Assembly: GCA_903873705.1 (NCBI GenBank) | Contig: CAIQPK010000086.1 | Span: 62,001 to 126,000 of the forward strand | DNA: 64,000 nucleotides | Reading direction: 5' to 3' | Origin: an uncultured Acidobacteriota bacterium | GTDB taxonomy: Bacteria > Acidobacteriota > Terriglobia > Terriglobales > Acidobacteriaceae | Part shown: positions 1-64,000 of the stretch, piece after piece | Layout of the letters: every line of letters begins with the position of its first letter | Position numbering within the stretch: position 1 is the first letter of the stretch | Program-made: the position numbers and the translations under genes | The notes under the pieces: model-generated | Told to the model about the DNA's origin: nothing | Seen by the model: only the letters and a program-made list of their open reading frames with translations | Databases searched by the model: none

Positions 1-2
1 GC

Positions 3-1136
3 AAGTTCAAAATCTCGGTGACGGGCTGCCCACTGTGGTGCTCGTACCCAGAGATTAACGACGCCGCGCTCACCGCGCTGAAGCGGGTGAAGGACGGCAA
101 GGAAGAGATTGGTTACAGCCTGCGCGTGGGCGGCGGGCTTTCGAGCGAGCCGCACCTGGCGGTTCGTCTGAACGCGTTCATCCCGCAGGACAAGGCGCTG
201 GAGGCGGTGATTGCCGTCTGCCGCGTCTTCCGCGAGCAGGATGCGCTACGCGAGAGTCGCACTCATGCCCGGATCAAGTACCTCTTTATGAAGCATGGCT
301 GGACTGCGGAGACGATGCTCGCGGCGATTGAACAGAAGCTGGGCTACACGTTTGACCCGGCGGACGAAGGCCCGATTGTGGATGATGTGTATCGCGACCA
401 TGTGGGTGTGCGCGCCCAGAAACAGGAAGGCCTGAGCTCGATTGGAGCGACGGTGTTGAACGGGCGGCTCAACCCACTGCAGCTGCATGAGCTCGCGATG
501 CTGTCAGAGAAGTATGGCAACGGCCACCTGCGCGCCACGATCATGCAGAACATCGTGCTGGTGAACATTCCGAACGCCAAGGTGCCGGAGGTGGTGGAAG
601 CGATCACCGCCTTGGGCCTGCAGGTTGAGCCGACGGTGTTCTATCGCGGCGCGATTGCCTGCACGGGTACCGAGTTCTGCAAGCTGGCGATTGCCGAGAC
701 GAAGGGCTTCGCAAAGTGGCTGGTGGGCGAGATGGAGGAGCGGATTCCGGGCTTCGATCAACAGATCAAGCTGCATGTGACCGGCTGCACCAACAGTTGC
801 GGACAGAGCTGGATTGCGGACATCGGGCTCGAAGGCAAGAAGATCAAGAAGGACGGCAAGACGGTCGACGCCTTCTACTTCTGCGTTGGCGGAGCAGTGG
901 GTGCTCAAGCGCGTATTGCGCGGCAGATTGGGTATCGTGCTGCCGCGGAGGATTGCCCGGAGGCGATCGAGCGGCTGCTGCGCGGGTATCTGGCGCGACG
1001 GACGCAGGGCGAAGATCTGCGCTCGTACTTTGCCCGCACCACGGACGAAACGCTGCGCGCGGATCTTGCCGGCGCGGTCGTTGAGCCGGTGGAGCGCGAT
1101 GCGGCGCCGGGACGCGTTCCGGCGAGTGTGGGTTAG
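3..1136 (+). CDS. Ferredoxin-type sulfite/nitrite reductase hemoprotein, 3' part (5' end outside window)
   Basis: Siroheme/4Fe-4S enzyme reducing sulfite to sulfide or nitrite to ammonia by six electrons in the cytoplasm. The reading frame is open at the window edge; the first codons read KFKISVTGCPLWCSYPEIND, the usual end of the first half-domain. The second half carries the cluster ligands as CTGTEFC and CTNSCGQ, both intact. About the last two thirds of the protein is present. It lies 2 bp before the siroheme genes, so product and cofactor synthesis are co-transcribed. Sulfite and nitrite specificity cannot be separated from this fragment; the company of only siroheme genes does not decide it. 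Confidence 0.9.
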   Translation, partial: KFKISVTGCPLWCSYPEINDAALTALKRVKDGKEEIGYSLRVGGGLSSEPHLAVRLNAFIPQDKALEAVIAVCRVFREQDALRESRTHARIKYLFMKHGWTAETMLAAIEQKLGYTFDPADEGPIVDDVYRDHVGVRAQKQEGLSSIGATVLNGRLNPLQLHELAMLSEKYGNGHLRATIMQNIVLVNIPNAKVPEVVEAITALGLQVEPTVFYRGAIACTGTEFCKLAIAETKGFAKWLVGEMEERIPGFDQQIKLHVTGCTNSCGQSWIADIGLEGKKIKKDGKTVDAFYFCVGGAVGAQARIARQIGYRAAAEDCPEAIERLLRGYLARRTQGEDLRSYFARTTDETLRADLAGAVVEPVERDAAPGRVPASVG

Positions 1137-1138
1137 CG

Positions 1139-1855
1139 ATGAGCCTGTTTCCGATCTTCATGAAGCTCGCCGGTAAGCCTTGCGTCGTCATCGGCGCCGG
1201 AAATATCGCTGAGTCGAAGATCGAGAGCCTGCTGCAGGCTGAGGCGCGGGTCACGGTGATCGCACCGGAAGCGTTGCCGCGCGTGGCCGCGTGGGCCGAG
1301 GGTGGCGATATCACCTGGGAGCAGCGCGAGTATGTTGCAGGCGACCTTGCCGGGGCCTTCCTGGTGGTGGCGGCGACGGCGACGGCGGCGGTGAATCGCG
1401 CGGTCTTTGCCGAGGCGGCTGTGGCGGACATTCTCTGCAATGCCGTTGATGATCCACCGTACTGCGATTTTTATTTTCCGTCGGTAGTGCGCCGGGGCGA
1501 ACTGCAGATTGCGATTTCGACCGCTGGCGAAAGCCCGGCCTTTGCGCAGCGTTTGCGCAAAGAACTTAATGCGCAGCTGCCGCAGGACCTGGGCGAATGG
1601 CTGATGGAGCTGGGGCGGCTACGGCGAGAGGTGACGGCGGTAGAGCCTATCGGCGAGCCTCGGAAAATGCTGCTGCATGAGCTGGCACAGCGCGATGTTT
1701 GCGGCTACGACCGGTGTCCTTCGCGGTTGAGAGCGCGTGAACATGCGGTAGTGCATGGGTTCGTGCCGGCGCCGACGTTTCCCATGTCCGAGAATCCGGA
1801 CATGGGGCACCCGGTGGTGGGTACAGGTAACGCTGTCGACGAGGTGAGCAAGTGA
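1139..1855 (+). CDS. Precorrin-2 dehydrogenase / sirohydrochlorin ferrochelatase (CysG N-domain, Met8-like)
   Basis: NAD-dependent oxidation of precorrin-2 to sirohydrochlorin and probably iron insertion to give siroheme. The N-terminus shows the Rossmann motif VVIGAGNIAESKI (about residues 16-28), and the middle matches the family (NAVDDPPYCDFYFPS, STAGESPAFAQRLR). Family homology ends near LLHELAQRDVCG (about residue 190). The remaining ~45 residues (RCPSRLRA...MSENPDMGHP...VSK) look non-homologous and are partly encoded by a palindromic repeat at 1781-1812. It overlaps the next gene by 4 bp (GTGA), indicating translational coupling in a siroheme operon. Confidence 0.88.
   Translation: MSLFPIFMKLAGKPCVVIGAGNIAESKIESLLQAEARVTVIAPEALPRVAAWAEGGDITWEQREYVAGDLAGAFLVVAATATAAVNRAVFAEAAVADILCNAVDDPPYCDFYFPSVVRRGELQIAISTAGESPAFAQRLRKELNAQLPQDLGEWLMELGRLRREVTAVEPIGEPRKMLLHELAQRDVCGYDRCPSRLRAREHAVVHGFVPAPTFPMSENPDMGHPVVGTGNAVDEVSK
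1781..1812 (-). repeat. Dispersed palindromic repeat, copy A (inside a coding region)
   Basis: A perfect 10-bp inverted repeat, CCCATGTCCG (1781-1790) and CGGACATGGG (1797-1806), with a 6-nt loop, followed by GCACCC. Read on the minus strand it is nearly identical to copy C at 53008-53040 (two differences across the palindrome core). It lies in frame in the C-terminal tail of the siroheme enzyme and encodes PMSENPDMGHP. Related copies are at 36289, 53008 and 61075. Confidence 0.85.
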
Positions 1856-2655
1856 TACGCGCGGAGAAGGGGACGGTCTATCTCGTCGGTGCAGGGCCGG
1901 GTGATCCGGAGTTGTTGACCGTACGTGCGCTGCGGTTGCTGGAGCAGGCGGACGTGGTGTTCCACGATGATCTGGTGCCCGATGCGACGCTGGCGCTGGT
2001 GAATCCGCGGGCGCTGATTACGAGCGTGGGCAAGCGTTGCGGACGGCCCCGGATTACCCAGCAGGGCATTCATTCGTTGCTGATCGAGTCGGCGCGTGCC
2101 GGGCAGAGCGTGGTGCGGCTGAAGTCGGGGGACCCGCTGGTGTTTGGGCGCGCGGGTGAAGAGATTGCCGCGCTGAGGGCGGCGGGGATTCCGTTTGTGA
2201 TTGTTCCGGGAGTGACGGCGGCGCTGGCTGCGGGCGCAGCGTTGGAGTTGCCGCTGACCGATCGCAACAGCGCGTCGAAGCTGATTTTTGTCACGGGGCA
2301 TCATGCGGAAGGCAAGGATGCGGCACCACTGTGGAGCGGGCCGCTGCCCGAAGATGCGACGCTGGTGGTCTACATGCCGGGGCGCGATACATCGCGGCTG
2401 GCGCGGGACCTGCGCGCTGCGGGTGTGGCGGGTGATGTGCCGTGCTGCGCGATCTCTCATGCCGCAACGCCGCAGCAGAGTCATGCTGCGTGCAGGCTGA
2501 ACGGCTTCGACGAGTTGGAGTGCGGACCGGCACCGTTGTTGATGCTGGTGGGTCGTGCCATGGAGTCGTTGCTGTGCGAAGCGTCCGCCGCATCGGCGCT
2601 CGGCAAGGTCGTTGCAGGGCCGCTCGCAGCGTTAGTGGAGCGCGCACGCGACTAA
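1852..2655 (+). CDS. cobA: Uroporphyrinogen-III C-methyltransferase (SUMT)
   Basis: Adds two SAM-derived methyl groups to uroporphyrinogen III to give precorrin-2, the substrate of the preceding gene's enzyme. The family motifs are clear: VGAGPGDPELLTVRALRLL at the N-terminus, GDPLVFGRAGEE near residue 100, and PLTDR and TGHHA in the middle. Its 267 residues are normal for a single-domain SUMT. The start is GTG, overlapping the upstream stop. It is the last gene of the reductase-siroheme operon; a hairpin follows at 2676-2700. Confidence 0.93.
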   Translation: MIRAEKGTVYLVGAGPGDPELLTVRALRLLEQADVVFHDDLVPDATLALVNPRALITSVGKRCGRPRITQQGIHSLLIESARAGQSVVRLKSGDPLVFGRAGEEIAALRAAGIPFVIVPGVTAALAAGAALELPLTDRNSASKLIFVTGHHAEGKDAAPLWSGPLPEDATLVVYMPGRDTSRLARDLRAAGVAGDVPCCAISHAATPQQSHAACRLNGFDELECGPAPLLMLVGRAMESLLCEASAASALGKVVAGPLAALVERARD

Positions 2656-2675
2656 ACTCCGTACCAACAGAAAAA

Positions 2676-2700
2676 TGGCCTCGCGCTGAACGCGAGGCCA
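2676..2700 (-). terminator. Intrinsic terminator between convergent genes
   Basis: A perfect 10-bp stem, TGGCCTCGCG / CGCGAGGCCA, with a 5-nt loop. Five A residues lie just left of it, so the minus-strand transcript (M61 peptidase) ends in a stem followed by U5. On the plus strand only a weak T-rich tail follows, so it may also serve the cobA operon. Confidence 0.8.
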
Positions 2701-2718
2701 TGGTTGTTTGCGAGAGGT

Positions 2719-4635
2719 TTACTCCGAGTCGGCTGCTGTGCCGCGGGCCGGCTTGGGTAGCACGGTCGCTGACGAGAGCGGCTTGGTGATGTCGTCGAGC
2801 ACCGTCGGTGCGCCTTCGATGTGTTCCAGCACGGGGTAACGTTCGCCGTCGTGGTAGTCCACGTCGATGGGCTTCACGTAGCTCTCGGTCTGGATGATGA
2901 AGTGGATCGGCTCGGTCTTGCCCTTGGCGTCCTTTACCGCGCCGCGGATGGTGTCGGTGGAGGGCACGCGACCGTTGACCGCGATGATCTTCTGGCCCGG
3001 AGCGAGCTTGGCCTTGTCCGCCGGGCTGCCCCAGCGCACGTCGGCGATGGTGTTATCGCCGCCGAGGCGCAGGCCGAGCGAGTACCAGACGTTGACCGTG
3101 TTCGCACCGGGGCGACCGCCGCCACCGGCGCGTTCGGTGGCCGAGGGGTGGTCCTGGAAGGTGAGCTTGTAGCCGCCGCGTTCGATGCCTTCAAGGTCTG
3201 CGCGGGGGTTGATGTTGTCGACGCGCTCCTTCAGGAACGTTGCCCAGTCGTACTTCACGACTTCATTGAGGTCGGCGATGAGTTCCGCGCGGTTATAAGG
3301 AACGATGAGCGGGCCGGTGTTGCCGCCCTTGCCGAGGAAGATGTGCTGAAAATCGGTGAGGGTCTTCTGGTTGTTGGTGAGCTTGCGGATCAGCGTGTCG
3401 GCGTCGAGCCAGACGAGCTCGCCTTCCTGGTAGTAATCCTGCCCGCGCTTCCAGTTGGACCACACCTGGCTGCCGCCACGCAGGATGCTGGCAGCGATGG
3501 CGGTGTCGTCAGTCGAGCGCCACTGGCGGCCGGATTTGTAGTCGAGCGTGGCAGCGGATGCGGCCAGACGGTCGCGATACTGCGCCTGGGTTTCGAGGCC
3601 CGAACGTGCGGCGAGTACGTTGCCCATGTACTGGGTCATGCCTTCATACACCCACAGCAACTCGCCCTGCTGCATGGTGGCGAAGTCGGTCTGATAGAGC
3701 GTGGCCGGACGGCGGTACTTCCCGTTCCAGGAGTGCGTGAACTCATGCGCCAGCAGGTCGGCACTGCCCCCTTGGCGTGCGAAACCCTTTTCGCCGACGC
3801 CGTTGTCTGACGACTGCCCATGCTCCAGACCCTCGCCGCCGGCGATGTCAGAGAGCGTGAGCAGGAAGTGGTAGACGTTGTAGTGGCGCGAGGCGTAGGC
3901 TTCGCCGGTTTCGCGGACGAGGTTCGAAATCTCGGAGAGCAGCTCAGGGCGCAGGTCCGAGTCTTCGGGGAAGTCCGAAACGACGTCGATGAAGTGTTTG
4001 GGTGTGATCTCAGGCGCGAGGGCGAACTCGTGGAAGTATTCGCCGGCAATGACGGGTGAGTCTTCCAGCTGTTCGACGGTGGTGGCGGCAAACTCGGTGG
4101 TGCCGCCGGTCTTGGCGTTGGGATTGTAGGCACCTGACGGCGTGAGTGCGGTACCGATTCCCCAGCCGGCGGCGACGGTCACGCTGGGCTGGATGGGAAT
4201 CTTCGCTACGGGGATGTTGGCCGGGTAGAGCAGCAGCTTTTCCCACTCGAGCACGGCCAGCTTGTCCGAGGCGCGCGACGTGACGATGCAGTCGAGATGC
4301 GCGTGAATGGTGGTGACACCGGCGGGGACTTCGACGTGGAACTGGTAAAGGTCAACGTCATCGCGACGCCAGACAAGCGTCTTGCCGTTAGCGGTGAAGA
4401 CGACGCCGGTGATGTCGTCTACCGGGCCGGTGGGGCGATGGTTGCCGGGGATCCACTTGGGCGTGGTGAGCGCGATGGAACCGGCCTTGGCGTAAGGCGC
4501 AACCGGGATGTCGACTTCCGCGTGATAGAGCTTGCGGGGCGCTTCGGTGAGGTCCGCGGTGATGCGGATGGGCTGCTGCGCAAGCGCGGGGACGGACACG
4601 GCGGCGAGGGTGAACAGGAGGGTTTTGCGGAGCAT
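2719..4635 (-). CDS. M61-family secreted metallopeptidase with C-terminal PDZ domain
   Basis: Zinc aminopeptidase-like enzyme of the glycyl aminopeptidase family, exported to periplasm or surface. A signal peptide is visible (MLRKTLLFTLAAVSVPALAQQ). The N-terminal beta domain is followed by the zinc motif HEFTHSWNGKYRRP near residue 294; the two histidines and following glutamate-rich helix (LLWVYEGMTQYMG) are those of M61. A PDZ-like region lies near residues 515-590 (ADVRWGSPADKAKLAPGQKIIAVNG). Length of 638 residues is usual. A GAGAGGA ribosome site precedes the ATG. Confidence 0.9.
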   Translation of the reverse strand: MLRKTLLFTLAAVSVPALAQQPIRITADLTEAPRKLYHAEVDIPVAPYAKAGSIALTTPKWIPGNHRPTGPVDDITGVVFTANGKTLVWRRDDVDLYQFHVEVPAGVTTIHAHLDCIVTSRASDKLAVLEWEKLLLYPANIPVAKIPIQPSVTVAAGWGIGTALTPSGAYNPNAKTGGTTEFAATTVEQLEDSPVIAGEYFHEFALAPEITPKHFIDVVSDFPEDSDLRPELLSEISNLVRETGEAYASRHYNVYHFLLTLSDIAGGEGLEHGQSSDNGVGEKGFARQGGSADLLAHEFTHSWNGKYRRPATLYQTDFATMQQGELLWVYEGMTQYMGNVLAARSGLETQAQYRDRLAASAATLDYKSGRQWRSTDDTAIAASILRGGSQVWSNWKRGQDYYQEGELVWLDADTLIRKLTNNQKTLTDFQHIFLGKGGNTGPLIVPYNRAELIADLNEVVKYDWATFLKERVDNINPRADLEGIERGGYKLTFQDHPSATERAGGGGRPGANTVNVWYSLGLRLGGDNTIADVRWGSPADKAKLAPGQKIIAVNGRVPSTDTIRGAVKDAKGKTEPIHFIIQTESYVKPIDVDYHDGERYPVLEHIEGAPTVLDDITKPLSSATVLPKPARGTAADSE

Positions 4636-4732
4636 CTTGCGGAATCCTCTCGGAAATCTCAGGGTATGGAGAGGATACCCTCTCCGGCGGCGAAAGTGTC
4701 AGGCAGCCGACGACCCGTCGCTGCGGATTCGC

Positions 4733-4738
4733 TAAACT
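4733..4738 (+). promoter_or_regulatory. Candidate -10 element of a leaderless promoter (glutathione peroxidase)
   Basis: TAAACT ends exactly 6 nt before the ATG at 4745, which would put the transcription start on the start codon. No clear -35 and no Shine-Dalgarno sequence is visible. One of seven genes in this window with a TAnnnT hexamer at this exact spacing. Confidence 0.5.
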
Positions 4739-4744
4739 AGGGCT

Positions 4745-5305
4745 ATGTCGACACTCTATGACGTTCCGCTCACAACGCTCTCCGGTTCTCCCGCCTCGCT
4801 GGCGGATTACTCGGGCAAGGTCCTGCTCATCGTCAACGTGGCCTCGCAGTGCGGGCTGACGCCGCAATACACGGCGCTGGAGGCGCTGTATCAGCAGTTC
4901 AAGGAGAAGGGCTTTTACATCCTCGGATTTCCGGCCAACGACTTCGCCGGCCAGGAGCCCGGAACGGCACAGGAGATTGCCAAGTTCTGTTCCGGTGAGT
5001 ATGACGTGACCTTTCCACTCTTCTCGAAGGTGGTGGCCACGGGCGCGGAGAAGCACCCCATCTACGGCATCCTGACCTCCGAGATGCCACAGCACGAGGC
5101 CGACGGCGGGCAGTTCCGCGAAAACCTCGACAACTTCCTCTCGAGCAAGAACCTGGGACCGACCCTGCCGCTGCCGGAACTGCTCTGGAACTTCGAAAAA
5201 TTTCTGATCGGCAAGAGTGGGCAAGTTGTCGCGCGATTTTCGCCGGACATCAAGCCGGACGATCCGCGCATCGTTCAGGCGATTGAAGCCGAGCTGGCGA
5301 AGTAG
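4745..5305 (+). CDS. Glutathione peroxidase family thiol peroxidase
   Basis: Reduces hydrogen peroxide or organic peroxides with thiols; bacterial members often use thioredoxin. The peroxidatic cysteine is Cys36 in NVASQCGLTPQY; the glutamine and tryptophan-asparagine partners are seen in FPANDFAGQEPG and LLWNFEKF. It is 186 residues, the normal size. Since the organism appears to make bacillithiol (bshC at 19.9 kb), glutathione itself is unlikely to be the donor (inference). Its stop abuts the convergent neighbour's stop in the palindrome TAGCTA. Confidence 0.92.
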   Translation: MSTLYDVPLTTLSGSPASLADYSGKVLLIVNVASQCGLTPQYTALEALYQQFKEKGFYILGFPANDFAGQEPGTAQEIAKFCSGEYDVTFPLFSKVVATGAEKHPIYGILTSEMPQHEADGGQFRENLDNFLSSKNLGPTLPLPELLWNFEKFLIGKSGQVVARFSPDIKPDDPRIVQAIEAELAK

Positions 5306-6553
5306 CTACTGCAGGCGCACCGGCTTTACGTTCAGCTTCATGCGGTAGAGCACGTAGGGATGCTGGCGGTAGTCGGTGCCGCTGTGCAGCGTGGGCTGCA
5401 GGAAGAGCTGGTTGGTCATGATGTAGAGGTAGCCGTTGTCGGCCAGGCAGAGCGTGTCCGGCCACATCATGCGGGGATCGTGGATGAGCGTGGTGATAAG
5501 GTAGCCCCCTGCAACGGCCGGCGCGGGCGCGATCTTGATGACGCCGCCGGAGGTAACGTCGGTGGCATAGATGTTGCCGGCGGCGTCGGCTTCGAGGCCG
5601 TCGGAGGGCTGCTTGGCTATGACGGTCTGGATGGTTTCCGCGACCTTTTCGGTGGAAAGACCCCGGTTCCGCAGCGCGGCCGTGGAGACGGAGTAGAGCT
5701 TGTTGCTCGAAATAGCGGAGTAAAAGAGGCGGCTGCCGTCGGCGGAGAGCGCAATGCCGTCGACGCCGACGCTGAACGGTGACGGCGGCAGCGTGGGGAC
5801 GGTGTCGTACATGGGGCGACCCATGGCGAAGGTGATGAAGCCGGGCTCGGCGCGCACACTGGGGTGGTTGTTGAGCTTGCGCCAGGCGATGCCGGAGGCC
5901 AGGTCGACGATGACGAGGCCGTTAGGGCCTTCCTTCGACGAATCGGAGATATAGGCGGTGCCGTGGATGATGTCCGGTACGGCCCGGGTACCCACGCGCA
6001 GGTCGAAGCGGACGTCGTTCATGTAGCTGTTCTTGCCGGCGACCAGGTCGAGTGAGATGTTGCGGATCACCTTGTTGGTGGCGAGGTCGATGCAGACCAG
6101 TTTGGGCGCGCCAAGCAGCGCGAGCTTCTGCATGGGTGCGCCGGAGTCGAGCACCCAGAGGCGGTCGACGGCGTCGACGACGACTGCCTGCGCGCTGACA
6201 AAGTGGGTTTCGTTGAGGCCGCGCTCACGGCCGGAGTGATAGCCGAAGACGTCGGCGTGCTCGTTGCCCAGCCCGGGCCAGGCGTTGATCTCGGCGTTAG
6301 GGTAGGGCACCGCACGGCCGCCAACCACTTCGGCGACGGTGAAGGGCACGGGGTCGCCCCAGCGGGGGAAGGTGACGAAGATGCGGTTTTTGTGGGACAC
6401 GGCGACGCCGGTGGGCATGGCCCCGCTGAAAGTGGCGGCAACTTCCAGCGTGCCGGCGGGCTTATCCTGCGCAGCCCGCGAGTCCGCAGTGCAGGCGAAA
6501 AGGGCCAGAAAAATGGCGGTGAGTGCCAGGCGGCTGAAGGGGATAAGTCGCAT
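5306..6553 (-). CDS. Major royal jelly protein/yellow-family secreted propeller protein
   Basis: Secreted six-bladed beta-propeller protein related to insect yellow/MRJP proteins; bacterial members are of unknown substrate and are sometimes named L-dopachrome tautomerase-related. The start chosen gives MRLIPFSRLALTAIFLALFAC, a hydrophobic signal with a possible lipobox ending LFAC; an in-frame upstream extension looks non-coding. Family features are DRLWVLDSGAP, PKLVCIDLATNKVIR and YMNDVRFD in the middle and GLEADAAGNIYATD near the end. It is monocistronic between a peroxidase and a divergent transporter. Confidence 0.82.
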   Translation of the reverse strand: MRLIPFSRLALTAIFLALFACTADSRAAQDKPAGTLEVAATFSGAMPTGVAVSHKNRIFVTFPRWGDPVPFTVAEVVGGRAVPYPNAEINAWPGLGNEHADVFGYHSGRERGLNETHFVSAQAVVVDAVDRLWVLDSGAPMQKLALLGAPKLVCIDLATNKVIRNISLDLVAGKNSYMNDVRFDLRVGTRAVPDIIHGTAYISDSSKEGPNGLVIVDLASGIAWRKLNNHPSVRAEPGFITFAMGRPMYDTVPTLPPSPFSVGVDGIALSADGSRLFYSAISSNKLYSVSTAALRNRGLSTEKVAETIQTVIAKQPSDGLEADAAGNIYATDVTSGGVIKIAPAPAVAGGYLITTLIHDPRMMWPDTLCLADNGYLYIMTNQLFLQPTLHSGTDYRQHPYVLYRMKLNVKPVRLQ

Positions 6554-6746
6554 TCGGTCGTTGGATGCGATTGTAGCCGCACGGGCGCGTGCAGGCCGAA
6601 AACCGCACAGGTTCGTTATCGGGACGAGCCTGCCACCATCATGCTCGCGTGCGATTGACACCTTCGGCGTAAGATATACCAATGCACTCCTTATGCATTT
6701 TTGACGAAAGCTTTATGGAATTCTTATGCCTGAGGCGCGTTAGCTA

Positions 6747-8615
6747 ATGAGTTTTTTCGATATTCTCTTTGGCAAGCCGCTCGCAACGAGCGAACAGCAA
6801 CACGAACACATCGGTGTTGCCGCCGGAATTCCTATTTTCGGCCTTGACGGATTAACCAGTGCAGCATACGGGCCGGAAGCGGCTATGTCGCTGCTGATTC
6901 CGCTGGGTTACTTCGGCGTTCAGCACTATTTGCTGCCGGTGTTTTCGGCCATCCTGGCGCTCCTCGTCATCATTTACTTCAGCTACCGCCAGACCATCGA
7001 AGCCTACCCCAACGGCGGTGGCTCGTACACCGTTGCCAGTGAAAACCTGGGCGTTGGCGCCGGCCTGCTGGCTGCCGCGGCGCTCATGATCGATTACATT
7101 TTGACCGCGGCCGTTGGCCTTTCCGCAGGTGTTACGGCCCTGGTGAGCGCGCTGCCCGCGCTACATCCGCACCAATTGCTGTTGTGCCTGGTTATTCTGG
7201 CCGTTATCGCGATTGTGAACATGCGGGGCGTGCGCGAGTCGGGATTTGCGTTCATGCTCCCGACGTTTCTTTTTGTGGGTACGTTGCTGGCCACGATTGC
7301 TGTCGGGGTTTTCCGCACCTGGACCGCGGGCGGGCACCCCGTTCCGCTCGACACCCTTCCCGTCGCTGTGCCGCAGACGCTGAAGTACCTTTCCATCTGG
7401 CTTTTGATGAAGACCTTCGCCAGCGGCTGCGCGGCGATGACGGGGGTTGAGGCCGTATCGAACGGAACGACAGCGTTCCGTGAGCCGCGGGCGGCAAACG
7501 CCAACCGCACGCTCACCGTGATCATCGCCGTACTGATTGTTTTGCTATACGGGCTTTCCTACGTCGCCAAGGCCTATGGTGTAACGGCGATGGATCCGGA
7601 AGCGCACAACTATCAAAGCGTGCTGTCGATTGAAGTGGCGGCGGTTTTCGGCCGGCACATCATGTACTACATCACCATGGGCAGCGTGCTGGCAGCGCTT
7701 TCCTTCAGCGCCAACACGGCGTTCGTGGGCTTTCCCAACATGGCGCGCGCTATCGCGGGCAAGGATTATCTGCCGCACGTCTTCCTGCTGCGTGGTCGCC
7801 GCCTGCTGTTCTCGCATGGTATCTACGCCCTCACGGGATTCACGGCGCTCATCCTTATCCTGTTCGACGGCGTGACGGACAAGCTGATTCCGCTTTATGC
7901 CATCGGCGCATTCCTGGCGTTTACGCTGAGCCAGGCGGGCATGGTGCGTCATTGGCTCGACCATCCGGAAGCACCTCATCGCGCCCTTAAGCTGTTCCTG
8001 AACGGCCTTGGCGCGGTCGCCACGGGCATCACGCTCTGCGTCGTTCTGGTTGCGAAGTTCATGTCCGGTGCCTGGGTAACGGCGCTGCTGGTGCCCTTCC
8101 TGATTGCCATCATGATGATGGTGAAGCGCCATTACGTCCGCGTGAAGCGCGAGACAGAAGACCCCACGCCGCTGCGGCTCACTGGGTTGGAGCAGCCGAT
8201 CGTCGTGATCCCAATGGCCCGCTGGGACAAAATTACCGAGAAGGCCATGCGCTTCGGCCTGACCATGAGCAACGAGGTCAAGGTAGTGCACGTGGACTCG
8301 GACGACGCCGACGCGCTGGGCAAGGTGTGGGAGCAGTTTGTGCTCAAGCCGGTGCGCCAGTTCGGCATGATCGAACCGGAACTGGTAACGGTGAACAGCA
8401 ACTTCCGCACCATCCTTTCTCCGCTGATGGACTACGTCCTGCAGCTGGAAGAAGACAACCCCGGCCGCAAGGTCGCGGTGTTGCTGCCGGAGCTGGTGGT
8501 GCGCCACTGGTGGGAAAACCTGCTGCATAATCAGCGTGTGCAGCTGCTGAAGCTGCTGCTGCTGCTAAAGGGCAACCAGCGGATTGTGGTGGTTAATATT
8601 CCCTGGTATTTGTAG
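6747..8615 (+). CDS. kimA: KimA-like APC-superfamily potassium transporter
   Basis: Predicted inner-membrane, proton-coupled potassium importer. The N-terminus (GLDGLTSAAYGPEAAM), the SYRQTIEAYPNGGGSYTVASENLG segment, the FASGCAAMTGVEAVSNG segment and the cytosolic C-terminal domain (about residues 450-622, PIVVIPMARWDKI) all match B. subtilis KimA (YdaO) as I recall it, and the length of 622 is close to its 607. About 12 membrane segments lie in the first 440 residues. In Firmicutes kimA is controlled by a c-di-AMP riboswitch; none is recognisable in the 193-bp upstream region. A GAGG lies 11 nt before the ATG. Confidence 0.8.
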   Translation: MSFFDILFGKPLATSEQQHEHIGVAAGIPIFGLDGLTSAAYGPEAAMSLLIPLGYFGVQHYLLPVFSAILALLVIIYFSYRQTIEAYPNGGGSYTVASENLGVGAGLLAAAALMIDYILTAAVGLSAGVTALVSALPALHPHQLLLCLVILAVIAIVNMRGVRESGFAFMLPTFLFVGTLLATIAVGVFRTWTAGGHPVPLDTLPVAVPQTLKYLSIWLLMKTFASGCAAMTGVEAVSNGTTAFREPRAANANRTLTVIIAVLIVLLYGLSYVAKAYGVTAMDPEAHNYQSVLSIEVAAVFGRHIMYYITMGSVLAALSFSANTAFVGFPNMARAIAGKDYLPHVFLLRGRRLLFSHGIYALTGFTALILILFDGVTDKLIPLYAIGAFLAFTLSQAGMVRHWLDHPEAPHRALKLFLNGLGAVATGITLCVVLVAKFMSGAWVTALLVPFLIAIMMMVKRHYVRVKRETEDPTPLRLTGLEQPIVVIPMARWDKITEKAMRFGLTMSNEVKVVHVDSDDADALGKVWEQFVLKPVRQFGMIEPELVTVNSNFRTILSPLMDYVLQLEEDNPGRKVAVLLPELVVRHWWENLLHNQRVQLLKLLLLLKGNQRIVVVNIPWYL

Positions 8616-8641
8616 CGTTCTGCAGGATTCGATTACGCGCG

Positions 8642-9841
8642 TTAGCCCTTGGGCAGCGCGCGTAGTCGCTTAACGGCTGTGGGGATGATTTCCAGCGCGC
8701 GGTCGACTTCTTCTTCGGTGGTGAGCCTCGAGAGCGAAAGGCGGATGCTGCTGCGGGCCTCGGCGTGCGTGAGGCCCATGGCGGTGAGGACGTGGGACGG
8801 CTCGGTGGCGCCGGACTGGCAGGCGGCTCCAAAGCTGGCGGAAATACCCTTTACGTCGAGCGCGATGATGAGCGATTCCGCGTCGATGCCGGGGATGCGG
8901 AGATTGATCGTGTTGGGGACGCGTGGTGCATGGGCCGCGTTGATGGCGGCGTCCGGAATGGAAGACAGCAGGCCTGCTTCGAGGCGCGTGGTGAGGGAAT
9001 GTAGCGCGGCGGGAGCGTCGGAGGCGAGCCACGTGCGCGCGAGTTCGGCGGCGCGGCCCAGGGCTACGATGCCCGGGACGTTCTCCGTTCCGGCACGGCG
9101 CTGGCGCTCGTGGGGGCCGCCGTGGAAGAGCGGTGCAAGTTGCACGCCTGTGCGGACGAACAGCACGCCGGTGCCCTGCGGCGCGTACATTTTGTGGCCG
9201 GAAAGCGAAAGCAGGTCGACGTTCTTGAACTCACCGGCAAGCCCGGCGCCACCGAGGTCGATGGGCTGCTTTCCTGCGGCCTGCACGGCGTCGGTGTGAA
9301 AGAGGATGGTAGCGCCGTTGCGTTCGGCGAATGCCTTTGCGATGCGGGCAAGCTTGCCGACGGGCTGGATGGCGCCGGTCTCGTTGTTGGCGAGCATGAC
9401 GGAGACGAGCCGCGTCTCGGGCCGCAACGCCGCTTCAAACACTGCGGGGTCGATGACGCCGTCTGCCGTCGGCGCAAGGTACGTGACGGTGACGCCGCGC
9501 TTTTCCAGCGACTCTGCCGTGTAGAGCACGGCGTGATGCTCAATGGCGGTCGTGATCAGGTGTGCTGGCTTGCCATGGTCGAGATACGGCTGAAGTACGC
9601 CCGCGAGGGCAAGGTTATCGCTTTCGGTGCCTCCGGAGGTGAAGACGATCTCTTTGGGCTGCGCATTCAGCAGCGCTGCTACGGAAGCTCGAGCGCGCTC
9701 AACGGCCGAGCGCGTGCGCTGGCCGGAGAAGTGCGCCGAGCTGGGATTGCCAAAGCTCTCTTCCCAGAAGGGGCGCATCGCCTCCACGACCTCGGGAAGG
9801 ACGGGCGTCGTGGCGTTCGCGTCGAGGTAGATGCGCGGCAT
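8642..9841 (-). CDS. Cysteine desulfurase (IscS/NifS family)
   Basis: PLP enzyme taking sulfur from cysteine as a protein persulfide for iron-sulfur clusters or tRNA thiolation. The N-terminal MPRIYLDANATTPV, the PLP lysine in LSGHKMYAPQGTG (Lys217) and the sulfur-carrying cysteine loop SFGAACQSGATEPSH (Cys341) are all present; it is 399 residues, as usual. No iscU or other Isc/Suf gene is adjacent, so its partner must be elsewhere. A TAGAAT hexamer lies exactly 6 nt before the ATG and no Shine-Dalgarno sequence is seen, so the mRNA may be leaderless. Confidence 0.93.
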   Translation of the reverse strand: MPRIYLDANATTPVLPEVVEAMRPFWEESFGNPSSAHFSGQRTRSAVERARASVAALLNAQPKEIVFTSGGTESDNLALAGVLQPYLDHGKPAHLITTAIEHHAVLYTAESLEKRGVTVTYLAPTADGVIDPAVFEAALRPETRLVSVMLANNETGAIQPVGKLARIAKAFAERNGATILFHTDAVQAAGKQPIDLGGAGLAGEFKNVDLLSLSGHKMYAPQGTGVLFVRTGVQLAPLFHGGPHERQRRAGTENVPGIVALGRAAELARTWLASDAPAALHSLTTRLEAGLLSSIPDAAINAAHAPRVPNTINLRIPGIDAESLIIALDVKGISASFGAACQSGATEPSHVLTAMGLTHAEARSSIRLSLSRLTTEEEVDRALEIIPTAVKRLRALPKG

Positions 9842-9847
9842 AAGTCG

Positions 9848-9853
9848 ATTCTA
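9848..9853 (-). promoter_or_regulatory. Candidate -10 element of a leaderless promoter (cysteine desulfurase)
   Basis: TAGAAT on the minus strand ends 6 nt before the ATG at 9841. There is no clear -35 hexamer and no ribosome-binding site between them. Confidence 0.5.
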
Positions 9854-9911
9854 GAAGCAGTGAAGAATGTTAGGCTGGAGTCGTTTTCAAATGCTGTTCC
9901 GAGGTGAAGTG

Positions 9912-10520
9912 ATGCGGTTGAAAAGTGTGATGGCAGCAGTGGCAATGGGCCTGTGTTCGCTGGCGGGCAGCGCGCAGATGAGCATGGGCGGCAGCGCCGC
10001 GCCCGCGGGCAAAATGGTTGAGCCTTCCAAGGCGCTCGACGACCTGCTGATGACGCTCGAGCACGATGTGATGGGCGTGGTGAAGACAATGCCGGCGGAT
10101 AAATATAACTTTGCGCCCTCGCACGCGACCTTTGCCGCGGGCCAGGGAGAAAAGTTCGACGGCGTCCGCACGTTTGCCGAGCAGGTGTCACACCTGGCGC
10201 AGGCCAACTACTTTTTCGCGATGGGCGTGAGCGGACAGAAGCCCGACCGCGACGTCGCCGCGATCGCCAAGTTGACCACCAAGGATGAGCTGGTGAAAGC
10301 GCTGGCCGATTCCTTCGCCTTCGCCCACAAAGCCAACGCGACCGTGACCGTGGGGAATGCTTTTCTCACCATCAAGGGCGAAGATGGGTTGAACACCCGC
10401 GTCACGCTTGCTGCCTTCATCGCAACCCACGGTTATGACCACTACGGCCAGATGGTCGAGTATCTGCGCATGAATGGGCACGTTCCGCCGTCGAGCGCCC
10501 CGGAGCCGCCCAAGAAGTAG
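9912..10520 (+). CDS. Secreted DinB-like protein
   Basis: DinB/YfiT-type four-helix protein with a signal peptide (MRLKSVMAAVAMGLCSLAGSAQ). This start is preferred over an upstream in-frame ATG because it begins the signal peptide and follows GAGGTG. Possible metal-binding histidines are in EHDVMGVVKTMP, EQVSHLAQANY and ATHGYDHYGQMVEYLR, the standard three-histidine pattern. Function of exported DinB proteins is not established; they are common in Acidobacteriota. Another DinB protein, without a signal peptide, is at 26407-26910. Confidence 0.85.
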   Translation: MRLKSVMAAVAMGLCSLAGSAQMSMGGSAAPAGKMVEPSKALDDLLMTLEHDVMGVVKTMPADKYNFAPSHATFAAGQGEKFDGVRTFAEQVSHLAQANYFFAMGVSGQKPDRDVAAIAKLTTKDELVKALADSFAFAHKANATVTVGNAFLTIKGEDGLNTRVTLAAFIATHGYDHYGQMVEYLRMNGHVPPSSAPEPPKK

Positions 10521-10540
10521 AAACAACGCTTTTGCGGCGG

Positions 10541-10557
10541 GTTATGGCGGCCATAAC
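10541..10557 (+). promoter_or_regulatory. Palindrome upstream of a -10 element; candidate operator
   Basis: GTTATGG (10541-10547) and CCATAAC (10551-10557) form a perfect 7-bp inverted repeat with a 3-nt centre. It ends 2 nt before the TATAAT hexamer of the next gene, so a bound protein would cover the -35/spacer region. No regulator is identified. Confidence 0.4.
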
Positions 10558-10559
10558 GC

Positions 10560-10565
10560 TATAAT
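10560..10565 (+). promoter_or_regulatory. Consensus -10 element of a leaderless promoter
   Basis: A perfect TATAAT ending 6 nt before the ATG at 10572. No Shine-Dalgarno sequence fits in the gap, so translation probably begins at the mRNA 5' end. Confidence 0.6.
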
Positions 10566-10571
10566 CCGCCC

Positions 10572-10775
10572 ATGCGTAAACCTCTTTTCAGTAGTGCTTT
10601 GATCGCCGTTGTCATCGGTATGGTGGGTCTTAACCGCGTCATGACCTCGCCCGCATTCGCCACGTACCGCACCGTGGATGTCGTACAACTGCTGGGATCC
10701 GGTGCCTGTTTAGGCGTTGCCATGGTGATGCTGATTTTTGCGCTGCGCGGCGTTCGCCCGCAGCCGTCCGAGTAA
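10572..10775 (+). CDS. Small membrane protein, unknown function
   Basis: 67 residues with two predicted membrane segments (about residues 5-22 and 36-59) joined by a short loop, MTSPAFATYRTVDVVQ. I recognise no family. Support for its being real comes from the consensus TATAAT and palindrome just upstream and from a separate 51-bp gap after the DinB gene. Lacks cysteines apart from one in the second segment; no catalytic motif is visible. Confidence 0.6.
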   Translation: MRKPLFSSALIAVVIGMVGLNRVMTSPAFATYRTVDVVQLLGSGACLGVAMVMLIFALRGVRPQPSE

Positions 10776-10831
10776 GCTGGAAAGCAAGAGGCTACAGGCA
10801 GCATCGACTTTTGCAATCGAGGTTCGGGCCA

Positions 10832-11902
10832 ATGAACGCTGACGGGGCAAACGACGAACTCAAGCGGAGCGCACGCTTCTCGTGTGCTCTTGTGCTTCTG
10901 CTGTGCGCCTGCCACGCAGGCATGCAGGCCCAGGAGACGACGACCACGCTGCCCGAGGCTCCCAGCCAGGTGGCACGCCAGGGAAAGATCGCCGGCATCA
11001 TCACCGACACCGACGGCGCCGCGATTCCGGGCGCGCAGATCACACTCGAAGACCTCGCCAGCAAGGCCGCGCGCAACGTTCAGACGGATACAACCGGCGT
11101 CTTCGGTTTCGATGCTGTGGCGCCCGGCAAGTACCAGGCGCGCATCGCCGCGAAGGGCTTTTCGTCGTGGAAGATCGAGAGCATCGAGGTCCACGACGGC
11201 GAGGCGCTGACCCTGACCACGGTGGAACTCGGCGTGGAGGCGCTCAGTTCGACGGTCAACGCCATCACCATGGAAGATCTTGCCGAGCAGCAGATTACGG
11301 CAGAAGAGCACCAGCGCATCCTCGGCATCCTGCCTAACTTTTACGTGAGCTACGTGCCGCACGCTGCGCCGCTTACGCGCAAGCAGAAGTTCAAACTGGC
11401 GGTGGTCGTCAGCCGCGACCCGCTCACGTTCATGACGACGGCCGTGACCGCGGGCATTGAGCAGGCGCAGGGCGACTTCTCGGATTACGGCCCAGGCCTG
11501 ACCGGCTACGCCCAGCGCTACGCCGCCACCTATGGCGATCGCCTGGGGTCGACGTTCCTTGGCGCTGCCGTATTTCCGTCGCTCTTTCACCAGGACCCGC
11601 GATACTTCTATCGCGGCCATGGCAACGTGGTGAAGCGGGCGCTGTACGCCATTTCGACCGTGGTGATCTGCAAGGGCGACAACGGCAAATGGCAGCCGAA
11701 TTACTCGAATGTGCTGGGAAATCTGGGAGCGGCAGGGATCTCCACGCTTTACTATCCACGCAGCGCGCAGCACAGCGTGCAGGTCACTGTGGACAACACC
11801 TTGATTGGTGTTGCCTACGGCGCGTTCGGTACCTTGTTCCAGGAGTTTTTACTGCGTCATGTGACGCACGGCGCGCCGCCACCGGAGCCAAAGACTCCGT
11901 AG
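10832..11902 (+). CDS. Secreted protein with carboxypeptidase-regulatory-like (CnaB-type) domain
   Basis: An N-terminal signal (ARFSCALVLLLCACHAGMQAQ) is followed by a carboxypeptidase-regulatory-like beta-sandwich at about residues 45-130 (GKIAGIITDTDGAAIPGAQITLEDL...TTGVFGFDAVAPGKYQARIAAKGF). The C-terminal ~200 residues (DPLTFMTTAVTAGIEQAQ..., DPRYFYRG, ISTLYYP) form a domain I associate with Acidobacteriota secreted proteins but cannot name. No TonB-receptor barrel follows, unlike the large proteins that share the N-terminal domain. The start at 10832 follows GAGG at about 10 nt; an in-frame start 21 bp upstream is the alternative. The role is unknown; envelope location is inferred. Confidence 0.78.
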   Translation: MNADGANDELKRSARFSCALVLLLCACHAGMQAQETTTTLPEAPSQVARQGKIAGIITDTDGAAIPGAQITLEDLASKAARNVQTDTTGVFGFDAVAPGKYQARIAAKGFSSWKIESIEVHDGEALTLTTVELGVEALSSTVNAITMEDLAEQQITAEEHQRILGILPNFYVSYVPHAAPLTRKQKFKLAVVVSRDPLTFMTTAVTAGIEQAQGDFSDYGPGLTGYAQRYAATYGDRLGSTFLGAAVFPSLFHQDPRYFYRGHGNVVKRALYAISTVVICKGDNGKWQPNYSNVLGNLGAAGISTLYYPRSAQHSVQVTVDNTLIGVAYGAFGTLFQEFLLRHVTHGAPPPEPKTP

Positions 11903-11913
11903 GCGGCTGCCCG

Positions 11914-13044
11914 CTAGGTGCGTTCAGACATGGGGATGTACGGCGCCGGGTACACCGGGCCGGTGTAGTCGGCACGCGGGCGGATCAGGCGGTTGTCGTC
12001 GTGCTGCTCGATCACATGCGCCGCCCAGCCGGAGATGCGGCTGATGGCAAAAATCGGCGTGAACAGGTCGATCTCGATGCCCAGCGTCCGGTACGTTGAA
12101 GCCGAGTAGAAGTCGACGTTGGCGTTGAGCTTCTTCTGCTCCTTGATGTAGAGCTCGATCTTGCGCGACATCTCATACCACTTGGGATTGGCGTCACGGC
12201 CCAGCTCTTCGGACATCTTGCGCAGGTGCGTGGCGCGGGGGTCTTCGGTGGTGTAAACGCGATGACCGAAGCCGGAGATCTTCTCGTGGCGATCCAGCAT
12301 GGCGCGAACGTGCTCGACCGGGTCTTCGCCGGCGGCGTCGATCGCTTCGAGCAGGTGCATCACGGCTTCGTTGGCGCCGCCATGCAGCGGCCCTTTGAGC
12401 GCGCCGATGGCGCCGGTGACAGCCGAGTGCATGTCAGACAGCGTTGCCGCGATCACGCGGGCCGCGAAGGTGCTGGCATTGAGCTCATGATCCGCGTGCA
12501 GGACCAGGGCGACATCGAGCGCCTTGGTGGCCGTCTCGGTGGGCTTTTCGCCGTTGAGCATCCAAAGAAAATTGCCCGAATGCGTCAGGGACGGATCGGG
12601 CGGCACAATGTCTAGGCTTTTACGAATGCGATCGAAGATCGCAATAATCATGGGAATCTGCGCGGTCAGGCGGAAGGACTTGCGCAGGTTGCCCTCGTGG
12701 TTGACCAGCTTCTCGTCGGGATCGTAGATCGAGAGCAGCGACACCGCCGTGCGCAGCACTTCCATGGGCGCCGCAGAGGCGGGTACGGCGTGCAGGAATT
12801 CGATGATGTCCGGATGCATCTGCCGCGCCTTGGTCAGCTCGGCTGAAAATGCCTCGAGCTCCGGCGCTGTGGGCAGCTTGCCGTTCCAGAGAAGGTAGGT
12901 CGTCTCTTCGAACGTGGACTTGGTCGCCAGCTCGTGGATGGAGATGCCGCGGTAGGAGAGGATGCCTTGCCCGCCGTCGATGAAACAGATGGACGACTCG
13001 TTGGCGATAACGTCTTGTAGGCCTTTGGGTGCATTAAGCGACAT
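11914..13044 (-). CDS. gltA: Citrate synthase
   Basis: Condenses acetyl-CoA and oxaloacetate to citrate, the entry step of the TCA cycle. The start MSLNAPKGLQDVIANESSICFIDG matches the usual N-terminus; an upstream in-frame extension looks spurious. Catalytic histidine regions are GPLHGGANEAVM and GFGHRVYTTEDPRA. At 376 residues it is the short Gram-positive/archaeal type, not the long NADH-regulated enterobacterial type. 2-Methylcitrate synthase is closely related and cannot be excluded by sequence alone, but no other propionate-degradation gene is near. Confidence 0.92.
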   Translation of the reverse strand: MSLNAPKGLQDVIANESSICFIDGGQGILSYRGISIHELATKSTFEETTYLLWNGKLPTAPELEAFSAELTKARQMHPDIIEFLHAVPASAAPMEVLRTAVSLLSIYDPDEKLVNHEGNLRKSFRLTAQIPMIIAIFDRIRKSLDIVPPDPSLTHSGNFLWMLNGEKPTETATKALDVALVLHADHELNASTFAARVIAATLSDMHSAVTGAIGALKGPLHGGANEAVMHLLEAIDAAGEDPVEHVRAMLDRHEKISGFGHRVYTTEDPRATHLRKMSEELGRDANPKWYEMSRKIELYIKEQKKLNANVDFYSASTYRTLGIEIDLFTPIFAISRISGWAAHVIEQHDDNRLIRPRADYTGPVYPAPYIPMSERT

Positions 13045-13172
13045 AGGAGAAATGCTTTCCGTGCGGAAATCAACAGCACCAACGGTTATAGCTAAAGGCG
13101 AAGGGAAAGTCACCATGAATGAGCGGTAATCGACTCCCTGGGTCTCGTTTGAGACCTGCTTAACATGTTCGC

Positions 13173-13859
13173 TTATCCCCCGCGAACGGCGATGTAACTC
13201 TTGGTCAGTCCCAGCAGGCGTTCCTTCAAAATCCGGCAGTCGGGAAAGAGTTCTTTCACTTCACGATAGGTTAAGAGCCGGATGTCCCCGATCATCTCGT
13301 CCACCTGCTGCGGCGACGGCCGCGTAAACCATCCCCAGACCGTAAGATTGCGTGCGATACGCCGCTGAACGCTGCGGGGCAGGTATTGAAAGAAGGGTGC
13401 AAGCAGGTGAGGTTCCAGCGGAAAGCTCCGCGCCGGCGTCTGTATCCAGAGTTTGATGGCCACGCGCCGCGCTTCGGCCGCGAAGGCCTGCTGTCGCTCC
13501 CAGGTCGTCATATGCTCAATCACCGAGTTGGAGAAAGCCAGGTCGAAGCTGGCATCGGCAAATGGCAGTTGTGTGGCATCGCCCTCCACAGCCGTGAAGC
13601 GGTCCTCGCGCAGCAGCGCGATATCCGGGTAGCGGAGGTTGACCATCGTGACGGGAAAGGGGGTGCGGTCGGCAGTCTCGTTCAGCCAGGTGTTGGGTGC
13701 GCCGCCGATGTCCAGCACGCGGGTTTGCGGAGTCGGAGCAAATAGCGCGTAGAAGGTCTTCATGCGCCGGCGGCGGAAGCGGATAAAGACCTTCTGATGA
13801 ATCGTGAGCAACTTCAAGCGCGCAGGCTCCTGGATGGGTTCATCCCAAACTGTATGCAC
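13173..13859 (-). CDS. Class I SAM-dependent methyltransferase
   Basis: 229-residue Rossmann-fold methyltransferase. Motif I is RVLDIGGAPNTWL (about residues 47-59); the post-motif GDATQLPFADASFDLAFSNSVIEHM is typical of UbiE/Methyltransf_11 proteins. The basic N-terminal stretch (FIRFRRRRMKTFYALF) and C-terminal helix region are less usual. The start appears to be GTG, with the next ATG well inside the conserved part. Substrate unknown. It is followed downstream by citrate synthase and preceded by thiO, all on the minus strand but with separate spacings. Confidence 0.8.
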   Translation of the reverse strand: MHTVWDEPIQEPARLKLLTIHQKVFIRFRRRRMKTFYALFAPTPQTRVLDIGGAPNTWLNETADRTPFPVTMVNLRYPDIALLREDRFTAVEGDATQLPFADASFDLAFSNSVIEHMTTWERQQAFAAEARRVAIKLWIQTPARSFPLEPHLLAPFFQYLPRSVQRRIARNLTVWGWFTRPSPQQVDEMIGDIRLLTYREVKELFPDCRILKERLLGLTKSYIAVRGG

Positions 13860-13921
13860 GCCGGCGGGTAGGGTTGTCAGTGGTATGTCTGAATTTTGTC
13901 GACGGGCTGGCTTCGGCGAGA

Positions 13922-14989
13922 TCAGGAGAATCTTGCCGGTGCAAACGCCTGCAACGAGAGCTCGGGCGACTTGCCTTCAACGACGTCGGCCATAACCCGT
14001 GCGGTTGCGGGAGCCAGCAATATGCCGTTGCGATAGTGTCCGGCGGCAATGAACTGGTGCTCTGCGGCGAGTGATCCCAGCAGCGGAAGGTCATCCGGTG
14101 TGCCGGGGCGCAGGCCGGCCCAGGTGCTGATCGTGGGCGCCGTGGCAGCGTCGCCCAGTGCGGGCAGCAGCAGGGCGGCGCGCGCGCGCAAGGAGGCCTC
14201 GGTGGCGGCATTGGTCTGCTCGTCGAACCCCGCATGCTCCACGCTGGCGCCAATGACGGCGCAGCCGGCACGCTCACCGCTGGTGCGCGGGACAATGTAG
14301 ATGCCAGCGCCGCGCACCACCTCGCGCAGGGGCAGCGACGGTGGCAGCTTCACCAGCAGCATCTGTCCTTTGACGGGGCGCACCGGAGCGCCTGCCCAGG
14401 GGCCCTGGGTGTGAATCATTTTGCCTGGCGAAATGTCGCCACGCGATGTTTTAACGCAAAGGCCGCCGGCTTCCCGTTCAGCCACGCTTTCGAAGGTCGT
14501 GCCTTCGTGAAGCACAACTCCGGACGCACGGACGGCGAGCAGCAGGGCGGCGCAGAGTTCGCGAGGGTCAAGCGAATGTTCAAGGAGTCGGCCGAATTGC
14601 AGATCGCCCGGCGCAAGAAAGGGAGCATGACCGCGCAACTCTTCCGCGCTGAGCGGGTCAAGCGAGGTGACGCGTTTGTCGTCGAGGGCCTGGAGGGCAT
14701 GCGTTGTATGCAAAGGGACTTCGGCGTCACCGAGTTTTTTTATCCGGGCCAGAAAATCAGGGTAGAGTTGTATCGAGAGTGCGGAGAGGGAGCCGAGTTC
14801 CGGGCGGTTGTGCGGGTCGTTTTGCGCCAACATGCCGGCAGCGCGGCTGGAAGCGTGAGCCAGCGCTGTATCTCGCTCCAGCACAACGACCTTCGCACCG
14901 CGAGCGTCGAGTTCCAGGGCCAGGGAAAGACCAATAATGCCGGCTCCTGCGATCAAAACATCCGGTTTTGGCAGCACGGAGTGAAGCAT
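13922..14989 (-). CDS. thiO: FAD-dependent glycine oxidase-like protein (ThiO family, DAO superfamily)
   Basis: Flavoprotein oxidising glycine or a related amino acid to the imine; ThiO supplies dehydroglycine for the thiamin thiazole in some bacteria. The FAD-binding motif is VLIAGAGIIGLSLALEL near the N-terminus, with HPSSRAAGMLA-like sequence (HASSRAAGMLAQND) and a C-terminal GHYRNGILLAPATARVMADV, all as in ThiO. About 356 residues is normal. No other thi gene is adjacent, so a general D-amino-acid/glycine oxidase is possible. A TAAAAT hexamer lies just upstream; two closely spaced ATGs are candidates and the second is preferred. Confidence 0.82.
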   Translation of the reverse strand: MLHSVLPKPDVLIAGAGIIGLSLALELDARGAKVVVLERDTALAHASSRAAGMLAQNDPHNRPELGSLSALSIQLYPDFLARIKKLGDAEVPLHTTHALQALDDKRVTSLDPLSAEELRGHAPFLAPGDLQFGRLLEHSLDPRELCAALLLAVRASGVVLHEGTTFESVAEREAGGLCVKTSRGDISPGKMIHTQGPWAGAPVRPVKGQMLLVKLPPSLPLREVVRGAGIYIVPRTSGERAGCAVIGASVEHAGFDEQTNAATEASLRARAALLLPALGDAATAPTISTWAGLRPGTPDDLPLLGSLAAEHQFIAAGHYRNGILLAPATARVMADVVEGKSPELSLQAFAPARFS

Positions 14990-15081
14990 ATGCATCTTAT
15001 TTTAGGCGGTACTGCGCCTTTGTGGTGCCTGTGCCCGCGTGCTACCCAAGGGAAGCGAGCGGGCGTCCAACAAACGCACGT

Positions 15082-15088
15082 AGGAGGT
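15082..15088 (+). promoter_or_regulatory. Strong Shine-Dalgarno site
   Basis: AGGAGGT, a perfect match to the 16S 3' end, 4 nt before the ATG at 15093. It fixes the start of the coiled-coil protein and contrasts with the many apparently leaderless genes around it. Confidence 0.75.
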
Positions 15089-15092
15089 ACGA

Positions 15093-15950
15093 ATGAGTGA
15101 TCGCGAAGTTGTAACCTCGGATGAGTACGTAGTAACACCGAAAGCGCCCGGCTGGTTGATTGGCGTTTCTATCCTGGCCCTTGTTGTTGCGCTGGGAGCT
15201 GTGGGCTTTGCTTACGGATTGAACAACCACCTGGAGGCTGCACAGCAGGCCCAGACCGCTGCCAATGCGCGCAGTCAGGCGCTGGCAGACAAGCTGGAAC
15301 AGACCAACGATCGCATGCGGGCACAAGGCGAAATGCTTGGCCAGAGTGTGGGTCTGACCCAGAAGCAGCTCGAAGCGAAGACCGCGCAACTGGTCGAGGC
15401 CCAGCACGTGGCTGCTGCTTCAACAGCCAAGCTCGCCAAGGCGCAGGATGAAACTGCCGCCCAGGTGAACGCGGTGAAGACGGACGTATCCAGCGTGAAG
15501 ACCGACGTCGGCGGTGTGAAGACCGATGTCGCGACCACCCAGGCTGATCTTGCCAACACCAAAACGGCGCTCACCCGCGTGATGGGCGATGCCGGCGTGA
15601 TGAGCGGCCTGATTGCTACCAACCACGACGAGCTGGAACAGTTGAAGCACCGTGGTGACCGCAACTACTACGAGTTCACCCTTACGAAGGGTGCTCAGCC
15701 CACGCTGGTCTCCACCATCAAGCTGCAGTTGAAGAAGGCTGACCAGAAGCGCTCGAAGTTCACGCTGAATGTGAGCTCCGATGACAAGAACATCGAGAAG
15801 AAGGACAAGAACCTGAACGAACCGATCCAGTTCTACTCCGGAAAGACGCCGATGCTGTATGAGATCGTCGTCAACACCGAAGACAAGAACCAGATCAAGG
15901 GCTACTTGAGCACGCCGAAAAACGCGCCTCAACAGATCTCCATGCCCTAA
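15093..15950 (+). CDS. Membrane-anchored coiled-coil protein, unknown function
   Basis: 285 residues. One membrane segment (about 20-42, WLIGVSILALVVALGAVGFAYGL) is followed by a long coiled coil (about 48-190) rich in Ala, Gln, Lys, Thr, including three exact-length heptads KTDVxxV. The C-terminal ~95 residues (YYEFTLTKGAQPTLVSTIKLQL...QPIQFYSGKTPMLYEIVVN...IKGYLSTPK) look like a compact beta domain outside the membrane. I recognise no family; the overall architecture suits an envelope spacer or scaffold. It has a strong ribosome site, is monocistronic, and ends in a strong terminator, so it may be highly expressed (inference). Confidence 0.8.
   Translation: MSDREVVTSDEYVVTPKAPGWLIGVSILALVVALGAVGFAYGLNNHLEAAQQAQTAANARSQALADKLEQTNDRMRAQGEMLGQSVGLTQKQLEAKTAQLVEAQHVAAASTAKLAKAQDETAAQVNAVKTDVSSVKTDVGGVKTDVATTQADLANTKTALTRVMGDAGVMSGLIATNHDELEQLKHRGDRNYYEFTLTKGAQPTLVSTIKLQLKKADQKRSKFTLNVSSDDKNIEKKDKNLNEPIQFYSGKTPMLYEIVVNTEDKNQIKGYLSTPKNAPQQISMP
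15474..15536 (+). repeat. Three tandem 21-bp coding repeats
   Basis: Three in-frame 21-bp units, each beginning GTGAAGAC and encoding V-K-T-D-V plus two small residues. They form heptads of the coiled coil in the surrounding gene and probably arose by tandem duplication. Confidence 0.7.
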
Positions 15951-15968
15951 CCAGGTTGTTGCAACAGA

Positions 15969-16004
15969 AAGCCCGCGCGGCCACCGGCCGCGCGGGCTTT
16001 TCCT
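15969..16004 (+). terminator. Strong intrinsic terminator
   Basis: A perfect 14-bp stem (AAGCCCGCGCGGCC / GGCCGCGCGGGCTT) with a 3-nt loop and a T-rich tail (TTTTCCTTTT). It ends the coiled-coil gene and may also serve the convergent gene, which stops at 16015. Confidence 0.9.
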
Positions 16005-16014
16005 TTTGCCCGGC

Positions 16015-16584
16015 CTAGTGAAGCGTAACGACCTGCGGCGGCTGGTGGAAGAGGTTGATGGTCAGCGTGGCCGACTCCTTGCCGGTCCAGATGGCTTCGG
16101 TTGCTCCGGGGAAGTGGAGCAGCAGCATGCCTTCGGCGGTTTGCCCCGGCGCGATTTCCTTATTGCGCTCCAGCGGAGCTGAAGCCAGCGGCTGCAGGGC
16201 AGGGAACATCAGAAAGAGGTTGGGCAACTCGTTCTTCTGGATGATGTCGCCTTCGACCACCGTGTGATCGGGCTGGGTGATGACGGCGGTCTCGCCGTCT
16301 ATGTAGATGGGCAGCCGCAGCTTGTCGGTCACCTTCAGGTTGACGATCACATAAAGGTCGTTGTCCACGTGCGCGGCCGCGCCAATGATGTTGGTGGTGC
16401 CGCGTATCGCTTTGGTTTCCGAGCGGGCGTTGTAGATTTGCACGCGGGTTACGCTGGTCTCGGCGATGCTGTGGGGATTGAAGTAGAACACTGCCGCGCC
16501 GATGGCGGCGAGCACGACGGCCGCAATGGCAATGACGGGCGCCCGTGAAGGTGAGGGAATCAGGCCGGGGTTGAATTCGGGCAT
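16015..16584 (-). CDS. Membrane-anchored protein of unknown function
   Basis: 189 residues: a short N-terminal tail, one membrane segment (about 16-35, PVIAIAAVVLAAIGAAVFYF), then an extracytoplasmic domain of about 150 residues with the pattern of a single immunoglobulin-like beta sandwich (RVQIYNARS..., DLYVIVNLKVTDKLRLPIYID..., EIAPGQTAEGMLLLHFPG). The segment order resembles DUF4352-type proteins, but I am not sure of the family. It is separated from polX by 22 bp and likely co-transcribed behind it or alone; no partner suggests a role. Confidence 0.7.
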   Translation of the reverse strand: MPEFNPGLIPSPSRAPVIAIAAVVLAAIGAAVFYFNPHSIAETSVTRVQIYNARSETKAIRGTTNIIGAAAHVDNDLYVIVNLKVTDKLRLPIYIDGETAVITQPDHTVVEGDIIQKNELPNLFLMFPALQPLASAPLERNKEIAPGQTAEGMLLLHFPGATEAIWTGKESATLTINLFHQPPQVVTLH

Positions 16585-16606
16585 GGCGGAAGGATAACCC
16601 AGCAGG

Positions 16607-18451
16607 CTACTGGCGTGGACGCAGCGAAGCCAGGAAAGCCTCCAGCGGCTGGGTGTTGATCAGGTCGGCCGGCGTAAGCCAGGCGCGCCGCAGCTGCACG
16701 ATGCCGTCGTCGATCTGGTCGAGCTCCTCGGTGGAGTGCGCGTCAGTATTGCAGATGATCTTGCAGCCAAATTCTTTGGCCTTGCGCAAGTTAATGTCGG
16801 AGAGGTCTGCACGCGCCGGCGCAGCGTTGTGTTCAACGGCAATGCCCAGCCGCGCCGCCGCCGGCAACAGCTGCTCCAGGTTGATGCGGTAGGGCTCGCG
16901 CTTGAGCACCTTGCGGCCGGTGGGGTGGCCGAGGATTTGCACGTAGGGATTTTCCGCAGCGCGCAGGACGCGGGCGGTCATTTCTTCCTCAGTTTGGTTG
17001 AAGCCCGAGTGCACGCTGGCGACGACGATGTCCAGCTGCGCCAGGGTGTCGTCTTCGAGATCGAGCGCGCCGTCAGCGAGGATGTCCACCTCGATGCCGG
17101 CGAGGAGGCGGAAGGGCACGCTGGGTTCTACACTTTCGGGCTCGCCGTCGTTCAGTCGCTGCTGATAGCGAGCCCACTGCGGACCTTTCTTTGCCGCGAA
17201 CTCCGCTGCCAGCTCGTCGGAAACCTGGCGGATACGTTGGGCGTGGGCCAGCGTGCGCTTGTCGTCCATGCCGTTGGTCATGGCGAGGTTCTTGGAGTGA
17301 TCGGTAATGGCAATGTACTCCAGCCCGCGCGCGATGGCCGCCTCGGCCATTTCGCGGATGGAGTTCACGCCGTCGGACTCGTGAGTATGCATGTGCACGT
17401 CGCCGCGGATATCCGCACGCGTGATGAGGCGGGGCAGGATGTGCTTTTCCGCGGCTTCGATTTCGCCGCAGTTCTCGCGCAGCTCGGGCGGAATGTAGTC
17501 GAGGTCGAGCGCGTTGTAAATCTCTTCCTCACTGGCGGCGGCGATGATCTGGTTGTCCTCCAGCCGCAGCAGGGCGTACTCGTTCAGCGTCAGGCCGCGT
17601 TTGATGGCGCGCTGCCGCAGAGCGACGTTGTGGTGCTTCGATCCGGTGAAGTACTGGAGCGCCGCGCCGTAGCTGGCGCGGGGTAGTAGACGCACGTCCA
17701 CCTGCAGGCCCTTGCGCAGGTTGAAGCTGACCTTGTTCTGTCCGCGGGCCAGCAGCTTGTCGATCAGGGGCAGCGTGGCGACGTGCTCGACGGCAGCGGC
17801 CACCACGTCGGACTCGCACGCCGGGCCGGTGACCAGGAGGTCGAGGTCGCCGCAGCTCTCGCGGCCGCGGCGCAGGCTGCCGGCCGGGGTGATGGTGTCG
17901 ATGCCGGGGAACTGCCGGATGAGCTCGGAGACGCGCTCGGCGTGTCCTCGGGCGATGTCGATGCGGAAGCGAGAGGCGTTCCGCCGGTGGTCTTCGATGC
18001 CTTTGAGCAGCTTGTCGGTGAACTTCTGGCCCATGCGCGGCAGCGAGAGCAGATCGCCGCGCCTGGCGGCGGCTTCGAGGGCGTCAATGTCGGCGATTTC
18101 GAGCGCCGAGTACAACATGGCCACCGTCTTCGGCCCCATACCCGGCAGGCGGAGCAGCTCCAGCATGGTGGGGCGGTACTTTTGCAACAACTCTTCGCGC
18201 AGCGGCATGGTGCCGGTGGTGACAAGGTCACGGATATTGGCCGCCATGCCCTTGCCGATGCCGGGGATAGCCAACAGCGCCTTGGGGTCGGCTTCGGGGG
18301 TGGCGAGCGTGGCCAGCGGCGTGGTCTGCTGCTCGACGGCTTCAGCGGCGCGGCGATAGGAGCGGATGCGGAACGGGTCGGCTGCGTCTATTTCAAGCAG
18401 CGACGCGGTTTCGTCGAGGAGGCGGGCTAGGGTGATGTTGTCGATAGACAT
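16607..18451 (-). CDS. polX: PolX-type DNA polymerase/3'-5' exonuclease
   Basis: Family X DNA polymerase used in base-excision repair, fused to a PHP exonuclease domain. Order: helix-hairpin-helix repeats (GIGKGMAANIRDL about 64-76; LPGMGPKTVAML about 102-113), nucleotidyltransferase core GSLRRGRESCGDLDLL (191-206; catalytic aspartates in GDLD and in LQVDVRL), then the PHP domain from DVHMHTHESDG, with ITDHS, EHNAAP and NTDAHS metal-binding motifs. At 614 residues it is somewhat longer than the B. subtilis protein (570). All catalytic residues that I can place are intact. Confidence 0.95.
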   Translation of the reverse strand: MSIDNITLARLLDETASLLEIDAADPFRIRSYRRAAEAVEQQTTPLATLATPEADPKALLAIPGIGKGMAANIRDLVTTGTMPLREELLQKYRPTMLELLRLPGMGPKTVAMLYSALEIADIDALEAAARRGDLLSLPRMGQKFTDKLLKGIEDHRRNASRFRIDIARGHAERVSELIRQFPGIDTITPAGSLRRGRESCGDLDLLVTGPACESDVVAAAVEHVATLPLIDKLLARGQNKVSFNLRKGLQVDVRLLPRASYGAALQYFTGSKHHNVALRQRAIKRGLTLNEYALLRLEDNQIIAAASEEEIYNALDLDYIPPELRENCGEIEAAEKHILPRLITRADIRGDVHMHTHESDGVNSIREMAEAAIARGLEYIAITDHSKNLAMTNGMDDKRTLAHAQRIRQVSDELAAEFAAKKGPQWARYQQRLNDGEPESVEPSVPFRLLAGIEVDILADGALDLEDDTLAQLDIVVASVHSGFNQTEEEMTARVLRAAENPYVQILGHPTGRKVLKREPYRINLEQLLPAAARLGIAVEHNAAPARADLSDINLRKAKEFGCKIICNTDAHSTEELDQIDDGIVQLRRAWLTPADLINTQPLEAFLASLRPRQ

Positions 18452-18571
18452 GCAAAAGGCCGGATCGCAATCTATTGTAGATGCGAGTTCCGGCCTCGGG
18501 TTCGGACGGCGTGGTCCGTCGGTTCAAATCAGTTCAGCGCGGCGTGGCAGAAGAAGCGTAGTAAAGCAGGG

Positions 18572-18787
18572 TTATGCTGATTTGCTTCGGGTAACCTGGT
18601 CGGCTTGCGGACCCTTGGTTCCCTGAATCACATCGAACTCGACCTGGTCGCCCTCTTTCAGGGTCTTGTAGCCGTCCAGCTGGATCGAGCTGTAATGCAC
18701 AAACACGTCGGGTCCGTCCGGACGTCCTAAAAAACCATAACCCTTCGCATTGTTAAACCACTTTACTTCGCCTTTATATTGCGCCAT
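18572..18787 (-). CDS. Cold-shock protein (CspA family)
   Basis: 71-residue single-stranded RNA/DNA chaperone with one cold-shock domain. RNP1 is seen as KGYGFLGR and RNP2 as VFVHYSS; the start [12 protein letters not shown] is preceded by GAAAGGG, so the nine-residue upstream extension is probably not translated. The final stretch (QVTRSKSA) is slightly extended. It is monocistronic with a 379-bp upstream gap, consistent with the long regulated leader usual for csp mRNAs. Confidence 0.93.
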
Positions 18788-19166
18788 AGTGCGTGCCCTT
18801 TCTTGCATTGCCATTGCTCTAACTGGCCCCGGTGTTCAGGCGGTTACATCTGGTCCGGGACAAGTTAGAATCTCGGATTCTTCCAGGCGCTTTGGAGTTG
18901 TCTGGCGAGTGAGCAAACGCTTGTAAACAGGTTGTTTGTTGTGTAGATGACCTTCTTGAAACAAGCGCCCATTTGCCGGATATCCAACGTCTAAATGTGA
19001 GTGGAATAGCCTCAGTATTTGCGCGCGGAGTGCTGTGCGTTCCCGCCTGAACGATGCGGTGCACGCAGGCCGACGACGTGAACGAGCCTGCGGTGCGGGC
19101 CCGCACAATGGTGGCTGAATAGAAATAGCCGCGGGCTATTTCCTCAGGAGTATTCGCGGGATAGGT
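18788..19166 (-). other. Intergenic region: probable long 5' leader of the cold-shock gene
   Basis: This 379-bp gap has two overlapping open frames on the minus strand, but neither has family similarity or a ribosome site. The sequence is less GC-rich than the genes around it near 18900-19020. A long cold-responsive leader is expected here, but I could not fold it or place the promoter with confidence. The left part includes the GAAAGGG ribosome site of the cold-shock gene; the right part contains the hairpin at 19122-19142. Confidence 0.4.
19122..19142 (-). terminator. Possible terminator of the Nudix gene
   Basis: A perfect 9-bp inverted repeat GAAATAGCC / GGCTATTTC with a 3-nt loop, 25 bp after the Nudix stop on the minus strand. 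The stem itself is AT-rich at its base and the following T tract is weak, so termination efficiency is uncertain. Confidence 0.45.
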
Positions 19167-19811
19167 TTATTCGGCGCGCCGCAGGGAATCGAAGAGCAGC
19201 ACGGCGGTCAGCGTCTTGCCGTCAAGGATTTTCCCGGCATGAATCAGCCGCATCACTTCGGACAATGGCGTCATTAATATCTCGATCTTCTCGTCATCTT
19301 CAGGTGCTGCGTTGCCCAGGGTCAGGTCCTCGGCGAGCAGCACGTTCATGGCTTCGGAAAGAAAGCCCGGGCTGGCAAAGTAGCGGACGTGGTGTGACCA
19401 TTTCTTGGCGCGATAGCCGGTGTCCTCGATGAGTTCGCGTTTGGCGGCGGGGATCAGCTTTTCCCCCGGCTCGATGCGTCCGGCCGGCAGTTCCAACAGA
19501 AACTTCCCGGCAGCATGACGGTACTGGCGGATGAGCAGGATGTCGGGATCCTTGACGTTGCGGGAGGTGTCCACCGCCAGCACCACCACCGACCCGTTGT
19601 GACGGATAACATCGCGCCGGGCATGGACGCCTCCGGGCTCCTGCACCTCGTCAGCCGTCACGTAAAAGACTTTGCCCTTGTAGACCGTCTTCGAAGAAAT
19701 GACTTTGGCCTTGCCACGCAGCCGGACGCCCAGTGGGGCAGGCTTTTTGACGGTGAGGGCGACGGGCTCGGGAGCGGCGGATTTCTTGGGGGTCTTCTTT
19801 TTGGCTGGCAT
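19167..19811 (-). CDS. Nudix hydrolase, ADP-ribose pyrophosphatase-like
   Basis: Hydrolyses nucleoside diphosphate-sugars such as ADP-ribose. The Nudix box reads G-RIEPG-E-KLIPAAK-RELIEDTGY, so the last metal-binding glutamate of the usual REUxEExGU is an aspartate. The preceding LLIRQYRHAAGKFLLELPAGR and following FASPGFLSE are those of the NudF/YqkG type. The start MPAKKKTPKKSAA is chosen over an upstream ATG because the latter adds unrelated sequence; the lysine-rich N-terminal ~25 residues are then an unusual basic tail. 214 residues. Confidence 0.85.
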   Translation of the reverse strand: MPAKKKTPKKSAAPEPVALTVKKPAPLGVRLRGKAKVISSKTVYKGKVFYVTADEVQEPGGVHARRDVIRHNGSVVVLAVDTSRNVKDPDILLIRQYRHAAGKFLLELPAGRIEPGEKLIPAAKRELIEDTGYRAKKWSHHVRYFASPGFLSEAMNVLLAEDLTLGNAAPEDDEKIEILMTPLSEVMRLIHAGKILDGKTLTAVLLFDSLRRAE

Positions 19812-19909
19812 CGTCTTCAGGTTAAACCATCCCGGCGACCCCGTGATTTTGCATCGGTGTGACAGGCTGTGCATCCAAAAGACTTCACGGGGTGAGAAAC
19901 TAGCAACGC

Positions 19910-21562
19910 ATGAACGCCCAGACGGAATGCCAGTGTTATCCGATTGCGAGTCTGCCTGACACCAGCGCGCTCTTCCGCGACTACACGGACGCGCGCGCGG
20001 CGAGGGACCCCGCCGCCGTGCGCCGCTGGTTCCCCGCCGATCCGTTCACCCTGGAGTGGGCCCATCACGCTCCCACGCTCGGCGAGCTGCATGCCATCGC
20101 GCTGGCTGACATCCTCAAGATGCAGGCCGAGCACTTTGGCGCCGGCGAGGCCGCACTGGCCAACATTGAGCGCCTGCGCAACGGCGCTGCAGCCGTCGTC
20201 TCCGGACAGCAGGTTGGCCTCTTCGGTGGCCCGCTGCTGGTGCTTTTGAAGGCCGCGACGGCCATCCGCAAGGCACAGGACGCTACCCGCGAAAGCGGCC
20301 GCCCGCATGTGCCCATCTTCTGGCTCGCCAGTGAAGACCACGACCTGGCCGAAGTGGACCAGGTTTCGCTGCTCTCGAAAACTGCCGTGGAAAGGCTGAG
20401 CCTGAACTTAAGCGCGGCGCGGCCACTGCCCGTAGGGGACATGCTCCTGCTCGGCGCCGATGGCGGAGCCCAGCTGGAATCCGCGCTCGAACGCACCAGC
20501 GAACTGCTCGCCTGGGCGCCGGTATGCGATTTGCTGCGCGAATGCTACATCGCCGGTGCGACCCTCGCGGGCGCCTTCGGCAGGCTGCTGACGCGCATCT
20601 TCGCGGAGCAGGGCCTGATTGTGATGGACGCCGCCGCGCGCCCGTACCACGCCCTGGGCGCGCCGGTGCTGCGCTACGCGCTGGAGCACGCGGAAGAGTT
20701 GGAGACGGCGCTGCTGGCTCGCTCCAGGGAGCTGGAAGCCGCCGGTTACCACGCCCAGGTGCTCGTTTCCGCAAACCACTCGCTGCTCTTCCTGGTCGAC
20801 ACCGAAAGCGGGGCAAGACTGCCGTTACGCCGCGGAACGGACGGCTCCTGGAAGGCCGGCTCGCGCGCCTATGTGCTGCCGGAACTGCTCACCATCCTCG
20901 ACAACGAGCCCGAACGCCTGAGCCCCAATGCGCTGCTTCGGCCTGTTTTCCAGGATGCCATTCTGCCCACCTCGGCCTACGTCGGCGGCCCTGCAGAGAT
21001 CGCCTACTTTGCGCAGAGCGCCGTGGTCTACGAGCAGATTCTTGGGCGTGTGACGCCGGTGCTGCCGAGACTCTCGGCCACGCTGGTCGAGCCCGCCATT
21101 GCCAAGGTGATGGCGCAGCACGAGGTTGAACTGCCACAGATCTTCGAGGCAAAGACGGTCGATAACCTGGCCCAGCGGCTGGGAGCCCGGGCCATGCCCA
21201 TCGAGAGCAAGCGCAAGCTGTCTGCGGTGGGCAACGCAATGGACGCTGAGCTGACCGCGCTGACTGAGTACATGACCGGCCTGAGTGCCGACCTGGGCAA
21301 GACGGCAGAGGTCTCGGGCAGCAAGATGCGCTACCAGATGAACCGCCTGCGCCGGCTGGCCGCCACGTTCGAGCTGCAGAAGGAAGCCTCGCTGCGCAAA
21401 CACGCTGACGCCCTGATGCTGAACCTGTTTCCTGATGGCCACCCGCAGGAGCGGGTGCTGGCCGGTGTGTGGTTCCTCGCCCGTTACGGCGAGACGCTGC
21501 CGCAGTTGCTGGTGGAGTATGCCGGGCAGGAGTGCCCGGGCCATCGCCTTATTTCCCTGTAG
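19910..21562 (+). CDS. bshC: Bacillithiol biosynthesis cysteine-adding enzyme
   Basis: Putative ligase adding cysteine to GlcN-malate, the last step of bacillithiol synthesis. The family signature VVSGQQVGLFGGPLLVLLKAATAIRKAQ (about residues 98-125) and PIFWLASEDHDLAEVDQ are clear, as is the C-terminal coiled coil and ending GHRLISL. 550 residues is normal. bshA and bshB are not in the window. Bacillithiol genes are known in Acidobacteriota as well as Firmicutes and Deinococcus, which supports the taxonomic reading. Its 3' end overlaps the convergent membrane gene by 14 bp. Confidence 0.93.
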   Translation: MNAQTECQCYPIASLPDTSALFRDYTDARAARDPAAVRRWFPADPFTLEWAHHAPTLGELHAIALADILKMQAEHFGAGEAALANIERLRNGAAAVVSGQQVGLFGGPLLVLLKAATAIRKAQDATRESGRPHVPIFWLASEDHDLAEVDQVSLLSKTAVERLSLNLSAARPLPVGDMLLLGADGGAQLESALERTSELLAWAPVCDLLRECYIAGATLAGAFGRLLTRIFAEQGLIVMDAAARPYHALGAPVLRYALEHAEELETALLARSRELEAAGYHAQVLVSANHSLLFLVDTESGARLPLRRGTDGSWKAGSRAYVLPELLTILDNEPERLSPNALLRPVFQDAILPTSAYVGGPAEIAYFAQSAVVYEQILGRVTPVLPRLSATLVEPAIAKVMAQHEVELPQIFEAKTVDNLAQRLGARAMPIESKRKLSAVGNAMDAELTALTEYMTGLSADLGKTAEVSGSKMRYQMNRLRRLAATFELQKEASLRKHADALMLNLFPDGHPQERVLAGVWFLARYGETLPQLLVEYAGQECPGHRLISL

Positions 21563-21980
21563 CTAATTCCGGCTGATGATGTGATCGCGCCTGGAACCAG
21601 GTGCGTACATACGCCGTGTGCAGATACCAGAGCAGATACACCGCCAGCGCAGCCGAGTAGACATCCATCCCGACTACAAAGGGTGAGCGATGCAGGTCGC
21701 GCGGCAGGCTCTTAAGCCCGAAGAGAAAATACAGGGAGCCGGCGATGATCAGCCATCGTCCCCAGGTCCGGCCCAGCCAGTAGCCGATGATGGAAATGGC
21801 TTCGAATGCCAGCAGTCCCACCAGCCCAATGTGGACCAGGAGCATGACGTGCGATGTCGTCGTCGCCGGGTCAGGGTTCGGCACGGTGATCGGGGCCGTA
21901 TGCAGTGCGTGGTACACGTCGACGCAAATATTCGCCGCCATGAGAATGGCCGTGATGGTTACTCCGGTTGGCCGTTGCAT
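21549..21980 (-). CDS. Small integral membrane protein, unknown function
   Basis: 143 residues with about four hydrophobic helices (TGVTITAILMAANICVDVY, VMLLVHIGLVGLLAFEAISIIGYWLG, WLIIAGSLYFLFGL, VVGMDVYSAALAVYLLWYL). I recognise no family with certainty. The start at MQRPTGVT is preferred: an upstream ATG adds a hydrophilic segment, and a TACACT hexamer sits 9 nt before this ATG, consistent with a leaderless transcript. Its last 14 bp overlap the end of bshC on the opposite strand. Confidence 0.65.
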   Translation of the reverse strand: MQRPTGVTITAILMAANICVDVYHALHTAPITVPNPDPATTTSHVMLLVHIGLVGLLAFEAISIIGYWLGRTWGRWLIIAGSLYFLFGLKSLPRDLHRSPFVVGMDVYSAALAVYLLWYLHTAYVRTWFQARSHHQPELATGK

Positions 21981-22105
21981 GATGACGCGAGTGTACTCTG
22001 TTTTCTGATAATTTCCGTAGTCGTGACGAGATTGTGACAATTCGTTCATCTCAAATCAGGTCGCCAAACTTTGCTTTTTTTCAGCAATGTGCAACACTCC
22101 CACGC

Positions 22106-22357
22106 ATGGGAGCTTTCATCGCATCGACGTCGCTGGTGATCCTGGTCATGCTCGGCATCGTGATCGGCGTGATCCATTTCCTTCCGATCATCGTCGCCGG
22201 GTCGCGCCACGTGCGAAATTTCTGGTGGATTGTGCTCATCAACATTTTTTTTGGGTGGACGCTGATCGGCTGGATCGTCGCGCTGGTGTGGGCTTTGCGC
22301 GACCAGCCGAAGTACATCGCCGGCTATGTTCCGCCCCGCAGCTACAACGGCTACTAG
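22106..22357 (+). CDS. Superinfection-immunity-like small membrane protein
   Basis: 83 residues with two membrane helices. The second, WWIVLINIFFGWTLIGWIVALVWALRD, is the hallmark of the family named after the phage T4 Imm protein, which blocks DNA injection by related phages. Chromosomal homologues are very widespread and mostly uncharacterised, so an antiphage role should not be assumed. A preceding in-frame ATG gives a longer N-terminus but the family begins near MGAFIASTS. It is followed by another small gene after 44 bp. Confidence 0.78.
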   Translation: MGAFIASTSLVILVMLGIVIGVIHFLPIIVAGSRHVRNFWWIVLINIFFGWTLIGWIVALVWALRDQPKYIAGYVPPRSYNGY

Positions 22358-22401
22358 AACTGACCTCGCGGTACTAGAATCCTTAGCGAGGACTTTTTGC
22401 A

Positions 22402-22710
22402 ATGGGATTGAGCGATCAGCCGTTTGAGGTGACGTGCCCGGACTGCGGTGGCATGTTGAAGGTAGACCCCGTTTCCCGCGCCATCATTGCGCATACGCCG
22501 GCTCCGCGCAAGAAGACTTTTGGCGACTTTGGCGAGGCGGCGAAGGCTCTGAAGGACGCCGACGCGCGCCGCGACTCCCTCTTCGCGCAGTCGATTGAGG
22601 CGCAGAAGAACAAGGATGATGTGATGGCCAAGAAGTTCGCCGAAGCGGTGAAGAAGGCCAAGGAGTCGCCACTCTCCGACCGCCCCATGCGCGACTTCGA
22701 CTTCGAGTAA
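22402..22710 (+). CDS. Small CPDCGG-motif protein, unknown function
   Basis: 102 residues. One CPDCGG zinc-knuckle-like pair lies at residues 12-17 with no second cysteine pair, so any metal site would need dimerisation. The rest is charged and helical (AKALKDADARRDSLFAQSIEAQKNKDDVMAKKFAEAVKKAKE). GCGAGG precedes the ATG. Acidobacterial genomes often carry such a gene, but I know no function. It lies in a same-strand series with the flanking small genes. Confidence 0.7.
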   Translation: MGLSDQPFEVTCPDCGGMLKVDPVSRAIIAHTPAPRKKTFGDFGEAAKALKDADARRDSLFAQSIEAQKNKDDVMAKKFAEAVKKAKESPLSDRPMRDFDFE

Positions 22711-22771
22711 GCCCATTCGGCCAGAACTTTTCCGCTGCGTCGGCGTATAGCAGTAAGGGAGTGACCACAGG

Positions 22772-23227
22772 ATGAGCGACGCACCGAAAGACCCAGGCGA
22801 ACGCGAGTCAACACCCTTCAGCAACCAACCCGGAGGGTGGCAGCCGGTGGCGCCGCCAGCCTACCCCGCCGATGCACCGCAGCAACGTTTTACGCCACCA
22901 ACGGCCAGGGCACCGCACCCGCCCGTGCCGCCCCAGGCAACGCCCCACGGGATGGAAGGGTATCGCCCGGTCTACGATGGCCGCTCGCCGGGAGGCGCTC
23001 CCCCTCCGAATTATCCGCGGCCTTATTACGGCAATCAGGTTCCGTACGGCCAGGGCTACCAGCAGAACTACGGCCAGCCACCCGTCGCCGAGATGATGGC
23101 AGCGGCCATGCTTTACCCGCGGTGGCGGCGCAGACGGCGGCATCTCTTCTTCTGGCCGATTGCGTTGCTGGTCCTATTCGTCACCCTGGTGATGCACGGA
23201 TGTGCCGCCATCTTCAACATCTTCTAG
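22772..23227 (+). CDS. Proline-rich protein with C-terminal membrane anchor
   Basis: 151 residues: about 105 residues of low-complexity Pro/Gln/Tyr/Gly sequence, then an arginine cluster (RWRRRRR) and one membrane helix (LFFWPIALLVLFVTLVMHGCA) near the end. The arginines suggest the proline-rich part faces the cytoplasm. No catalytic motif is seen. It is 61 bp after the CPDCGG gene on the same strand. The unusual composition makes family assignment impossible by eye. Confidence 0.7.
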   Translation: MSDAPKDPGERESTPFSNQPGGWQPVAPPAYPADAPQQRFTPPTARAPHPPVPPQATPHGMEGYRPVYDGRSPGGAPPPNYPRPYYGNQVPYGQGYQQNYGQPPVAEMMAAAMLYPRWRRRRRHLFFWPIALLVLFVTLVMHGCAAIFNIF

Positions 23228-23268
23228 CGCACGCTCCGTGCAAGTTAGGCCGCATCGCGTTAGACCGG

Positions 23269-23274
23269 TAGACT
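23269..23274 (+). promoter_or_regulatory. Candidate -10 element of a leaderless promoter (ABC-F gene)
   Basis: TAGACT ends 6 nt before the ATG at 23281. The intervening AGAGGT could act as a ribosome site only if transcription began further upstream. Confidence 0.45.
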
Positions 23275-23280
23275 AGAGGT

Positions 23281-25086
23281 ATGCCGCCGATTCTGAATGC
23301 TCAGGGCGTGTCGAAACGCTTTGGGGCGACACCGTTATTCCAAGACATCGCTTTTCCTGTTTCCGATGGCGACCGCATCGGCCTTATCGGGCCGAACGGC
23401 GCAGGGAAGTCCACGCTGCTGGCCGTGCTGGCGGGCGAAACCGAGCCTGACACCGGCGAAGTGACCACGCGCAAACGCGCCCGCGTCGGCTATGTCAGGC
23501 AGGTCTCCGAGTTCGGCGCTGGCGTCACCGCCCGCCAGGTGTTGAGCGATGCGCTCGCCACCGCCGCCGTAGCCGAAGGCGAGCGCGAGCAGCGCCTCCG
23601 CGAGACGCTTGGCCGTGCTGGCTTTGAGGACATGGACGTGGTCGCCTCCACGCTCTCCGGAGGCTGGCGCAAACGCCTGGCCATTGCGGAAGCCGTTGTC
23701 GCCGCGCCCGATGTCCTGCTGCTCGACGAGCCAACGAACCATCTCGACCTTGAGGGCATTGAGTGGCTCGAAGCGATGCTGCGCTCTGCGCCCTACGCCT
23801 GCGTGGTCGTCACGCATGATCGTTATTTTCTCGAAAATGTGGCCAGCGACGTCGTCGAACTGAACCGCGTTTATGCTGAGGGCCTGCTGCGCGTGAAGGG
23901 CACGTACTCCAAGTTTCTCGAGGGCCGCGAGAACTACCTGGAAGCGCAGCAGAAGATGCAGGAAGGTCTGCGCAATCGCGTGAACACTGAAATTGAGTGG
24001 CTGCGCCGCGGCCCCAAGGCCCGGGCCACCAAGGCCAAGGCGCGCATCGACAATGCGCACGGCCTGATCGCCAAGCTCGCGGACGTGGACTCGCGCACCC
24101 GCACTGGCTCGGCCGGCATTGAGTTTGCCGGCACCGACCGCCAAACCAAGCGGCTCATCGAACTCGAAGGCGTTGGGGTCACACTCGGCGGTCGCGAAAT
24201 CGTGCGCGACGTCAATTTCGTGATCGCCAACGGTGTGCGCGTTGGCCTGGTTGGACCCAACGGCAGCGGCAAGACCACGCTGCTGCGGGCGATGACCGGA
24301 GAACTGACGCCAACGGAAGGCAAGGTGAAGACAGCGGCCAGCCTGCGCATCGTCTACTTCTCGCAGATGCGCGAACTCGATGAATCGCTCACCCTGCGCC
24401 GTGCGCTCGCGCCGGATGCGGATGCCGTGGTCTACCAGGACCGCGTGGTCCACGTGGCCAGCTACGCCGCAAAATTTCTGTTCACGGGCGATCAACTCAA
24501 CCAGCCCGTTGCGCGCCTGAGCGGCGGCGAACGCGCGCGTGTGCTCATCGCCAAGCTGATGCTGCAACCGGCCGATGTGCTGATGCTCGACGAGCCGACG
24601 AACGACCTGGATATCCCCACACTCGAAATCCTCGAAGAGTCGCTGCTGGAGTTCAAGGGCGCGCTGGTGCTGGTAACGCATGATCGCTACATGCTCGACC
24701 GCGTCTCCAACATCGTGCTCGGGCTGGACGGCCGGGGCAATGCTGCCACCTTCGCCGACTACGCGCAGTGGGAGGAGTGGAAGGGTATGAACGAACTCGG
24801 CGGCGACGCCGAGCAGCCCAAGGGCCTGCCCGCATCCACACAGCCCGCGAAGATGCCCGGCAAGAAGAAACTCTCGTACATGGAGCAGCGCGAGTTTGAC
24901 GCTATCGAAGCTCGCGTTGAAGCCGCGGATGCGCGAATGGAAGCGGCCCATGACCGGTTGGCTGATCCCAAGGTGGCGACCAACGCCGCGCTGCTGACGG
25001 ACGCGGTTGCCGAAATGGAAGCCGCGCAGGCAGAGCACGACGCGGTCTACGCGCGCTGGGCGGAGCTGACGGAAAAAGCCGGCTAG
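23281..25086 (+). CDS. ABC-F family ATPase (Uup-like)
   Basis: Soluble protein with two ABC ATPase domains and no membrane part, acting on ribosomes or DNA. First domain: GPNGAGKS, LSGGWRKRLAIAEA, VLLLDEPTNHLDLEG. Second domain: GPNGSGKT, LSGGERARVLIAKL, VLMLDEPTNDLD. A linker lies between (about residues 220-300) and a C-terminal coiled coil (about 530-600, KKLSYMEQREFDAIEARVEAA) is typical of Uup. In E. coli, Uup affects transposon excision and ribosome assembly; the same role here is only inferred. 601 residues. Confidence 0.93.
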   Translation: MPPILNAQGVSKRFGATPLFQDIAFPVSDGDRIGLIGPNGAGKSTLLAVLAGETEPDTGEVTTRKRARVGYVRQVSEFGAGVTARQVLSDALATAAVAEGEREQRLRETLGRAGFEDMDVVASTLSGGWRKRLAIAEAVVAAPDVLLLDEPTNHLDLEGIEWLEAMLRSAPYACVVVTHDRYFLENVASDVVELNRVYAEGLLRVKGTYSKFLEGRENYLEAQQKMQEGLRNRVNTEIEWLRRGPKARATKAKARIDNAHGLIAKLADVDSRTRTGSAGIEFAGTDRQTKRLIELEGVGVTLGGREIVRDVNFVIANGVRVGLVGPNGSGKTTLLRAMTGELTPTEGKVKTAASLRIVYFSQMRELDESLTLRRALAPDADAVVYQDRVVHVASYAAKFLFTGDQLNQPVARLSGGERARVLIAKLMLQPADVLMLDEPTNDLDIPTLEILEESLLEFKGALVLVTHDRYMLDRVSNIVLGLDGRGNAATFADYAQWEEWKGMNELGGDAEQPKGLPASTQPAKMPGKKKLSYMEQREFDAIEARVEAADARMEAAHDRLADPKVATNAALLTDAVAEMEAAQAEHDAVYARWAELTEKAG

Positions 25087-25088
25087 GC

Positions 25089-26363
25089 TCAGTCCCTGCG
25101 GATGACTTCGCCGTTCTTCATCACGAAGCTGGGCTTGGTCAGCACCTTGATGTCCTCCAGCGGATTGCCGGGGACAGCGATCACGTCGGCGAAGAAGCCA
25201 GCTTTCAACTGGCCGATAGAGTCGGCCCAGTCGAGCAATTTCGCACCGTTGATCAGGCCCGCGCGCAGGGTGTCGGCGGGGCTCATGCCGTACTGCACCA
25301 TCAACTCGTACTCGCGCGCCTGCGTTCCGTGGGGGAACGGGCCCACGTCCGAGCCCACAGCGAACGGCACTCCCGCCGCCATCTGCTTCTTGAACTGCGT
25401 CGCGTGGTACGCCAGTTCACCGTTGATTGTTTGTGTGCGGTCTGCAGACTCGGCGTGCTGCGCGAAGTACTCGCTGATGGCGAACGTGGGCACCGCATAA
25501 ATCTGCTTCTCGCGCATCAGCTTCATCGTCTCGGCCGAAAGGTTGTAGCCATGGTCCACCGACGCCACGCCCGCGGCAACGGCGTACCCGGTGCCTGGTT
25601 CTCCCGTTGCGTGCACGGCCACCCGCGACCCCGTGCGCCGCGTTTCGGTCACCGCGGCCGCTAGCTGTGCCTCGGTGTACTGGTAGGGCGTGGTGAACAC
25701 GTCACCATCAAGCCGGTCGCGTCCCGTTTCGTAAATCTTGATGAAATCCGCCCCGCCCTTTCGCTGTTCGCGAACGACGGCGACCAGTTCTACCGCGTTG
25801 TTGGCGATGTCAGCATTGGAAAGCACGCGCTGCTCCGGGTTGAAGCCGATGGCATCTTCGTGCCCGCCCAGCAGGTCGACGGCGTTGCAGGAGACCCGCA
25901 GACGCGGCCCCGGAAGGTCGCCGTGATTGATCGCGTCGCGTACGGCCACGTCGGCGCACTTGGCACCCTCGGTGCCCATATCGCGTTCAGCAGTGAAGCC
26001 CGCGAGCAGGTCGGCCTTCGCGGCCGCGGCGGCCATCAGCGTTCGCTGTGGCACCGATTCCTCCACAGTCTGCAGGCCTTCATTTCCCGGATGCAGAAAG
26101 AGATGCGTGTGGACGTCGATGAGCCCCGGCATCAGCGTGGTATCGCCGAGATCGATCGTCCGCGCCCCGGCAGGATGCGCAACATGGGTGCCGACCTCGT
26201 GGATGCGCGCGCCTTCGACGAGCACCTCGCCGGGCGTGAGCACCTTACCCGCGGCGACATCCAGAACGCGCGCAGCGTGAAGGACAGTGAGCTGCGGCGA
26301 AGGTTGTTGAGCAGCGAGTGACGCGGTGAGCAGGGCAGCGGAGGCCAGCGGAAGAATGCGCAT
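25089..26363 (-). CDS. Secreted amidohydrolase (imidazolonepropionase-like)
   Basis: Metal-dependent amidohydrolase exported by a signal peptide (MRILPLASAALLTASLAAQ). The metal motif is MPGLIDVHTHLFLH; further ligands are in VAVHATGEPG, SVDHGYNL and VGSDVGPFPHG. Such enzymes include Xaa-Pro dipeptidases and imidazolonepropionase relatives; the exported acidobacterial members have unknown substrates. A start five codons upstream is possible. It begins 2 bp from the end of the convergent ABC-F gene. Confidence 0.88.
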   Translation of the reverse strand: MRILPLASAALLTASLAAQQPSPQLTVLHAARVLDVAAGKVLTPGEVLVEGARIHEVGTHVAHPAGARTIDLGDTTLMPGLIDVHTHLFLHPGNEGLQTVEESVPQRTLMAAAAAKADLLAGFTAERDMGTEGAKCADVAVRDAINHGDLPGPRLRVSCNAVDLLGGHEDAIGFNPEQRVLSNADIANNAVELVAVVREQRKGGADFIKIYETGRDRLDGDVFTTPYQYTEAQLAAAVTETRRTGSRVAVHATGEPGTGYAVAAGVASVDHGYNLSAETMKLMREKQIYAVPTFAISEYFAQHAESADRTQTINGELAYHATQFKKQMAAGVPFAVGSDVGPFPHGTQAREYELMVQYGMSPADTLRAGLINGAKLLDWADSIGQLKAGFFADVIAVPGNPLEDIKVLTKPSFVMKNGEVIRRD

Positions 26364-26406
26364 GATGCTGTTCAGCATAATGCAAATCTGACGCCGTGCG
26401 GTGCCC

Positions 26407-26910
26407 CTAAAACTGCTCGTCGGCGGAGGGTCCGTAAAGTGCGGGCACGGGAATGTCGTTCAGCCGCAGATACACACCCAACTGGGCAGTGTGATGAATC
26501 ATGTGGTCGAAGCAGAAGATGCGGAACGATTTCGCACGCGAGTGGTGAGAAATCACATGCTCACCAAAGCTGAACTTCCAGGGCCGCATCATGTGTTCAT
26601 CGCTGGCCGCGGACAGGGCAGCGCGGCACTTCGCCGCAGCGTCGTCAAACTGCGCCAGGGCATCTTCACGCGACTTGAACGTCAGGTTCGATTGCTCGCG
26701 CTTGGAATTGGCCATGTCCATGCCATCGTCTTCAAGGATGTAGTAGCCGAAGAGCAGCATCGTCGCGCAGTGCATGGCCAGCTTGCCCATCTTCATCGAC
26801 TTGTCGTGTGGCGTCCACTCCGGCTTGTCTTCGGGAACGCGCTCGATCACGCGGCGCGTATTGGAAGCCATGGCGTCAAAGTCCTCAAGAAAAATTTCAG
26901 CGATGGTCAT
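26407..26910 (-). CDS. DinB family protein
   Basis: 167-residue cytosolic DinB/YfiT-like four-helix protein. Candidate metal-binding histidines are in KLAMHCATMLL, and FDHMIHHTAQLGVYLRLN. GAGGAG lies just before the ATG, a good ribosome site. Functions in this family include thiol (e.g. bacillithiol or mycothiol) S-transfer; with bshC in the same region a bacillithiol-S-transferase role is conceivable but unproven. It is 18 bp after fabI, probably in one operon. Confidence 0.85.
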   Translation of the reverse strand: MTIAEIFLEDFDAMASNTRRVIERVPEDKPEWTPHDKSMKMGKLAMHCATMLLFGYYILEDDGMDMANSKREQSNLTFKSREDALAQFDDAAAKCRAALSAASDEHMMRPWKFSFGEHVISHHSRAKSFRIFCFDHMIHHTAQLGVYLRLNDIPVPALYGPSADEQF

Positions 26911-26928
26911 GACTACTCCTCGAACGTT

Positions 26929-27705
26929 CTAAATACCCGTGATGTTGAAGCCGCAATCGACGTACGTCACTTCGCCCGTGATGCCACTGGCGAGGTCGCT
27001 GGAAAGAAACAGCGCGGTGTTGCCGACCTCGGCCTGCTCCACGTTGCGGTGCAGCGGAGCGCGCTCCGTCACCTTGTCGAGGATGGTGGCGAAGTCGCCG
27101 ATGCCGCGCGCCGCGAGCGTCTTGATGGGGCCTGCTGACACGGCATTGACGCGGATATTTCGCGGGCCAAGCGAGGCAGCGAGATAGCGGACAGTCGCTT
27201 CCAATGCGGCCTTGGCGACGCCCATCACGTTGTAGTTCGGGAAAACCACCTGCGAGCCAAAATAGGTGAGCGTCAGCATCGAGCCGCCCTCGGTCATCAG
27301 CGGCGCGGCGGCACGGGCGACAGCGATCAGCGAGTAGACGCTGACGTCGTGCGCAATGCGAAAGTCTTCGCGCTTGGTTTCGAGGAAATCATTCTTGATA
27401 GCGTCTGCTGGCGCGAAAGCTACCGAGTGAATCACCGTGTGGATGACCGGAAAATGCTGCGCGATCTCCGCGAACGCAGCATCGATCTGTTCGTCGGACG
27501 ACACGTCGAGCTGGATAGCGCGCGCCTGGCCCGTCTGGCCGAGTTCTGCAATAAGATCTTCGGCGGCCTTTTTCAGTCGCTCGGACTGATAGCAGAGGAC
27601 GATCGTGGAGCCGGCCTGGGCAAGCTTTTCTGCGATGGAGTAGGCGATGCTGCGGTTGTTGGCGACGCCGAGAATGACGGCGACTTTGCCCTTCATGTCG
27701 ATCAT
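26929..27705 (-). CDS. fabI: Enoyl-[acyl-carrier-protein] reductase (NADH)
   Basis: Reduces the enoyl-ACP double bond in the last step of each fatty-acid elongation cycle. The atypical SDR N-terminus KGKVAVILGVANNRSIAYSIA, the FabI loop TYFGSQVVFPNYNVMGVAK (tyrosine and lysine of the YX6K site) and ARGIGDFATILD are all present. 258 residues is standard. GAGGAG precedes the ATG by 12 nt; MKGKVAV three codons on is an alternative start. FabI is the target of triclosan and diazaborines. Confidence 0.95.
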   Translation of the reverse strand: MIDMKGKVAVILGVANNRSIAYSIAEKLAQAGSTIVLCYQSERLKKAAEDLIAELGQTGQARAIQLDVSSDEQIDAAFAEIAQHFPVIHTVIHSVAFAPADAIKNDFLETKREDFRIAHDVSVYSLIAVARAAAPLMTEGGSMLTLTYFGSQVVFPNYNVMGVAKAALEATVRYLAASLGPRNIRVNAVSAGPIKTLAARGIGDFATILDKVTERAPLHRNVEQAEVGNTALFLSSDLASGITGEVTYVDCGFNITGI

Positions 27706-27840
27706 GGTTACAGTGGCTCCTCAGGGTAAAGCTGACGACGTCAAGGATACCAGTTTGCTCAACAAGGGTACGAGGTGACCCCCTCATCGCGCGAAAGCCG
27801 CTGCGATAAAGGGAATCCCCAATCGATCGAGAAAAACGTG

Positions 27841-30525
27841 CTAAAAAATACCCGTGGCGTTGTTGTAATCCGACACCATCGCGTTATACATCGTCTGAAT
27901 GCTGGCGTTGTCGGTGACGAACATGCCCAGTTCGCGGTTGCTGTTCATGGACGCATTGGAGTAGTTGATCGAGCCCATATAGGCGCTCTGGGTGGCCAGG
28001 CCGTAGTCGGCAATCACCGACTTGGCGTGGACGTAGAAGCCCGTGCTGCTGGAGTAGTAATGGATGGGGCAGCCAGCGCTCTTCAGCGTCGTGAATTGCG
28101 CGTCGTAGGCGTGGCTTTCGTTCTCGATGGTGGCGCGCACGGTCACGCCGCGCTTGCAGGCGTTGGCGATGTCCGTGACGATGTAGCTGGCCGAGCTGGT
28201 GAGCTCTTCGGCGTCGATGATCAGCGTGGTGGTGGCATTGTTGATGATCTTTTCCATGTTGGTCTGCGCGGTGGTGGGCGACCAGATGAGGTCGCTGCCC
28301 GGGCCGGGCGAATAGCTCAAGTCGCTGGCACCGGCCACGCCGCTCGCCGGGGTTCCGGCGGCGTAGTCCATGTTGAACGTCGCCTGCACCGCGGCAACGT
28401 CCGCCGGGTCGTTGTAGACCATGGCAAAGTCGCGCGTGGTGCTGTAGAACTGCGCTTCGAGGTTCAGGCTCATCAGCGCCAGCGTTGTGCCGTCGACGAT
28501 CATGCTCTTCTCGTGGGTCACAGCGAAGGCCTTGTTGGCCCACACCGCGCTGCAGTTGGGCTGTGCATTCAGCTGGTTGTAGGCAGGTGTGTCCCGGCTC
28601 TTTTCACTGTTCTGGTCGAAGACGGCGCGAACGATGACGCCACGCTGGCAGGCCGTGACGAGGTAGCCGCTGAAGGTGGTGTCCTGCATGGCGTACATGG
28701 TCAGGTCGATGGTGTTGTGCGCGTTGTTCACCAGGGCATAGAGGGCGGCCATCGTTCCCGATCCGGCTCCCGTGCCGGGGTCCGGCAGCTGATAGAGCTG
28801 GTAGGTAATGCTGGCGTTGCTGCTGGTTCCGGTGCCCGCGAGCGTGATCACCTGGGGCGAGTCCGGGGCGTTATCGGTGAGGGTGATGGTTGCCGAATAG
28901 CCGGTAGCAGCAGTGGGCGTGAACGTCGCGCTGAGGGTGCAGCTTGCGCCGGCGGCCAGCGTGGCGCCGCAGGTTGTCGTCTTCGCGAAGCTGGATGCGT
29001 TCGTACCTGCGAGCGTGATACTGCCGATGTTCAGCGTGGCGCCGCCGGGGTTGCTGAGTGTGACCGACTGCGAAGACGTCGTGACGTTCAGTGGCGACGT
29101 GAAGGTGAGGCGCGTTCCCGAAAGACCGGCCACCGGCCCAACTCCCGTTCCCGTCAGTGTGAACGATTGCGGTGACGAAGGCGCATTATCGGTGATAGCG
29201 ATGGCGGCAGTGAGAGTCCCCGCAGTCGCTGGTGTAAACGTTACAGTGATGGCGCAGCTCGCATTGACCGCCAGCGAACTTCCGCAGGTGTTGGTTTGCG
29301 CGAAGGAGGATGCCGCGCTGCCGGTGATGCCGATGCTCGATATAGCCAGCGGCGCAGTGCCGTAGTTCGTCACGGCGAACGACTGGCCGGCTGCCGCCAC
29401 GCCGATATTGGTCGACGGGAAGGTGAGCGAGCCCGGTGTAAGAGTGATGGAGGGCGCCGTACCGCTGCCTGTAAGGCTGAACGAGGCTGTTGACCCGACG
29501 GCGTTGCTGCCGATGTTGACGTTGCCAAACAGTGTGCCCGAGGCGGATGGCGTAAACGTCACGCTGATCGTGCAGCTGCCGTTGACCGCGACGGTAGCCG
29601 GGCAATTATTGGTCTGCGCGAACGACGTGCCAGCACTGTTGGTCACGTTGATGGTGGAAATCGTCAGCGCAATGTTTCCGGTGTTGGTCAGCACCACAGA
29701 CTGCACTGGTGCGGCGCTTCCGATCGCTGTCGCCGGGAACGTCAACGAGGTGGGCGAGACCGAGGCGTACGAGCCCACGCCGGTAGCCGTCAGTGGAACG
29801 CTCTGCGGCGAGCCCGTGACGTTGTCCGTGAAGATCAGCGAGCCGGTGTAGCTGGCGCCGGTGGACGCCAGGAAGGTCAGCGTGATGCTGCAACTCGCAC
29901 CAGGGGCCAGCACTGCCGTGCAGGAATTGCCGGCAAAGTTGAACGCTGAGCCATTGGCGCCGCCCAACGCGATCGTGCTGAAGGTCACGCTGGCCGTACC
30001 CGTGTTGGTGACGGTCAGCGTCTGCGGCGCGCTGGTGGAGCCGGCGTTGGCGTTGAAGGCCGTGAGCGTGGAGAAGGACAATGCGGGAGCTGCTGCAGCC
30101 GTGCCGGTGCCGTTCAGCGTTACGGTCTGCGGCGAGCCTGCGGCGTTGTCGGTTAGCGTTACCGTCGCGGTCGCGGCGCCAACGGCGGTTGGCGTAAAGG
30201 TGATGGCTACCGTGCAGGTAGTGCTCGGCGCCAGTGAGCTGCCGCAGGCGCTGGCCAACGTAAACGCTGAGGGCGTGCTGACCGCCACGCTGGAGAGCGT
30301 CAGCGTGGCGCTGCCTGTGTTGGTCAGCGTGAGGGTCTGGCTGCTGCTCGCGCCTATCGCTGCGGTGAAGGTACTCAGTGTGGATGTGCTGATTCCCGGC
30401 GTGGTCACCGGTGTAGAGCTGCTGGTGGCTCCACCGCCTCCGCAACCTGCGAAAAACAGTGTGCACAAGGCGAATGCAAAGGTGCGAAAGGCAAAGGCGG
30501 ATGACGGGAGAGTTCTGCGAAGCAT
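27841..30525 (-). CDS. Lipoprotein: five choice-of-anchor-type repeats fused to a phospholipase D domain
   Basis: 894 residues. A signal ending in the lipobox FFAGC gives an N-terminal lipid-anchored cysteine, followed by GGGG. Residues about 45-590 hold five ~105-residue ASH/choice-of-anchor D repeats, each ending like VTFTP...TLTDNAxxSPQxxTLxGTG. Residues about 600-894 form a PLD-superfamily domain with two HxKx4D motifs: HEKSMIVD (near 671) and HAKSVIAD (near 833), the latter followed by GSIN. The first motif lacks its usual following glycine (MSLN). PLD proteins include nucleases and lipases; the surface location makes a secreted nuclease or phospholipase possible. The start MLRRTLP excludes an unrelated upstream extension. 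Confidence 0.85.
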   Translation of the reverse strand: MLRRTLPSSAFAFRTFAFALCTLFFAGCGGGGATSSSTPVTTPGISTSTLSTFTAAIGASSSQTLTLTNTGSATLTLSSVAVSTPSAFTLASACGSSLAPSTTCTVAITFTPTAVGAATATVTLTDNAAGSPQTVTLNGTGTAAAAPALSFSTLTAFNANAGSTSAPQTLTVTNTGTASVTFSTIALGGANGSAFNFAGNSCTAVLAPGASCSITLTFLASTGASYTGSLIFTDNVTGSPQSVPLTATGVGSYASVSPTSLTFPATAIGSAAPVQSVVLTNTGNIALTISTINVTNSAGTSFAQTNNCPATVAVNGSCTISVTFTPSASGTLFGNVNIGSNAVGSTASFSLTGSGTAPSITLTPGSLTFPSTNIGVAAAGQSFAVTNYGTAPLAISSIGITGSAASSFAQTNTCGSSLAVNASCAITVTFTPATAGTLTAAIAITDNAPSSPQSFTLTGTGVGPVAGLSGTRLTFTSPLNVTTSSQSVTLSNPGGATLNIGSITLAGTNASSFAKTTTCGATLAAGASCTLSATFTPTAATGYSATITLTDNAPDSPQVITLAGTGTSSNASITYQLYQLPDPGTGAGSGTMAALYALVNNAHNTIDLTMYAMQDTTFSGYLVTACQRGVIVRAVFDQNSEKSRDTPAYNQLNAQPNCSAVWANKAFAVTHEKSMIVDGTTLALMSLNLEAQFYSTTRDFAMVYNDPADVAAVQATFNMDYAAGTPASGVAGASDLSYSPGPGSDLIWSPTTAQTNMEKIINNATTTLIIDAEELTSSASYIVTDIANACKRGVTVRATIENESHAYDAQFTTLKSAGCPIHYYSSSTGFYVHAKSVIADYGLATQSAYMGSINYSNASMNSNRELGMFVTDNASIQTMYNAMVSDYNNATGIF

Positions 30526-30633
30526 GGGCGGCCCTGTGTGTTCCTGACTGTCTGGCGAAACGTCCATTATAAGAAGATTGAGATGAAGGGACAGTCATTT
30601 TGCACGTTGTGGCTTGACCTCACGGGATAAACG

Positions 30634-30669
30634 GCAAAGCGGGACCCCCCGGTGAGGGTCCCGCTTTGC
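30634..30669 (-). terminator. Terminator hairpin after the PEP-CTERM gene
   Basis: A perfect 14-bp stem GCAAAGCGGGACCC / GGGTCCCGCTTTGC with an 8-nt loop. It lies just beyond the stop of the minus-strand PEP-CTERM gene, about 20 bp away. The T tract on that side is weak. Confidence 0.65.
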
Positions 30670-30688
30670 GGTTTGGTCACGAGTTGGT

Positions 30689-31254
30689 TCAGGCCCGGAC
30701 AAGGCGGCGCCGAACCGCGCCGAAGATACCCAGCGCACCGGTGCCAAGCAGCGCCAGTGAAGACGGCTCGGGCACGGAGGGCGTGTCGACCAGGGTGAGC
30801 GTCAGCTCGCCGTCATCGAAGGTCAGCGGCGACCCGCCCATGGGCGTAACGGAGGAAATGTAGGTTGCCAGCGATCCGACGCAGGGAGCGGCCGTGCTGC
30901 ACAGAGGAACGACGATGTCCCCCAGAAACGGGTTGCCGAAGGCGGGATAGAGATAAAGGTCGAGCTGGTCTCCGGCCGGGTTCAGGAAGATGTCTGGGTG
31001 AAGGATTCAGCATCGCCGACAGCATCCGTCTCGTTGTCTACGCCAAACGTGTAAGAAGTAACGCCATCCGAAAAAACGAGGGTGCCCGACTTTGTCCCGT
31101 TTATCAGGTCGATGTAAAGCGTGCCGGAAAACTGCGCGCCATCGCCGCCCGCCGTGAGCTGAAATGACGTATCGGCGTGGGCAGCAGCGGAAGAACACAA
31201 AACAGCAGCAGCCAAAGCGGCCAGGCGAGCAAAGGGTGAGTGGAGCAGGGCCAT
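30689..31254 (-). pseudogene. PEP-CTERM sorting-domain protein, disrupted by a frameshift
   Basis: The minus strand encodes a signal peptide (MALLHSPFARLAALAAAVLCSSAAAHA) and a beta-rich domain up to ...ESFTQTSS, where the frame stops at 30982. Reading on in the -1 frame from about 30993 gives DIFLNPAGDQLDLYLYPAFGN... and a perfect PEP-CTERM tail: VPEPSSLALLGTGALGIFGAVRRR. One missing base near 30990 explains this. PEP-CTERM proteins are sorted to the surface by exosortase; none is in the window. A GAGGA ribosome site precedes the start. Either a real recent pseudogene or a sequencing error. Confidence 0.82.
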
Positions 31255-31318
31255 GAATGTTCCTCGGACTTCTCTAAGAGCTAAAGATTGATTCCCTTGA
31301 GCATAGGAGCAAACACGC

Positions 31319-31343
31319 CGCCCGGCACACATTCTGCCGGGCG
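31319..31343 (-). terminator. Hairpin after the EVE-domain gene
   Basis: CGCCCGGCA (31319-31327) and TGCCGGGCG (31335-31343), perfect 9-bp stem with 7-nt loop, 35 bp past the EVE stop on the minus strand. The following GTGTTT is only weakly T-rich. Confidence 0.5.
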
Positions 31344-31377
31344 ACCCATTACCTTTGTTCTGTGATGGTGTTGCCGC

Positions 31378-31776
31378 TTAGCCGTTTACGAGCCAGTCGT
31401 ACTGCTCATCCGTGAGCGGGACGACCGAGAGGCGGAACTGGCGGAAGAGCAGGGAACCGGCGAATACCGGAGCCTCGCGGATCTCGGCCAGCGGCTTTTC
31501 GCGCTTCAGGCGCTTCACGGCTTTCAGGCGAACCAGTGGCGTGGTCATCTTCGATGGCGGTTCCGGCGGAGCCAGTTTGACGGACACAACCTTCGCCGTG
31601 CCCACAGCCGCCTTGCCCTCGTTCGAGTGGTAGATTACGCACATCTCGCCCTTCTTCATGTTGCGCAGCGTGATCAGTGCCTGGGCATTTTTGATGCCGT
31701 CCCAGGTCGTTTCGCCGTCGCGCAGCAGGTCGTCGAAGGAGTACTTGGCGGGCTCGGATTTCAGCAGATAGGGCAT
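31378..31776 (-). CDS. EVE domain protein (modified-base reader fold)
   Basis: 132 residues forming a single EVE domain, a PUA-like fold related to YTH and ASCH. The signature MPYLLKSEPAKYSFDDLLRDGETTWDGIKNAQALITLRNMKKGE is nearly canonical, with YHSNEGKAAVGTAKVV and RQFRLSVVPLTDEQYDWL later. EVE proteins are proposed to bind modified DNA or RNA bases and are sometimes linked to restriction systems; none is adjacent here, so housekeeping use is more likely. TAAGCT lies 6 nt before the ATG. Confidence 0.9.
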   Translation of the reverse strand: MPYLLKSEPAKYSFDDLLRDGETTWDGIKNAQALITLRNMKKGEMCVIYHSNEGKAAVGTAKVVSVKLAPPEPPSKMTTPLVRLKAVKRLKREKPLAEIREAPVFAGSLLFRQFRLSVVPLTDEQYDWLVNG

Positions 31777-31782
31777 GGCAGC

Positions 31783-31788
31783 AGCTTA
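31783..31788 (-). promoter_or_regulatory. Candidate -10 element of a leaderless promoter (EVE gene)
   Basis: TAAGCT on the minus strand ends exactly 6 nt before the ATG at 31776; no ribosome-binding site lies between. Confidence 0.4.
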
Positions 31789-31822
31789 CAAGGTTGGGCT
31801 GTGAGTCCTGAAAGCGGCTGGC

Positions 31823-32646
<824 letters not shown>

Positions 32647-32650
<4 letters not shown>

Positions 32651-33336
32651 TTCGCTGCGGCTCCCGAGCCCGGCGTCGTCGTATCGCGCGAGGGGTAGAC
32701 GCGCAGCAGGTCGGCGTGGCCGGCCAGCGTGTCGTGCGGCTGGCCGTCCACCAGGAAGCGCACCTGCTCAATCTGCGAAAGGTTCGCATGCAGCGTGCCG
32801 ACCATCGAGAGCAGCGTCAGCGCTTCCGCCTCCACGCCCGAAGGATGCGCGTTGACGAAGCTGCTGTTCAGGTTGATCACCGCCATCTCGCCACCGGGAC
32901 CAAGCGGCTGTAGCGCGTTTGGGTCGTTTGAACGGACCGGCGTTGTCGCCGTCGAGCCCGGTTCCACTTCATGCCCGGTGATGGGCAGCGGCAGCAGGAA
33001 GACGTCCGCCACGGCCGCGCCTGAAGGCAGGGGATGCGCCGAACCCGGCAGGCTGTACTCGGCGATCAGGTGCTCCAGCAGCGCCCGTGCGCGTGCGGTC
33101 GTCTCGGTTGGCAATGCGATCTGGCGCTCGGTGGCGGTGATGGAGCCGTCGCTGTCGTTAGCCAGGTCCAGCGTGATGCTCTCGGTCACGGTATAGGGCG
33201 CGTCGATGGGCGTGGCGTCAGAGAGCGAACGCAGCCGGTCGCGCGACGTCTGCCGCGTGTAAAACAGGAAGCCCGCCATCAGGACAATGCAGCCGATCAG
33301 GCTCCAGAAGATGACGCGCAAATAGCGTGGGGTCAT
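32647..33336 (-). CDS. GerMN-domain membrane protein
   Basis: 229 residues: an N-terminal membrane anchor (IFWSLIGCIVLMAGFLFYT), then one GerMN (sporulation/spore germination) domain, best seen as SSFVNAHPSGVEAEALTLLSMVGTLHANLSQIEQVRFLVDGQPHDTLAGHADL. GerM of Bacillus lies near racE (glutamate racemase), and the same neighbourhood is kept here in a presumed non-sporulating bacterium. That suggests a general cell-wall role for the domain (inference). It overlaps both neighbours by 4 bp. Confidence 0.85.
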
Positions 33337-34211
33337 GGCTGCACCTCGCTGGTGAGCGGTTCGGCTGGCGTCAGGCGCGTGGGCGGTTGCGCCTGCGTCT
33401 GCCAGAAGATCAGCGCTTGCGTTAGTGCCTCGGCCACGCGCTGCTGATAGGCGCCGTCAGCCAGCGAAGTCGCATCGCCGCCAATCGGCGCCAGTTCCAC
33501 CACCAGGGCTGGGCAGGTAAGCGAGTCTACCGGCCGCACCGAAGCGCGGTTCACCACGCGCGCAATCTTCGCGCGATCCAGTGACGTGCCCATCTGCGCT
33601 GCCAGCCGCTGGCTCTGCGTCACCCACGCGGCCTGCGCCGTAAGCCAGGCCGCAGGAACGCTCTCGCCGGGCGCTGAATCCAGGTCAGAAGTGTAGAGGT
33701 GCACGCCGCTGCCGCTGGAGGTCGCATGAAGCAGCAGGCAGGCCACCGGCCGCGCATGGTTGGCAATGCCGGCACGGTCGTCCAGCGACAGTGGAGGACC
33801 GGGAATGGCCGACCCGCCATCGTTGTCACGTGTCATCACGGCAGTAAAGCCGTGCTGCCCCAGCAGCGTGCGAAGTTTCAGCGCCAGCGCCAGGGTCACA
33901 TCCTTTTCCACAAGCTGGTCGTTGATGCGGGAACCGGTATCGCCGCCGCCGTGCGCGGGGTCCAGCACGATGACGGTGCGGTTGAATGCTCCCGGCGACA
34001 GCATGGCAATGGCTGCAGTGGGAGAAATAGTCGGGCGGGGCAGCACAGGACCGGCAACGGCAGCACTACCGGGAGAGGCGGCCGGGGCGGGCGGCGCCGG
34101 TGTTACGCGCACGATGGGCGCGGGGGATGTGGCTGGCTGCTGAGCATGCGCCGACGTCACGGCCGCAGCCGATGCGAGCAGAAGAAGGGTCAATTGTCGT
34201 GCCAGGGTCAA
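33333..34211 (-). CDS. N-acetylmuramoyl-L-alanine amidase (Amidase_3 type)
   Basis: Exported zinc amidase cutting peptide stems from peptidoglycan. Zinc and catalytic positions are seen in VIVLDPAHGGGDTGS, LVEKDVTLALA and CLLLHATSSGSGVHLYTS. The frame is open far upstream into sequence antisense to ruvC; the only start giving a signal peptide is a TTG at 34211 (MTLARQLTLLLLASAAAVTSAHAQQ), so I place it there. A Pro/Ala-rich linker follows. First gene of the amidase-GerMN-murI operon and divergent from ruvC with 93 bp between. Confidence 0.85.
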   Translation of the reverse strand: MTLARQLTLLLLASAAAVTSAHAQQPATSPAPIVRVTPAPPAPAASPGSAAVAGPVLPRPTISPTAAIAMLSPGAFNRTVIVLDPAHGGGDTGSRINDQLVEKDVTLALALKLRTLLGQHGFTAVMTRDNDGGSAIPGPPLSLDDRAGIANHARPVACLLLHATSSGSGVHLYTSDLDSAPGESVPAAWLTAQAAWVTQSQRLAAQMGTSLDRAKIARVVNRASVRPVDSLTCPALVVELAPIGGDATSLADGAYQQRVAEALTQALIFWQTQAQPPTRLTPAEPLTSEVQP

Positions 34212-34304
34212 AGTGGTCTCGCCGGTGCCGTGTCGAGGCTGATTGTAACGGGTTGGATGCCGCCACGAGCCAGCGCGCCGTGCGGCAGCGTAAACTTTGT
34301 GGGT

Positions 34305-34808
34305 ATGCGAGTCTTCGGCGTCGATTGCGGAACGGAGTTCACCGGCTACGGCGTGGTCGAAGTCGACTGCGACGCCCGCACGCCCAAGCTGCGCTTTCTG
34401 TGCGCCGGCGCCGTCAAGCTCAGCAAGAAAGATTCCACCGCACAGCGTCTCGCGCAGGTTTACGCCGAGCTCTCCGCGCTCATGCAGCTGTGGTCCCCTG
34501 AGATGGTCGCCATCGAGGAAGTCTTCTTCGCCGCCAACGCCAAGTCCGCGCTCAAACTGGGCCAGGTGCGCGGCGTTGCCATGCTGGCCGCGGCCAACTG
34601 CGGTCTCGCGGTGGCCGAGTACGCGCCGCTCAGCATCAAGAGCGCGGTGGTCGGTTATGGCCTCGCCGGCAAGGAGCAGGTGCAGTTCATGGTTGCGCGC
34701 CTGCTGGAGCTCGACGAAGCACCCAAGCCGGCCGACGCCGCCGACGCTCTCGCCATCGCCATTTGCCACATCCACCATGCCCAGACTGCCGAGGCTTTGC
34801 GCCGATGA
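34305..34808 (+). CDS. ruvC: Crossover junction endodeoxyribonuclease RuvC
   Basis: Resolves Holliday junctions as a dimer with RuvAB. The N-terminus MRVFGVDCGTEFTGYGVVE carries the first catalytic aspartate (Asp7), IEEVFFAAN (Glu71) and PADAADALAIAICH (Asp154/Asp157) supply the rest. 167 residues. The start is fixed by homology; a much longer open frame upstream is spurious. TAAACT lies 8 nt before the ATG. It overlaps the next gene by ATGA. ruvA and ruvB are not in the window. Confidence 0.95.
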   Translation: MRVFGVDCGTEFTGYGVVEVDCDARTPKLRFLCAGAVKLSKKDSTAQRLAQVYAELSALMQLWSPEMVAIEEVFFAANAKSALKLGQVRGVAMLAAANCGLAVAEYAPLSIKSAVVGYGLAGKEQVQFMVARLLELDEAPKPADAADALAIAICHIHHAQTAEALRR

Positions 34809-35455
34809 TCGTTGCTGCACTCTTCACGCTCTTGCTTACGGCGTCTCCCCTTCCCGCTGCTTCCGACGCCACCCCCGGCATGACCTATCACTTTGAGCGC
34901 CCCGGTTCACCTCAGCCGGAGTTCACCATCGTCATCGGCGAGGATGGCACGGGCAGCTACCAGGAAGGCAAGCCTGACGCCGAAGGCGCCAAGCGGCCGG
35001 TATCGATTACCGCTTCGGCGCAAACCGTGGCGAAAATCCTGGCAGCGAAGGCGACCGTGCAGTCAGGCCAATGCGAAAGCCATCTGAAGAACATCGCCAA
35101 CACCGGCAAAAAGCACTTGACCTTCACCCACGATGGCCAGACGGCAGCGTGCGACTTCAATTACTCCGATGACGAAAAGCTGAACAGCGCCGTAGACGCT
35201 CTGCAGGCCATCGCGCGTACCATCCAGACCGGCGACAAACTGGCGCACGATCACCGCTTCGATCACCTGGGCCTCGATGCCGACCTGGACGGACTGCTTG
35301 AAGCCGCAAAAAGCGGCTATGCGATCGAGTTCCAGAACATTGCCAGGGCGCTGCAATCCATCGTCAACGACGACGAGATGATGTCGCCCTCGCGCCGCAA
35401 AGCCAAACAGCTACTCGATCTCGCCAGCCTTCAGTCGCCGGCCAGCGCGCGATAA
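34805..35455 (+). CDS. Secreted protein of unknown function, coupled to ruvC
   Basis: 216 residues with a signal peptide (MIVAALFTLLLTASPLPAAS). The mature part has a beta-rich first half (MTYHFERPGSPQPEFTIVIGEDGTGSYQEG; TFTHDGQTAACDFNYSDD) and a helical second half (VDALQAIARTIQTGDKLAHDHRFDHLGLDADLDGLLEAAKSG). I recognise no named family. It shares ATGA with the ruvC stop, so the two are translationally coupled although their functions look unrelated. Its last 25 bp overlap the convergent rsmA gene. Confidence 0.75.
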   Translation: MIVAALFTLLLTASPLPAASDATPGMTYHFERPGSPQPEFTIVIGEDGTGSYQEGKPDAEGAKRPVSITASAQTVAKILAAKATVQSGQCESHLKNIANTGKKHLTFTHDGQTAACDFNYSDDEKLNSAVDALQAIARTIQTGDKLAHDHRFDHLGLDADLDGLLEAAKSGYAIEFQNIARALQSIVNDDEMMSPSRRKAKQLLDLASLQSPASAR

Positions 35456-36225
35456 AGCTCGGCCATCGCTTCCAGCGGTACCGCTTCTGACCGCGCCTGC
35501 GCCGGAATCGTCGCTGGCCATGCGGCAGTCAGTTGCGCGGCGTTGTAGCCCGCGGCACGCAGATTGTTCGCGAGCGTTTTGCGCTTCTGCATGAACGTCG
35601 AGCGCAGAAAAGCGTTGAAGCCCTCCGGCTCAACCTGCAGCTCCGCAAAGCGCGGAGCGAAGTCCATTCTCAGCACGGTGGAGTACACGTCCGGCGGCGG
35701 CGAGAACGCGCCCGGCGGCAGCGTGAACAGGTTGGCCACGTGCGCGTGCATCTGCGTAAACGCCGATAGCGCGCCGTAATCGCTCGTGCCGGGAGCGGCG
35801 GCGATCCGGTCAGCCACCTCGCGCTGCATCATGACGACCGCCCGCGCCAGCACGCCGTTGCGGGCCGCTGAGAAGAGGTGTAGCAGAATGTCCGACGTGA
35901 TGTAGTAGGGCAAATTGCCGAACACATCCATCGTCTCGTCACCCACGCGCAACGCACCCAGGTCGGTCGCAAGAATGTCCGCCGTGTGAATCGTCACATG
36001 CGCGTCGTTGCGAAACTTGAAACTCAGCTCGCGTGCCAGAGCGGCATCGAACTCGATGCAGTGCAGCCGGGCGCAACGCGGCGCCAGCAGGCCGGTGATC
36101 GCGCCGTGTCCCGGCCCGATTTCGACGACGGTGCGCGCAGTGGTGTCGCCCAGCGACTCCGCGATGCGCTGACAAGCATTCTGGTCGACGAGAAAATTTT
36201 GCCCAAGCTTGGGTTTCTTAGCCAC
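35431..36225 (-). CDS. rsmA: 16S rRNA dimethyladenosine transferase
   Basis: Dimethylates two adjacent adenosines near the 3' end of 16S rRNA (KsgA). Motifs: LGQNFLVDQNACQRI, VVEIGPGHGAITGLL, and the catalytic NLPYYITSDILLHL; the C-terminal QKRKTLANNLRAAGY is typical. The start is uncertain: I use a GTG giving V-AKKPKLGQNFL, which fits the family; in-frame ATGs at 36285-36288 would add a poorly conserved, arginine-rich segment and lie against repeat copy B. Confidence 0.92.
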   Translation of the reverse strand: MAKKPKLGQNFLVDQNACQRIAESLGDTTARTVVEIGPGHGAITGLLAPRCARLHCIEFDAALARELSFKFRNDAHVTIHTADILATDLGALRVGDETMDVFGNLPYYITSDILLHLFSAARNGVLARAVVMMQREVADRIAAAPGTSDYGALSAFTQMHAHVANLFTLPPGAFSPPPDVYSTVLRMDFAPRFAELQVEPEGFNAFLRSTFMQKRKTLANNLRAAGYNAAQLTAAWPATIPAQARSEAVPLEAMAELYRALAGD

Positions 36226-36288
36226 GTCCCATGCTCGCACATGGCGACGATCGAGGCGGCGCTTCGTGTCCCAACTTTCGATCATCAT

Positions 36289-36323
36289 GGGTGCCCCATG
36301 TCCCTCGTATTTGGGGACATGGG
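36289..36323 (+). repeat. Dispersed palindromic repeat, copy B
   Basis: GGGTGCCCCATGTCCC then a 9-nt loop and GGGACATGGG (36314-36323). The 10-bp arms 36295-36304 and 36314-36323 are perfectly complementary. It sits between the APC permease stop and rsmA, both on the minus strand. Confidence 0.85.
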
Positions 36324-36338
36324 ATGGCGGCAAGTCGA

Positions 36339-37703
36339 TCAGCGGGCCACGGTCCTCGATCGGAGAGCATAGTGCACCGGAACTCCTGCCAAGATAACCA
36401 GTGTCCCCATCAGCGAATTACGCGGTTGGTCCATAAAGCTGAACACCAGCAAGACCAGCGCCGCCGCAATAAACAGCGCGGGCACTACCGGGTAGCCACT
36501 GACACGATAAGGCCGCTCCGCATCCGGTTCGCGATAGCGAAAGACGAACACGGTCGCCGCCGTGAGCGCATAAAACAGCCACTCCGAAAAAATCGCCAGC
36601 GAGAACAGCGCCTGGAAGCGCCCGATCGCCAGCAGCAGCAGGGAACTCAACACCGCCTGCAGTATCAGGCTCGATGACGGCGTGTGGAAGCGCGGATGGA
36701 TGCGCGCAAGTCCCCTGGGAAACAGCCGGTCCTGCGCCGCCGCGAAGGGCACACGCGCACCGGAAAGCGAGCTGCCCACAAACGTAGCGCCGATGCTGAT
36801 CGCCATGCCCACCGACACCAGTGCTGCTCCAAAGTGCCCCGCCACCAGTTGCAGCGCGTCGGCTGCTGGCCGGTCCGCCACGGCGATGACCGCTGCCGGC
36901 ATCACGTACTGAATCGCCGCGTTGGTGAGCATGTACAGCGCGCCCACAATCGCCACGCCGCCAATCAGCGCCAGCGGCATCGACCGCTGAGGGTCTTTCA
37001 CCTCGCCCGCCATCTGCGACACATCCGACCAGCCGTCATACGCCCACAGCGCCGCCGTCAACGCGACCATGAAGCCCGCAAACCCTCCACGTGCGCCGCT
37101 GAAGGTCGTCGCGAAGTTGTGCCAGGCGCCGTGTTCCATGCTGGTAAAGCAGAAGCCCGCGATGACCAGTATCATCAGCACCTTCAGCCACGTCAGCGCC
37201 GTCTGCACGTTGGCTGAGTCGCGCGTGCTGACGATGTTCATGCCCGTGATCAGCCACGTCGCGGCAATCGCAAACACCTGGCTCCAGTAAAGGTGCGCGA
37301 ATGCCGGCTGAGCAAGGAAGCCGAAGACGGCAAACGTTCCCAGCACGCGCATCAGGCCGGCAGCGATGGTGGCGATCGACGCAGGCTTGGCGATCAGCAC
37401 CCACGTCCACGTGTAGAGGAAGGCCACCAGGTCGCCGTAGGCCTCACGCAGAAACGCATACTCGCCGCCCACGCGCGGCTTCATCGCAGCCACCTCGGCG
37501 TAGCTCATTGCGCCAAACAGCGAGAGCAGGCCGCCGGTAATCCACACCGCATACACGGTGGACGAACTGCCCGCCGCCGCCATCATCTCGCGCGGAACAA
37601 GAAATATTCCGGAGCCGATGATGATTCCCACTACCATCGCCGTGGCATGCGTCGCGTTCAGCACACGGGGCAAGGCATCGGGCGTGGCCGTCTCGTTGGG
37701 CAT
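36339..37703 (-). CDS. APC-family amino acid permease
   Basis: Inner-membrane amino acid/polyamine transporter with about 12 helices. The first helix carries the unwound substrate motif VGIIIGSGIFLVP; further family segments are EYAFLREAYGDLVAFLYTW and ALWAYDGWSDVSQMAGEVKDPQRSMP, typical of the LAT branch of APC proteins. 454 residues from the start MPNETATP; an ATG 13 codons upstream is less likely. A TAACCT hexamer lies 9 nt before the ATG. Substrate cannot be predicted. Confidence 0.9.
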   Translation of the reverse strand: MPNETATPDALPRVLNATHATAMVVGIIIGSGIFLVPREMMAAAGSSSTVYAVWITGGLLSLFGAMSYAEVAAMKPRVGGEYAFLREAYGDLVAFLYTWTWVLIAKPASIATIAAGLMRVLGTFAVFGFLAQPAFAHLYWSQVFAIAATWLITGMNIVSTRDSANVQTALTWLKVLMILVIAGFCFTSMEHGAWHNFATTFSGARGGFAGFMVALTAALWAYDGWSDVSQMAGEVKDPQRSMPLALIGGVAIVGALYMLTNAAIQYVMPAAVIAVADRPAADALQLVAGHFGAALVSVGMAISIGATFVGSSLSGARVPFAAAQDRLFPRGLARIHPRFHTPSSSLILQAVLSSLLLLAIGRFQALFSLAIFSEWLFYALTAATVFVFRYREPDAERPYRVSGYPVVPALFIAAALVLLVFSFMDQPRNSLMGTLVILAGVPVHYALRSRTVAR

Positions 37704-37751
37704 CGATGGCTGGAGGTTAGCACGAAGTCGTGGCCTGAACATCGGCCGCGA

Positions 37752-39344
37752 TCAGATGTAGTGCTTCTCCCAGGTGATGGGATGGTCCGCCTTGCGGTCG
37801 CGAAGCAGATAGATATTCTTCTGCTCCTCGGGCATGGCGTAGCGCACATTCAGTGTGCCAACGATCTGCACGCTGCCGTAGTATTCGCGGAGATCGGCCT
37901 CGCTGGCGTCGGTCACGTCGATCACAACGCGCCCGGTGCAGCCGTGCGTTCCCCACATCCAGTAGTTGTTCTGGTGGCTCAGTGCTGGTGGCAATCGCGG
38001 CTCCGCGTGATGCGCCAAAAAGTCGATAGCACCGGCCTCGCCATAGTTGTCGCCCGCGATGCACACTTCGGCCTGGTCCGCGGGAGAAAGCGACCGGAAA
38101 GTCGCAATCACCTGGTCGCTCATCTCCTGCCACGCAAAGCGGTCCGCAAAAAACTGGGGCAGCTCGCTGGTCGCTTCGGTTTCATCCGCAGGGCGATAAA
38201 GGTGCATCGCCCGCGTGTACTTCAGCCAGGCCACGGGCCGCAGCACCGGCGACGCCATCGGCAGCACCAGCGCTCCGGTTAGCAGCAGCACCGTCTGAAA
38301 AACCGGAAACCCATACGCGGAGCCACGCTGTACCGCGCCGCTGTTGCGATACCGGCCCTCCCAGGCCATCGCCCCCGCGGCCATCATGGCCGGATAGATC
38401 CCCGCCAGGTAGTAATCCTTCGCGTGCAGCGCGCACATGATCGCAAAAAAGATGAGGTAGGTGAAACCCAGCCAGCGCAGCCCCTTGATCGACCGTCCTC
38501 GCAGTAGCGCCACAACCCCCGTCATCCAAACCAGCGCATTGATCGGCTGCTCCAGGATCCATTGCGCGAGCAGAAACTTCCAGGGCGGCAGCTCCGTATT
38601 CTTGTGGTTGATCCGTCCATTGTGCAGGAACTCCAGCGTGGGCCAATGGTTGCTGATCTGCCAGATCACGTTCGGCAATGCGATCAAAATCAGCAGCGCA
38701 ATGCCCATCGCCGCGTAGCGCCTGAAAAGCATTTTCCGTTGCGGCCTTAGCAGCAATCCCAGCCCAACCGCAACCAGAAAAAAAGTCATCGAAGGTTTGT
38801 TCAGCAACCCGAGTCCGGCAGAAATCCCAAACGTAATCCAGCCGGCACGCTCGGAGCACAAGCCCCTCTGCAGCATCACCAGGGCAATCAGGCACGCCGT
38901 CCAGAACATCGCCTCAAACGAGTTCATCGACAGAAATTCGCCCATGGCAATGTTGATCGGCACCACCAGTACCGCCGTCATGGCGAGCGATTGCGCCGGC
39001 CGCCGTCCGCCCATGGCCCATACCGCGATCCCGGTCAAAAAGGTAGCCGCGCACTCGCCAAGGATCGAAAACATCCGGATCCCCAGCATTGATCGGCCAA
39101 AGATCATCGTCGCCAGTCGCGCCTGCACGGCGACAATGGGGCCGTGATCTACATATCCCCAGGCCAGATGCCGCCCACAGGCAATGTAGTAAAACTCGTC
39201 GCGAAAATAGCCCCAGCCCAGGTGTCGGCTCCAAAGCTGGGTGCACAGATGGAGCAGAAAGGTGAGCCCCGCGAACACCGTCGCCAGGCGTATCGCAGCG
39301 CGCATTGAAGGATCAGGTGGGCGAACTATCGTTGAGCTCGTCAT
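37752..39344 (-). CDS. Glycosyltransferase family 39 (PMT/ArnT-like) membrane protein
   Basis: Multi-pass transferase using a polyprenyl-phosphate sugar donor on the outer face of the inner membrane. The first periplasmic loop has the acidic pair in GWGYFRDEFYYIACGRHLAWGYVDHGPIVA. About ten hydrophobic helices follow, then a soluble C-terminal part (FADRFAWQEMSDQVIATFRSLSPADQAEVCIAGDNYGEAGAIDFL). 530 residues from the chosen ATG; the frame is open further upstream but that part is proline-rich shadow sequence. TAGTCT lies 8 nt before the ATG. Acceptor unknown. Confidence 0.85.
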   Translation of the reverse strand: MTSSTIVRPPDPSMRAAIRLATVFAGLTFLLHLCTQLWSRHLGWGYFRDEFYYIACGRHLAWGYVDHGPIVAVQARLATMIFGRSMLGIRMFSILGECAATFLTGIAVWAMGGRRPAQSLAMTAVLVVPINIAMGEFLSMNSFEAMFWTACLIALVMLQRGLCSERAGWITFGISAGLGLLNKPSMTFFLVAVGLGLLLRPQRKMLFRRYAAMGIALLILIALPNVIWQISNHWPTLEFLHNGRINHKNTELPPWKFLLAQWILEQPINALVWMTGVVALLRGRSIKGLRWLGFTYLIFFAIMCALHAKDYYLAGIYPAMMAAGAMAWEGRYRNSGAVQRGSAYGFPVFQTVLLLTGALVLPMASPVLRPVAWLKYTRAMHLYRPADETEATSELPQFFADRFAWQEMSDQVIATFRSLSPADQAEVCIAGDNYGEAGAIDFLAHHAEPRLPPALSHQNNYWMWGTHGCTGRVVIDVTDASEADLREYYGSVQIVGTLNVRYAMPEEQKNIYLLRDRKADHPITWEKHYI

Positions 39345-39447
39345 ACGCCAACAGACTACGCCAGTCGTATTCGGAAAGTTCCATTCCATCGTTTCCACCG
39401 CTCCGCGCATCGTAGTATTCGACCTGTCACGTAACGAGGAGAGTGCG

Positions 39448-40326
39448 ATGGATTGGCAACCCGGCAACATGAGCAGCGACATTGAAGACCGCCGCGACAG
39501 CTCCGGCGGTGGCGGCGGTTTCAACTTTGGCGGCGGAGGCGGTATCGGCATCGTCGGATTCCTGATCCTGCTCGTCATCAGCGTCGTCACCGGTCACAAC
39601 TTCATCGGTGGCATGTTCAGCGGTGGCAGCAGCCCGCAGCCCACCCAGCAGATCCAAACCGGCCCAGCCCAGCCACACCCTGCCGGCGAAGACCGTGACG
39701 CTCACCTCATCTCCTTCGTCCTCGACGACGTGCAGAAGCAATGGACCTCCACCTTCGACGCGGACGGCAAGCAGTATCGCCACGCCAAGCTGGTCCTCTT
39801 CCGCGACGCCACCTACTCCGGCTGCGGCACCGCCCAGGCGGCCACCGGTCCGTTCTACTGCCCGCAGGATGAAAAGGTCTACATCGACCTCGGCTTCTGG
39901 GACGAGCTCAGAAAATTCGGCGGCAGCACGGCCGATTTCGCCCAGGCCTACGTCATCGCCCACGAACTCGGCCACCACGTGCAGAAGCTGCTCGGCACGG
40001 AAGCGAAGGTGCAACGGCTGACCCAGCAGGAGCCCGGTGAGCGCAATCACCTCTCCGTCGACACCGAGCTACAGGCCGACTGCTACGCCGGGGTGTGGGC
40101 GCACTCTGCGCAGACCCGCGGCATCATTCATGCCGACGACGTGCAGAACGCGCTGAGCGCTGCTGCGGCGGTCGGCGACGACCACCTGCAGAAAATGAGC
40201 GGTCGCGCCGTCAGCCCCGAAAGCTGGACCCACGGCTCCGCCGCGCAACGCACGTCCTGGTTCAAGCGAGGCCTCGACTCCGGCGACATGGGCCAGTGCG
40301 ATACCTTCGGCGGATCCGTCCAGTAG
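39448..40326 (+). CDS. YpfJ-family putative neutral zinc metallopeptidase
   Basis: 292 residues. A glycine-rich N-terminus (GGGGGFNFGGGGG) precedes one membrane helix (GIVGFLILLVISVVTG), then a metallopeptidase-like domain with YVIAHELGHHVQKLLG as the zinc motif and ELQADCYAGVWAH as the third-ligand region. The start follows CGAGGAGAG. Family members are widespread but their substrates are unknown. Position: plus strand, divergent from the GT39 gene. Confidence 0.92.
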   Translation: MDWQPGNMSSDIEDRRDSSGGGGGFNFGGGGGIGIVGFLILLVISVVTGHNFIGGMFSGGSSPQPTQQIQTGPAQPHPAGEDRDAHLISFVLDDVQKQWTSTFDADGKQYRHAKLVLFRDATYSGCGTAQAATGPFYCPQDEKVYIDLGFWDELRKFGGSTADFAQAYVIAHELGHHVQKLLGTEAKVQRLTQQEPGERNHLSVDTELQADCYAGVWAHSAQTRGIIHADDVQNALSAAAAVGDDHLQKMSGRAVSPESWTHGSAAQRTSWFKRGLDSGDMGQCDTFGGSVQ

Positions 40327-40331
40327 GAGCG

Positions 40332-40631
40332 TTACGCCGGCGGCTTGCGCTGCCACGGTGCATGCAGCGTATACGTCGGCACGTCCGTTGCGTTGTCCTT
40401 GGTCGCGGCCAGCAACTTACGGCGCTTCAACCACGCCACGCCCGATTGCGCCGCGCTCCGCGATAGACCCGTGCTCTCTGCGAGCTCCCGGAACGAAATC
40501 CGCAGCGGCGCCGAACGCCGCTTCTGCTCCCCGCTCAACCACACGTACACCAGATACGCCGCCGGCCGGTGGTCGTGCCCCACCAGGTCGCGCATCAGGG
40601 TGTCCAGAATGTAGTCGTCGATCTGAGGCAT
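40332..40631 (-). CDS. Small helix-turn-helix regulator
   Basis: 99 residues. The central ISFRELAESTGLSRSAAQSGVAWLKRRKLLAA is a clear winged-helix/HTH of the GntR/MarR-like kind, preceded by a helical segment (IDDYILDTLMRDLVGHDHRPAAYLVYVWL). No ligand domain. A perfect 10-bp inverted repeat begins at its first codon and extends upstream (40631-40657), a good candidate for autoregulation. Small proteins of this type recur in Acidobacteriota; targets are unknown. The divergent VOC gene may share the operator. Confidence 0.78.
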   Translation of the reverse strand: MPQIDDYILDTLMRDLVGHDHRPAAYLVYVWLSGEQKRRSAPLRISFRELAESTGLSRSAAQSGVAWLKRRKLLAATKDNATDVPTYTLHAPWQRKPPA

Positions 40632-40657
40632 CGCTATACCTGTGAAAGGTATAGCGA
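40631..40657 (-). promoter_or_regulatory. Perfect inverted repeat at the HTH gene start; candidate operator
   Basis: TCGCTATACC (40631-40640) and GGTATAGCGA (40648-40657) with a 7-nt spacer. It overlaps the start codon of the HTH gene and lies 62 bp before the divergent VOC gene. TATACC/TATAGC inside the arms resemble -10 elements, so binding would block transcription. Confidence 0.6.
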
Positions 40658-40718
40658 TCAATGGGCAATTGCAACCCAGCCCGATGCTGCCTATGCTCTT
40701 TTTCAGAGGCGCAGGCAC

Positions 40719-41084
40719 ATGATCAAAGGCATCAAGTTCGTCAGTATTCCCGTCAGCAATCAGGACGAGTCACTCAAGTTTTTCACCGAAAAGCTCGGAT
40801 TCAAGGTCGCCACCGACCAGCCCTTCAACGGCAAGCAACGCTGGATCGAGCTGCTGATTCCGGGCGCCGAAACCGGCCTCGTCCTCTTCACCCCTGACGG
40901 TCACGAAGATCGCATCGGCGGCTTTCAGCCGATCTCGTTCCAGTGCGACGACGCCATGGCCACCGGCGCCGCGCTCAAGGCAAAAGGCGTCGCGTTCGCG
41001 CAGGACCCGAAGAAAGAACATTGGGGAACGTCAGCCATCTTCAAAGATCCCGACGGCAATCAGTTCGTGCTCAGCAGCCGCTAA
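40719..41084 (+). CDS. VOC (glyoxalase/bleomycin-resistance fold) protein
   Basis: 121-residue vicinal-oxygen-chelate protein with two beta-alpha-beta-beta-beta units: IKFVSIPVSNQDESLKFFTEKLGFKV and, near the end, SAIFKDPDGNQFVLSS. Members are metal-dependent isomerases, dioxygenases or drug-binding proteins; the substrate here is unknown. Start MIKGIKF is set by the fold and by GAGG upstream; longer in-frame starts run through the divergent regulator's promoter region. The adjacent HTH gene could regulate it. Confidence 0.85.
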   Translation: MIKGIKFVSIPVSNQDESLKFFTEKLGFKVATDQPFNGKQRWIELLIPGAETGLVLFTPDGHEDRIGGFQPISFQCDDAMATGAALKAKGVAFAQDPKKEHWGTSAIFKDPDGNQFVLSSR

Positions 41085-41089
41085 GGACA

Positions 41090-43198
41090 CTACTGGAGAA
41101 TGGGCAGGCTCGCCACAGCGGGCGTTGCCCCATCGTCCGCAAAGAAGCGTCGGATTTTGTCGGCGGTGGCCTTGTTGGCGACGGCCAGCAGCGAGTCAGG
41201 ATCCTTCTCCGCCGCCTGCTTCAAGGCGCGCACGCTGCCAAAGTGCTCCAGTAGCCGCTGCCGCGTAATGCGGCCCACGCCCGGGATGCTGTCCAGCTCC
41301 GACTCGCGATCACGCATCTGTCGGCGCTTGCGGTGGTACGTGACGGCGAACCGATGGCTCTCGTCACGGATCTTCTGGATCACGTGCAGCACGGGGCTGC
41401 GGCGATCGAGCACCACCGGATCGTCCTCCTGCCCATGCACATAGATAATTTCCTCGCGCTTCGCAATCGACGCCAGCGGCTGGGTCGTCAGCCCAAGTTC
41501 CGTTAGCGCATCAGCGGCCGCATGAAGCTGCCCCAGCCCGCCGTCGATCAGGATCAGCGACGGCAGCGTCGCATCTTTGCCCGCCGGCTTCGCCCCATTC
41601 GCAAACTTCATATAGCGGCGATGAATAATTTCGCGCATCGACGCAAAGTCGTCCACGCCGCTTACCGTCTTCACCTGGAACTTGCGATAGTCGGCCTTCT
41701 TCATCGCGCCTTTTTCCCACACCACCATCGACGCCACCGTCTCCGCGCCCTGGATGTGCGAAATGTCGAAGCACTCGATGCGGTCCGGCGGCTCGGCCAG
41801 CGTCAGCGCGTCCTGAAGCGCTTCCTGCATGTTGCGGATGCTGGGCTGCAGCACGCGGAAGCGCTGATCGTAAGACTGCTTCGCGTTCTGACATACCAGG
41901 TCGACCAGCGACCGCTTGTCCCCCCGTTGCGGCGCAGCAATTTCAATCTTGAAGCCGCAGCGCTCACGCAGCGCCTCCGCCAGCAGCGCACGGTCAGGGA
42001 AATCCACCGGAACGTAGATGTGCTTGGGCACATAAGCCTGGTCAAGATACAGCTGCTTCAGCAGCGCCGAGAAAAAGACGGGCGCCGAAAAATCGTTGCC
42101 ACCCTCATCCAACCCGCCGACGCGCGGCATACCCGCAACCGTACCGGGCTCAAACGTTGAACTCACCGGCGAATGCTCCTCCGAGACCTCCGAATCCGCC
42201 GAAATTTGCGGCGCCGTGTGATCCGGCAGGGGCTCCAGCGTGACATCCGCCGTAACGTCGTCCCCGACAATCCCACACACCACGTCTTCATCGGCAGAGT
42301 CATCAACCATGTAAGGATTCAGCGCAGCATCAAACTCCCACAAATCTTCCCAGAACATATCGCGTCGATCGACGATCTTCCCGCCGCGCATGTGGAACAG
42401 GTTCACCGCCAGCATGTCCTTCTCAAAATGAAATCCGAAAACATCCGCATCTTCGTCCTCCGCGGAAGCAATTCGCTGCCGGTCCTGCGACTGGTGCACC
42501 GTAATCAGCTGATCCCGCAGCCGCGCCGCCAGCTCAAACTGCATATTCTCCGCAGCCGTCTCCATGCGCGCCGTCAGCCGCTGCTCCAGCTCGCTCGACT
42601 TGCCCTCAAGAAATAACTGCACATCCTTGATTGCCTGCCGGTAATCTTCCGTAGAGATCAGCCCCTCAACGCAAGGCCCCAGGCACCGCTTGATGTAGTA
42701 CTGCAAACAAGGCCGCGGATGATACCGGTTCAGGTCCACCTTGCAGCTCGGAATCAGGAAGCTGCGATGGATCACATCCACCAACCGGTGCGCCAGGTTC
42801 CCCGGAAAATACGGCCCATAATAAGCCCCGCCATCCTTGCGCAGCCGGCGCGTCACAAACACCTTCGGGTGCCGCTCCTGCAGGCTCAGCTTGATGTACG
42901 GATAAGTCTTGTCGTCGCGCAGCAGAATGTTGAAGCGGGGCTTCCGCTGCTTGATCAGGTTGTTCTCAAGCGCCAGCGCCTCGCGCTCATTGGCGACGGT
43001 GATGTACTCCAGGTCCACCGCCTCGCGCATCAGCGAGCCCGTCTTGGCGTTCGCCTGCGAGGCCGCCAGAAAATAAGATCGCACCCGCGCCCGCAGATTT
43101 TTAGCCTTGCCGACGTAGATCACCACCCCCTCAGCATTCTTGTAGAGGTAGCACCCCGGCCCGGTGGGCAGCGTTCGAATTTTTGCTAGGAGGTCCAT
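41090..43198 (-). CDS. uvrC: Excinuclease ABC subunit C
   Basis: Makes both incisions in nucleotide-excision repair. Domains: GIY-YIG endonuclease (GPGCYLYKNAEGVVIYVGKAKNLRARVRSYF, about 13-44), UVR motif (about 205-240), RNase H-like C-terminal nuclease (IECFDISHIQGAETVASMVVW; LILIDGGLGQLHAA), and C-terminal helix-hairpin-helix (LDSIPGVGRITRQRLLEHFGSV). At 702 residues it is about 90 longer than E. coli UvrC; an acidic insertion at about 296-363 (DDSADEDVVCGIVGDD...) accounts for most of this. Confidence 0.95.
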   Translation of the reverse strand: MDLLAKIRTLPTGPGCYLYKNAEGVVIYVGKAKNLRARVRSYFLAASQANAKTGSLMREAVDLEYITVANEREALALENNLIKQRKPRFNILLRDDKTYPYIKLSLQERHPKVFVTRRLRKDGGAYYGPYFPGNLAHRLVDVIHRSFLIPSCKVDLNRYHPRPCLQYYIKRCLGPCVEGLISTEDYRQAIKDVQLFLEGKSSELEQRLTARMETAAENMQFELAARLRDQLITVHQSQDRQRIASAEDEDADVFGFHFEKDMLAVNLFHMRGGKIVDRRDMFWEDLWEFDAALNPYMVDDSADEDVVCGIVGDDVTADVTLEPLPDHTAPQISADSEVSEEHSPVSSTFEPGTVAGMPRVGGLDEGGNDFSAPVFFSALLKQLYLDQAYVPKHIYVPVDFPDRALLAEALRERCGFKIEIAAPQRGDKRSLVDLVCQNAKQSYDQRFRVLQPSIRNMQEALQDALTLAEPPDRIECFDISHIQGAETVASMVVWEKGAMKKADYRKFQVKTVSGVDDFASMREIIHRRYMKFANGAKPAGKDATLPSLILIDGGLGQLHAAADALTELGLTTQPLASIAKREEIIYVHGQEDDPVVLDRRSPVLHVIQKIRDESHRFAVTYHRKRRQMRDRESELDSIPGVGRITRQRLLEHFGSVRALKQAAEKDPDSLLAVANKATADKIRRFFADDGATPAVASLPILQ

Positions 43199-43272
43199 GC
43201 GCGGCAGCTAACAGATTAGACGTTCAGCGTCCACGCAGGATGCACAGCAGGGAAGTCTGTCACCAGAGGAGG

Positions 43273-43812
43273 TTAGCTCCTGGTCAGCGTCATCTCAAAA
43301 TTCTTCATCCACGTCTTCCCACCATCGCGCGAAAGCTCCCCGGTCTCGTGCCACTGCCCGGTCGTGTAATCCAGCGTGAACCGCGTCTTACCATACGGCG
43401 CGTCGAATCCCCACTGAAACATCTTCTCGCCAATCACCGGAACCACGTCCAGTCGATTCCCACCCGAGAACGCTGTAAAGTGAATCTCGCCCGACTCCGG
43501 CAAAAAGTACAGCGTAGCGAACGCATCGTGGACATGCCGTTCGGCATTGCCGGCATCGCGACCATCGCCTTCAATCGTGATCAGTGCGCCGCTCAGCTTC
43601 TTCGTCACCACTTCGGTCTGCGTAAACTCAGCCCGCTTGCCGGGTCCGAGCATCATCCACCCGGCACCCTTCCAAGTGCCCACCATAAAGTCGAGCTTTG
43701 AAAGCGCCGACGCCCCATCGACAGCAGGCGAAGTCGGCGCCCGCTCCTGCGCTCCGGCGATCAGCGCGAATCCAAGGATGAAAGACGAGAGAAGTCCGAA
43801 ACGAATGGCCAT
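43273..43812 (-). CDS. Secreted DUF1579-like protein
   Basis: 179 residues: a signal peptide (MAIRFGLLSSFILGFALIAGAQ) and one beta-barrel-like domain beginning LSKLDFMVGTWKGAGWMM, with GALITIEGDG and KTRFTLDYTTGQWHETGELSRDGGKTW. The FMxGTW opening is shared by DUF1579 and nitrobindin-like lipocalin folds, so binding of a small hydrophobic ligand or haem is possible but untested. TACAGT lies 9 nt before the ATG. Confidence 0.75.
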   Translation of the reverse strand: MAIRFGLLSSFILGFALIAGAQERAPTSPAVDGASALSKLDFMVGTWKGAGWMMLGPGKRAEFTQTEVVTKKLSGALITIEGDGRDAGNAERHVHDAFATLYFLPESGEIHFTAFSGGNRLDVVPVIGEKMFQWGFDAPYGKTRFTLDYTTGQWHETGELSRDGGKTWMKNFEMTLTRS

Positions 43813-43870
43813 ATGGCGAGGACTGTAGCACACCCCACGGGCAGGCGCGGCCACGGTTTAGCATGGAGGG

Positions 43871-44722
43871 ATGTCGAAGCCCGTCCCTCCCCTGAATCAG
43901 GATCCGCGCGCACGCGAAGCGCTTGCGCAGGCCGCGGCCATCATGGCCCGTCTGCGCGCGCCGGACGGTTGTCCATGGGACCTCGAACAAACCTTCGACA
44001 CCATCAAGCGCCACACCCTGGAAGAAACCTACGAAGTCTTCGACGCCATCGAGCGACGTAACTGGCCCGACCTGAAAGACGAGCTCGGCGACCTCCTGCT
44101 GCAAGTACTCTTCTATGCCCAGATGGCCGCCGACGAAGGCCACTTCACCATCGCCGACGTCGCCGAAAACCTGAACGCCAAGCTCATCCGCCGCCACCCC
44201 CACATCTTCCCTCCGAAAGACGGGGTCGCCACCGAAGCCACCACTCCTGACGCCGTCCTCCGCAACTGGGAGCAGATCAAGCAGGAAGAGAAGCGCTCGA
44301 AACCTGCCGCCGAATCCATGCTCGACGACATCCCTCGCTCCATGCCCGCCACGCTCGAAGCCCACAAGCTCGGCTCCAAAGCCGCTAAGGTCGGCTTCGA
44401 CTGGCCCGACGCCTCCGGCCTCTTCGCCAAAATGGACGAAGAACTTGCAGAGCTCATGGTCGAAGTCGAAGCCAAACACAACGACAACGTCGAAGCCGAA
44501 TTCGGCGACCTCATGTTCACCGCCATGAACCTCGCCCGCCATCTCAACGTCGACGCCGAGTCCGCCCTCCGCCGCAGCAACGTCAAATTCCGAGCCCGCT
44601 TTCTCGCCATGGAACGCATCGCCGGCGGCCGCGAAGGCCTCGCGCAGCTTCCGCCCGAAGAGCTCGAAGCCTTGTGGTCGCAGGCCAAGCGCGCCGAAAA
44701 TAAAGCAGGAGAAAAAGTTTGA
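43871..44722 (+). CDS. mazG: Nucleoside triphosphate pyrophosphohydrolase MazG
   Basis: Hydrolyses (d)NTPs to monophosphates, removing aberrant nucleotides. Two MazG halves: the first has GCPWDLEQTFDTIKRHTLEETYEVFDAIE and DELGDLLLQVLFYAQMA (metal-binding EExxE and ExxD), the second EELAELMVEVEAKHNDNVEAEFGDLMFTAMNLARHL. 283 residues. It shares TTGA with the next gene's start, so it heads the operon leading to the racemase genes although the functions differ. Confidence 0.93.
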   Translation: MSKPVPPLNQDPRAREALAQAAAIMARLRAPDGCPWDLEQTFDTIKRHTLEETYEVFDAIERRNWPDLKDELGDLLLQVLFYAQMAADEGHFTIADVAENLNAKLIRRHPHIFPPKDGVATEATTPDAVLRNWEQIKQEEKRSKPAAESMLDDIPRSMPATLEAHKLGSKAAKVGFDWPDASGLFAKMDEELAELMVEVEAKHNDNVEAEFGDLMFTAMNLARHLNVDAESALRRSNVKFRARFLAMERIAGGREGLAQLPPEELEALWSQAKRAENKAGEKV

Positions 44723-45501
44723 ACGGGTCCACACCGGCCACGCAACCCACGCCAATCATCCGCATCGAACCGCTCACCACCATCGAGCAGTTCGATCGCT
44801 GCGTCGAGCTGCAGGAGATCGTCTGGCACTATGACATCGCCTCGATGATGACCCAGAAAGTCTTCCTCCTCGCCGCCCACATCGGTGGCCAGGTCCTCGG
44901 CGCCTTCGATGGCAACACGCTAGTCGGCTATGCGATGTCGCTGCCCGGCGTGCGCAACGGCCATGCTTACCTCCATTCGCACCACCTCGCCGTGCTAGCC
45001 GACTGGCGCAACTACGGTGTAGGCCGCCGACTCAAACTCGCGCAGCGTGACGACGCCCTCGCCCGTGGCTTCGCCATGATGGAGTGGACCTTCGATCCGC
45101 TCGAAATCAAGAACGCCCACCTCAACTTCGCACGCCTCGGTGCCATCTCCCGACGCTACATGCCCAACTTCTACGGCACGTCCGTCTCTCCACTCCACGG
45201 CGGTCTTCCCACCGACCGCATCGTCGCCGAGTGGTGGCTCAACTCCGACCGCGTCACCCGCATCCTCGCGGGCGAGCAGCCCACCATGCACGTCACCGAG
45301 CACGTCGACGTCCCCGCAGAAATCGCCGAGTGGAAAGCCTCCGACGCCACCCGCGCCCGGGCTCGCGCTCTCCAGGCCGCCAACCAGGCGGCGCTGCAAT
45401 CCGCCTTCGCCCGCGGCCTCGCCGTCATCGGCTACGAGCGCAACGCCCACGACGACGGCCGCTTTCTGCTCGGCGTCTGGAACGAGCCCTTCGTCTACTA
45501 G
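44719..45501 (+). CDS. GNAT N-acyltransferase (D-amino-acid N-succinyltransferase candidate)
   Basis: 260 residues, a large GNAT protein. The acyl-CoA-binding segment is HHLAVLADWRNYGVGRRLKLAQRDDALARG, with MEWTFDPLEIKNAHLNFARLGAISRRYMPNFYG typical of the COG3375-like group. The TTG start overlaps the mazG stop; AGGAG lies upstream. In Geobacillus kaustophilus a GNAT succinyltransferase sits with N-succinylamino-acid racemase and a desuccinylase to convert D- to L-amino acids. The gene order here supports the same role; direct evidence is lacking. Confidence 0.78.
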   Translation: MNGSTPATQPTPIIRIEPLTTIEQFDRCVELQEIVWHYDIASMMTQKVFLLAAHIGGQVLGAFDGNTLVGYAMSLPGVRNGHAYLHSHHLAVLADWRNYGVGRRLKLAQRDDALARGFAMMEWTFDPLEIKNAHLNFARLGAISRRYMPNFYGTSVSPLHGGLPTDRIVAEWWLNSDRVTRILAGEQPTMHVTEHVDVPAEIAEWKASDATRARARALQAANQAALQSAFARGLAVIGYERNAHDDGRFLLGVWNEPFVY

Positions 45502-45510
45502 GAGCAACGC

Positions 45511-46203
45511 ATGAGCCAACACATCGGAATCGTCGCCTGCTCCGCCGAAGGCGCCGCGCTCTGCTATCGCACCATCTGCGTCGAAGGCGCCGCGCTGATG
45601 GGAGCGCATGACCATCCCGAAGCCTCTCTGCACACCCACTCACTCGCGACCTACGTTAAGTGCCTCGACCGTGACGACTGGCAAGGTGTCGCCGACCTCA
45701 TGCTTTCTTCCGCGCACAAGCTCGCCAGCGCCGGCGCCGACTTCCTCATCTGCCCCGACAACACCATCCACCAGGCCATGCCTATCGTCGTCCCAAACTC
45801 CCCGCTCCCATGGCTGCACATCGCCGAGGTGGTCGCGCAAGCGGCCGCCAGCTGTGGCTTTTCACGTCTCGGCATCACCGGCACCCGCTGGCTGGTAGAA
45901 AGCAACGTCTACCCCGAAAAGCTTGCCGCACACGGCCTGGATTTCCGACGCCCGAGCCCCGCCGACCGCGCGGAAATCAACCGCATCATCATGGACGAGT
46001 TGGTTTACGGCGTCCTCAGGTCCGAATCCGTCGCTATCTTTCAACGCATCATTTCCGGGCTGAAAGCGGAAGGTTGCGACGCGGTCGTGCTCGGCTGCAC
46101 AGAAATCCCGCTGTTGATGAACGACGAAAACTCCCCACTCCCCACGCTCGACTCCACACGCCTGCTCGCCCGCGCTGCTCTCGCTCGCGCCCTCGTATCC
46201 TAA
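45511..46203 (+). CDS. Aspartate/glutamate racemase superfamily protein
   Basis: 230-residue member of the PLP-independent racemase fold. The second catalytic cysteine is intact (VVLGCTEIPLL). The first motif reads FLICPDNTIHQAM: the residue directly before Asn-Thr, normally the catalytic Cys (CNT), is Asp, and a Cys lies two positions earlier. The altered site may change substrate or reaction. ITGTRWLVES and the C-terminal STRLLARAALARAL are family-like. It is 9 bp after the GNAT gene and 18 bp before the enolase-superfamily gene. Confidence 0.85.
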   Translation: MSQHIGIVACSAEGAALCYRTICVEGAALMGAHDHPEASLHTHSLATYVKCLDRDDWQGVADLMLSSAHKLASAGADFLICPDNTIHQAMPIVVPNSPLPWLHIAEVVAQAAASCGFSRLGITGTRWLVESNVYPEKLAAHGLDFRRPSPADRAEINRIIMDELVYGVLRSESVAIFQRIISGLKAEGCDAVVLGCTEIPLLMNDENSPLPTLDSTRLLARAALARALVS

Positions 46204-46221
46204 GCTCTGAAAGGTCTCCCG

Positions 46222-47349
46222 ATGAAAATTGAAGCCGTCCATCTCCGCGAAGTAAACATGCCGTTAGCGCACCCGTTCGAAACCAGCTTCGGCGTCACCA
46301 CCGGCCGCCGCATCCTGCTCGTCGAGCTCATCTGCGAAGGCCGCTCCGCCTGGGGTGAGTGCGTCGCCGGAGAGCACCCCTACTTCTCCGACGAGATGAT
46401 CGACACCGCCTGGCATATCACCGAGACTGAGCTCGTTCCGCGCCTGCTGGCCGCCGACCTCAACGACGGTCGCGACTGCCCCGCGCTCTTCGAGCAGGTC
46501 CGCGGCCACCGCATGGCCAAGGCCGCTCTCGAAAACGCCGTCTGGGAGCTCGACGCGATGCGGCAGGGAATTGCCCTCTCCAAACTCCTCGGCGGCACCC
46601 GCGAAATCATCCCCTGCGGCGTCTCCATCGGCATCCAGCCCACCCCCGAAAAGCTGATGCAAAAGATCGAAACCGAAGTCGCCGCGGGCTATCAGCGCAT
46701 CAAGCTCAAGTGCAAGCCCGGCTGGGACGAAGCCATCTTTACCGAAGCCCGCAAGCGCTGGCCAGACATCCTGATGAGCTGCGACGCCAACTCCGCCTAC
46801 CGCCTGTCTGACGCTCCTCGCATCGCCACCTGGGACCGCTTCAATCTCCTCATGATCGAGCAGCCCCTCTGGTACGACGACTTCTACTTCCACACCGAAC
46901 TCCAGAAGCAGATCAAGACCGCCATCTGTCTCGACGAGTGCATCCGCAACCGCCGCGACGCCCAGGCCGCGCTCGAGCTTGGCAGCGGACGCATCATCAA
47001 CATCAAGGTCGGTCGCGTTGGCGGCTTCACTGAGGCCATCGCCGTCCACGACGTCGCACAGCAGTTCGGTGTCCCCGTCTGGTGTGGTGGCATGTTGGAA
47101 ACCGGCATCGGCCGCGCGCACAACATCGCGCTCTCGTCGCTGCCCAACTTCTCGCTTCCCGGCGACGTCTCCGCCTCCCAACGCTACTGGACGGAAGACA
47201 TCATCGCCCCTGAAGTCACGGTCAGCGCATCCGGCGAAATCGTTGTCCCCACCTCGCCCGGCCGTGGCTTCGAGGTCCTCCCCGAGCGCATCGAGAGCCT
47301 CACCGTTCGCCGCCAGACGCTCCGCCGCAACGCCGCCGTCTCCAGCTAA
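46222..47349 (+). CDS. Enolase-superfamily N-acylamino-acid racemase / o-succinylbenzoate synthase
   Basis: 375 residues in the MenC/NSAR group. Catalytic features are in order: FETSFGVTTG (capping loop), KLKC in RIKLKCKPG (KxK acid-base pair), SCDANSAYRL (Asp), MIEQPLWYDD (Glu), CLDECIRN (Asp) and NIKVGRVGG (Lys). OSBS and N-succinylamino-acid racemase activities often occur in the same protein. No other menaquinone gene is adjacent; the GNAT and racemase neighbours favour amino-acid racemisation. Confidence 0.88.
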   Translation: MKIEAVHLREVNMPLAHPFETSFGVTTGRRILLVELICEGRSAWGECVAGEHPYFSDEMIDTAWHITETELVPRLLAADLNDGRDCPALFEQVRGHRMAKAALENAVWELDAMRQGIALSKLLGGTREIIPCGVSIGIQPTPEKLMQKIETEVAAGYQRIKLKCKPGWDEAIFTEARKRWPDILMSCDANSAYRLSDAPRIATWDRFNLLMIEQPLWYDDFYFHTELQKQIKTAICLDECIRNRRDAQAALELGSGRIINIKVGRVGGFTEAIAVHDVAQQFGVPVWCGGMLETGIGRAHNIALSSLPNFSLPGDVSASQRYWTEDIIAPEVTVSASGEIVVPTSPGRGFEVLPERIESLTVRRQTLRRNAAVSS

Positions 47350-48275
47350 CGCAGTGGGATCGGCGTCGCCAGCAGAATGTGGACGGCTTCCTGGTAAGTC
47401 ACCGGCGCCGGCAATAGCTGGAACGACGAGGCGTCCATCTGCGACTTCTGCTGCACCGTCTTTAGCATCATCTCGCGCACCGTAAGGTTTGAGCGCAGGT
47501 GCGAGTACGCCCAGCGATCGCCCCCGGCATTCGCCTGTTCAAACTCCACCGTCCCTCCGGGGTAAACCCGCGCCACCACGCCCCAGCCAAAGTCGACTGG
47601 CCGCAACACGTGAGCCTCAAGGCGCGTCACCCGCCGCGACTTGCTGTCGATCCACGCCCGGCCCTCCAGCCCGGTGAGAACATTCTCGATCATCGCCGCC
47701 GGCCTAAAGGCGGGGTCAGGCTTGAAGTCAATCACCACCGCCGGCGTGCTCGCGCCAGGTAACTGGGGCTGCCCCGGTGTGTAGCTGAACAACATCGCAT
47801 GAGGCAGCTTCCTGACGAGTGTCAACGAGTAATTCCGCGCCGCGTCGTCGCGTTTGTGATGCTTGATAAAGTCGCTCGGCGAAGCCAGCATGGCATTCAA
47901 CCGCTCGCGCTCCAGCGCGTCTTCAGCCGCGGTGATCGGCTGTCCATTGCGTTCCACCAGCCGGGCTACCGCCCCCTGCCGGGTTTCGATCGTGTCGCGG
48001 GTCGTATCGTTCCGGGTGTCGACCTTGTGCATGCGATAACGCAACGGAAAGCTGCCATCGTCATGGATGATCCGTTCCTCGTTAGCCGCTGCAGACTCCA
48101 CCCATGCGACCGGCGGGTTGGCGCTAAGGTCTACCCCATCCACGCCCCCGGCTGCCAATACTCGGCGGTCGTGCGCGATGGTCAGCATGGTCGCCGCACT
48201 TACTGCTGTCCACGCGGCAAAGTAGACCGCCTTGCTGACCGGACGACGCCATGAGCCTGTAAAGTTTTGTAACAT
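47346..48275 (-). CDS. Membrane-anchored/exported protein of unknown function
   Basis: 309 residues from the ATG at 48275 (MLQNFTGSWRRPVSKAVYFAAWTAVSAATML, a signal/anchor), with a GTG seven codons earlier as alternative. The rest reads like a beta-rich envelope domain: FPLRYRMHKVDTRNDTTRDTIETRQGAVARL, LPHAMLFSYTPGQPQ, LTGLEGRAWIDSKSRRVTRLEAHVLRPVDFGWGV. The overall pattern recalls outer-membrane lipoprotein-sorting folds, but I cannot assign a family. Its stop overlaps the convergent racemase gene's stop (CTAA). Confidence 0.75.
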   Translation of the reverse strand: MLQNFTGSWRRPVSKAVYFAAWTAVSAATMLTIAHDRRVLAAGGVDGVDLSANPPVAWVESAAANEERIIHDDGSFPLRYRMHKVDTRNDTTRDTIETRQGAVARLVERNGQPITAAEDALERERLNAMLASPSDFIKHHKRDDAARNYSLTLVRKLPHAMLFSYTPGQPQLPGASTPAVVIDFKPDPAFRPAAMIENVLTGLEGRAWIDSKSRRVTRLEAHVLRPVDFGWGVVARVYPGGTVEFEQANAGGDRWAYSHLRSNLTVREMMLKTVQQKSQMDASSFQLLPAPVTYQEAVHILLATPIPLR

Positions 48276-48328
48276 CAATACCAAAGTCTCACTCACACTT
48301 TAGACGCATAGCAACGCACCGTAGTAGT

Positions 48329-48357
48329 TTGTCTTGCGTTGGCGGCTTGCGTATAGT
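48329..48357 (+). promoter_or_regulatory. Sigma70-type promoter of the bactofilin gene
   Basis: TTGTCT (48329-48334), 17-nt spacer, TATAGT (48352-48357). One of the few clear -35/-10 pairs in the window; the transcript would have a leader of about 60 nt containing the inverted repeat at 48375 and the AGGAG ribosome site at 48408. Confidence 0.6.
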
Positions 48358-48374
48358 TCCGCCTAGCTGCAACA

Positions 48375-48392
48375 GTGTAATTTCTGTTACAC
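48375..48392 (+). promoter_or_regulatory. Inverted repeat in the bactofilin leader
   Basis: GTGTAA / TTACAC with a 6-nt centre, 18-35 bp downstream of the -10 element. Could be an operator or an mRNA hairpin. Confidence 0.4.
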
Positions 48393-48422
48393 CACGGATG
48401 CGCCGGCAGGAGATCGAAGACG

Positions 48423-48923
48423 ATGAACGCAGTCGAAAACAGGACGATAGTCGGCAAGTCGGTGAGAATCACCGGCGATGTGTCTGGCAGCGAAGATTTT
48501 ACTCTCGATGGAGAACTTCTCGGCACCATCAGCCTGCCCACGGCGCGCCTGACTATCGGACCGGCAGCCTTGTTGCGAGGCCAGGTTGCCGCCCAGGACG
48601 TCGTCATCCATGGCCGTCTCGAAGGCGATGTTCGCGCTGCCGGTCGCGTGGAACTGCGCTCCAGCGCAGTCGTACTCGGCAATATTTACGCTGACCGGCT
48701 CTCGATTGAAGACGGCGCGTCGCTGCGCGGTGAAGTCGACCCCGCCCGCGCCGGTGAACCGCTCCTGCCGTCTACCAGGGCGTCAGCTCCTGCAGCAGCG
48801 CAGGTTCCGGCGGCGTTAGCTGCACTGCGCAATGCGTTGGATGAGTTGGACAGCGTGAACCTGCCGCTTAGCGGTAACGCGGACGACCAACCTGCCTCGT
48901 TATTCGCTGAAACCGAAGCCTGA
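48423..48923 (+). CDS. Bactofilin (polymer-forming cytoskeletal protein)
   Basis: 166 residues. The bactofilin core (about 8-110) is a right-handed beta-helix: TIVGKSVRITGDVSGSEDFTLDGELLGTIS...GRLEGDVRAAGRVELRSSAVVLGNIYADRLSIEDGASLRGEV. Bactofilins polymerise without nucleotide and scaffold cell-wall enzymes or chromosome-positioning proteins at the membrane. The C-terminal ~55 residues are Ala/Pro-rich and probably flexible. AGGAG precedes the ATG by 10 nt. It is followed after 24 bp by the methyltransferase-like gene, so the two probably form an operon. Confidence 0.93.
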   Translation: MNAVENRTIVGKSVRITGDVSGSEDFTLDGELLGTISLPTARLTIGPAALLRGQVAAQDVVIHGRLEGDVRAAGRVELRSSAVVLGNIYADRLSIEDGASLRGEVDPARAGEPLLPSTRASAPAAAQVPAALAALRNALDELDSVNLPLSGNADDQPASLFAETEA

Positions 48924-48947
48924 GTATCCACACCCCGGGGGCAACAC

Positions 48948-49580
48948 GTGAGTTTTTTCCGCAAGGACGATAAGACAAGCAATCCAAAAATGGTTGATCG
49001 CCCTCCGCGTAATTCGAGCGGATGGCGGGATATTCTCGCTTATCTCAAAGAAACCGAGTCGCTCCGCGTGCTCGATTTCGGCGCCACATCGTCGCACAAC
49101 ATCAATTACCTCACCGGCATGGGCCACAGTGTTTATATGGCGAATGTGGTGCAGGAAGCCGCGCGGCCGGAGTGGTTGAAAGTACCCGAAGAAGGCGGTC
49201 CGGCCCGCTTTGATGTGGAAGGATTTGTTGAGGCCAACCTGAATTTCTCAGGAAGGGACTTCGACGTGGTTCTCGTTTGGGATACCGCGGACTATCTTCC
49301 CCAGGAGTTGGTTCCGGCACTTTTCGAAAAACTCCACCAGTTATTACGTCCCAGCGGCCGCCTGCTGGCCTTTTTTCATGGCGCACCGCCCAGCCCGCAG
49401 ACACCATTTGCCCGCTATCAACTTACTGACAGCGAGCAGCTGTTGCTACTGGCATCAGGCACGTTTCCTTTTCAGCAGACCTATCAGACGCGCCAGATCG
49501 AGAAGTTTCTGAAGGGCTATGCCAGCTTTAGATTTTTTCTCGGCAAAGACAATATTCGGGAAGTCATCGCGGTGCGTTAG
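48948..49580 (+). CDS. Methyltransferase-like protein with degenerate SAM motif, bactofilin partner
   Basis: 210 residues. The order of elements fits a class I methyltransferase: LRVLDFGATSSHNINYLTGMGHSVYMANV (motif I region), DFDVVLVWDTADYLP, LFEKLHQLLRPSGRLLAFFHG. Motif I normally reads LDxGxGxG; here LDFGATSSHN lacks the later glycines, so SAM binding is doubtful. The start is GTG. Located in a probable operon with bactofilin and ending at a strong terminator, it may be a structural or signalling partner. Function unknown. Confidence 0.78.
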   Translation: MSFFRKDDKTSNPKMVDRPPRNSSGWRDILAYLKETESLRVLDFGATSSHNINYLTGMGHSVYMANVVQEAARPEWLKVPEEGGPARFDVEGFVEANLNFSGRDFDVVLVWDTADYLPQELVPALFEKLHQLLRPSGRLLAFFHGAPPSPQTPFARYQLTDSEQLLLLASGTFPFQQTYQTRQIEKFLKGYASFRFFLGKDNIREVIAVR

Positions 49581-49623
49581 TCAAGCGAAACGTTCCGTAA
49601 CCGTTTACTGCGAATTAATCAGC

Positions 49624-49652
49624 GAAAGGGCCGCGGTTGCGGCCCTTTCTTT
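49624..49652 (+). terminator. Intrinsic terminator after the bactofilin operon
   Basis: A perfect 11-bp stem GAAAGGGCCGC / GCGGCCCTTTC with a GGTT loop, then TTTACTTT. It lies 44 bp after the methyltransferase-like gene and 12 bp before the stop of the convergent AT-hook gene, so it may serve both. Confidence 0.85.
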
Positions 49653-49663
49653 ACTTTCCCATC

Positions 49664-49951
49664 TTATTTTGCTGTTTCTTTGCGGCGTTCTGCCCAGCGA
49701 CGCTTCATCGCTTCGGCGATCCGCTTGCGGCCTTCCGGGCTCAATTTCCGCTTTGCAGGCTTCGCGGCTTTTGCAGTCTTCGCCGTCGTTGCTGCCTTCG
49801 CAACATTCTTGCTGCCCTTAGGACGCCCACGGCGCCCGGTCTTGGCAACTCCCGGTACCACGGAGCTCGAGAGACCAGTCAAAGTAGCTTTTACTCCTTG
49901 CAGCTTCGCAATTTCTGCGTCGATGTCGGCAATGATACGACGTACGTCCAT
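49664..49951 (-). CDS. Small AT-hook, histone H1-like DNA-binding protein
   Basis: 95 residues: an N-terminal helical part (MDVRRIIADIDAEIAKLQGVKATLTG), an AT-hook-like GRRGRPKGSKN, an Ala/Lys-rich stretch resembling bacterial histone H1 tails, and the ending LSPEGRKRIAEAMKRRWAERRK, a motif seen in many small acidobacterial proteins. Nucleoid or plasmid-like DNA compaction is the likely role (inference). AGGGAGA precedes the ATG. Confidence 0.8.
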   Translation of the reverse strand: MDVRRIIADIDAEIAKLQGVKATLTGLSSSVVPGVAKTGRRGRPKGSKNVAKAATTAKTAKAAKPAKRKLSPEGRKRIAEAMKRRWAERRKETAK

Positions 49952-50179
49952 AAATTCTCCCTGAAACGAAAATGGTAGGAAATCAAAAGTCCTTTGACTT
50001 ACTCAAGCACGATACACAGTCATACCTACAAGAGCAAACTACTTTCCGCCGTTTTCTTTATTTTCGATTCCCTTTAGACCGACCTAACGCACGCTATGAC
50101 CGGGGCCAACACTTAACGAATACTTAACACAAACGCGAAAGCGGGTGGATGATATTTTCGCGCTGTTATCCTATGCGGG
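49952..50179. other. AT-rich divergent promoter region
   Basis: 228 bp with no gene and noticeably lower GC than the surroundings. It must carry the promoters of the AT-hook gene (left) and lnt (right). It has a short direct repeat, ACTTAAC, at about 50110 and 50123. TTATCC 8 nt before the lnt ATG may be its -10. No clear -35 is seen. Confidence 0.4.
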
Positions 50180-51790
50180 ATGCGTTCCATTTCTTTGCGC
50201 CAGTGGCTGCTGGTCATGGCTTCATCTCTCCTGCAGACCCTCCCCTTCGCGATGGCAGGTCCAGTTCCCTCGTGGCGCAGAATGTTTTGCTGGATTGCAT
50301 TAGCTCCCTTGTTAATAGCATTGCTGGCGACGCGCCGGGATGGCGCACGGCTACCCGTTCGCCAGGCAGTACTCATAGCTTATGTTTCAGGCATTCTCTG
50401 GTATCTCGCAAACTGCTACTGGATATTTCAGACAATGTATCTGTACGGCGGTCTTCCCAGGCCCGTCGCCCTCGGAATATTGCTCTTATTCGCGCTGTAT
50501 CTCGGCCTCTACCATGCGCTCTTCGGCGGCCTACTCGCACTCATCCATCGCCAAACCGGATTGATCGCAGCCCTGTTCGCCGCACCGTTTCTGTGGGTCG
50601 CTATTGAGCTGGCGCGCGCACGCGTCACCGGGTTTCCCTGGGATCTCCTGGGCTACGCACAGGTTGACAACGGCCTTCTTACCCAGCTAGCTCCTGTCGG
50701 CGGCGTCCTGCTGTTGAGCTTTATCGTTGCTGCCGTCTGCGCGTTATTTGCAGCAGCTTGCCTTTTGCCGAGACACCTTCTTCGCCCCACCTTCGCTGCT
50801 GCAATAGTATTGGCTACTTGCCTTCAACTCGGGACGCTTTACCAATCATCACAAGACCCGGCTGCGCACCACGCCACACTCTTACAGGAAAACCTTGCCG
50901 TCGGCGCACCCGGACGAGATGTGGAAGTTCTTTCCATGCAGGAAAAGTACCGGCAATTCGTCTCGCTAAGTCACTCAGCCAAAATAGTGTGGCTGCTCGA
51001 ACCGGGTGTGCTCAAAATGGGTGCCGCGGATAAGCTGGAGAACGACTTCATCATTTGGCCTGAAGCGCCGGCAGACTTTGCTACCACCGATCCGACTTTT
51101 CGTGCCCAGCTAGGCGCACTCGCAGCACAAACGCACACGCCCGTTGTGGTGGGCAGTATCGGCGTTGATGCGGACCCGAGTGCCGAACTCGGCTATCGCG
51201 AGTATGGTTCCGCTGCATTTTTCAATAGCTCCGGGGCCTACACCGGCCGCTACGACAAAATCCATCGCGTCCCATGGGGAGAGTACGTTCCCTACAAGCA
51301 GCTATTTTCCTTTGCCGGGAAGCTCATTTCGGGTGTGGGCAACATGGAAGCCGGAACGGAACACAAAGTATTCCGAGCTAACGATCACAACTTCAGTGTT
51401 TTTATCTGCTATGAGTCCATCTTCGGCGACGAAGTGCGGACTTTTGTGAACAACGGCGCGGAAGTCCTGATCAACATTTCCGACGACGGCTGGTACGGGG
51501 ACACCGGAGCCCCGTGGCAGCATCTCGACATGGCCCGCATGCGCGCGATCGAAAACCGCCGCTGGATTCTCCGCGACACCAACACCGGCGTCACCACGGC
51601 CATAGATCCTCACGGCCGTGGCATCTTCATTGCGCCACGCCACGTCCGGGCCGCGTTCAATTTTCCCTTCAACTACCGCAGCGACGTCACCTTCTACACC
51701 CGTCACGGCGACTGGTTCGCCTGGCTCTGCGTCATCGTCTCCGCGGGCCTGCTCGCCATGGGATTTACACGGCGCTCCGAAGTACACTAG
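50180..51790 (+). CDS. lnt: Apolipoprotein N-acyltransferase
   Basis: Adds the third acyl chain to the N-terminal cysteine of lipoproteins in the inner membrane. An N-terminal bundle of about six helices is followed by the nitrilase-like domain with the triad Glu in IIWPEAPADF, Lys in GRYDKIHRVPWGEYVP, and Cys in FSVFICYESIFGD. 536 residues is usual. Lipoproteins encoded in this same window (27841-30525, 61649-63145) are potential substrates. It precedes prfB by only 4 bp. Confidence 0.94.
   Translation: MRSISLRQWLLVMASSLLQTLPFAMAGPVPSWRRMFCWIALAPLLIALLATRRDGARLPVRQAVLIAYVSGILWYLANCYWIFQTMYLYGGLPRPVALGILLLFALYLGLYHALFGGLLALIHRQTGLIAALFAAPFLWVAIELARARVTGFPWDLLGYAQVDNGLLTQLAPVGGVLLLSFIVAAVCALFAAACLLPRHLLRPTFAAAIVLATCLQLGTLYQSSQDPAAHHATLLQENLAVGAPGRDVEVLSMQEKYRQFVSLSHSAKIVWLLEPGVLKMGAADKLENDFIIWPEAPADFATTDPTFRAQLGALAAQTHTPVVVGSIGVDADPSAELGYREYGSAAFFNSSGAYTGRYDKIHRVPWGEYVPYKQLFSFAGKLISGVGNMEAGTEHKVFRANDHNFSVFICYESIFGDEVRTFVNNGAEVLINISDDGWYGDTGAPWQHLDMARMRAIENRRWILRDTNTGVTTAIDPHGRGIFIAPRHVRAAFNFPFNYRSDVTFYTRHGDWFAWLCVIVSAGLLAMGFTRRSEVH
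51783..51788 (+). promoter_or_regulatory. Candidate -10 element of a leaderless promoter (prfB)
   Basis: TACACT ends 6 nt before the prfB ATG at 51795. It lies across the lnt stop region, so prfB may have its own promoter despite following lnt closely. Confidence 0.45.
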
Positions 51791-51794
51791 AACC

Positions 51795-52929
51795 ATGTTG
51801 AGTGACCTCGAATTCGAATACTCCCCGGTACGTGAGAAGGTGCGCGACCTGCGGGGGTATCTTTGACTCGCCCCGCCTGAAGAAAGAACTCGCCACAGTA
51901 GAAGAAAAGATTTCCGACCCCAGCGTCTGGGCCGACGCCGCACGTTCGCAGCCACTGATGCGCGAGCGCAAGCGCCTCGAGCACCAGCTCGCCGACGACG
52001 CTGAACTAGCGCGGCGCACCGGCGACATCGAAGCCTACTTCGACCTCATGCGCGAGGGCGAGCTCTCCGTCGAACCCGACCTCAAGCGCGAGATCAACTC
52101 CCTGGTCGAGTTTTCCGAGGCGCTCGAATCCCGCACCATGCTTTCGGAAGAGAACGACCCGCTTAACGCCATCGTCACCGTCCACCCCGGCGCCGGCGGC
52201 ACCGAAAGCCAGGACTGGGCCGAGATGCTCATGCGCATGTACCTGCGCTGGGCCGAGCGCCAGGGCTTCAAAACCGAGATCAACGAAATACAGGATGGTG
52301 ACGAAGCCGGCATCAAGTCCGCCACCTTCACCATTACCGGCGACTTCGCCTTCGGCCTGCTCGGCGGTGAGACCGGCGTCCATCGTCTCGTCCGCATCTC
52401 GCCCTTCGACCAGGCCAAGCGCCGCCACACCAGCTTTGCCAGCGTCTTTGTCTCGCCGGAAATCGACGATTCCATCGTCATCGATATCAAGCCCGACGAC
52501 CTTCGCATCGACACCTTCCGCTCCGGCGGCAAGGGTGGCCAGCACGTCAACACCACCGACTCCGCCGTCCGCATCACGCATCTTCCCACGGGCATCGTCA
52601 CCGGCTGCCAGAATGAGCGCTCGCAGCACAAGAACAAAGAGAAGGCGATGAAGATGATGCGCTCGCGTCTCTACGAGTTTGAGCTCGACAAGAAAAAGGC
52701 CATCAGCCGCAAGCTCGAAGACACCAAGCTCGAGATCAACTTCGGCTCGCAGATCCGCAGTTACGTTCTGCAGCCCTATCGCATGGCGAAGGACCTGCGT
52801 ACCCGCGTCGAAGTCGGCGACGTCGACAAGGTCCTGGACGGCTACCTCGAACCCTTCATCCGCGGCTACCTGAAGCTGCGCCGCGAAGGTGGCGTCCCCG
52901 CAGCTATAGTTGAGGAAGACGATCTCTAG
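51795..52929 (+). CDS. prfB: Peptide chain release factor 2, with programmed +1 frameshift
   Basis: Recognises UGA and UAA and triggers peptide release. The gene begins MLSDLEFEYSPVREKVRDLRGYL and reaches an in-frame TGA at 51864-51866; the remaining frame (DSPRLKKELATVEEKI...) continues only after a +1 shift. The site reads GGGGGTAT CTT TGA C, the conserved autoregulatory signal by which low RF2 increases its own synthesis. The RF2 tripeptide SPF is in RISPFDQAKRRHTS, and the catalytic GGQ is in GGKGGQHVNTTDSAV. Total about 377 residues. A simple gene caller would misplace the start inside the wrong frame. Confidence 0.95.
51852..51867 (+). other. prfB: RF2 programmed +1 frameshift site
   Basis: CGGGGGTATCTTTGAC: an internal Shine-Dalgarno-like G-run, the slippery CTT codon, the TGA stop, and the C that makes UGA a weak terminator. 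Matches the classical arrangement of bacterial prfB genes. Confidence 0.95.
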
Positions 52930-52943
52930 TCGACGGAGACGCT

Positions 52944-53040
52944 GTCATCCTGACCTTGAGCGGAGCCGAAGGTGAAGGACCTGTCGCCCTCGTAGCGGCA
53001 AGAAGATGGGGTACCCCATGTCCGGATTTTCGGACACGGG
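52944..53040 (+). repeat. Composite intergenic repeat downstream of prfB
   Basis: Left part (52944-52983): GTCATCCTGA...GAAGGTGAAGGACCTG, a form of the dispersed element whose usual translation VILSEAKDL is known from many acidobacterial and other genomes. Right part: palindromic repeat copy C. It fills about half of the gap between prfB and the next gene. Confidence 0.75.
53008..53040 (+). repeat. Dispersed palindromic repeat, copy C
   Basis: GGGGTACCCCATGTCCG, 6-nt loop, CGGACACGGG; arms 53015-53024 and 53031-53040 pair with one mismatch. Nearest in sequence to copy A read on the minus strand. Confidence 0.85.
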
Positions 53041-53130
53041 TCTGCATAGTGCCGCACATGACGATTGTCACCACCCATCCATGACACCGGCACCTGGCAA
53101 CCACCGCGCCTCCGTGCGATGCTCAGAGCC

Positions 53131-53886
53131 ATGGAGAACACCATGACCCAGCCGCTGCAGTCCAAACCTGACTACGGTATAGACGCCCCTGCCGTCCTGC
53201 GCAACCTCTTCCTCTTCGGCACGCTCTGCATCATTCTGCGCTTCACCGCGCCGCGCCTCGTGCACCTTGGCTCAATCGACGTCCTCCTGCACCCGATGTT
53301 TGCCTGGACGGGCGGCTTCCTCCTCGCCGAAGCCTTCCTCTTCCTCTACTACGTCAAGGTCGGCAAGTTCGGTCATCGCGACCTGATACTCTCGCTGCAC
53401 ACCTGGCGCGGCGATGAGCAGGTGCTGGACGTCGGCTGTGGCCGAGGCCTGTTGCTCGCCGGAGCGGCAAAGCATCTCACCACCGGCCACGCCACCGGCC
53501 TCGACATCTGGTCCACCACCGACATGGGTGGTAACGCCGCCGCCGCCACCGAGCGCAACCTCCAGCTCGAAGGCATCGCCGACCGCTGCACCCTCGTCAG
53601 CGAAGGCGCGCAGGCCATGCGCTTCGCCGACGCCAGCTTCAACGTCATCGTCTCCAACCTTTGCCTGCATAACATTTACGACCGGCCCACCCGGCAGAAG
53701 GCCGTCGCTGAAATCGCTCGCGTGCTCAAGCCCGGCGGCGTCGCGATCCTTTCGGACTACAAGCTCACCGCCGAGTACGCACAGCAACTCACCGCTGAAG
53801 GCCTCGCCGTCACCCGCCGTTGGGGCAATCCACTGGCAACGTTCCCTCCGCTCCGTATCGTCATTGCGCGGAAGCCTATCGTTTAG
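53131..53886 (+). CDS. Membrane-anchored SAM-dependent methyltransferase
   Basis: 251 residues. Two hydrophobic segments near the N-terminus (AVLRNLFLFGTLCIILRF; LLHPMFAWTGGFLLAEAFLFLYYV) precede a class I methyltransferase domain: EQVLDVGCGRGLLLAGAAKHL (motif I), GHATGLDIWS, FNVIVSNLCLHNI and RVLKPGGVAILSDY. The membrane part is unusual for a UbiE-like enzyme and suggests a lipid or quinone-like substrate (inference). The start MENTMTQP is preferred; upstream in-frame ATGs exist at 53119 and earlier. Its stop shares TTAG with the convergent DUF218 gene. Confidence 0.82.
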   Translation: MENTMTQPLQSKPDYGIDAPAVLRNLFLFGTLCIILRFTAPRLVHLGSIDVLLHPMFAWTGGFLLAEAFLFLYYVKVGKFGHRDLILSLHTWRGDEQVLDVGCGRGLLLAGAAKHLTTGHATGLDIWSTTDMGGNAAAATERNLQLEGIADRCTLVSEGAQAMRFADASFNVIVSNLCLHNIYDRPTRQKAVAEIARVLKPGGVAILSDYKLTAEYAQQLTAEGLAVTRRWGNPLATFPPLRIVIARKPIV

Positions 53887-54581
53887 TCGTTCTTACCTTC
53901 AAGCCAGCGGTGCATCCAGCTGATGTGCAGGTTCAGCCGGAGTGCCGTATAGCTCAGCACCTCGTGCATCATGCGCTGGGCGGCATCTAGGTTGTCGATA
54001 TTACCCACCCGCGCCCGCGGCGACGTATAGACGTCCAGGCCGGAGCGTCGGCAAAGCTCCGCAATGCGGAACAGGTGCGTACCGTCACTCACCACCACAA
54101 TGTGCTGCAGGTGCTCCTCGCGTGCGATCGCCGCCAGCCGCTGCACCTGCTGCTCGGTGTCGATCGAGTAGGTTTCCGCGATGATCTTGGTAAACGGAAC
54201 GCCATTGGCGAGCAGGTAGTCGCGCCCTACGCCGCCTTCGGTCAACCCGGAGTCCTTGTCTGACCCGCCGCCCAGCGTGATGATCACCGGCGCAATCTGC
54301 TCGCGATAAAGCAGCACGGCCTTATCCAGCCGCGCATGCAGCACCGGCGAGGGCCGTCCCGCGTACTCCGCTGCACCGAACACCGCAATCGCATCGGCCG
54401 GCGTCGCATCGTCACGCTCGGCCACGGACCGAATGTTCCAGTACACCCACCCAAACCAGGCCACCGCCACCAGTAGCACCAGCCCGCTCAGCCGCATCAG
54501 CACATGCGCGCGCGGACGCTTCGCCGTCGTAACCACGGTCTCCCGCTCGTTCACCTCATCGATGGGTTCAGGACTGCTCAT
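53883..54581 (-). CDS. DUF218 (YdcF/SanA/ElyC-like) membrane protein
   Basis: 232 residues: one N-terminal membrane helix (VLMRLSGLVLLVAVAWFGWVYW), then a DUF218 domain: ADAIAVFGAAEYAGRPSPVLHARLDKAVLLYRE, VIITLGGGSDKDSGLTEGGVGRDYLLANGVP, IVVVSDGTHLFRIAELCRRSG. Members in enterobacteria act in envelope integrity, possibly on lipid carriers. Active residues are not well defined. It ends convergently with the methyltransferase gene. Confidence 0.87.
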   Translation of the reverse strand: MSSPEPIDEVNERETVVTTAKRPRAHVLMRLSGLVLLVAVAWFGWVYWNIRSVAERDDATPADAIAVFGAAEYAGRPSPVLHARLDKAVLLYREQIAPVIITLGGGSDKDSGLTEGGVGRDYLLANGVPFTKIIAETYSIDTEQQVQRLAAIAREEHLQHIVVVSDGTHLFRIAELCRRSGLDVYTSPRARVGNIDNLDAAQRMMHEVLSYTALRLNLHISWMHRWLEGKND

Positions 54582-54642
54582 CAGGTAGGTACCTAGTATG
54601 CCGCGCTTGGCCTGCGAAATACCAGTGAGGTACGCCGCTCGC

Positions 54643-55287
54643 CTAAGGTTGCAGCGTCAGCGCGATCTCGTGGGTCGGAATAGCGCCCTCGCGCAGGATC
54701 ATCCAGGAGTTCGGCCCGCCGCTCAGGTCGACGATCGTCGTCGCCATGCTGCGGCTGGTCGGCCCGCCGTCCACAATCATCGGAATCTTGTCCCCAAACT
54801 GCTCCAGCACCGACCTCGCCCGCGTGCACTCCGGCGAGCCGTGCAGATTGGCCGAGGTCGCCGTAATCGGAAGCCCCAGCTTTTCAATCACCGCTCGGCA
54901 GATCGGCACCTCGGGCACGCGCAGCGCCACGTTGCCGGTGTTGGCGGTCACCCGCAGCGGCAGCTTGCTGCCGGCCTTCACGATGATCGTCAGCGGCCCC
55001 GGCCAGAAGCGTTCCGCCAGCCGGTCGAAGGCCATGTCGATACCGCGAGCCAGCTCATATGCCTGCGATACATCCGCAATCAGCAGCGAGAGCGGCTTAT
55101 GCCGGGCGCGCGTTTTCAGCTCATAAATGCGGTCAACCGCACGCAGGTTCACGGGGTCAACGGCGAGTCCGTAGAACGTGTCGGTAGGCAGCGCGGCCAC
55201 GTTGCCGGAGTTCAAACACTCCACCACGCGGTCAATCAGCGCCGGCTCGGGCTCATCAGGATTGATACGAAGGACTTCGGCATGCAT
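54643..55287 (-). CDS. tsaC: L-threonylcarbamoyladenylate synthase (Sua5/YciO/YrdC)
   Basis: Makes threonylcarbamoyl-AMP for the t6A37 tRNA modification. Landmarks: AALPTDTFYGLAVDPVN, KTRARHKPLSLLIAD, WPGPLTIIVKA, VALRVPE, TATSANLHGSPE. 214 residues is near the size of the single YrdC domain, so it lacks the extra Sua5 C-terminal domain. A YciO-type paralogue of unclear function is a possible alternative. It is 62 bp before the DUF218 gene on the same strand. Confidence 0.88.
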   Translation of the reverse strand: MHAEVLRINPDEPEPALIDRVVECLNSGNVAALPTDTFYGLAVDPVNLRAVDRIYELKTRARHKPLSLLIADVSQAYELARGIDMAFDRLAERFWPGPLTIIVKAGSKLPLRVTANTGNVALRVPEVPICRAVIEKLGLPITATSANLHGSPECTRARSVLEQFGDKIPMIVDGGPTSRSMATTIVDLSGGPNSWMILREGAIPTHEIALTLQP

Positions 55288-55390
55288 GTCAGCGTTCGGG
55301 GCCTCAACGTGCTCTATCGCTTATAGCACGTTGGCCCGGAGTGGCGTGCTGAGTCGATAACCGGCAGCCAGCGCGTAAACTTGAAGAGCC

Positions 55391-56170
55391 ATGCCGCTGC
55401 CGCCGCCCATCACCAGCCGCTCCAACGCCCGCGTAAAAGCCCTGCGCGCAGCCGACGGCGCCCAGCCCGGCGAACTCATCGCCATCGAAGGCGAAAACCT
55501 CATCCGCGAGGCCCACCGCTCCGGCCTCCGCTTCGACACCCTCTTCCTCCGCGAAGGCGCCGAGGCCCCCTTCGATCTCCCCACCACCAACATCGCCGTC
55601 GTCAGCCGTGATGTCTTTGCCAGTGCCGTCGACACCGCCTCGCCCCAGGGCATCGCGGCGCTCGTCGTCATTCCCGACGTCGCCGCGCCATCACTCTCAA
55701 ACCACGGCGTCGTCCTGGTCATCGAGTCCCTCCAGGACCCCGGTAACCTCGGTACCCTCATTCGCTCTGCCGAAGCCTTCGGCATCCCCCACGTCTTCAC
55801 AACGCCCGACACTGTTAGCCGCTGGAACCCCAAGACCATCCGCGCCTCCGCCGGCAGCGCCTTCCGCATCCCGGTCACGCGCGCCCCGCTCAGCGAAATC
55901 AAGTCGCTGCTCCACGATTACCGCTTCCTGGCCGCGGTAGCGCAGCAGCAGGGCGCAACGCCCACTACTGAAGCCAGCCTCCTCGCTCCCTGCGCACTAC
56001 TGATCGGCAACGAGGGCGCTGGCCTCTCCGCCTCCGCCCTCGCACTCGCCGACGCCCGCATCCACATCCCCTGCGCCGTCGAAAGCCTCAACGCTGCCAT
56101 CGCCGGCTCCACGCTGATGTACGAAGCCCTGCGCCAGCGCCTGCGGCAGCACGCCGAAGGCACTGCATGA
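55391..56170 (+). CDS. TrmH/SpoU-family RNA 2'-O-methyltransferase
   Basis: 259 residues. The N-terminal substrate-binding part (NARVKALRAADGAQPGELIAIEGENLIREAHRSG) resembles RlmB/TsnR-like proteins, and the SPOUT domain has all three motifs: VIESLQDPGNLGTLIRSAEAFG, LLIGNEGAGLS, IPCAVESLNAAIAGSTLMYEA. Target could be 23S rRNA or tRNA. TAAACT lies 9 nt before the ATG. It overlaps rarA by ATGA, so the two are coupled. Confidence 0.88.
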   Translation: MPLPPPITSRSNARVKALRAADGAQPGELIAIEGENLIREAHRSGLRFDTLFLREGAEAPFDLPTTNIAVVSRDVFASAVDTASPQGIAALVVIPDVAAPSLSNHGVVLVIESLQDPGNLGTLIRSAEAFGIPHVFTTPDTVSRWNPKTIRASAGSAFRIPVTRAPLSEIKSLLHDYRFLAAVAQQQGATPTTEASLLAPCALLIGNEGAGLSASALALADARIHIPCAVESLNAAIAGSTLMYEALRQRLRQHAEGTA

Positions 56171-57522
56171 GCCTCTTCGCCCCCGACTTTCGCTCCGTTG
56201 CCGACACCATCCAGCGCAACGCCCCGCTCGCCGAACGCATGCGCCCTCGCACGCTCGACGAGTTCTTCGGCCAGCAACATCTCCTCGGCCCGGGAAAAAC
56301 CCTCCGCCTCCAGATCGAAGACGAAACCACCGGCGTTGCCCGCGGAGCAGCCGCGTCCTCCCTCATCTTCTGGGGACCTCCCGGCGTCGGCAAGACCACC
56401 CTCGCCAAGATCATCGCTAACGTCACGCAGTCCACCTTCATCGAGTTCTCCGCCGTCATGAGCGGCATCAAAGAGATCAAGCAGGTGATGGTCGACGCCG
56501 AAAAGGCCGCCGGCTTCGGCTCCCGCACTATCCTCTTCATCGACGAGATCCATCGCTTCAACAAGGCCCAGCAGGACGCCTTCCTGCCCTACGTGGAGCG
56601 CGGCACCATCCGCCTCATCGGCGCCACCACTGAAAATCCCAGCTTTGAAATCAACGCCGCGCTGCTCTCCCGCTGCCGCGTCTACACGCTGCTTGCGTTG
56701 GGGCAGGACGAGATCGTCTCTCTCGTCGCCTCGGCGCTCACCGACGAGACCCGCGGCCTGGGCAAGCTTCATCTTACCGCCGAAGATGGCGCTCTCGAAG
56801 CCATCGCTAGCTACTCCTCCGGCGACGCCCGCAACGCCCTCAACGCGCTCGAAGGCGCCGCCCGCCTCACCGAAGCCCGCAGCGAAACCACGCTTACCGC
56901 CGCCATCGCCGCCGAAGCCCTGCAGCAGCGCATCCTGCTCTACGACAAGAAGGGCGAGCAGCATTACGACATCATCTCCGCCCTCCACAAGTCCGTCCGC
57001 AACTCCGACGCCGACGCCGCCCTCTACTGGCTCGGCCGCATGCTCATCGCCGGCGAAGACCCCATGTACATCGCCCGCCGCATCGTCCGCATGGCCGTAG
57101 AAGATATCGGCCTCGCCGCCCCGGAAGCCCTCAACCTCTGTCTCTCCGCCCGCGATGCCATGCACTTCCTCGGCTCTCCGGAAGGCGAACTCGCCCTCGC
57201 CCAGGCCGTCGTCTACCTCGCCCTCGCGCCGAAATCGAACGCAGTCTACACCGCCTTCGGCCAGGTCCGAGCCGACATAGAATCCATGCCCGCCCAACCC
57301 GTCCCGCTCCACCTCCGCAACGCGCCGACGAAGCTCATGAAAGAACTCGACTACGGCAAAGGCTACCAATACGCGCACGACGTGGAAGGCAAAGTAGCCG
57401 CGATGGAGTGCCTCCCCGAAAACCTCCGCGACCGCCGCTACTACCAACCCACCAACGAAGGCCGCGAGAAATTGCTGGCTCAACGCATGGAAGAGATCGC
57501 GAAGCTCCGCAGGCGCGAATGA
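56167..57522 (+). CDS. rarA: Replication-associated recombination ATPase RarA (MgsA)
   Basis: AAA+ ATPase acting at stalled forks with SSB. Walker A is GPPGVGKTTLAK, Walker B is LFIDEIHRFNKAQQDAFLP, sensor 1 is LIGATTENPSFE; the N-terminal PLAERMRPRTLDEFFGQQHLLGPGK is diagnostic. The C-terminal tetramerisation domain is complete (YQYAHDVEGKVAAMECLPENLRDRRYYQPTNEG). 451 residues. It is the second gene of the operon begun by the TrmH-type gene. Confidence 0.95.
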   Translation: MSLFAPDFRSVADTIQRNAPLAERMRPRTLDEFFGQQHLLGPGKTLRLQIEDETTGVARGAAASSLIFWGPPGVGKTTLAKIIANVTQSTFIEFSAVMSGIKEIKQVMVDAEKAAGFGSRTILFIDEIHRFNKAQQDAFLPYVERGTIRLIGATTENPSFEINAALLSRCRVYTLLALGQDEIVSLVASALTDETRGLGKLHLTAEDGALEAIASYSSGDARNALNALEGAARLTEARSETTLTAAIAAEALQQRILLYDKKGEQHYDIISALHKSVRNSDADAALYWLGRMLIAGEDPMYIARRIVRMAVEDIGLAAPEALNLCLSARDAMHFLGSPEGELALAQAVVYLALAPKSNAVYTAFGQVRADIESMPAQPVPLHLRNAPTKLMKELDYGKGYQYAHDVEGKVAAMECLPENLRDRRYYQPTNEGREKLLAQRMEEIAKLRRRE

Positions 57523-57543
57523 CCTTGACGATCACCGTTTTCA

Positions 57544-57565
57544 GTTGTGATATAAAAATCACAAC
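57544..57565 (+). promoter_or_regulatory. Operator/promoter of the toxin-antitoxin pair
   Basis: GTTGTGAT / ATCACAAC, perfect 8-bp palindrome with a 6-nt AT centre containing TATAAA. TTGACG at 57525-57530 is a plausible -35 element, though the spacing to TATAAA is 20 nt. Autorepression by the toxin-antitoxin complex is the usual arrangement. Confidence 0.65.
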
Positions 57566-57582
57566 GCTGCGGACCGGATCGC

Positions 57583-57906
57583 GTGCCTGAACCTACGTTT
57601 GAACTCGTGTTGTGCCATACCGAGGACGACCGCATTCCTCTAAAGGAGTGGCTGAAAACTCTCGACATCACAACGAGAAATCGCATCAGGGTCCAGATCG
57701 ACAAAATGGAAGACGGTAACTTTGGCGACGCCAGGCCCATTGGTTCAGGAGCATCCGAAAGTCGTCTGCATTTCGGGCCCGGATATCGCATTTACTTTGG
57801 CTTGAAGGGGAGCGTTGTCCACCTGCTGCACGGCGGCTCAAAAGCAACCCAGACAGCGGATATTCGTTTTGCATTGGAACTTTGGAAATCTCACCATGAA
57901 AACTAG
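57583..57906 (+). CDS. RelE/HigB-type toxin (addiction module killer protein)
   Basis: 107 residues. Matches the small ParE/RelE-fold killer proteins paired with HTH antitoxins: IPLKEWLKTLDITTRNRIRVQIDKMEDGNFGDARPIGSGASESRLHFGPGYRIYFGLKGSVVHLLHGGSKATQTADIRFALELW. These are usually ribosome-dependent mRNA interferases. The start is GTG. It overlaps its antitoxin by 11 bp. Toxin-first order and AT-richer sequence than neighbours fit horizontal gain. Confidence 0.9.
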   Translation: MPEPTFELVLCHTEDDRIPLKEWLKTLDITTRNRIRVQIDKMEDGNFGDARPIGSGASESRLHFGPGYRIYFGLKGSVVHLLHGGSKATQTADIRFALELWKSHHEN

Positions 57907-58234
57907 TTCATACCGCGAATCACTGCTTGAAGATCTAACCGACCCCGCAGAGGCGCAAGCGTACCTCAATGCGGCCTTGGAGGATTCCGGGGCTGCTTTT
58001 CTCAAGGCATTGAAGAATGTTTCTCAAGCCCATGGGATGGCAAAGGTAGCTAGTCAGGCTGGCGTCGAGCGGGAGAGTTTGTACCGTTCGTTGTCGTCGA
58101 ACGGCAATCCTACTTGGGACACGCTGTTGGGTGTGATGGAATCATTGCAGCTCAAATTTACCGTGGTTGGTGAAAGAACCCCACAAAAGCGCAGCACTCG
58201 GGCTCAATCCGGGCGCCGCCTTAAAGCTCAGTAA
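57896..58234 (+). CDS. HTH antitoxin of the HigA/addiction-module antidote type
   Basis: 112 residues. N-terminal SYRESLLEDLTDPAEAQAYLNAALEDSGAAFLKALKNVSQAHGMAKVASQAGVERESLYRSLSSNGNPTWDTLLGVMESL is the standard layout of the antidote family, with an HTH at about residues 43-70. The C-terminal tail is basic (KRSTRAQSGRRLKAQ). It is translated from within the toxin's end and presumably binds the palindrome at 57544-57565. Confidence 0.9.
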   Translation: MKTSSYRESLLEDLTDPAEAQAYLNAALEDSGAAFLKALKNVSQAHGMAKVASQAGVERESLYRSLSSNGNPTWDTLLGVMESLQLKFTVVGERTPQKRSTRAQSGRRLKAQ

Positions 58235-58286
58235 CTGCCTGCTTCACTAGCGAGTTGCCGGTAGTGGACTGATTCGGAAGGTGTTC

Positions 58287-58847
58287 ATGAAAGCATTGGT
58301 CTTTTTCCTGCTCTCATGTTTGTCAGCTCCACAGGTCGTAGCGCAGATGGCCAGCACGCCGCCGATGACTTCGGTAATCACTAACGCCGAAATTCATGAC
58401 GCCGCCACCGACCTTCTCGAAGCCATGGACGCCCGCCGCCGCCTGCTCGCCGGCCTCGATTCCTTCCTCCAAAGCTCAGCCGATGAACTCACCATCGATC
58501 CCGACTACACCTACGATCCGCTCTTCATAGAGGAGTTCAAAAAGCGCCTGCGCTCCCGCTTCGACCCCGCTCCCTTTATCGCCGCCGAGGTCACCATCTA
58601 CGAAGCGCACTTCACCGCCGCCGAACTGCGCGAACTCGCCCAGGCCCAGCGCGACAGGAAAGACGGCAGGGAACCGGAGCTCTCGCAGGCACTCGGTGAA
58701 AAGCTGGCAACGACGATGATGGCCATGCAGCGGGAAACCCTTGAGGCCACCAGCGAACTCGGCGCAAAACTAAGCGCACAGATCGCCCAGGAACTAAGGA
58801 AAGAACACCCGGAATGGTTCAAGCTGAAAAACGCCACCACCGCCTGA
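58287..58847 (+). CDS. Secreted DUF2059-like protein
   Basis: 186 residues with a signal peptide (MKALVFFLLSCLSAPQVVAQ). The helical remainder includes FDPAPFIAAEVTIYEAHFTAAELRELAQAQRD, close to the YxxHFTxxELxxL signature of DUF2059. The family is periplasmic and of unknown function. GGAAGG precedes the ATG by 5 nt. Unrelated in composition to the toxin-antitoxin pair upstream. Confidence 0.78.
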   Translation: MKALVFFLLSCLSAPQVVAQMASTPPMTSVITNAEIHDAATDLLEAMDARRRLLAGLDSFLQSSADELTIDPDYTYDPLFIEEFKKRLRSRFDPAPFIAAEVTIYEAHFTAAELRELAQAQRDRKDGREPELSQALGEKLATTMMAMQRETLEATSELGAKLSAQIAQELRKEHPEWFKLKNATTA

Positions 58848-58854
58848 GCCACAC

Positions 58855-60990
58855 CTAAAGCTTCGCGTCCTTCTCCAGCGCCTTCAGCACGATCCCCTTG
58901 GTCAACAACTCCGGCAGCACATCCGCATTCGACGTTTTCCCCGGCGGATAAATCACGTACGTCGGCACGCCACTCCGCCCCAGCGCCCCCAGTTGCTGCG
59001 AAATAAAGTCATCATGCGACGTCCAGTCCGCCCGCAGCAGCACCACGCCCGCGTCCACGAACTTCTTCTTCACTTCATCCGACTGCAGCACCGCCGCCTC
59101 GTTCACCTTGCAGCTCAAACACCACGCCGCCGTGAAGTCCACAAAAACCGGCTTACCCGATGCCCGCGCCGCCTCCAGGCTCGCCGTCGTATAAGGCTTC
59201 CAGGTCTCCGCTTCCACCTTCGGCGTCCGCAGCGGCAGGCTCAGCCCAACCGCAATCAGCACCACCGCCACAATCGCCGACCCCCAACGGGCCGGCCACC
59301 GTCCCAGCGCCCATCCCGCCACCGCCAGCAGCAGGAAGCACCCCAGCAGCCACGCCTCGCGGTCAATCCCCGCCGTCCCATACAGCGACCCATAAACCCA
59401 CGCCAGCCAGATCGCCGTCAGAAACAGCGGCACGGCGGTCAGCTGCTTCAGCACTTCCATCCATGCCCCCGGCCTGGGCAGTACCGCCGTCCATGCCGGC
59501 TGCCAGCTCAGCACCAAATACGGCAGCGCGAGACCCAGCGCCAGAGCCGTGAAGACCCCAATCGCCACCGCCGCACTCTGCGCGAGTGCAAACCCAATCG
59601 CCGCGCCCATCAGCGGAGCCGTGCATGGCGTGGCCACCACCGTCGCCAGCACGCCGGTAAAAAAGCTTCCCGCGTAGCCCTGCTTCTTCGCCAGCTCGCC
59701 ACCCGCGCTCGTCAGCGTCAGCCCGACATCAAACAACCCCGCCAGCGACAGCGCAAAGAAAAACAGCAGCGAAGCCAGCACCGCCACAAACGACGGCGAC
59801 TGCAGCTGGAAGCCCCATCCAAACTCCGACCCACCCGCGCGCAGCACCAGCAGCGTACCCACCACCGCCCAGAACGACACCAGGATCCCCAGCGTATAAA
59901 CCAGCCCATGCGCCCGCTGCCGTTTCTGCTCTTCGCCGGAGGCATTCACCAGCGCCAGCCCCTTCAAAAACAGCACCGGAAAAACACACGGCATCAGGTT
60001 CAGCAGCATCCCGCCCACAAACGCCAGCCCCAGCGCGCTCCACAGCGTTACGCCCACAGTCTCATTGGTCGGCGAGCCTTGCGCCCCCGTCGTCGGAGCA
60101 GGCGCAATCACGCCCATCTTCACCGGGACCGAAATGTCATAAGCTTCCTTGTCGCTGAACTTCACCAGCGCATGGAACTCCTTGGGCAGCGGCGTCGACT
60201 GCCCTTTATGCACATCGTCCATCGCCCGTGGAATCCGGAAGCTGATCCCATCCACCTCCCGCAAAATCCCCGGATCAGCCGCGTTCTGAATGACGTCCGA
60301 GTCATACGGATAAATCTCCGGATCGCCCGACTGACTGGCCGTCTTTACCGTCACCACCATCGTCTTCGCATCGGCCACCGCGCTGGCACTCATGCTCTCG
60401 GCCAACGGCTTCGGCAAAATCGTAATCGCCGACCCCAGCGCTCCCACCAGCGGCGGATCAGGCAGCGGCCCCGGCACCACGTTCAAGTCGATCCCCAAAT
60501 GCGCCTTGCCCGGAAAACATTGGCTGCTGCACACCAGCCACGTCACCTGCGCGTCCAGGTGCACCTTGCCCGGCTTCATCCCTTTGGCCGCGACCAGCAT
60601 CACCGGATACGTCACCGCATCCTCATACCCAAAATCCATCAGCGGCCCCAGCGGCAGGCGTGTCGGGGGAGGGAACTGCATTGGCCCGGCGATCAAACCC
60701 TTGGGCAACGTCCATTTGATGGTCGGCGGCCCACCGGCATCGCCCGCGTTGATCCAGTAAACGTGCCAGTGTTCTTCCAGTGTCAGCGAGAGCCCCACCT
60801 GCAGCTTGCCGCCCGCGGCAATCTGCGGCGCCAGGGTGACCAACTCAACCGTCAGGTGCTCCGCCTTTACCGGCCCTGGCCCGCCATCGCCGACTTCAAC
60901 AATCTGCGCTCGCCCGGCAGCCGCCGCAGCCAGAACGATACCCAGGGCAACAGTGATCAGTTTCAGAAGTCGCGAGCAGCCGCCGGTCAT
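58855..60990 (-). CDS. dsbD: Thiol:disulfide interchange protein DsbD (ScsB-like)
   Basis: Carries electrons across the inner membrane to periplasmic thiol proteins. Signal peptide (LLKLITVALGIVLAAAAAGRAQ), N-terminal domain with WLVCSSQCFPGKAHL, membrane domain of about eight helices with redox cysteines in NLMPCVFPVLFL and VVATPCTAPLMGAA, and C-terminal thioredoxin domain with AWCLSCKVNEAAVL. 711 residues from the start MTGGCSRLLK. The frame continues upstream into repeat copy D, but that part is spurious. TACAAT lies exactly 6 nt before the ATG. Confidence 0.92.
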   Translation of the reverse strand: MTGGCSRLLKLITVALGIVLAAAAAGRAQIVEVGDGGPGPVKAEHLTVELVTLAPQIAAGGKLQVGLSLTLEEHWHVYWINAGDAGGPPTIKWTLPKGLIAGPMQFPPPTRLPLGPLMDFGYEDAVTYPVMLVAAKGMKPGKVHLDAQVTWLVCSSQCFPGKAHLGIDLNVVPGPLPDPPLVGALGSAITILPKPLAESMSASAVADAKTMVVTVKTASQSGDPEIYPYDSDVIQNAADPGILREVDGISFRIPRAMDDVHKGQSTPLPKEFHALVKFSDKEAYDISVPVKMGVIAPAPTTGAQGSPTNETVGVTLWSALGLAFVGGMLLNLMPCVFPVLFLKGLALVNASGEEQKRQRAHGLVYTLGILVSFWAVVGTLLVLRAGGSEFGWGFQLQSPSFVAVLASLLFFFALSLAGLFDVGLTLTSAGGELAKKQGYAGSFFTGVLATVVATPCTAPLMGAAIGFALAQSAAVAIGVFTALALGLALPYLVLSWQPAWTAVLPRPGAWMEVLKQLTAVPLFLTAIWLAWVYGSLYGTAGIDREAWLLGCFLLLAVAGWALGRWPARWGSAIVAVVLIAVGLSLPLRTPKVEAETWKPYTTASLEAARASGKPVFVDFTAAWCLSCKVNEAAVLQSDEVKKKFVDAGVVLLRADWTSHDDFISQQLGALGRSGVPTYVIYPPGKTSNADVLPELLTKGIVLKALEKDAKL

Positions 60991-60996
60991 CACTCC

Positions 60997-61002
60997 ATTG
61001 TA
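60997..61002 (-). promoter_or_regulatory. Candidate -10 element of a leaderless promoter (dsbD)
   Basis: TACAAT on the minus strand, 6 nt before the ATG at 60990. The intervening GGAGTG could be a ribosome site only if transcription starts upstream. Confidence 0.45.
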
Positions 61003-61074
61003 GGGTGCGGCCCAAAACCCCGTTGTCAGAAAGTTATCTCCACGCCGGATACTTCGCACCCTCACCGCTGACCA

Positions 61075-61108
61075 GGGGTGCCCCATGCCCCCCACTTGGG
61101 GACGTGGG
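61075..61108 (+). repeat. Dispersed palindromic repeat, copy D
   Basis: GGGGTGCCCCATG, then CCCCC, loop, GGGGACGTGGG. It is the most diverged copy: its arms pair imperfectly. A second inverted repeat, GTGGGCC (61104-61110) and GGCCCAC (61126-61132), overlaps its right end. It lies between dsbD and the CoA-binding gene. Confidence 0.7.
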
Positions 61109-61132
61109 CCGTCGCGTAAACCCGTGGCCCAC

Positions 61133-61555
61133 CTACCGCCGTCCGCGGTGCTCCACCATGATGCAGCGGTCCATCACCACGTTGATTCCCGCCGCCTCAG
61201 CCCGCGCAGCCGACTCCAGGTCGACAATCCCCTGTTGCACCCAGAGATTTTTCAGCCCCAGCGCGATCATGTCGTCCACAATCGCCGGGATAAACTTCGG
61301 TAGCCGGAAGACATTTACGATGTCCACCCGCCCCGGCACCGCGCTCAGCGACGCATGGCTCGCCTGCCCCAGCACGCTCTCCAGCGCCGGGTTAACGGGC
61401 ACAATCCGGTATCCCTGCCGCTGCATGTACTCGGAAACGTAAAAGCTGGCCTTCATCGGGTTGTCGGAAAGTCCGACAACGGCAATAGTTTGCGCCGGTG
61501 CTCCGGGTACATTGGGGTCGCCGAGCATTCCGGCGATCACTTCGGGTTCGTTCAT
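61133..61555 (-). CDS. CoA-binding domain protein (YccU-like)
   Basis: 140-residue single Rossmann CoA-binding domain: TIAVVGLSDNPMKASFYVSEYMQRQGYRIVPVNPALESVLGQ, VDIVNVFRLPKFIPAIVDDMIALGLKNLWVQQGI, and GINVVMDRCIMVEHRG. Related to the succinyl-CoA synthetase alpha N-domain; function unknown. The start MNEPEVIAGML follows AGAGGATGG. Upstream in-frame sequence is not family-like. Confidence 0.88.
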   Translation of the reverse strand: MNEPEVIAGMLGDPNVPGAPAQTIAVVGLSDNPMKASFYVSEYMQRQGYRIVPVNPALESVLGQASHASLSAVPGRVDIVNVFRLPKFIPAIVDDMIALGLKNLWVQQGIVDLESAARAEAAGINVVMDRCIMVEHRGRR

Positions 61556-61648
61556 TCGTCCATCCTCTGGCGGCGTTTGTCCACGCACGTTTGATTTACA
61601 ATCAGATGTCGGCGGACAGGCGAACAGCGACCCGTCGCGGGAGAACTT

Positions 61649-63145
61649 TTGCACCAAATACGTAAGGTATCAGCAGGGAACCAGGCAGCTATTCCAGTTT
61701 GGCACGCGTCGCGCCGGAACGGGTGGCTGTCCGTCGCCGCCGTATCGGCCGCCGCTCTACTCACCGCCGGTTGCGGACAAAGCTACCGCCCGGTCGTCAG
61801 CGCCATCAATCCCGTCGGTCCCGCTGGCCAGCCCACCAAGTTCGCCATCGCGCTTTCCATCCCCAGCGCGACGTCGAAGGGCCTGATCACCGCCGTGGAC
61901 TTCTCCGGCGACACGATCCTTGCCACGCCGTCCGTATTGCAGAACCCCACCTACTTCACGCTGGGCAACGGCGGCACCACGGCGTACATCATCAACGCTT
62001 CCGGCTCGCTCGATTCGGTTCCGGTTTCCAACCCGGCCAACCTCATCACCAGCGATGTTTCGCAAACCACGCTCGTGGCGGGCTCGAACCCGGTCAGCAT
62101 CTCGCCCATCGCCGGCACCAATTCGGGCACCATCATCTTCATCCCGCAGACCGGTTCAGGCTCGAACGCTTCCATCGCTGCCCTCACGGCCATCGGCCCT
62201 TCGCTGCTGGCGAACATCGCTACCGGCACCAATCCGAACTACGTCGTCGGCAATACCGGCGCGGCCCGCGTCTACGCACTGGTCAGTGGCACCGGTGCCG
62301 GCCCCGGCCAGGTGCTCGGCATCGAAACCACCACTGCCCAGCCCACCATTTCCACCACCCTCACCGTGGGCACCAACCCCGTTTACGGCATCATGCCCGC
62401 TGATTTGCAGCGCGCGTTCATCCTCAATAAAGGTTCCGGCACCGTTTCGGTCATCAACACCTCGACCAACGCGCTGGACGCCACCACCCCCACCATCCCC
62501 AACGCCGCGCTCAATCCCGGTCTCACCACGCTGGGCCAGAACCCGATCTGGGCCGTTTCCGTTCCTGCCCTCTTCGAGCTCGCCGTCCTTAACGCGGGCG
62601 ACGGCGTGCATCCCGGTTCGCTTAGCATCATCAGCGTGCCGCTCTGCAACCAGGGCACCCCGGTCACCAACCCCAACTGCAACGCGGCGAACCCCACTGA
62701 TGCTGTCGGCTTCGGCACGGTCGTCGCCACGGTCCCAGTCGGCGTCAACCCCACCATGGTCGACGTGCTCTCCGACGGCAGCCGCGCTTACGTGGTCAAC
62801 CAGGCCAACGTCGCCGGAGTCTGCAACGGCGAAGGCTCGGTCACCGTCGTCAACCTGACCGCCAACGTCGTCACATCCACCATCTGCGCCACCTCGTCGG
62901 CCGCGTCCACCATCGACGCTTCCACCAGCCCCACGCTGGTCTACGGTCACCCCAACACCCTCTCGGTCACCTCAGGCGTACCCACCGGCAAGGTCTACAT
63001 CACGTCCTGGGACAGCAAGTTCATGACCGTCCTCCGCACCGATCTCGACACCGTCCAGACCCACATCTCGCTTCAGGGCCTCGGCCTTCCACTGGCTACG
63101 GGTTCGCACCCCCAGACACCGGGAGTGCTGGTCACCCAGCCGTAA
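61649..63145 (+). CDS. Lipoprotein with YncE-like beta-propeller, unknown function
   Basis: 498 residues from a TTG start preceded by GGGAGAA. A basic N-terminus and hydrophobic stretch end in the lipobox LLTAGC, so the mature protein is lipid-anchored. The rest is Thr/Ser/Gly/Asn-rich with repeats of the propeller type (TGTNPNYVVGNTG, VGTNPVYGIMPADLQRAFILNKGSGTVSVINTSTN, PVGVNPTMVDVLSDGSRAYVVNQ). Such proteins may bind polymers or partners at the cell surface; no active site is visible. It ends in a strong terminator. Confidence 0.82.
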   Translation: MHQIRKVSAGNQAAIPVWHASRRNGWLSVAAVSAAALLTAGCGQSYRPVVSAINPVGPAGQPTKFAIALSIPSATSKGLITAVDFSGDTILATPSVLQNPTYFTLGNGGTTAYIINASGSLDSVPVSNPANLITSDVSQTTLVAGSNPVSISPIAGTNSGTIIFIPQTGSGSNASIAALTAIGPSLLANIATGTNPNYVVGNTGAARVYALVSGTGAGPGQVLGIETTTAQPTISTTLTVGTNPVYGIMPADLQRAFILNKGSGTVSVINTSTNALDATTPTIPNAALNPGLTTLGQNPIWAVSVPALFELAVLNAGDGVHPGSLSIISVPLCNQGTPVTNPNCNAANPTDAVGFGTVVATVPVGVNPTMVDVLSDGSRAYVVNQANVAGVCNGEGSVTVVNLTANVVTSTICATSSAASTIDASTSPTLVYGHPNTLSVTSGVPTGKVYITSWDSKFMTVLRTDLDTVQTHISLQGLGLPLATGSHPQTPGVLVTQP

Positions 63146-63169
63146 GAGCGCACCACCTCACAAGCGCAT

Positions 63170-63198
63170 AAAGGCCGCCCTCGCAGGCGGCCTTTTCT
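63170..63198 (+). terminator. Intrinsic terminator after the propeller lipoprotein
   Basis: A perfect 10-bp stem AAAGGCCGCC / GGCGGCCTTT with a 6-nt loop, then TTCTGTTT. Confidence 0.88.
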
Positions 63199-63240
63199 GT
63201 TTCGTCGGCACAAATAAAATCCTCCCAGAGGCGCCTCCTC

Positions 63241-63771
63241 ATGCCCGAGGTAGACGAACCCATCGAATTCTCCGCTTATGATCCTGGTTGGCCTGCGCAC
63301 GCAGCAGCAGAGGAGCATCGGCTTGCCGGCCACCTGCCCGCCGGGACCAAGGTCGAGCACATCGGCAGCACTTCGGTTCACGGCATTCCGGGCAAGCCCA
63401 CCCTGGATCTGATGGTGGGTCTTGAAGCGCACCACAATCGCGAGGCAGTACGATCCGCTCTCGTCCGTGCCGGTTATGAAGACCTCGGCGAGGCCGGAGT
63501 GCCCGGTCGCATCTACCTTCGCAGGAGAGACTCCGCGTCGTTCAATATCGCCCTGGTGGAGCGCGGCGGGCGCCTTTGGCTGGCGAATCTCGCGCTAAGG
63601 GACTTCCTGCGCAAGCATCCCCACGCGGCGCTCGAGTACGCCGCAACAAAACGCGCCGCAATCGAGGCCGGCCACCTGACCCTGCTGGCCTACTCCAACT
63701 ACAAGAGCAATCTTCTTACCCGCCTCGTCGCCAAGGCCATAGAGTGGTCGACGTCCCCGCGGTCTGGCTAG
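63241..63771 (+). CDS. GrpB family protein (nucleotidyltransferase fold)
   Basis: 176 residues of the GrpB/UPF0157 family, related to nucleotidyltransferases. Landmarks: YDPGWPAHAAAEEHRLAGHLP, VEHIGSTSVHGIPGKPTLDLMVGL (GS and D-x-D region), SFNIALVERGG, LRDFLRKHPHAALEYAATKRAA and YSNYKSNLLTRLVAKA near the end. Fusions of the family to dephospho-CoA kinase exist, but function is unknown. Confidence 0.9.
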   Translation: MPEVDEPIEFSAYDPGWPAHAAAEEHRLAGHLPAGTKVEHIGSTSVHGIPGKPTLDLMVGLEAHHNREAVRSALVRAGYEDLGEAGVPGRIYLRRRDSASFNIALVERGGRLWLANLALRDFLRKHPHAALEYAATKRAAIEAGHLTLLAYSNYKSNLLTRLVAKAIEWSTSPRSG

Positions 63772-63778
63772 CGGCTGC

Positions 63779-64000
63779 TTACATGCCCGCCAGAACGATC
63801 GGCGGTGTCGGCGCCTTCGATCCGCCATCATCCTCGATCGTCACAGCGAACGTCTTCGCCGCCACGTTCTTTGGCAACTCCGGCAGAATCACGCTGGCAA
63901 ACCCATGCTGGTCCGGCTTGAAGATCCCGGCCGGAATCGGGTCGTGCCCGTCCGCGGGAATCATCCACAGCTCATACGTCTTGTACGCCTCCAGCGGAGC
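63779..64000 (-). CDS. Anti-sigma factor RskA-type, C-terminal end (partial)
   Basis: The frame is open to the window edge; 73 residues are visible: APLEAYKTYELWMIPADGHDPIPAGIFKPDQHG...KTFAVTIEDDGGSKAPTPPIVLAGM. The YELWxIP...PxPAGxFxPDxxG...FAVTxE..GGSxxPTxPIVLAG pattern is that of the extracytoplasmic RskA C-terminal domain. The membrane helix and sigma-binding part, and the cognate ECF sigma gene, would lie beyond the window. Confidence 0.82.
   Translation of the reverse strand, partial: APLEAYKTYELWMIPADGHDPIPAGIFKPDQHGFASVILPELPKNVAAKTFAVTIEDDGGSKAPTPPIVLAGM

Follow-up and report, generated by a model that had tools for sequence, protein, structure and literature searches.

A conserved mazG-GNAT-NSAR gene block of Acidobacteriota, probably serving an N-acyl amino acid pathway, carries an inserted racemase in one species

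The N-succinylamino acid racemase (NSAR) pathway of Geobacillus kaustophilus was reportedly described by Sakai et al. in 2006 (Biochemistry 45:4455). The known genes of the NSAR pathway encode a GNAT acyltransferase, NSAR and an M20 family L-desuccinylase, which together convert D- to L-amino acids. MazG has no known role in an N-acyl amino acid pathway. We analysed a window of 64,000 nt of DNA from an uncultured Acidobacteriota bacterium, in which ORF calling gives the order mazG, GNAT acyltransferase, Asp/Glu-type racemase and NSAR/MenC-like enzyme of the enolase superfamily, all on the + strand:

43871..44722, + strand: mazG, nucleoside triphosphate pyrophosphohydrolase, which opens the conserved block (PF03819, 1.5e-35; PRK09562, 309 bits, cut-off 208)
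44719..45501, + strand: GNAT N-acyltransferase of 260 aa, probable amino-acid N-succinyl/acyltransferase (PF00583, 24.3 bits, cut-off 20.7)
45511..46203, + strand: Asp/Glu-racemase-family protein of the "CPDNT" subfamily, with Asp83/Cys196 (PF01177, 8.8e-27, 94.7 bits, cut-off 31)
46222..47349, + strand: NSAR/OSBS-subfamily enzyme of the enolase superfamily, most likely N-succinyl(acyl)amino acid racemase (MR_MLE_C, 8.7e-40; TIGR01928, 323.4 bits, cut-off 200.65)

The ORF and profile matches bear out the four genes and families that a sequence-only reading had placed here. The GNAT gene starts with TTG and overlaps the end of mazG by 4 bp; the overlap and the conserved gene order make translational coupling of the two plausible. 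The gaps that follow are 9 bp between GNAT and the racemase and 18 bp between the racemase and NSAR. No tRNA genes were found in the window.

The locus resembles the G. kaustophilus pathway in that GNAT adjoins NSAR and M20 hydrolases are encoded in the genome. At four of the five Bacilli loci examined (L194, L198, L204 and L210) and at two Chloroflexi loci (L203 and L209), the genes for M20, GNAT and NSAR share a strand and fit within 4 kb; M20 was not detected at the fifth Bacilli locus, L208. Several differences were observed: here the hydrolase lies outside the block, the linked hydrolase is of a different type, mazG comes first, and in the source species a racemase is inserted. The racemase between GNAT and NSAR was seen at no other locus examined. 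In the literature searched, which did not extend to subscription journals, no description of this cluster was found.

The order mazG-GNAT-NSAR is kept in all 25 same-family relatives (L010-L034). Among the matches listed, GNAT precedes NSAR on one strand in 26 of the 26 same-family genomes drawn, including the source genome with its racemase in between, and the same matches place GNAT upstream of NSAR, on the same strand and within 2.5 kb, in 71 of the 116 genomes in which both genes were listed, spanning 23 families. This last count puts the pairing of GNAT with NSAR well outside what chance would give. The count used 144 NSAR and 138 GNAT matches. It omitted seven weaker NSAR matches (E 1e-69 to 4e-39), which are fragments in G004, G024, G098 (two), G188 and G226 and on one more contig of these genomes, and the 12 weakest GNAT matches listed (E above 1e-9). 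Hence two of the ten genomes counted as having GNAT only (G098 and G226) hold NSAR pieces, and five of the 17 counted as having NSAR only have weak GNAT matches. At named loci, GNAT is paired with NSAR in 58 of 80, mazG stands in the same order in 38, and none of the other genes was detected nearby on the same strand in 15; since these loci are the best 80 among 585 relatives, the shares do not represent a fair sample. The conserved core of the block is GNAT and NSAR.

We consider it probable, from gene content and residues, that the final two genes of the conserved Acidobacteriota block mazG-GNAT-NSAR encode two steps of a D- to L-amino acid pathway by way of N-acyl, probably N-succinyl, amino acids. 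GNAT would acylate the D-amino acid and NSAR would racemise its N-acyl derivative; the L-amino acid would then be freed by an L-specific M20 hydrolase, for which the best candidate is a gene on another contig (C55). The L-specific hydrolysis would make the conversion irreversible. The probable substrates of the Asp83/Cys196-type racemase that stands between the two genes are free amino acids; it may be tied to the pathway by recent recruitment or by chance. The genes suggest a route of D-amino-acid salvage, possibly widespread among abundant soil bacteria. The likeness to the Geobacillus N-succinyl pathway, which the sequence-only reading had drawn from the gene order, stands; its further proposal, of a missing desuccinylase with the racemase in its place, is not supported.

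The enolase-superfamily enzyme is most likely an N-succinyl(acyl)amino acid racemase, as judged from its residues and homologues. Its best PDB match is 1sja, the N-acylamino acid racemase (NSAR/OSBS) of Amycolatopsis, a full-length homologue (E 9.1e-102) whose active-site residues are retained. K161, K163, D188, E213, D238, K262 and R265 are invariant in 23 sequences. We take the K-x-K motif (K161, K163) and the second lysine (K262) to be the bases, and D188, E213 and D238 to be the three acidic metal ligands. The arginine three residues after the second lysine (R266 in Amycolatopsis, R265 here) is presumably a marker of NSAR activity. The Lys bases, the acidic ligands and the K-x-G-R arginine expected of the NSAR/OSBS subfamily are all present. 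Two differences from the Amycolatopsis case are Tyr322 in place of Phe in 1sja, and a source organism in which MenD does not exceed the cut-off (best match 64.2 bits vs 244.2).

The genome holds 12 M20 matches, none of them on the contig of the window (C86), and no M20 hydrolase lies in the GNAT-NSAR cluster itself. The best candidate is likely the gene on C55 (L133:6052-7200:+), outside the block. Its type occurs in 26 of 26 genomes of the same family and is linked to NSAR in relatives: of 110 genomes, 11 have it no more than 1 kb from NSAR, against 0.1 expected, and 17 no more than 12 kb away, against 0.64 expected. These chance figures assume uniform positions in 4.5-Mb genomes and ignore kinship. 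This count used 146 NSAR matches in 134 genomes and 128 M20 matches at E<=1e-30 in 126 genomes. Of the 11 close cases, four come from family f21 and three from f34; in G125 the two genes run in opposite directions, in G098 the NSAR match is a fragment, and the M20 proteins of G016 and G102 are only 33% and 29% identical to the protein of the source genome. The metal-site motifs of the C55 protein agree with those of its NSAR-linked relatives. Its best models stay under their cut-offs (PRK07473, 271.6 vs 386; PRK06133, glutamate carboxypeptidase, 237.9 vs 349). A rival hydrolase is encoded on contig C88 (L003); it matches the TIGR01891 amidohydrolase model at 269.5, over the cut-off of 153.75, and at 27-29% is the nearest match in the genome to the M20 of the Bacilli clusters. 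The C55 gene is a specific and testable candidate for the third enzyme, and its presence elsewhere in the genome speaks against a missing desuccinylase.

The inserted racemase matches TIGR00035 (101.9 bits, cut-off 93.1), and its best NCBIfam model is PRK10200 (117.5 bits, far under the cut-off of 417). Its solved relatives are 3ojc (1.4e-32) and 5hqt (2.3e-30). The residue before N-T-x-H is Asp83, which aligns with Thr83 of EcL-DER, and the second cysteine is retained as Cys196 in GCTEI; the enzyme had been called altered, and rightly so. Cys does not occupy both catalytic positions, as it does in a two-Cys Asp/Glu-type racemase. Within the subfamily, Asp stands at the first catalytic position in 25 of 26 sequences and Cys at the second in all 26. 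YgeA, EcL-DER and RacX belong to the same Pfam family and likewise keep the second Cys, but the first position, Asp here, is Cys, Thr (EcL-DER) or, for the Halocola RacX as given in PMC12838360, Ala. A subfamily with Asp for the first Cys offers a clean case for how one-Cys Asp/Glu-type racemases can work.

The racemase occurs in one of 28 genus genomes, and the other 27 contain no full-length close match. It was found between GNAT and NSAR at none of the 25 same-family loci and 80 named NSAR loci; the GNAT-NSAR gap measures 724 bp here, against 21-194 bp in the remaining 25 same-family genomes. In the source species the racemase has been inserted between the two genes. Its role as a replacement for the desuccinylase is ruled out as the main reading, because at the 25 same-family loci, which lack such a racemase, the block likewise has no neighbouring M20 gene of the types tested (to about 1.5 kb past NSAR). 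Neither GNAT, NSAR nor a tested M20 type was found near the subfamily racemases at 23 other loci, which cover 23 of the 25 other members (all except L063 and L064), and this too speaks against a variant pathway with the racemase in the desuccinylase's place. No neighbourhood shared in the subfamily was found beyond that of a same-genus pair (L080, L082), in a survey in which the gene picking of one comparison was crude and missed some genes.

It is quite possible, if short of probable, that the racemase is a passenger in the operon, an independent gene that may have arrived by lateral transfer from other Acidobacteriota. Its orthologues are scattered and mostly solitary, and the tree, which is rooted at the midpoint only, places it with f56 and f25 sequences (97/88), apart from the other same-family copies. 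On the other hand, its composition is not foreign (GC 0.632 and GC3 0.775, against GC 0.625 for the window; GC3 is 0.775 in mazG, 0.858 in GNAT and 0.848 in NSAR), its frame and motifs are intact, and neither neighbouring gene is disrupted.

Rather doubtful is the view that the racemase is integral to a variant pathway, where it would feed or complement GNAT and NSAR, e.g. by making D- from L-amino acids or by handling substrates that NSAR refuses. Its place inside the operon, with little space on either side and an AGGAG ahead of the start codon, agrees with such a role. A different, two-Cys racemase lies behind NSAR in f28 genomes (L077, L078, L079) and in a named MAG (L201), which makes at least two kinds of NSAR-racemase pairing. 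Yet the scarcity in the genus, the blocks without racemase and the unlinked subfamily loci described above all count against it. We would give a still smaller chance to a two-racemase D-amino-acid system, in which the subfamily would use an Asp/Cys acid-base pair and work with GNAT and NSAR, e.g. as a one-way L/D converter that sets the entry to the N-acyl route.

The GNAT protein belongs to the GNAT superfamily by Pfam match and fold. The domain covers about residues 13-175 and is followed by a C-terminal part. The AlphaFold2 model (pLDDT 94.6) has its best PDB match at Z 17.3, with rmsd 1.6 over 148 residues; in the structure comparison it resembles GNAT proteins generally over residues 12-180, and the remainder is barely covered. 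No close solved homologue was found at E<=0.001 by phmmer, and the best of a profile search was 0.0048. The protein aligns with the GNAT of Bacilli NSAR clusters, with 18 invariant columns in 40 sequences. We take it to be COG3375, of which no mention was found in the literature searched, subscription journals being outside its scope. The GNAT fold is equally compatible with acetyl and succinyl transfer. It seems unlikely that GNAT and NSAR handle other N-acyl amino acids (e.g. N-acetyl, for detoxification or storage) and not D-amino-acid salvage via N-succinylation: the model matches acetyltransferases, and NSAR enzymes accept many N-acyl groups, as stated in PMC7431475, but the gene content including the hydrolase fits the succinyl pathway of Bacilli.

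A MenC (o-succinylbenzoate synthase) role of the NSAR enzyme in the menaquinone pathway is highly improbable and is ruled out by context: although the enzyme is over the cut-off of the equivalog model TIGR01928 and is the single match in its genome at E<=0.001, the genes linked to NSAR are GNAT and M20, and MenD exceeds its cut-off in 0 of 60 family genomes, as against 7 of 14 controls. With no MenD over the cut-off, an OSBS activity would lack its substrate here, and the name o-succinylbenzoate synthase that this standard model confers is probably wrong in this family. In the source genome, MqnC and MqnE stay below their cut-offs (297.3 vs 428.1 bits and 206 vs 434.55 bits), so that this genome gives only partial evidence of a futalosine route. 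The sequence-only reading had named a menaquinone pathway lacking any other MenC as the finding that would count against it; no such pathway was found, since MenD is absent over the cut-off and futalosine-type genes are present. PF02621, of the MqnA/MqnD family, occurs in all 60 family genomes, the source genome included.

The order mazG, GNAT (N-acyltransferase), racemase and NSAR/MenC-like gene described by the sequence-only reading is borne out by the open reading frames, the gaps and clear family assignments. The genome of origin (G000) totals 4.18 Mb in 94 contigs, of which C86 holds the window; going by its named relatives, this genome belongs to the Acidobacteriota. All four genes were located by open reading frame and family search:

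43871–44722, + strand, mazG
44719–45501, + strand, GNAT, overlapping mazG by 4 bp
45511–46203, + strand, racemase, 9-bp gap after GNAT
46222–47349, + strand, NSAR/MenC-like gene, 18-bp gap after the racemase

The GNAT–NSAR pair is the conserved core. NSAR (N-succinyl(acyl)amino acid racemase) relatives at E ≤ 0.001 occur in 169 of 247 phylum genomes, distant enolase-superfamily members being counted in, and GNAT relatives in 133. Among the matches listed, 116 genomes carry both genes, 17 NSAR only and 10 GNAT only, and in 71 genomes, spread over 23 families, GNAT lies up to 2.5 kb upstream of NSAR on the same strand. All 26 genomes of the same family in that draw have this order, and mazG precedes the pair in 25 same-family loci (L010–L034). 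In the 80 named loci, from the best 80 of 585 relatives, GNAT comes before NSAR in 58, with mazG too in 38 of these; mazG–NSAR without a detected GNAT occurs in four (L157, L159, L160 and L163). Eight loci have an M20 hydrolase gene no more than 4 kb away on the same strand, six of them with GNAT too; in L158, L199 and L211 the M20 gene is on the opposite strand. An AspR-type racemase is found in one locus, the inserted racemase in none of the 80, and none of these genes on the same strand in 15, some loci being short contigs. Our GNAT shares 30–33% identity with GNATs of Bacilli loci and 34% with those of Chloroflexi (L203, L209). Eighteen columns are invariant among 40 aligned GNATs, and the predicted structure, a confident model (pLDDT 94.6), has a GNAT fold spanning about residues 13–175, with a further C-terminal part beyond.

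The o-succinylbenzoate synthase (MenC, OSBS) name given to the last protein by the standard model TIGR01928 (323.4 bits, cut-off 200.65) is probably wrong for this pathway core. Among solved structures, its closest relatives, led by 1sja (E 9.1e-102), are N-acyl/N-succinylamino acid racemases, some of which also carry the OSBS label. K161, K163, D188, E213, D238, K262 and R265 are invariant across 23 aligned sequences, and an Arg of the R265 type we take to be a marker of NSAR activity. The gene has one match only in its own genome at E ≤ 0.001. At another locus, a second NSAR-like piece with 66% identity to the window protein lies about 2 kb behind the first (L154:9347–9595).

A menaquinone pathway lacking any other MenC, named beforehand as evidence against an NSAR role, was not encountered: MenD exceeded its cut-off in none of 60 family genomes versus 7 of 14 controls, and PF02621, the MqnA/MqnD family, did so in 60 of 60 and in 4 of 14, with two matches in our genome. 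Weak MenD matches occur in 48 of the 60 (our best, 64.2 bits; cut-off 244.2). MqnC passes in 56; our genome is among the four without, at 297.3 bits (cut-off 428.1), and its best MqnE match scores 206 bits (cut-off 434.55). Because of this pattern, the classical route looks absent. The family has the futalosine route, only partly shown in our genome, where the proposed search for a complete men or futalosine pathway recovers PF02621, no MenD over cut-off, and MqnC and MqnE at sub-cut-off scores. The sole MqnC-like genes found in it are:

G000:C46:27421–28509 (L094:5422–6510), − strand, divergent copy with CxxxCxxC, 297.6 of 428.1 bits
G000:C9:78221–79111 (L095:5222–6112), − strand, matching from profile position 74 only, without CxxxCxxC

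Genomes G309 and G330 likewise lack MqnC over cut-off, with one match of about 305 bits each; they retain a 382–385-bit homologue that ours is without.

The proposed search for an M20 desuccinylase, missing from the block, gave 12 M20 matches in the genome, none of them on the window's contig. One candidate, on contig C55, is located by gene linkage. In genomes of family f21, an M20 hydrolase with 39–46% identity to it directly follows NSAR (L097, L098, L100, L104). As a query, the C55 protein matches 219 of 247 genomes at E ≤ 0.001. Restricting the count to listed matches at E ≤ 1e-30 leaves 110 genomes with both a C55-type M20 and a listed NSAR. In 11 of these the two genes are no more than 1 kb apart, against 0.1 expected, and in 17 no more than 12 kb apart, against 0.64 expected. 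GNAT, M20 and NSAR occur together in six genomes (G016, G055, G098, G102, G176, G192). The C55 type is present in all 26 same-family genomes (only partially matched in G112), and never within 12 kb of NSAR. Neither the tested M20 types nor a racemase of the inserted kind was found at 25 same-family NSAR loci, where about 1.5 kb behind NSAR was searched, or at three of these with more flank. The C55 protein shares with its linked relatives the metal-site motifs HxD, DMK, DEE and a C-terminal His. Against this candidate, even its best-matching NCBIfam models score it below cut-off, and a gene on contig C88 exceeds the TIGR01891 cut-off (269.5 bits, cut-off 153.75) and is our nearest match to the M20 of Bacilli clusters (27–29% identity). 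Either gene could be the pathway hydrolase; C55 is favoured because of its linkage to NSAR within Acidobacteriota.

The racemase insertion in the NSAR block is species-specific and of an unusual subfamily. The protein (PF01177) is nearest the YgeA/EcL-DER types; its Asp83 aligns with Thr83 of EcL-DER, in the motif C-P-D-N-T-x-H. Within its clade of 26 (support 100/100) the first position is Asp in 25 and Val in one, and the second catalytic Cys is kept in all 26; the racemase therefore represents a stable subfamily, not a damaged copy. The gene occurs in one of 28 genus genomes, nine of which miss the quality limits of the tally; five others have matches of at most 35% identity. A search of 23 further loci of the clade, 14 with 9–12 kb and nine with 2.4–3.7 kb of sequence, turned up neither GNAT nor NSAR nor any tested M20 gene. 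Lateral gain is suggested by the midpoint-rooted tree, since the racemase groups with f56 and f25 sequences (97/88), apart from other copies of its own family; its composition is not foreign. Elsewhere in the window, the open reading frame at 31823–32650 (− strand), whose N-terminus resembles glutamate racemase MurI by its motif, may provide a separate racemase for cell-wall D-Glu. The first position varies in racemases of this kind, being Thr in EcL-DER and Ala in the active bidirectional RacX, according to PMC12838360 and PMC8142540. No Asp at this site turned up in passages from two papers, and it may still be reported elsewhere.

The pathway core is of a known kind, accompanied by a hydrolase candidate identified through linkage and by an inserted racemase from an unusual subfamily. 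The soil phylum carrying this core is an important one. From the known pathway, reportedly that of Sakai et al. 2006, we infer the catalytic steps, acyl donor and direction: GNAT would most likely acylate a D-amino acid, NSAR would racemise the N-acyl amino acid through a pair of Lys bases, and an L-specific M20 hydrolase would draw the reaction toward the L-amino acid. The inserted racemase would take free amino acids. N-acyl amino acid racemisation by NSAR with a Lys base pair is described in PMC8142540.

A functional link between racemase and NSAR is possible, because a two-Cys racemase (PCNTAH, GCTE) directly follows NSAR at L077 and L079 of family f28 and at L201; the two that were scored against CuyB, a model for cysteate racemase, are those of L077 and L201, and both pass its cut-off. 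At L078:1758–4361, the reading frame of the NSAR-adjacent racemase extends without a break through HAMP, HisKA and HATPase domains; this is either a racemase fused to a histidine kinase or an artefact of assembly, the genome being fragmented.
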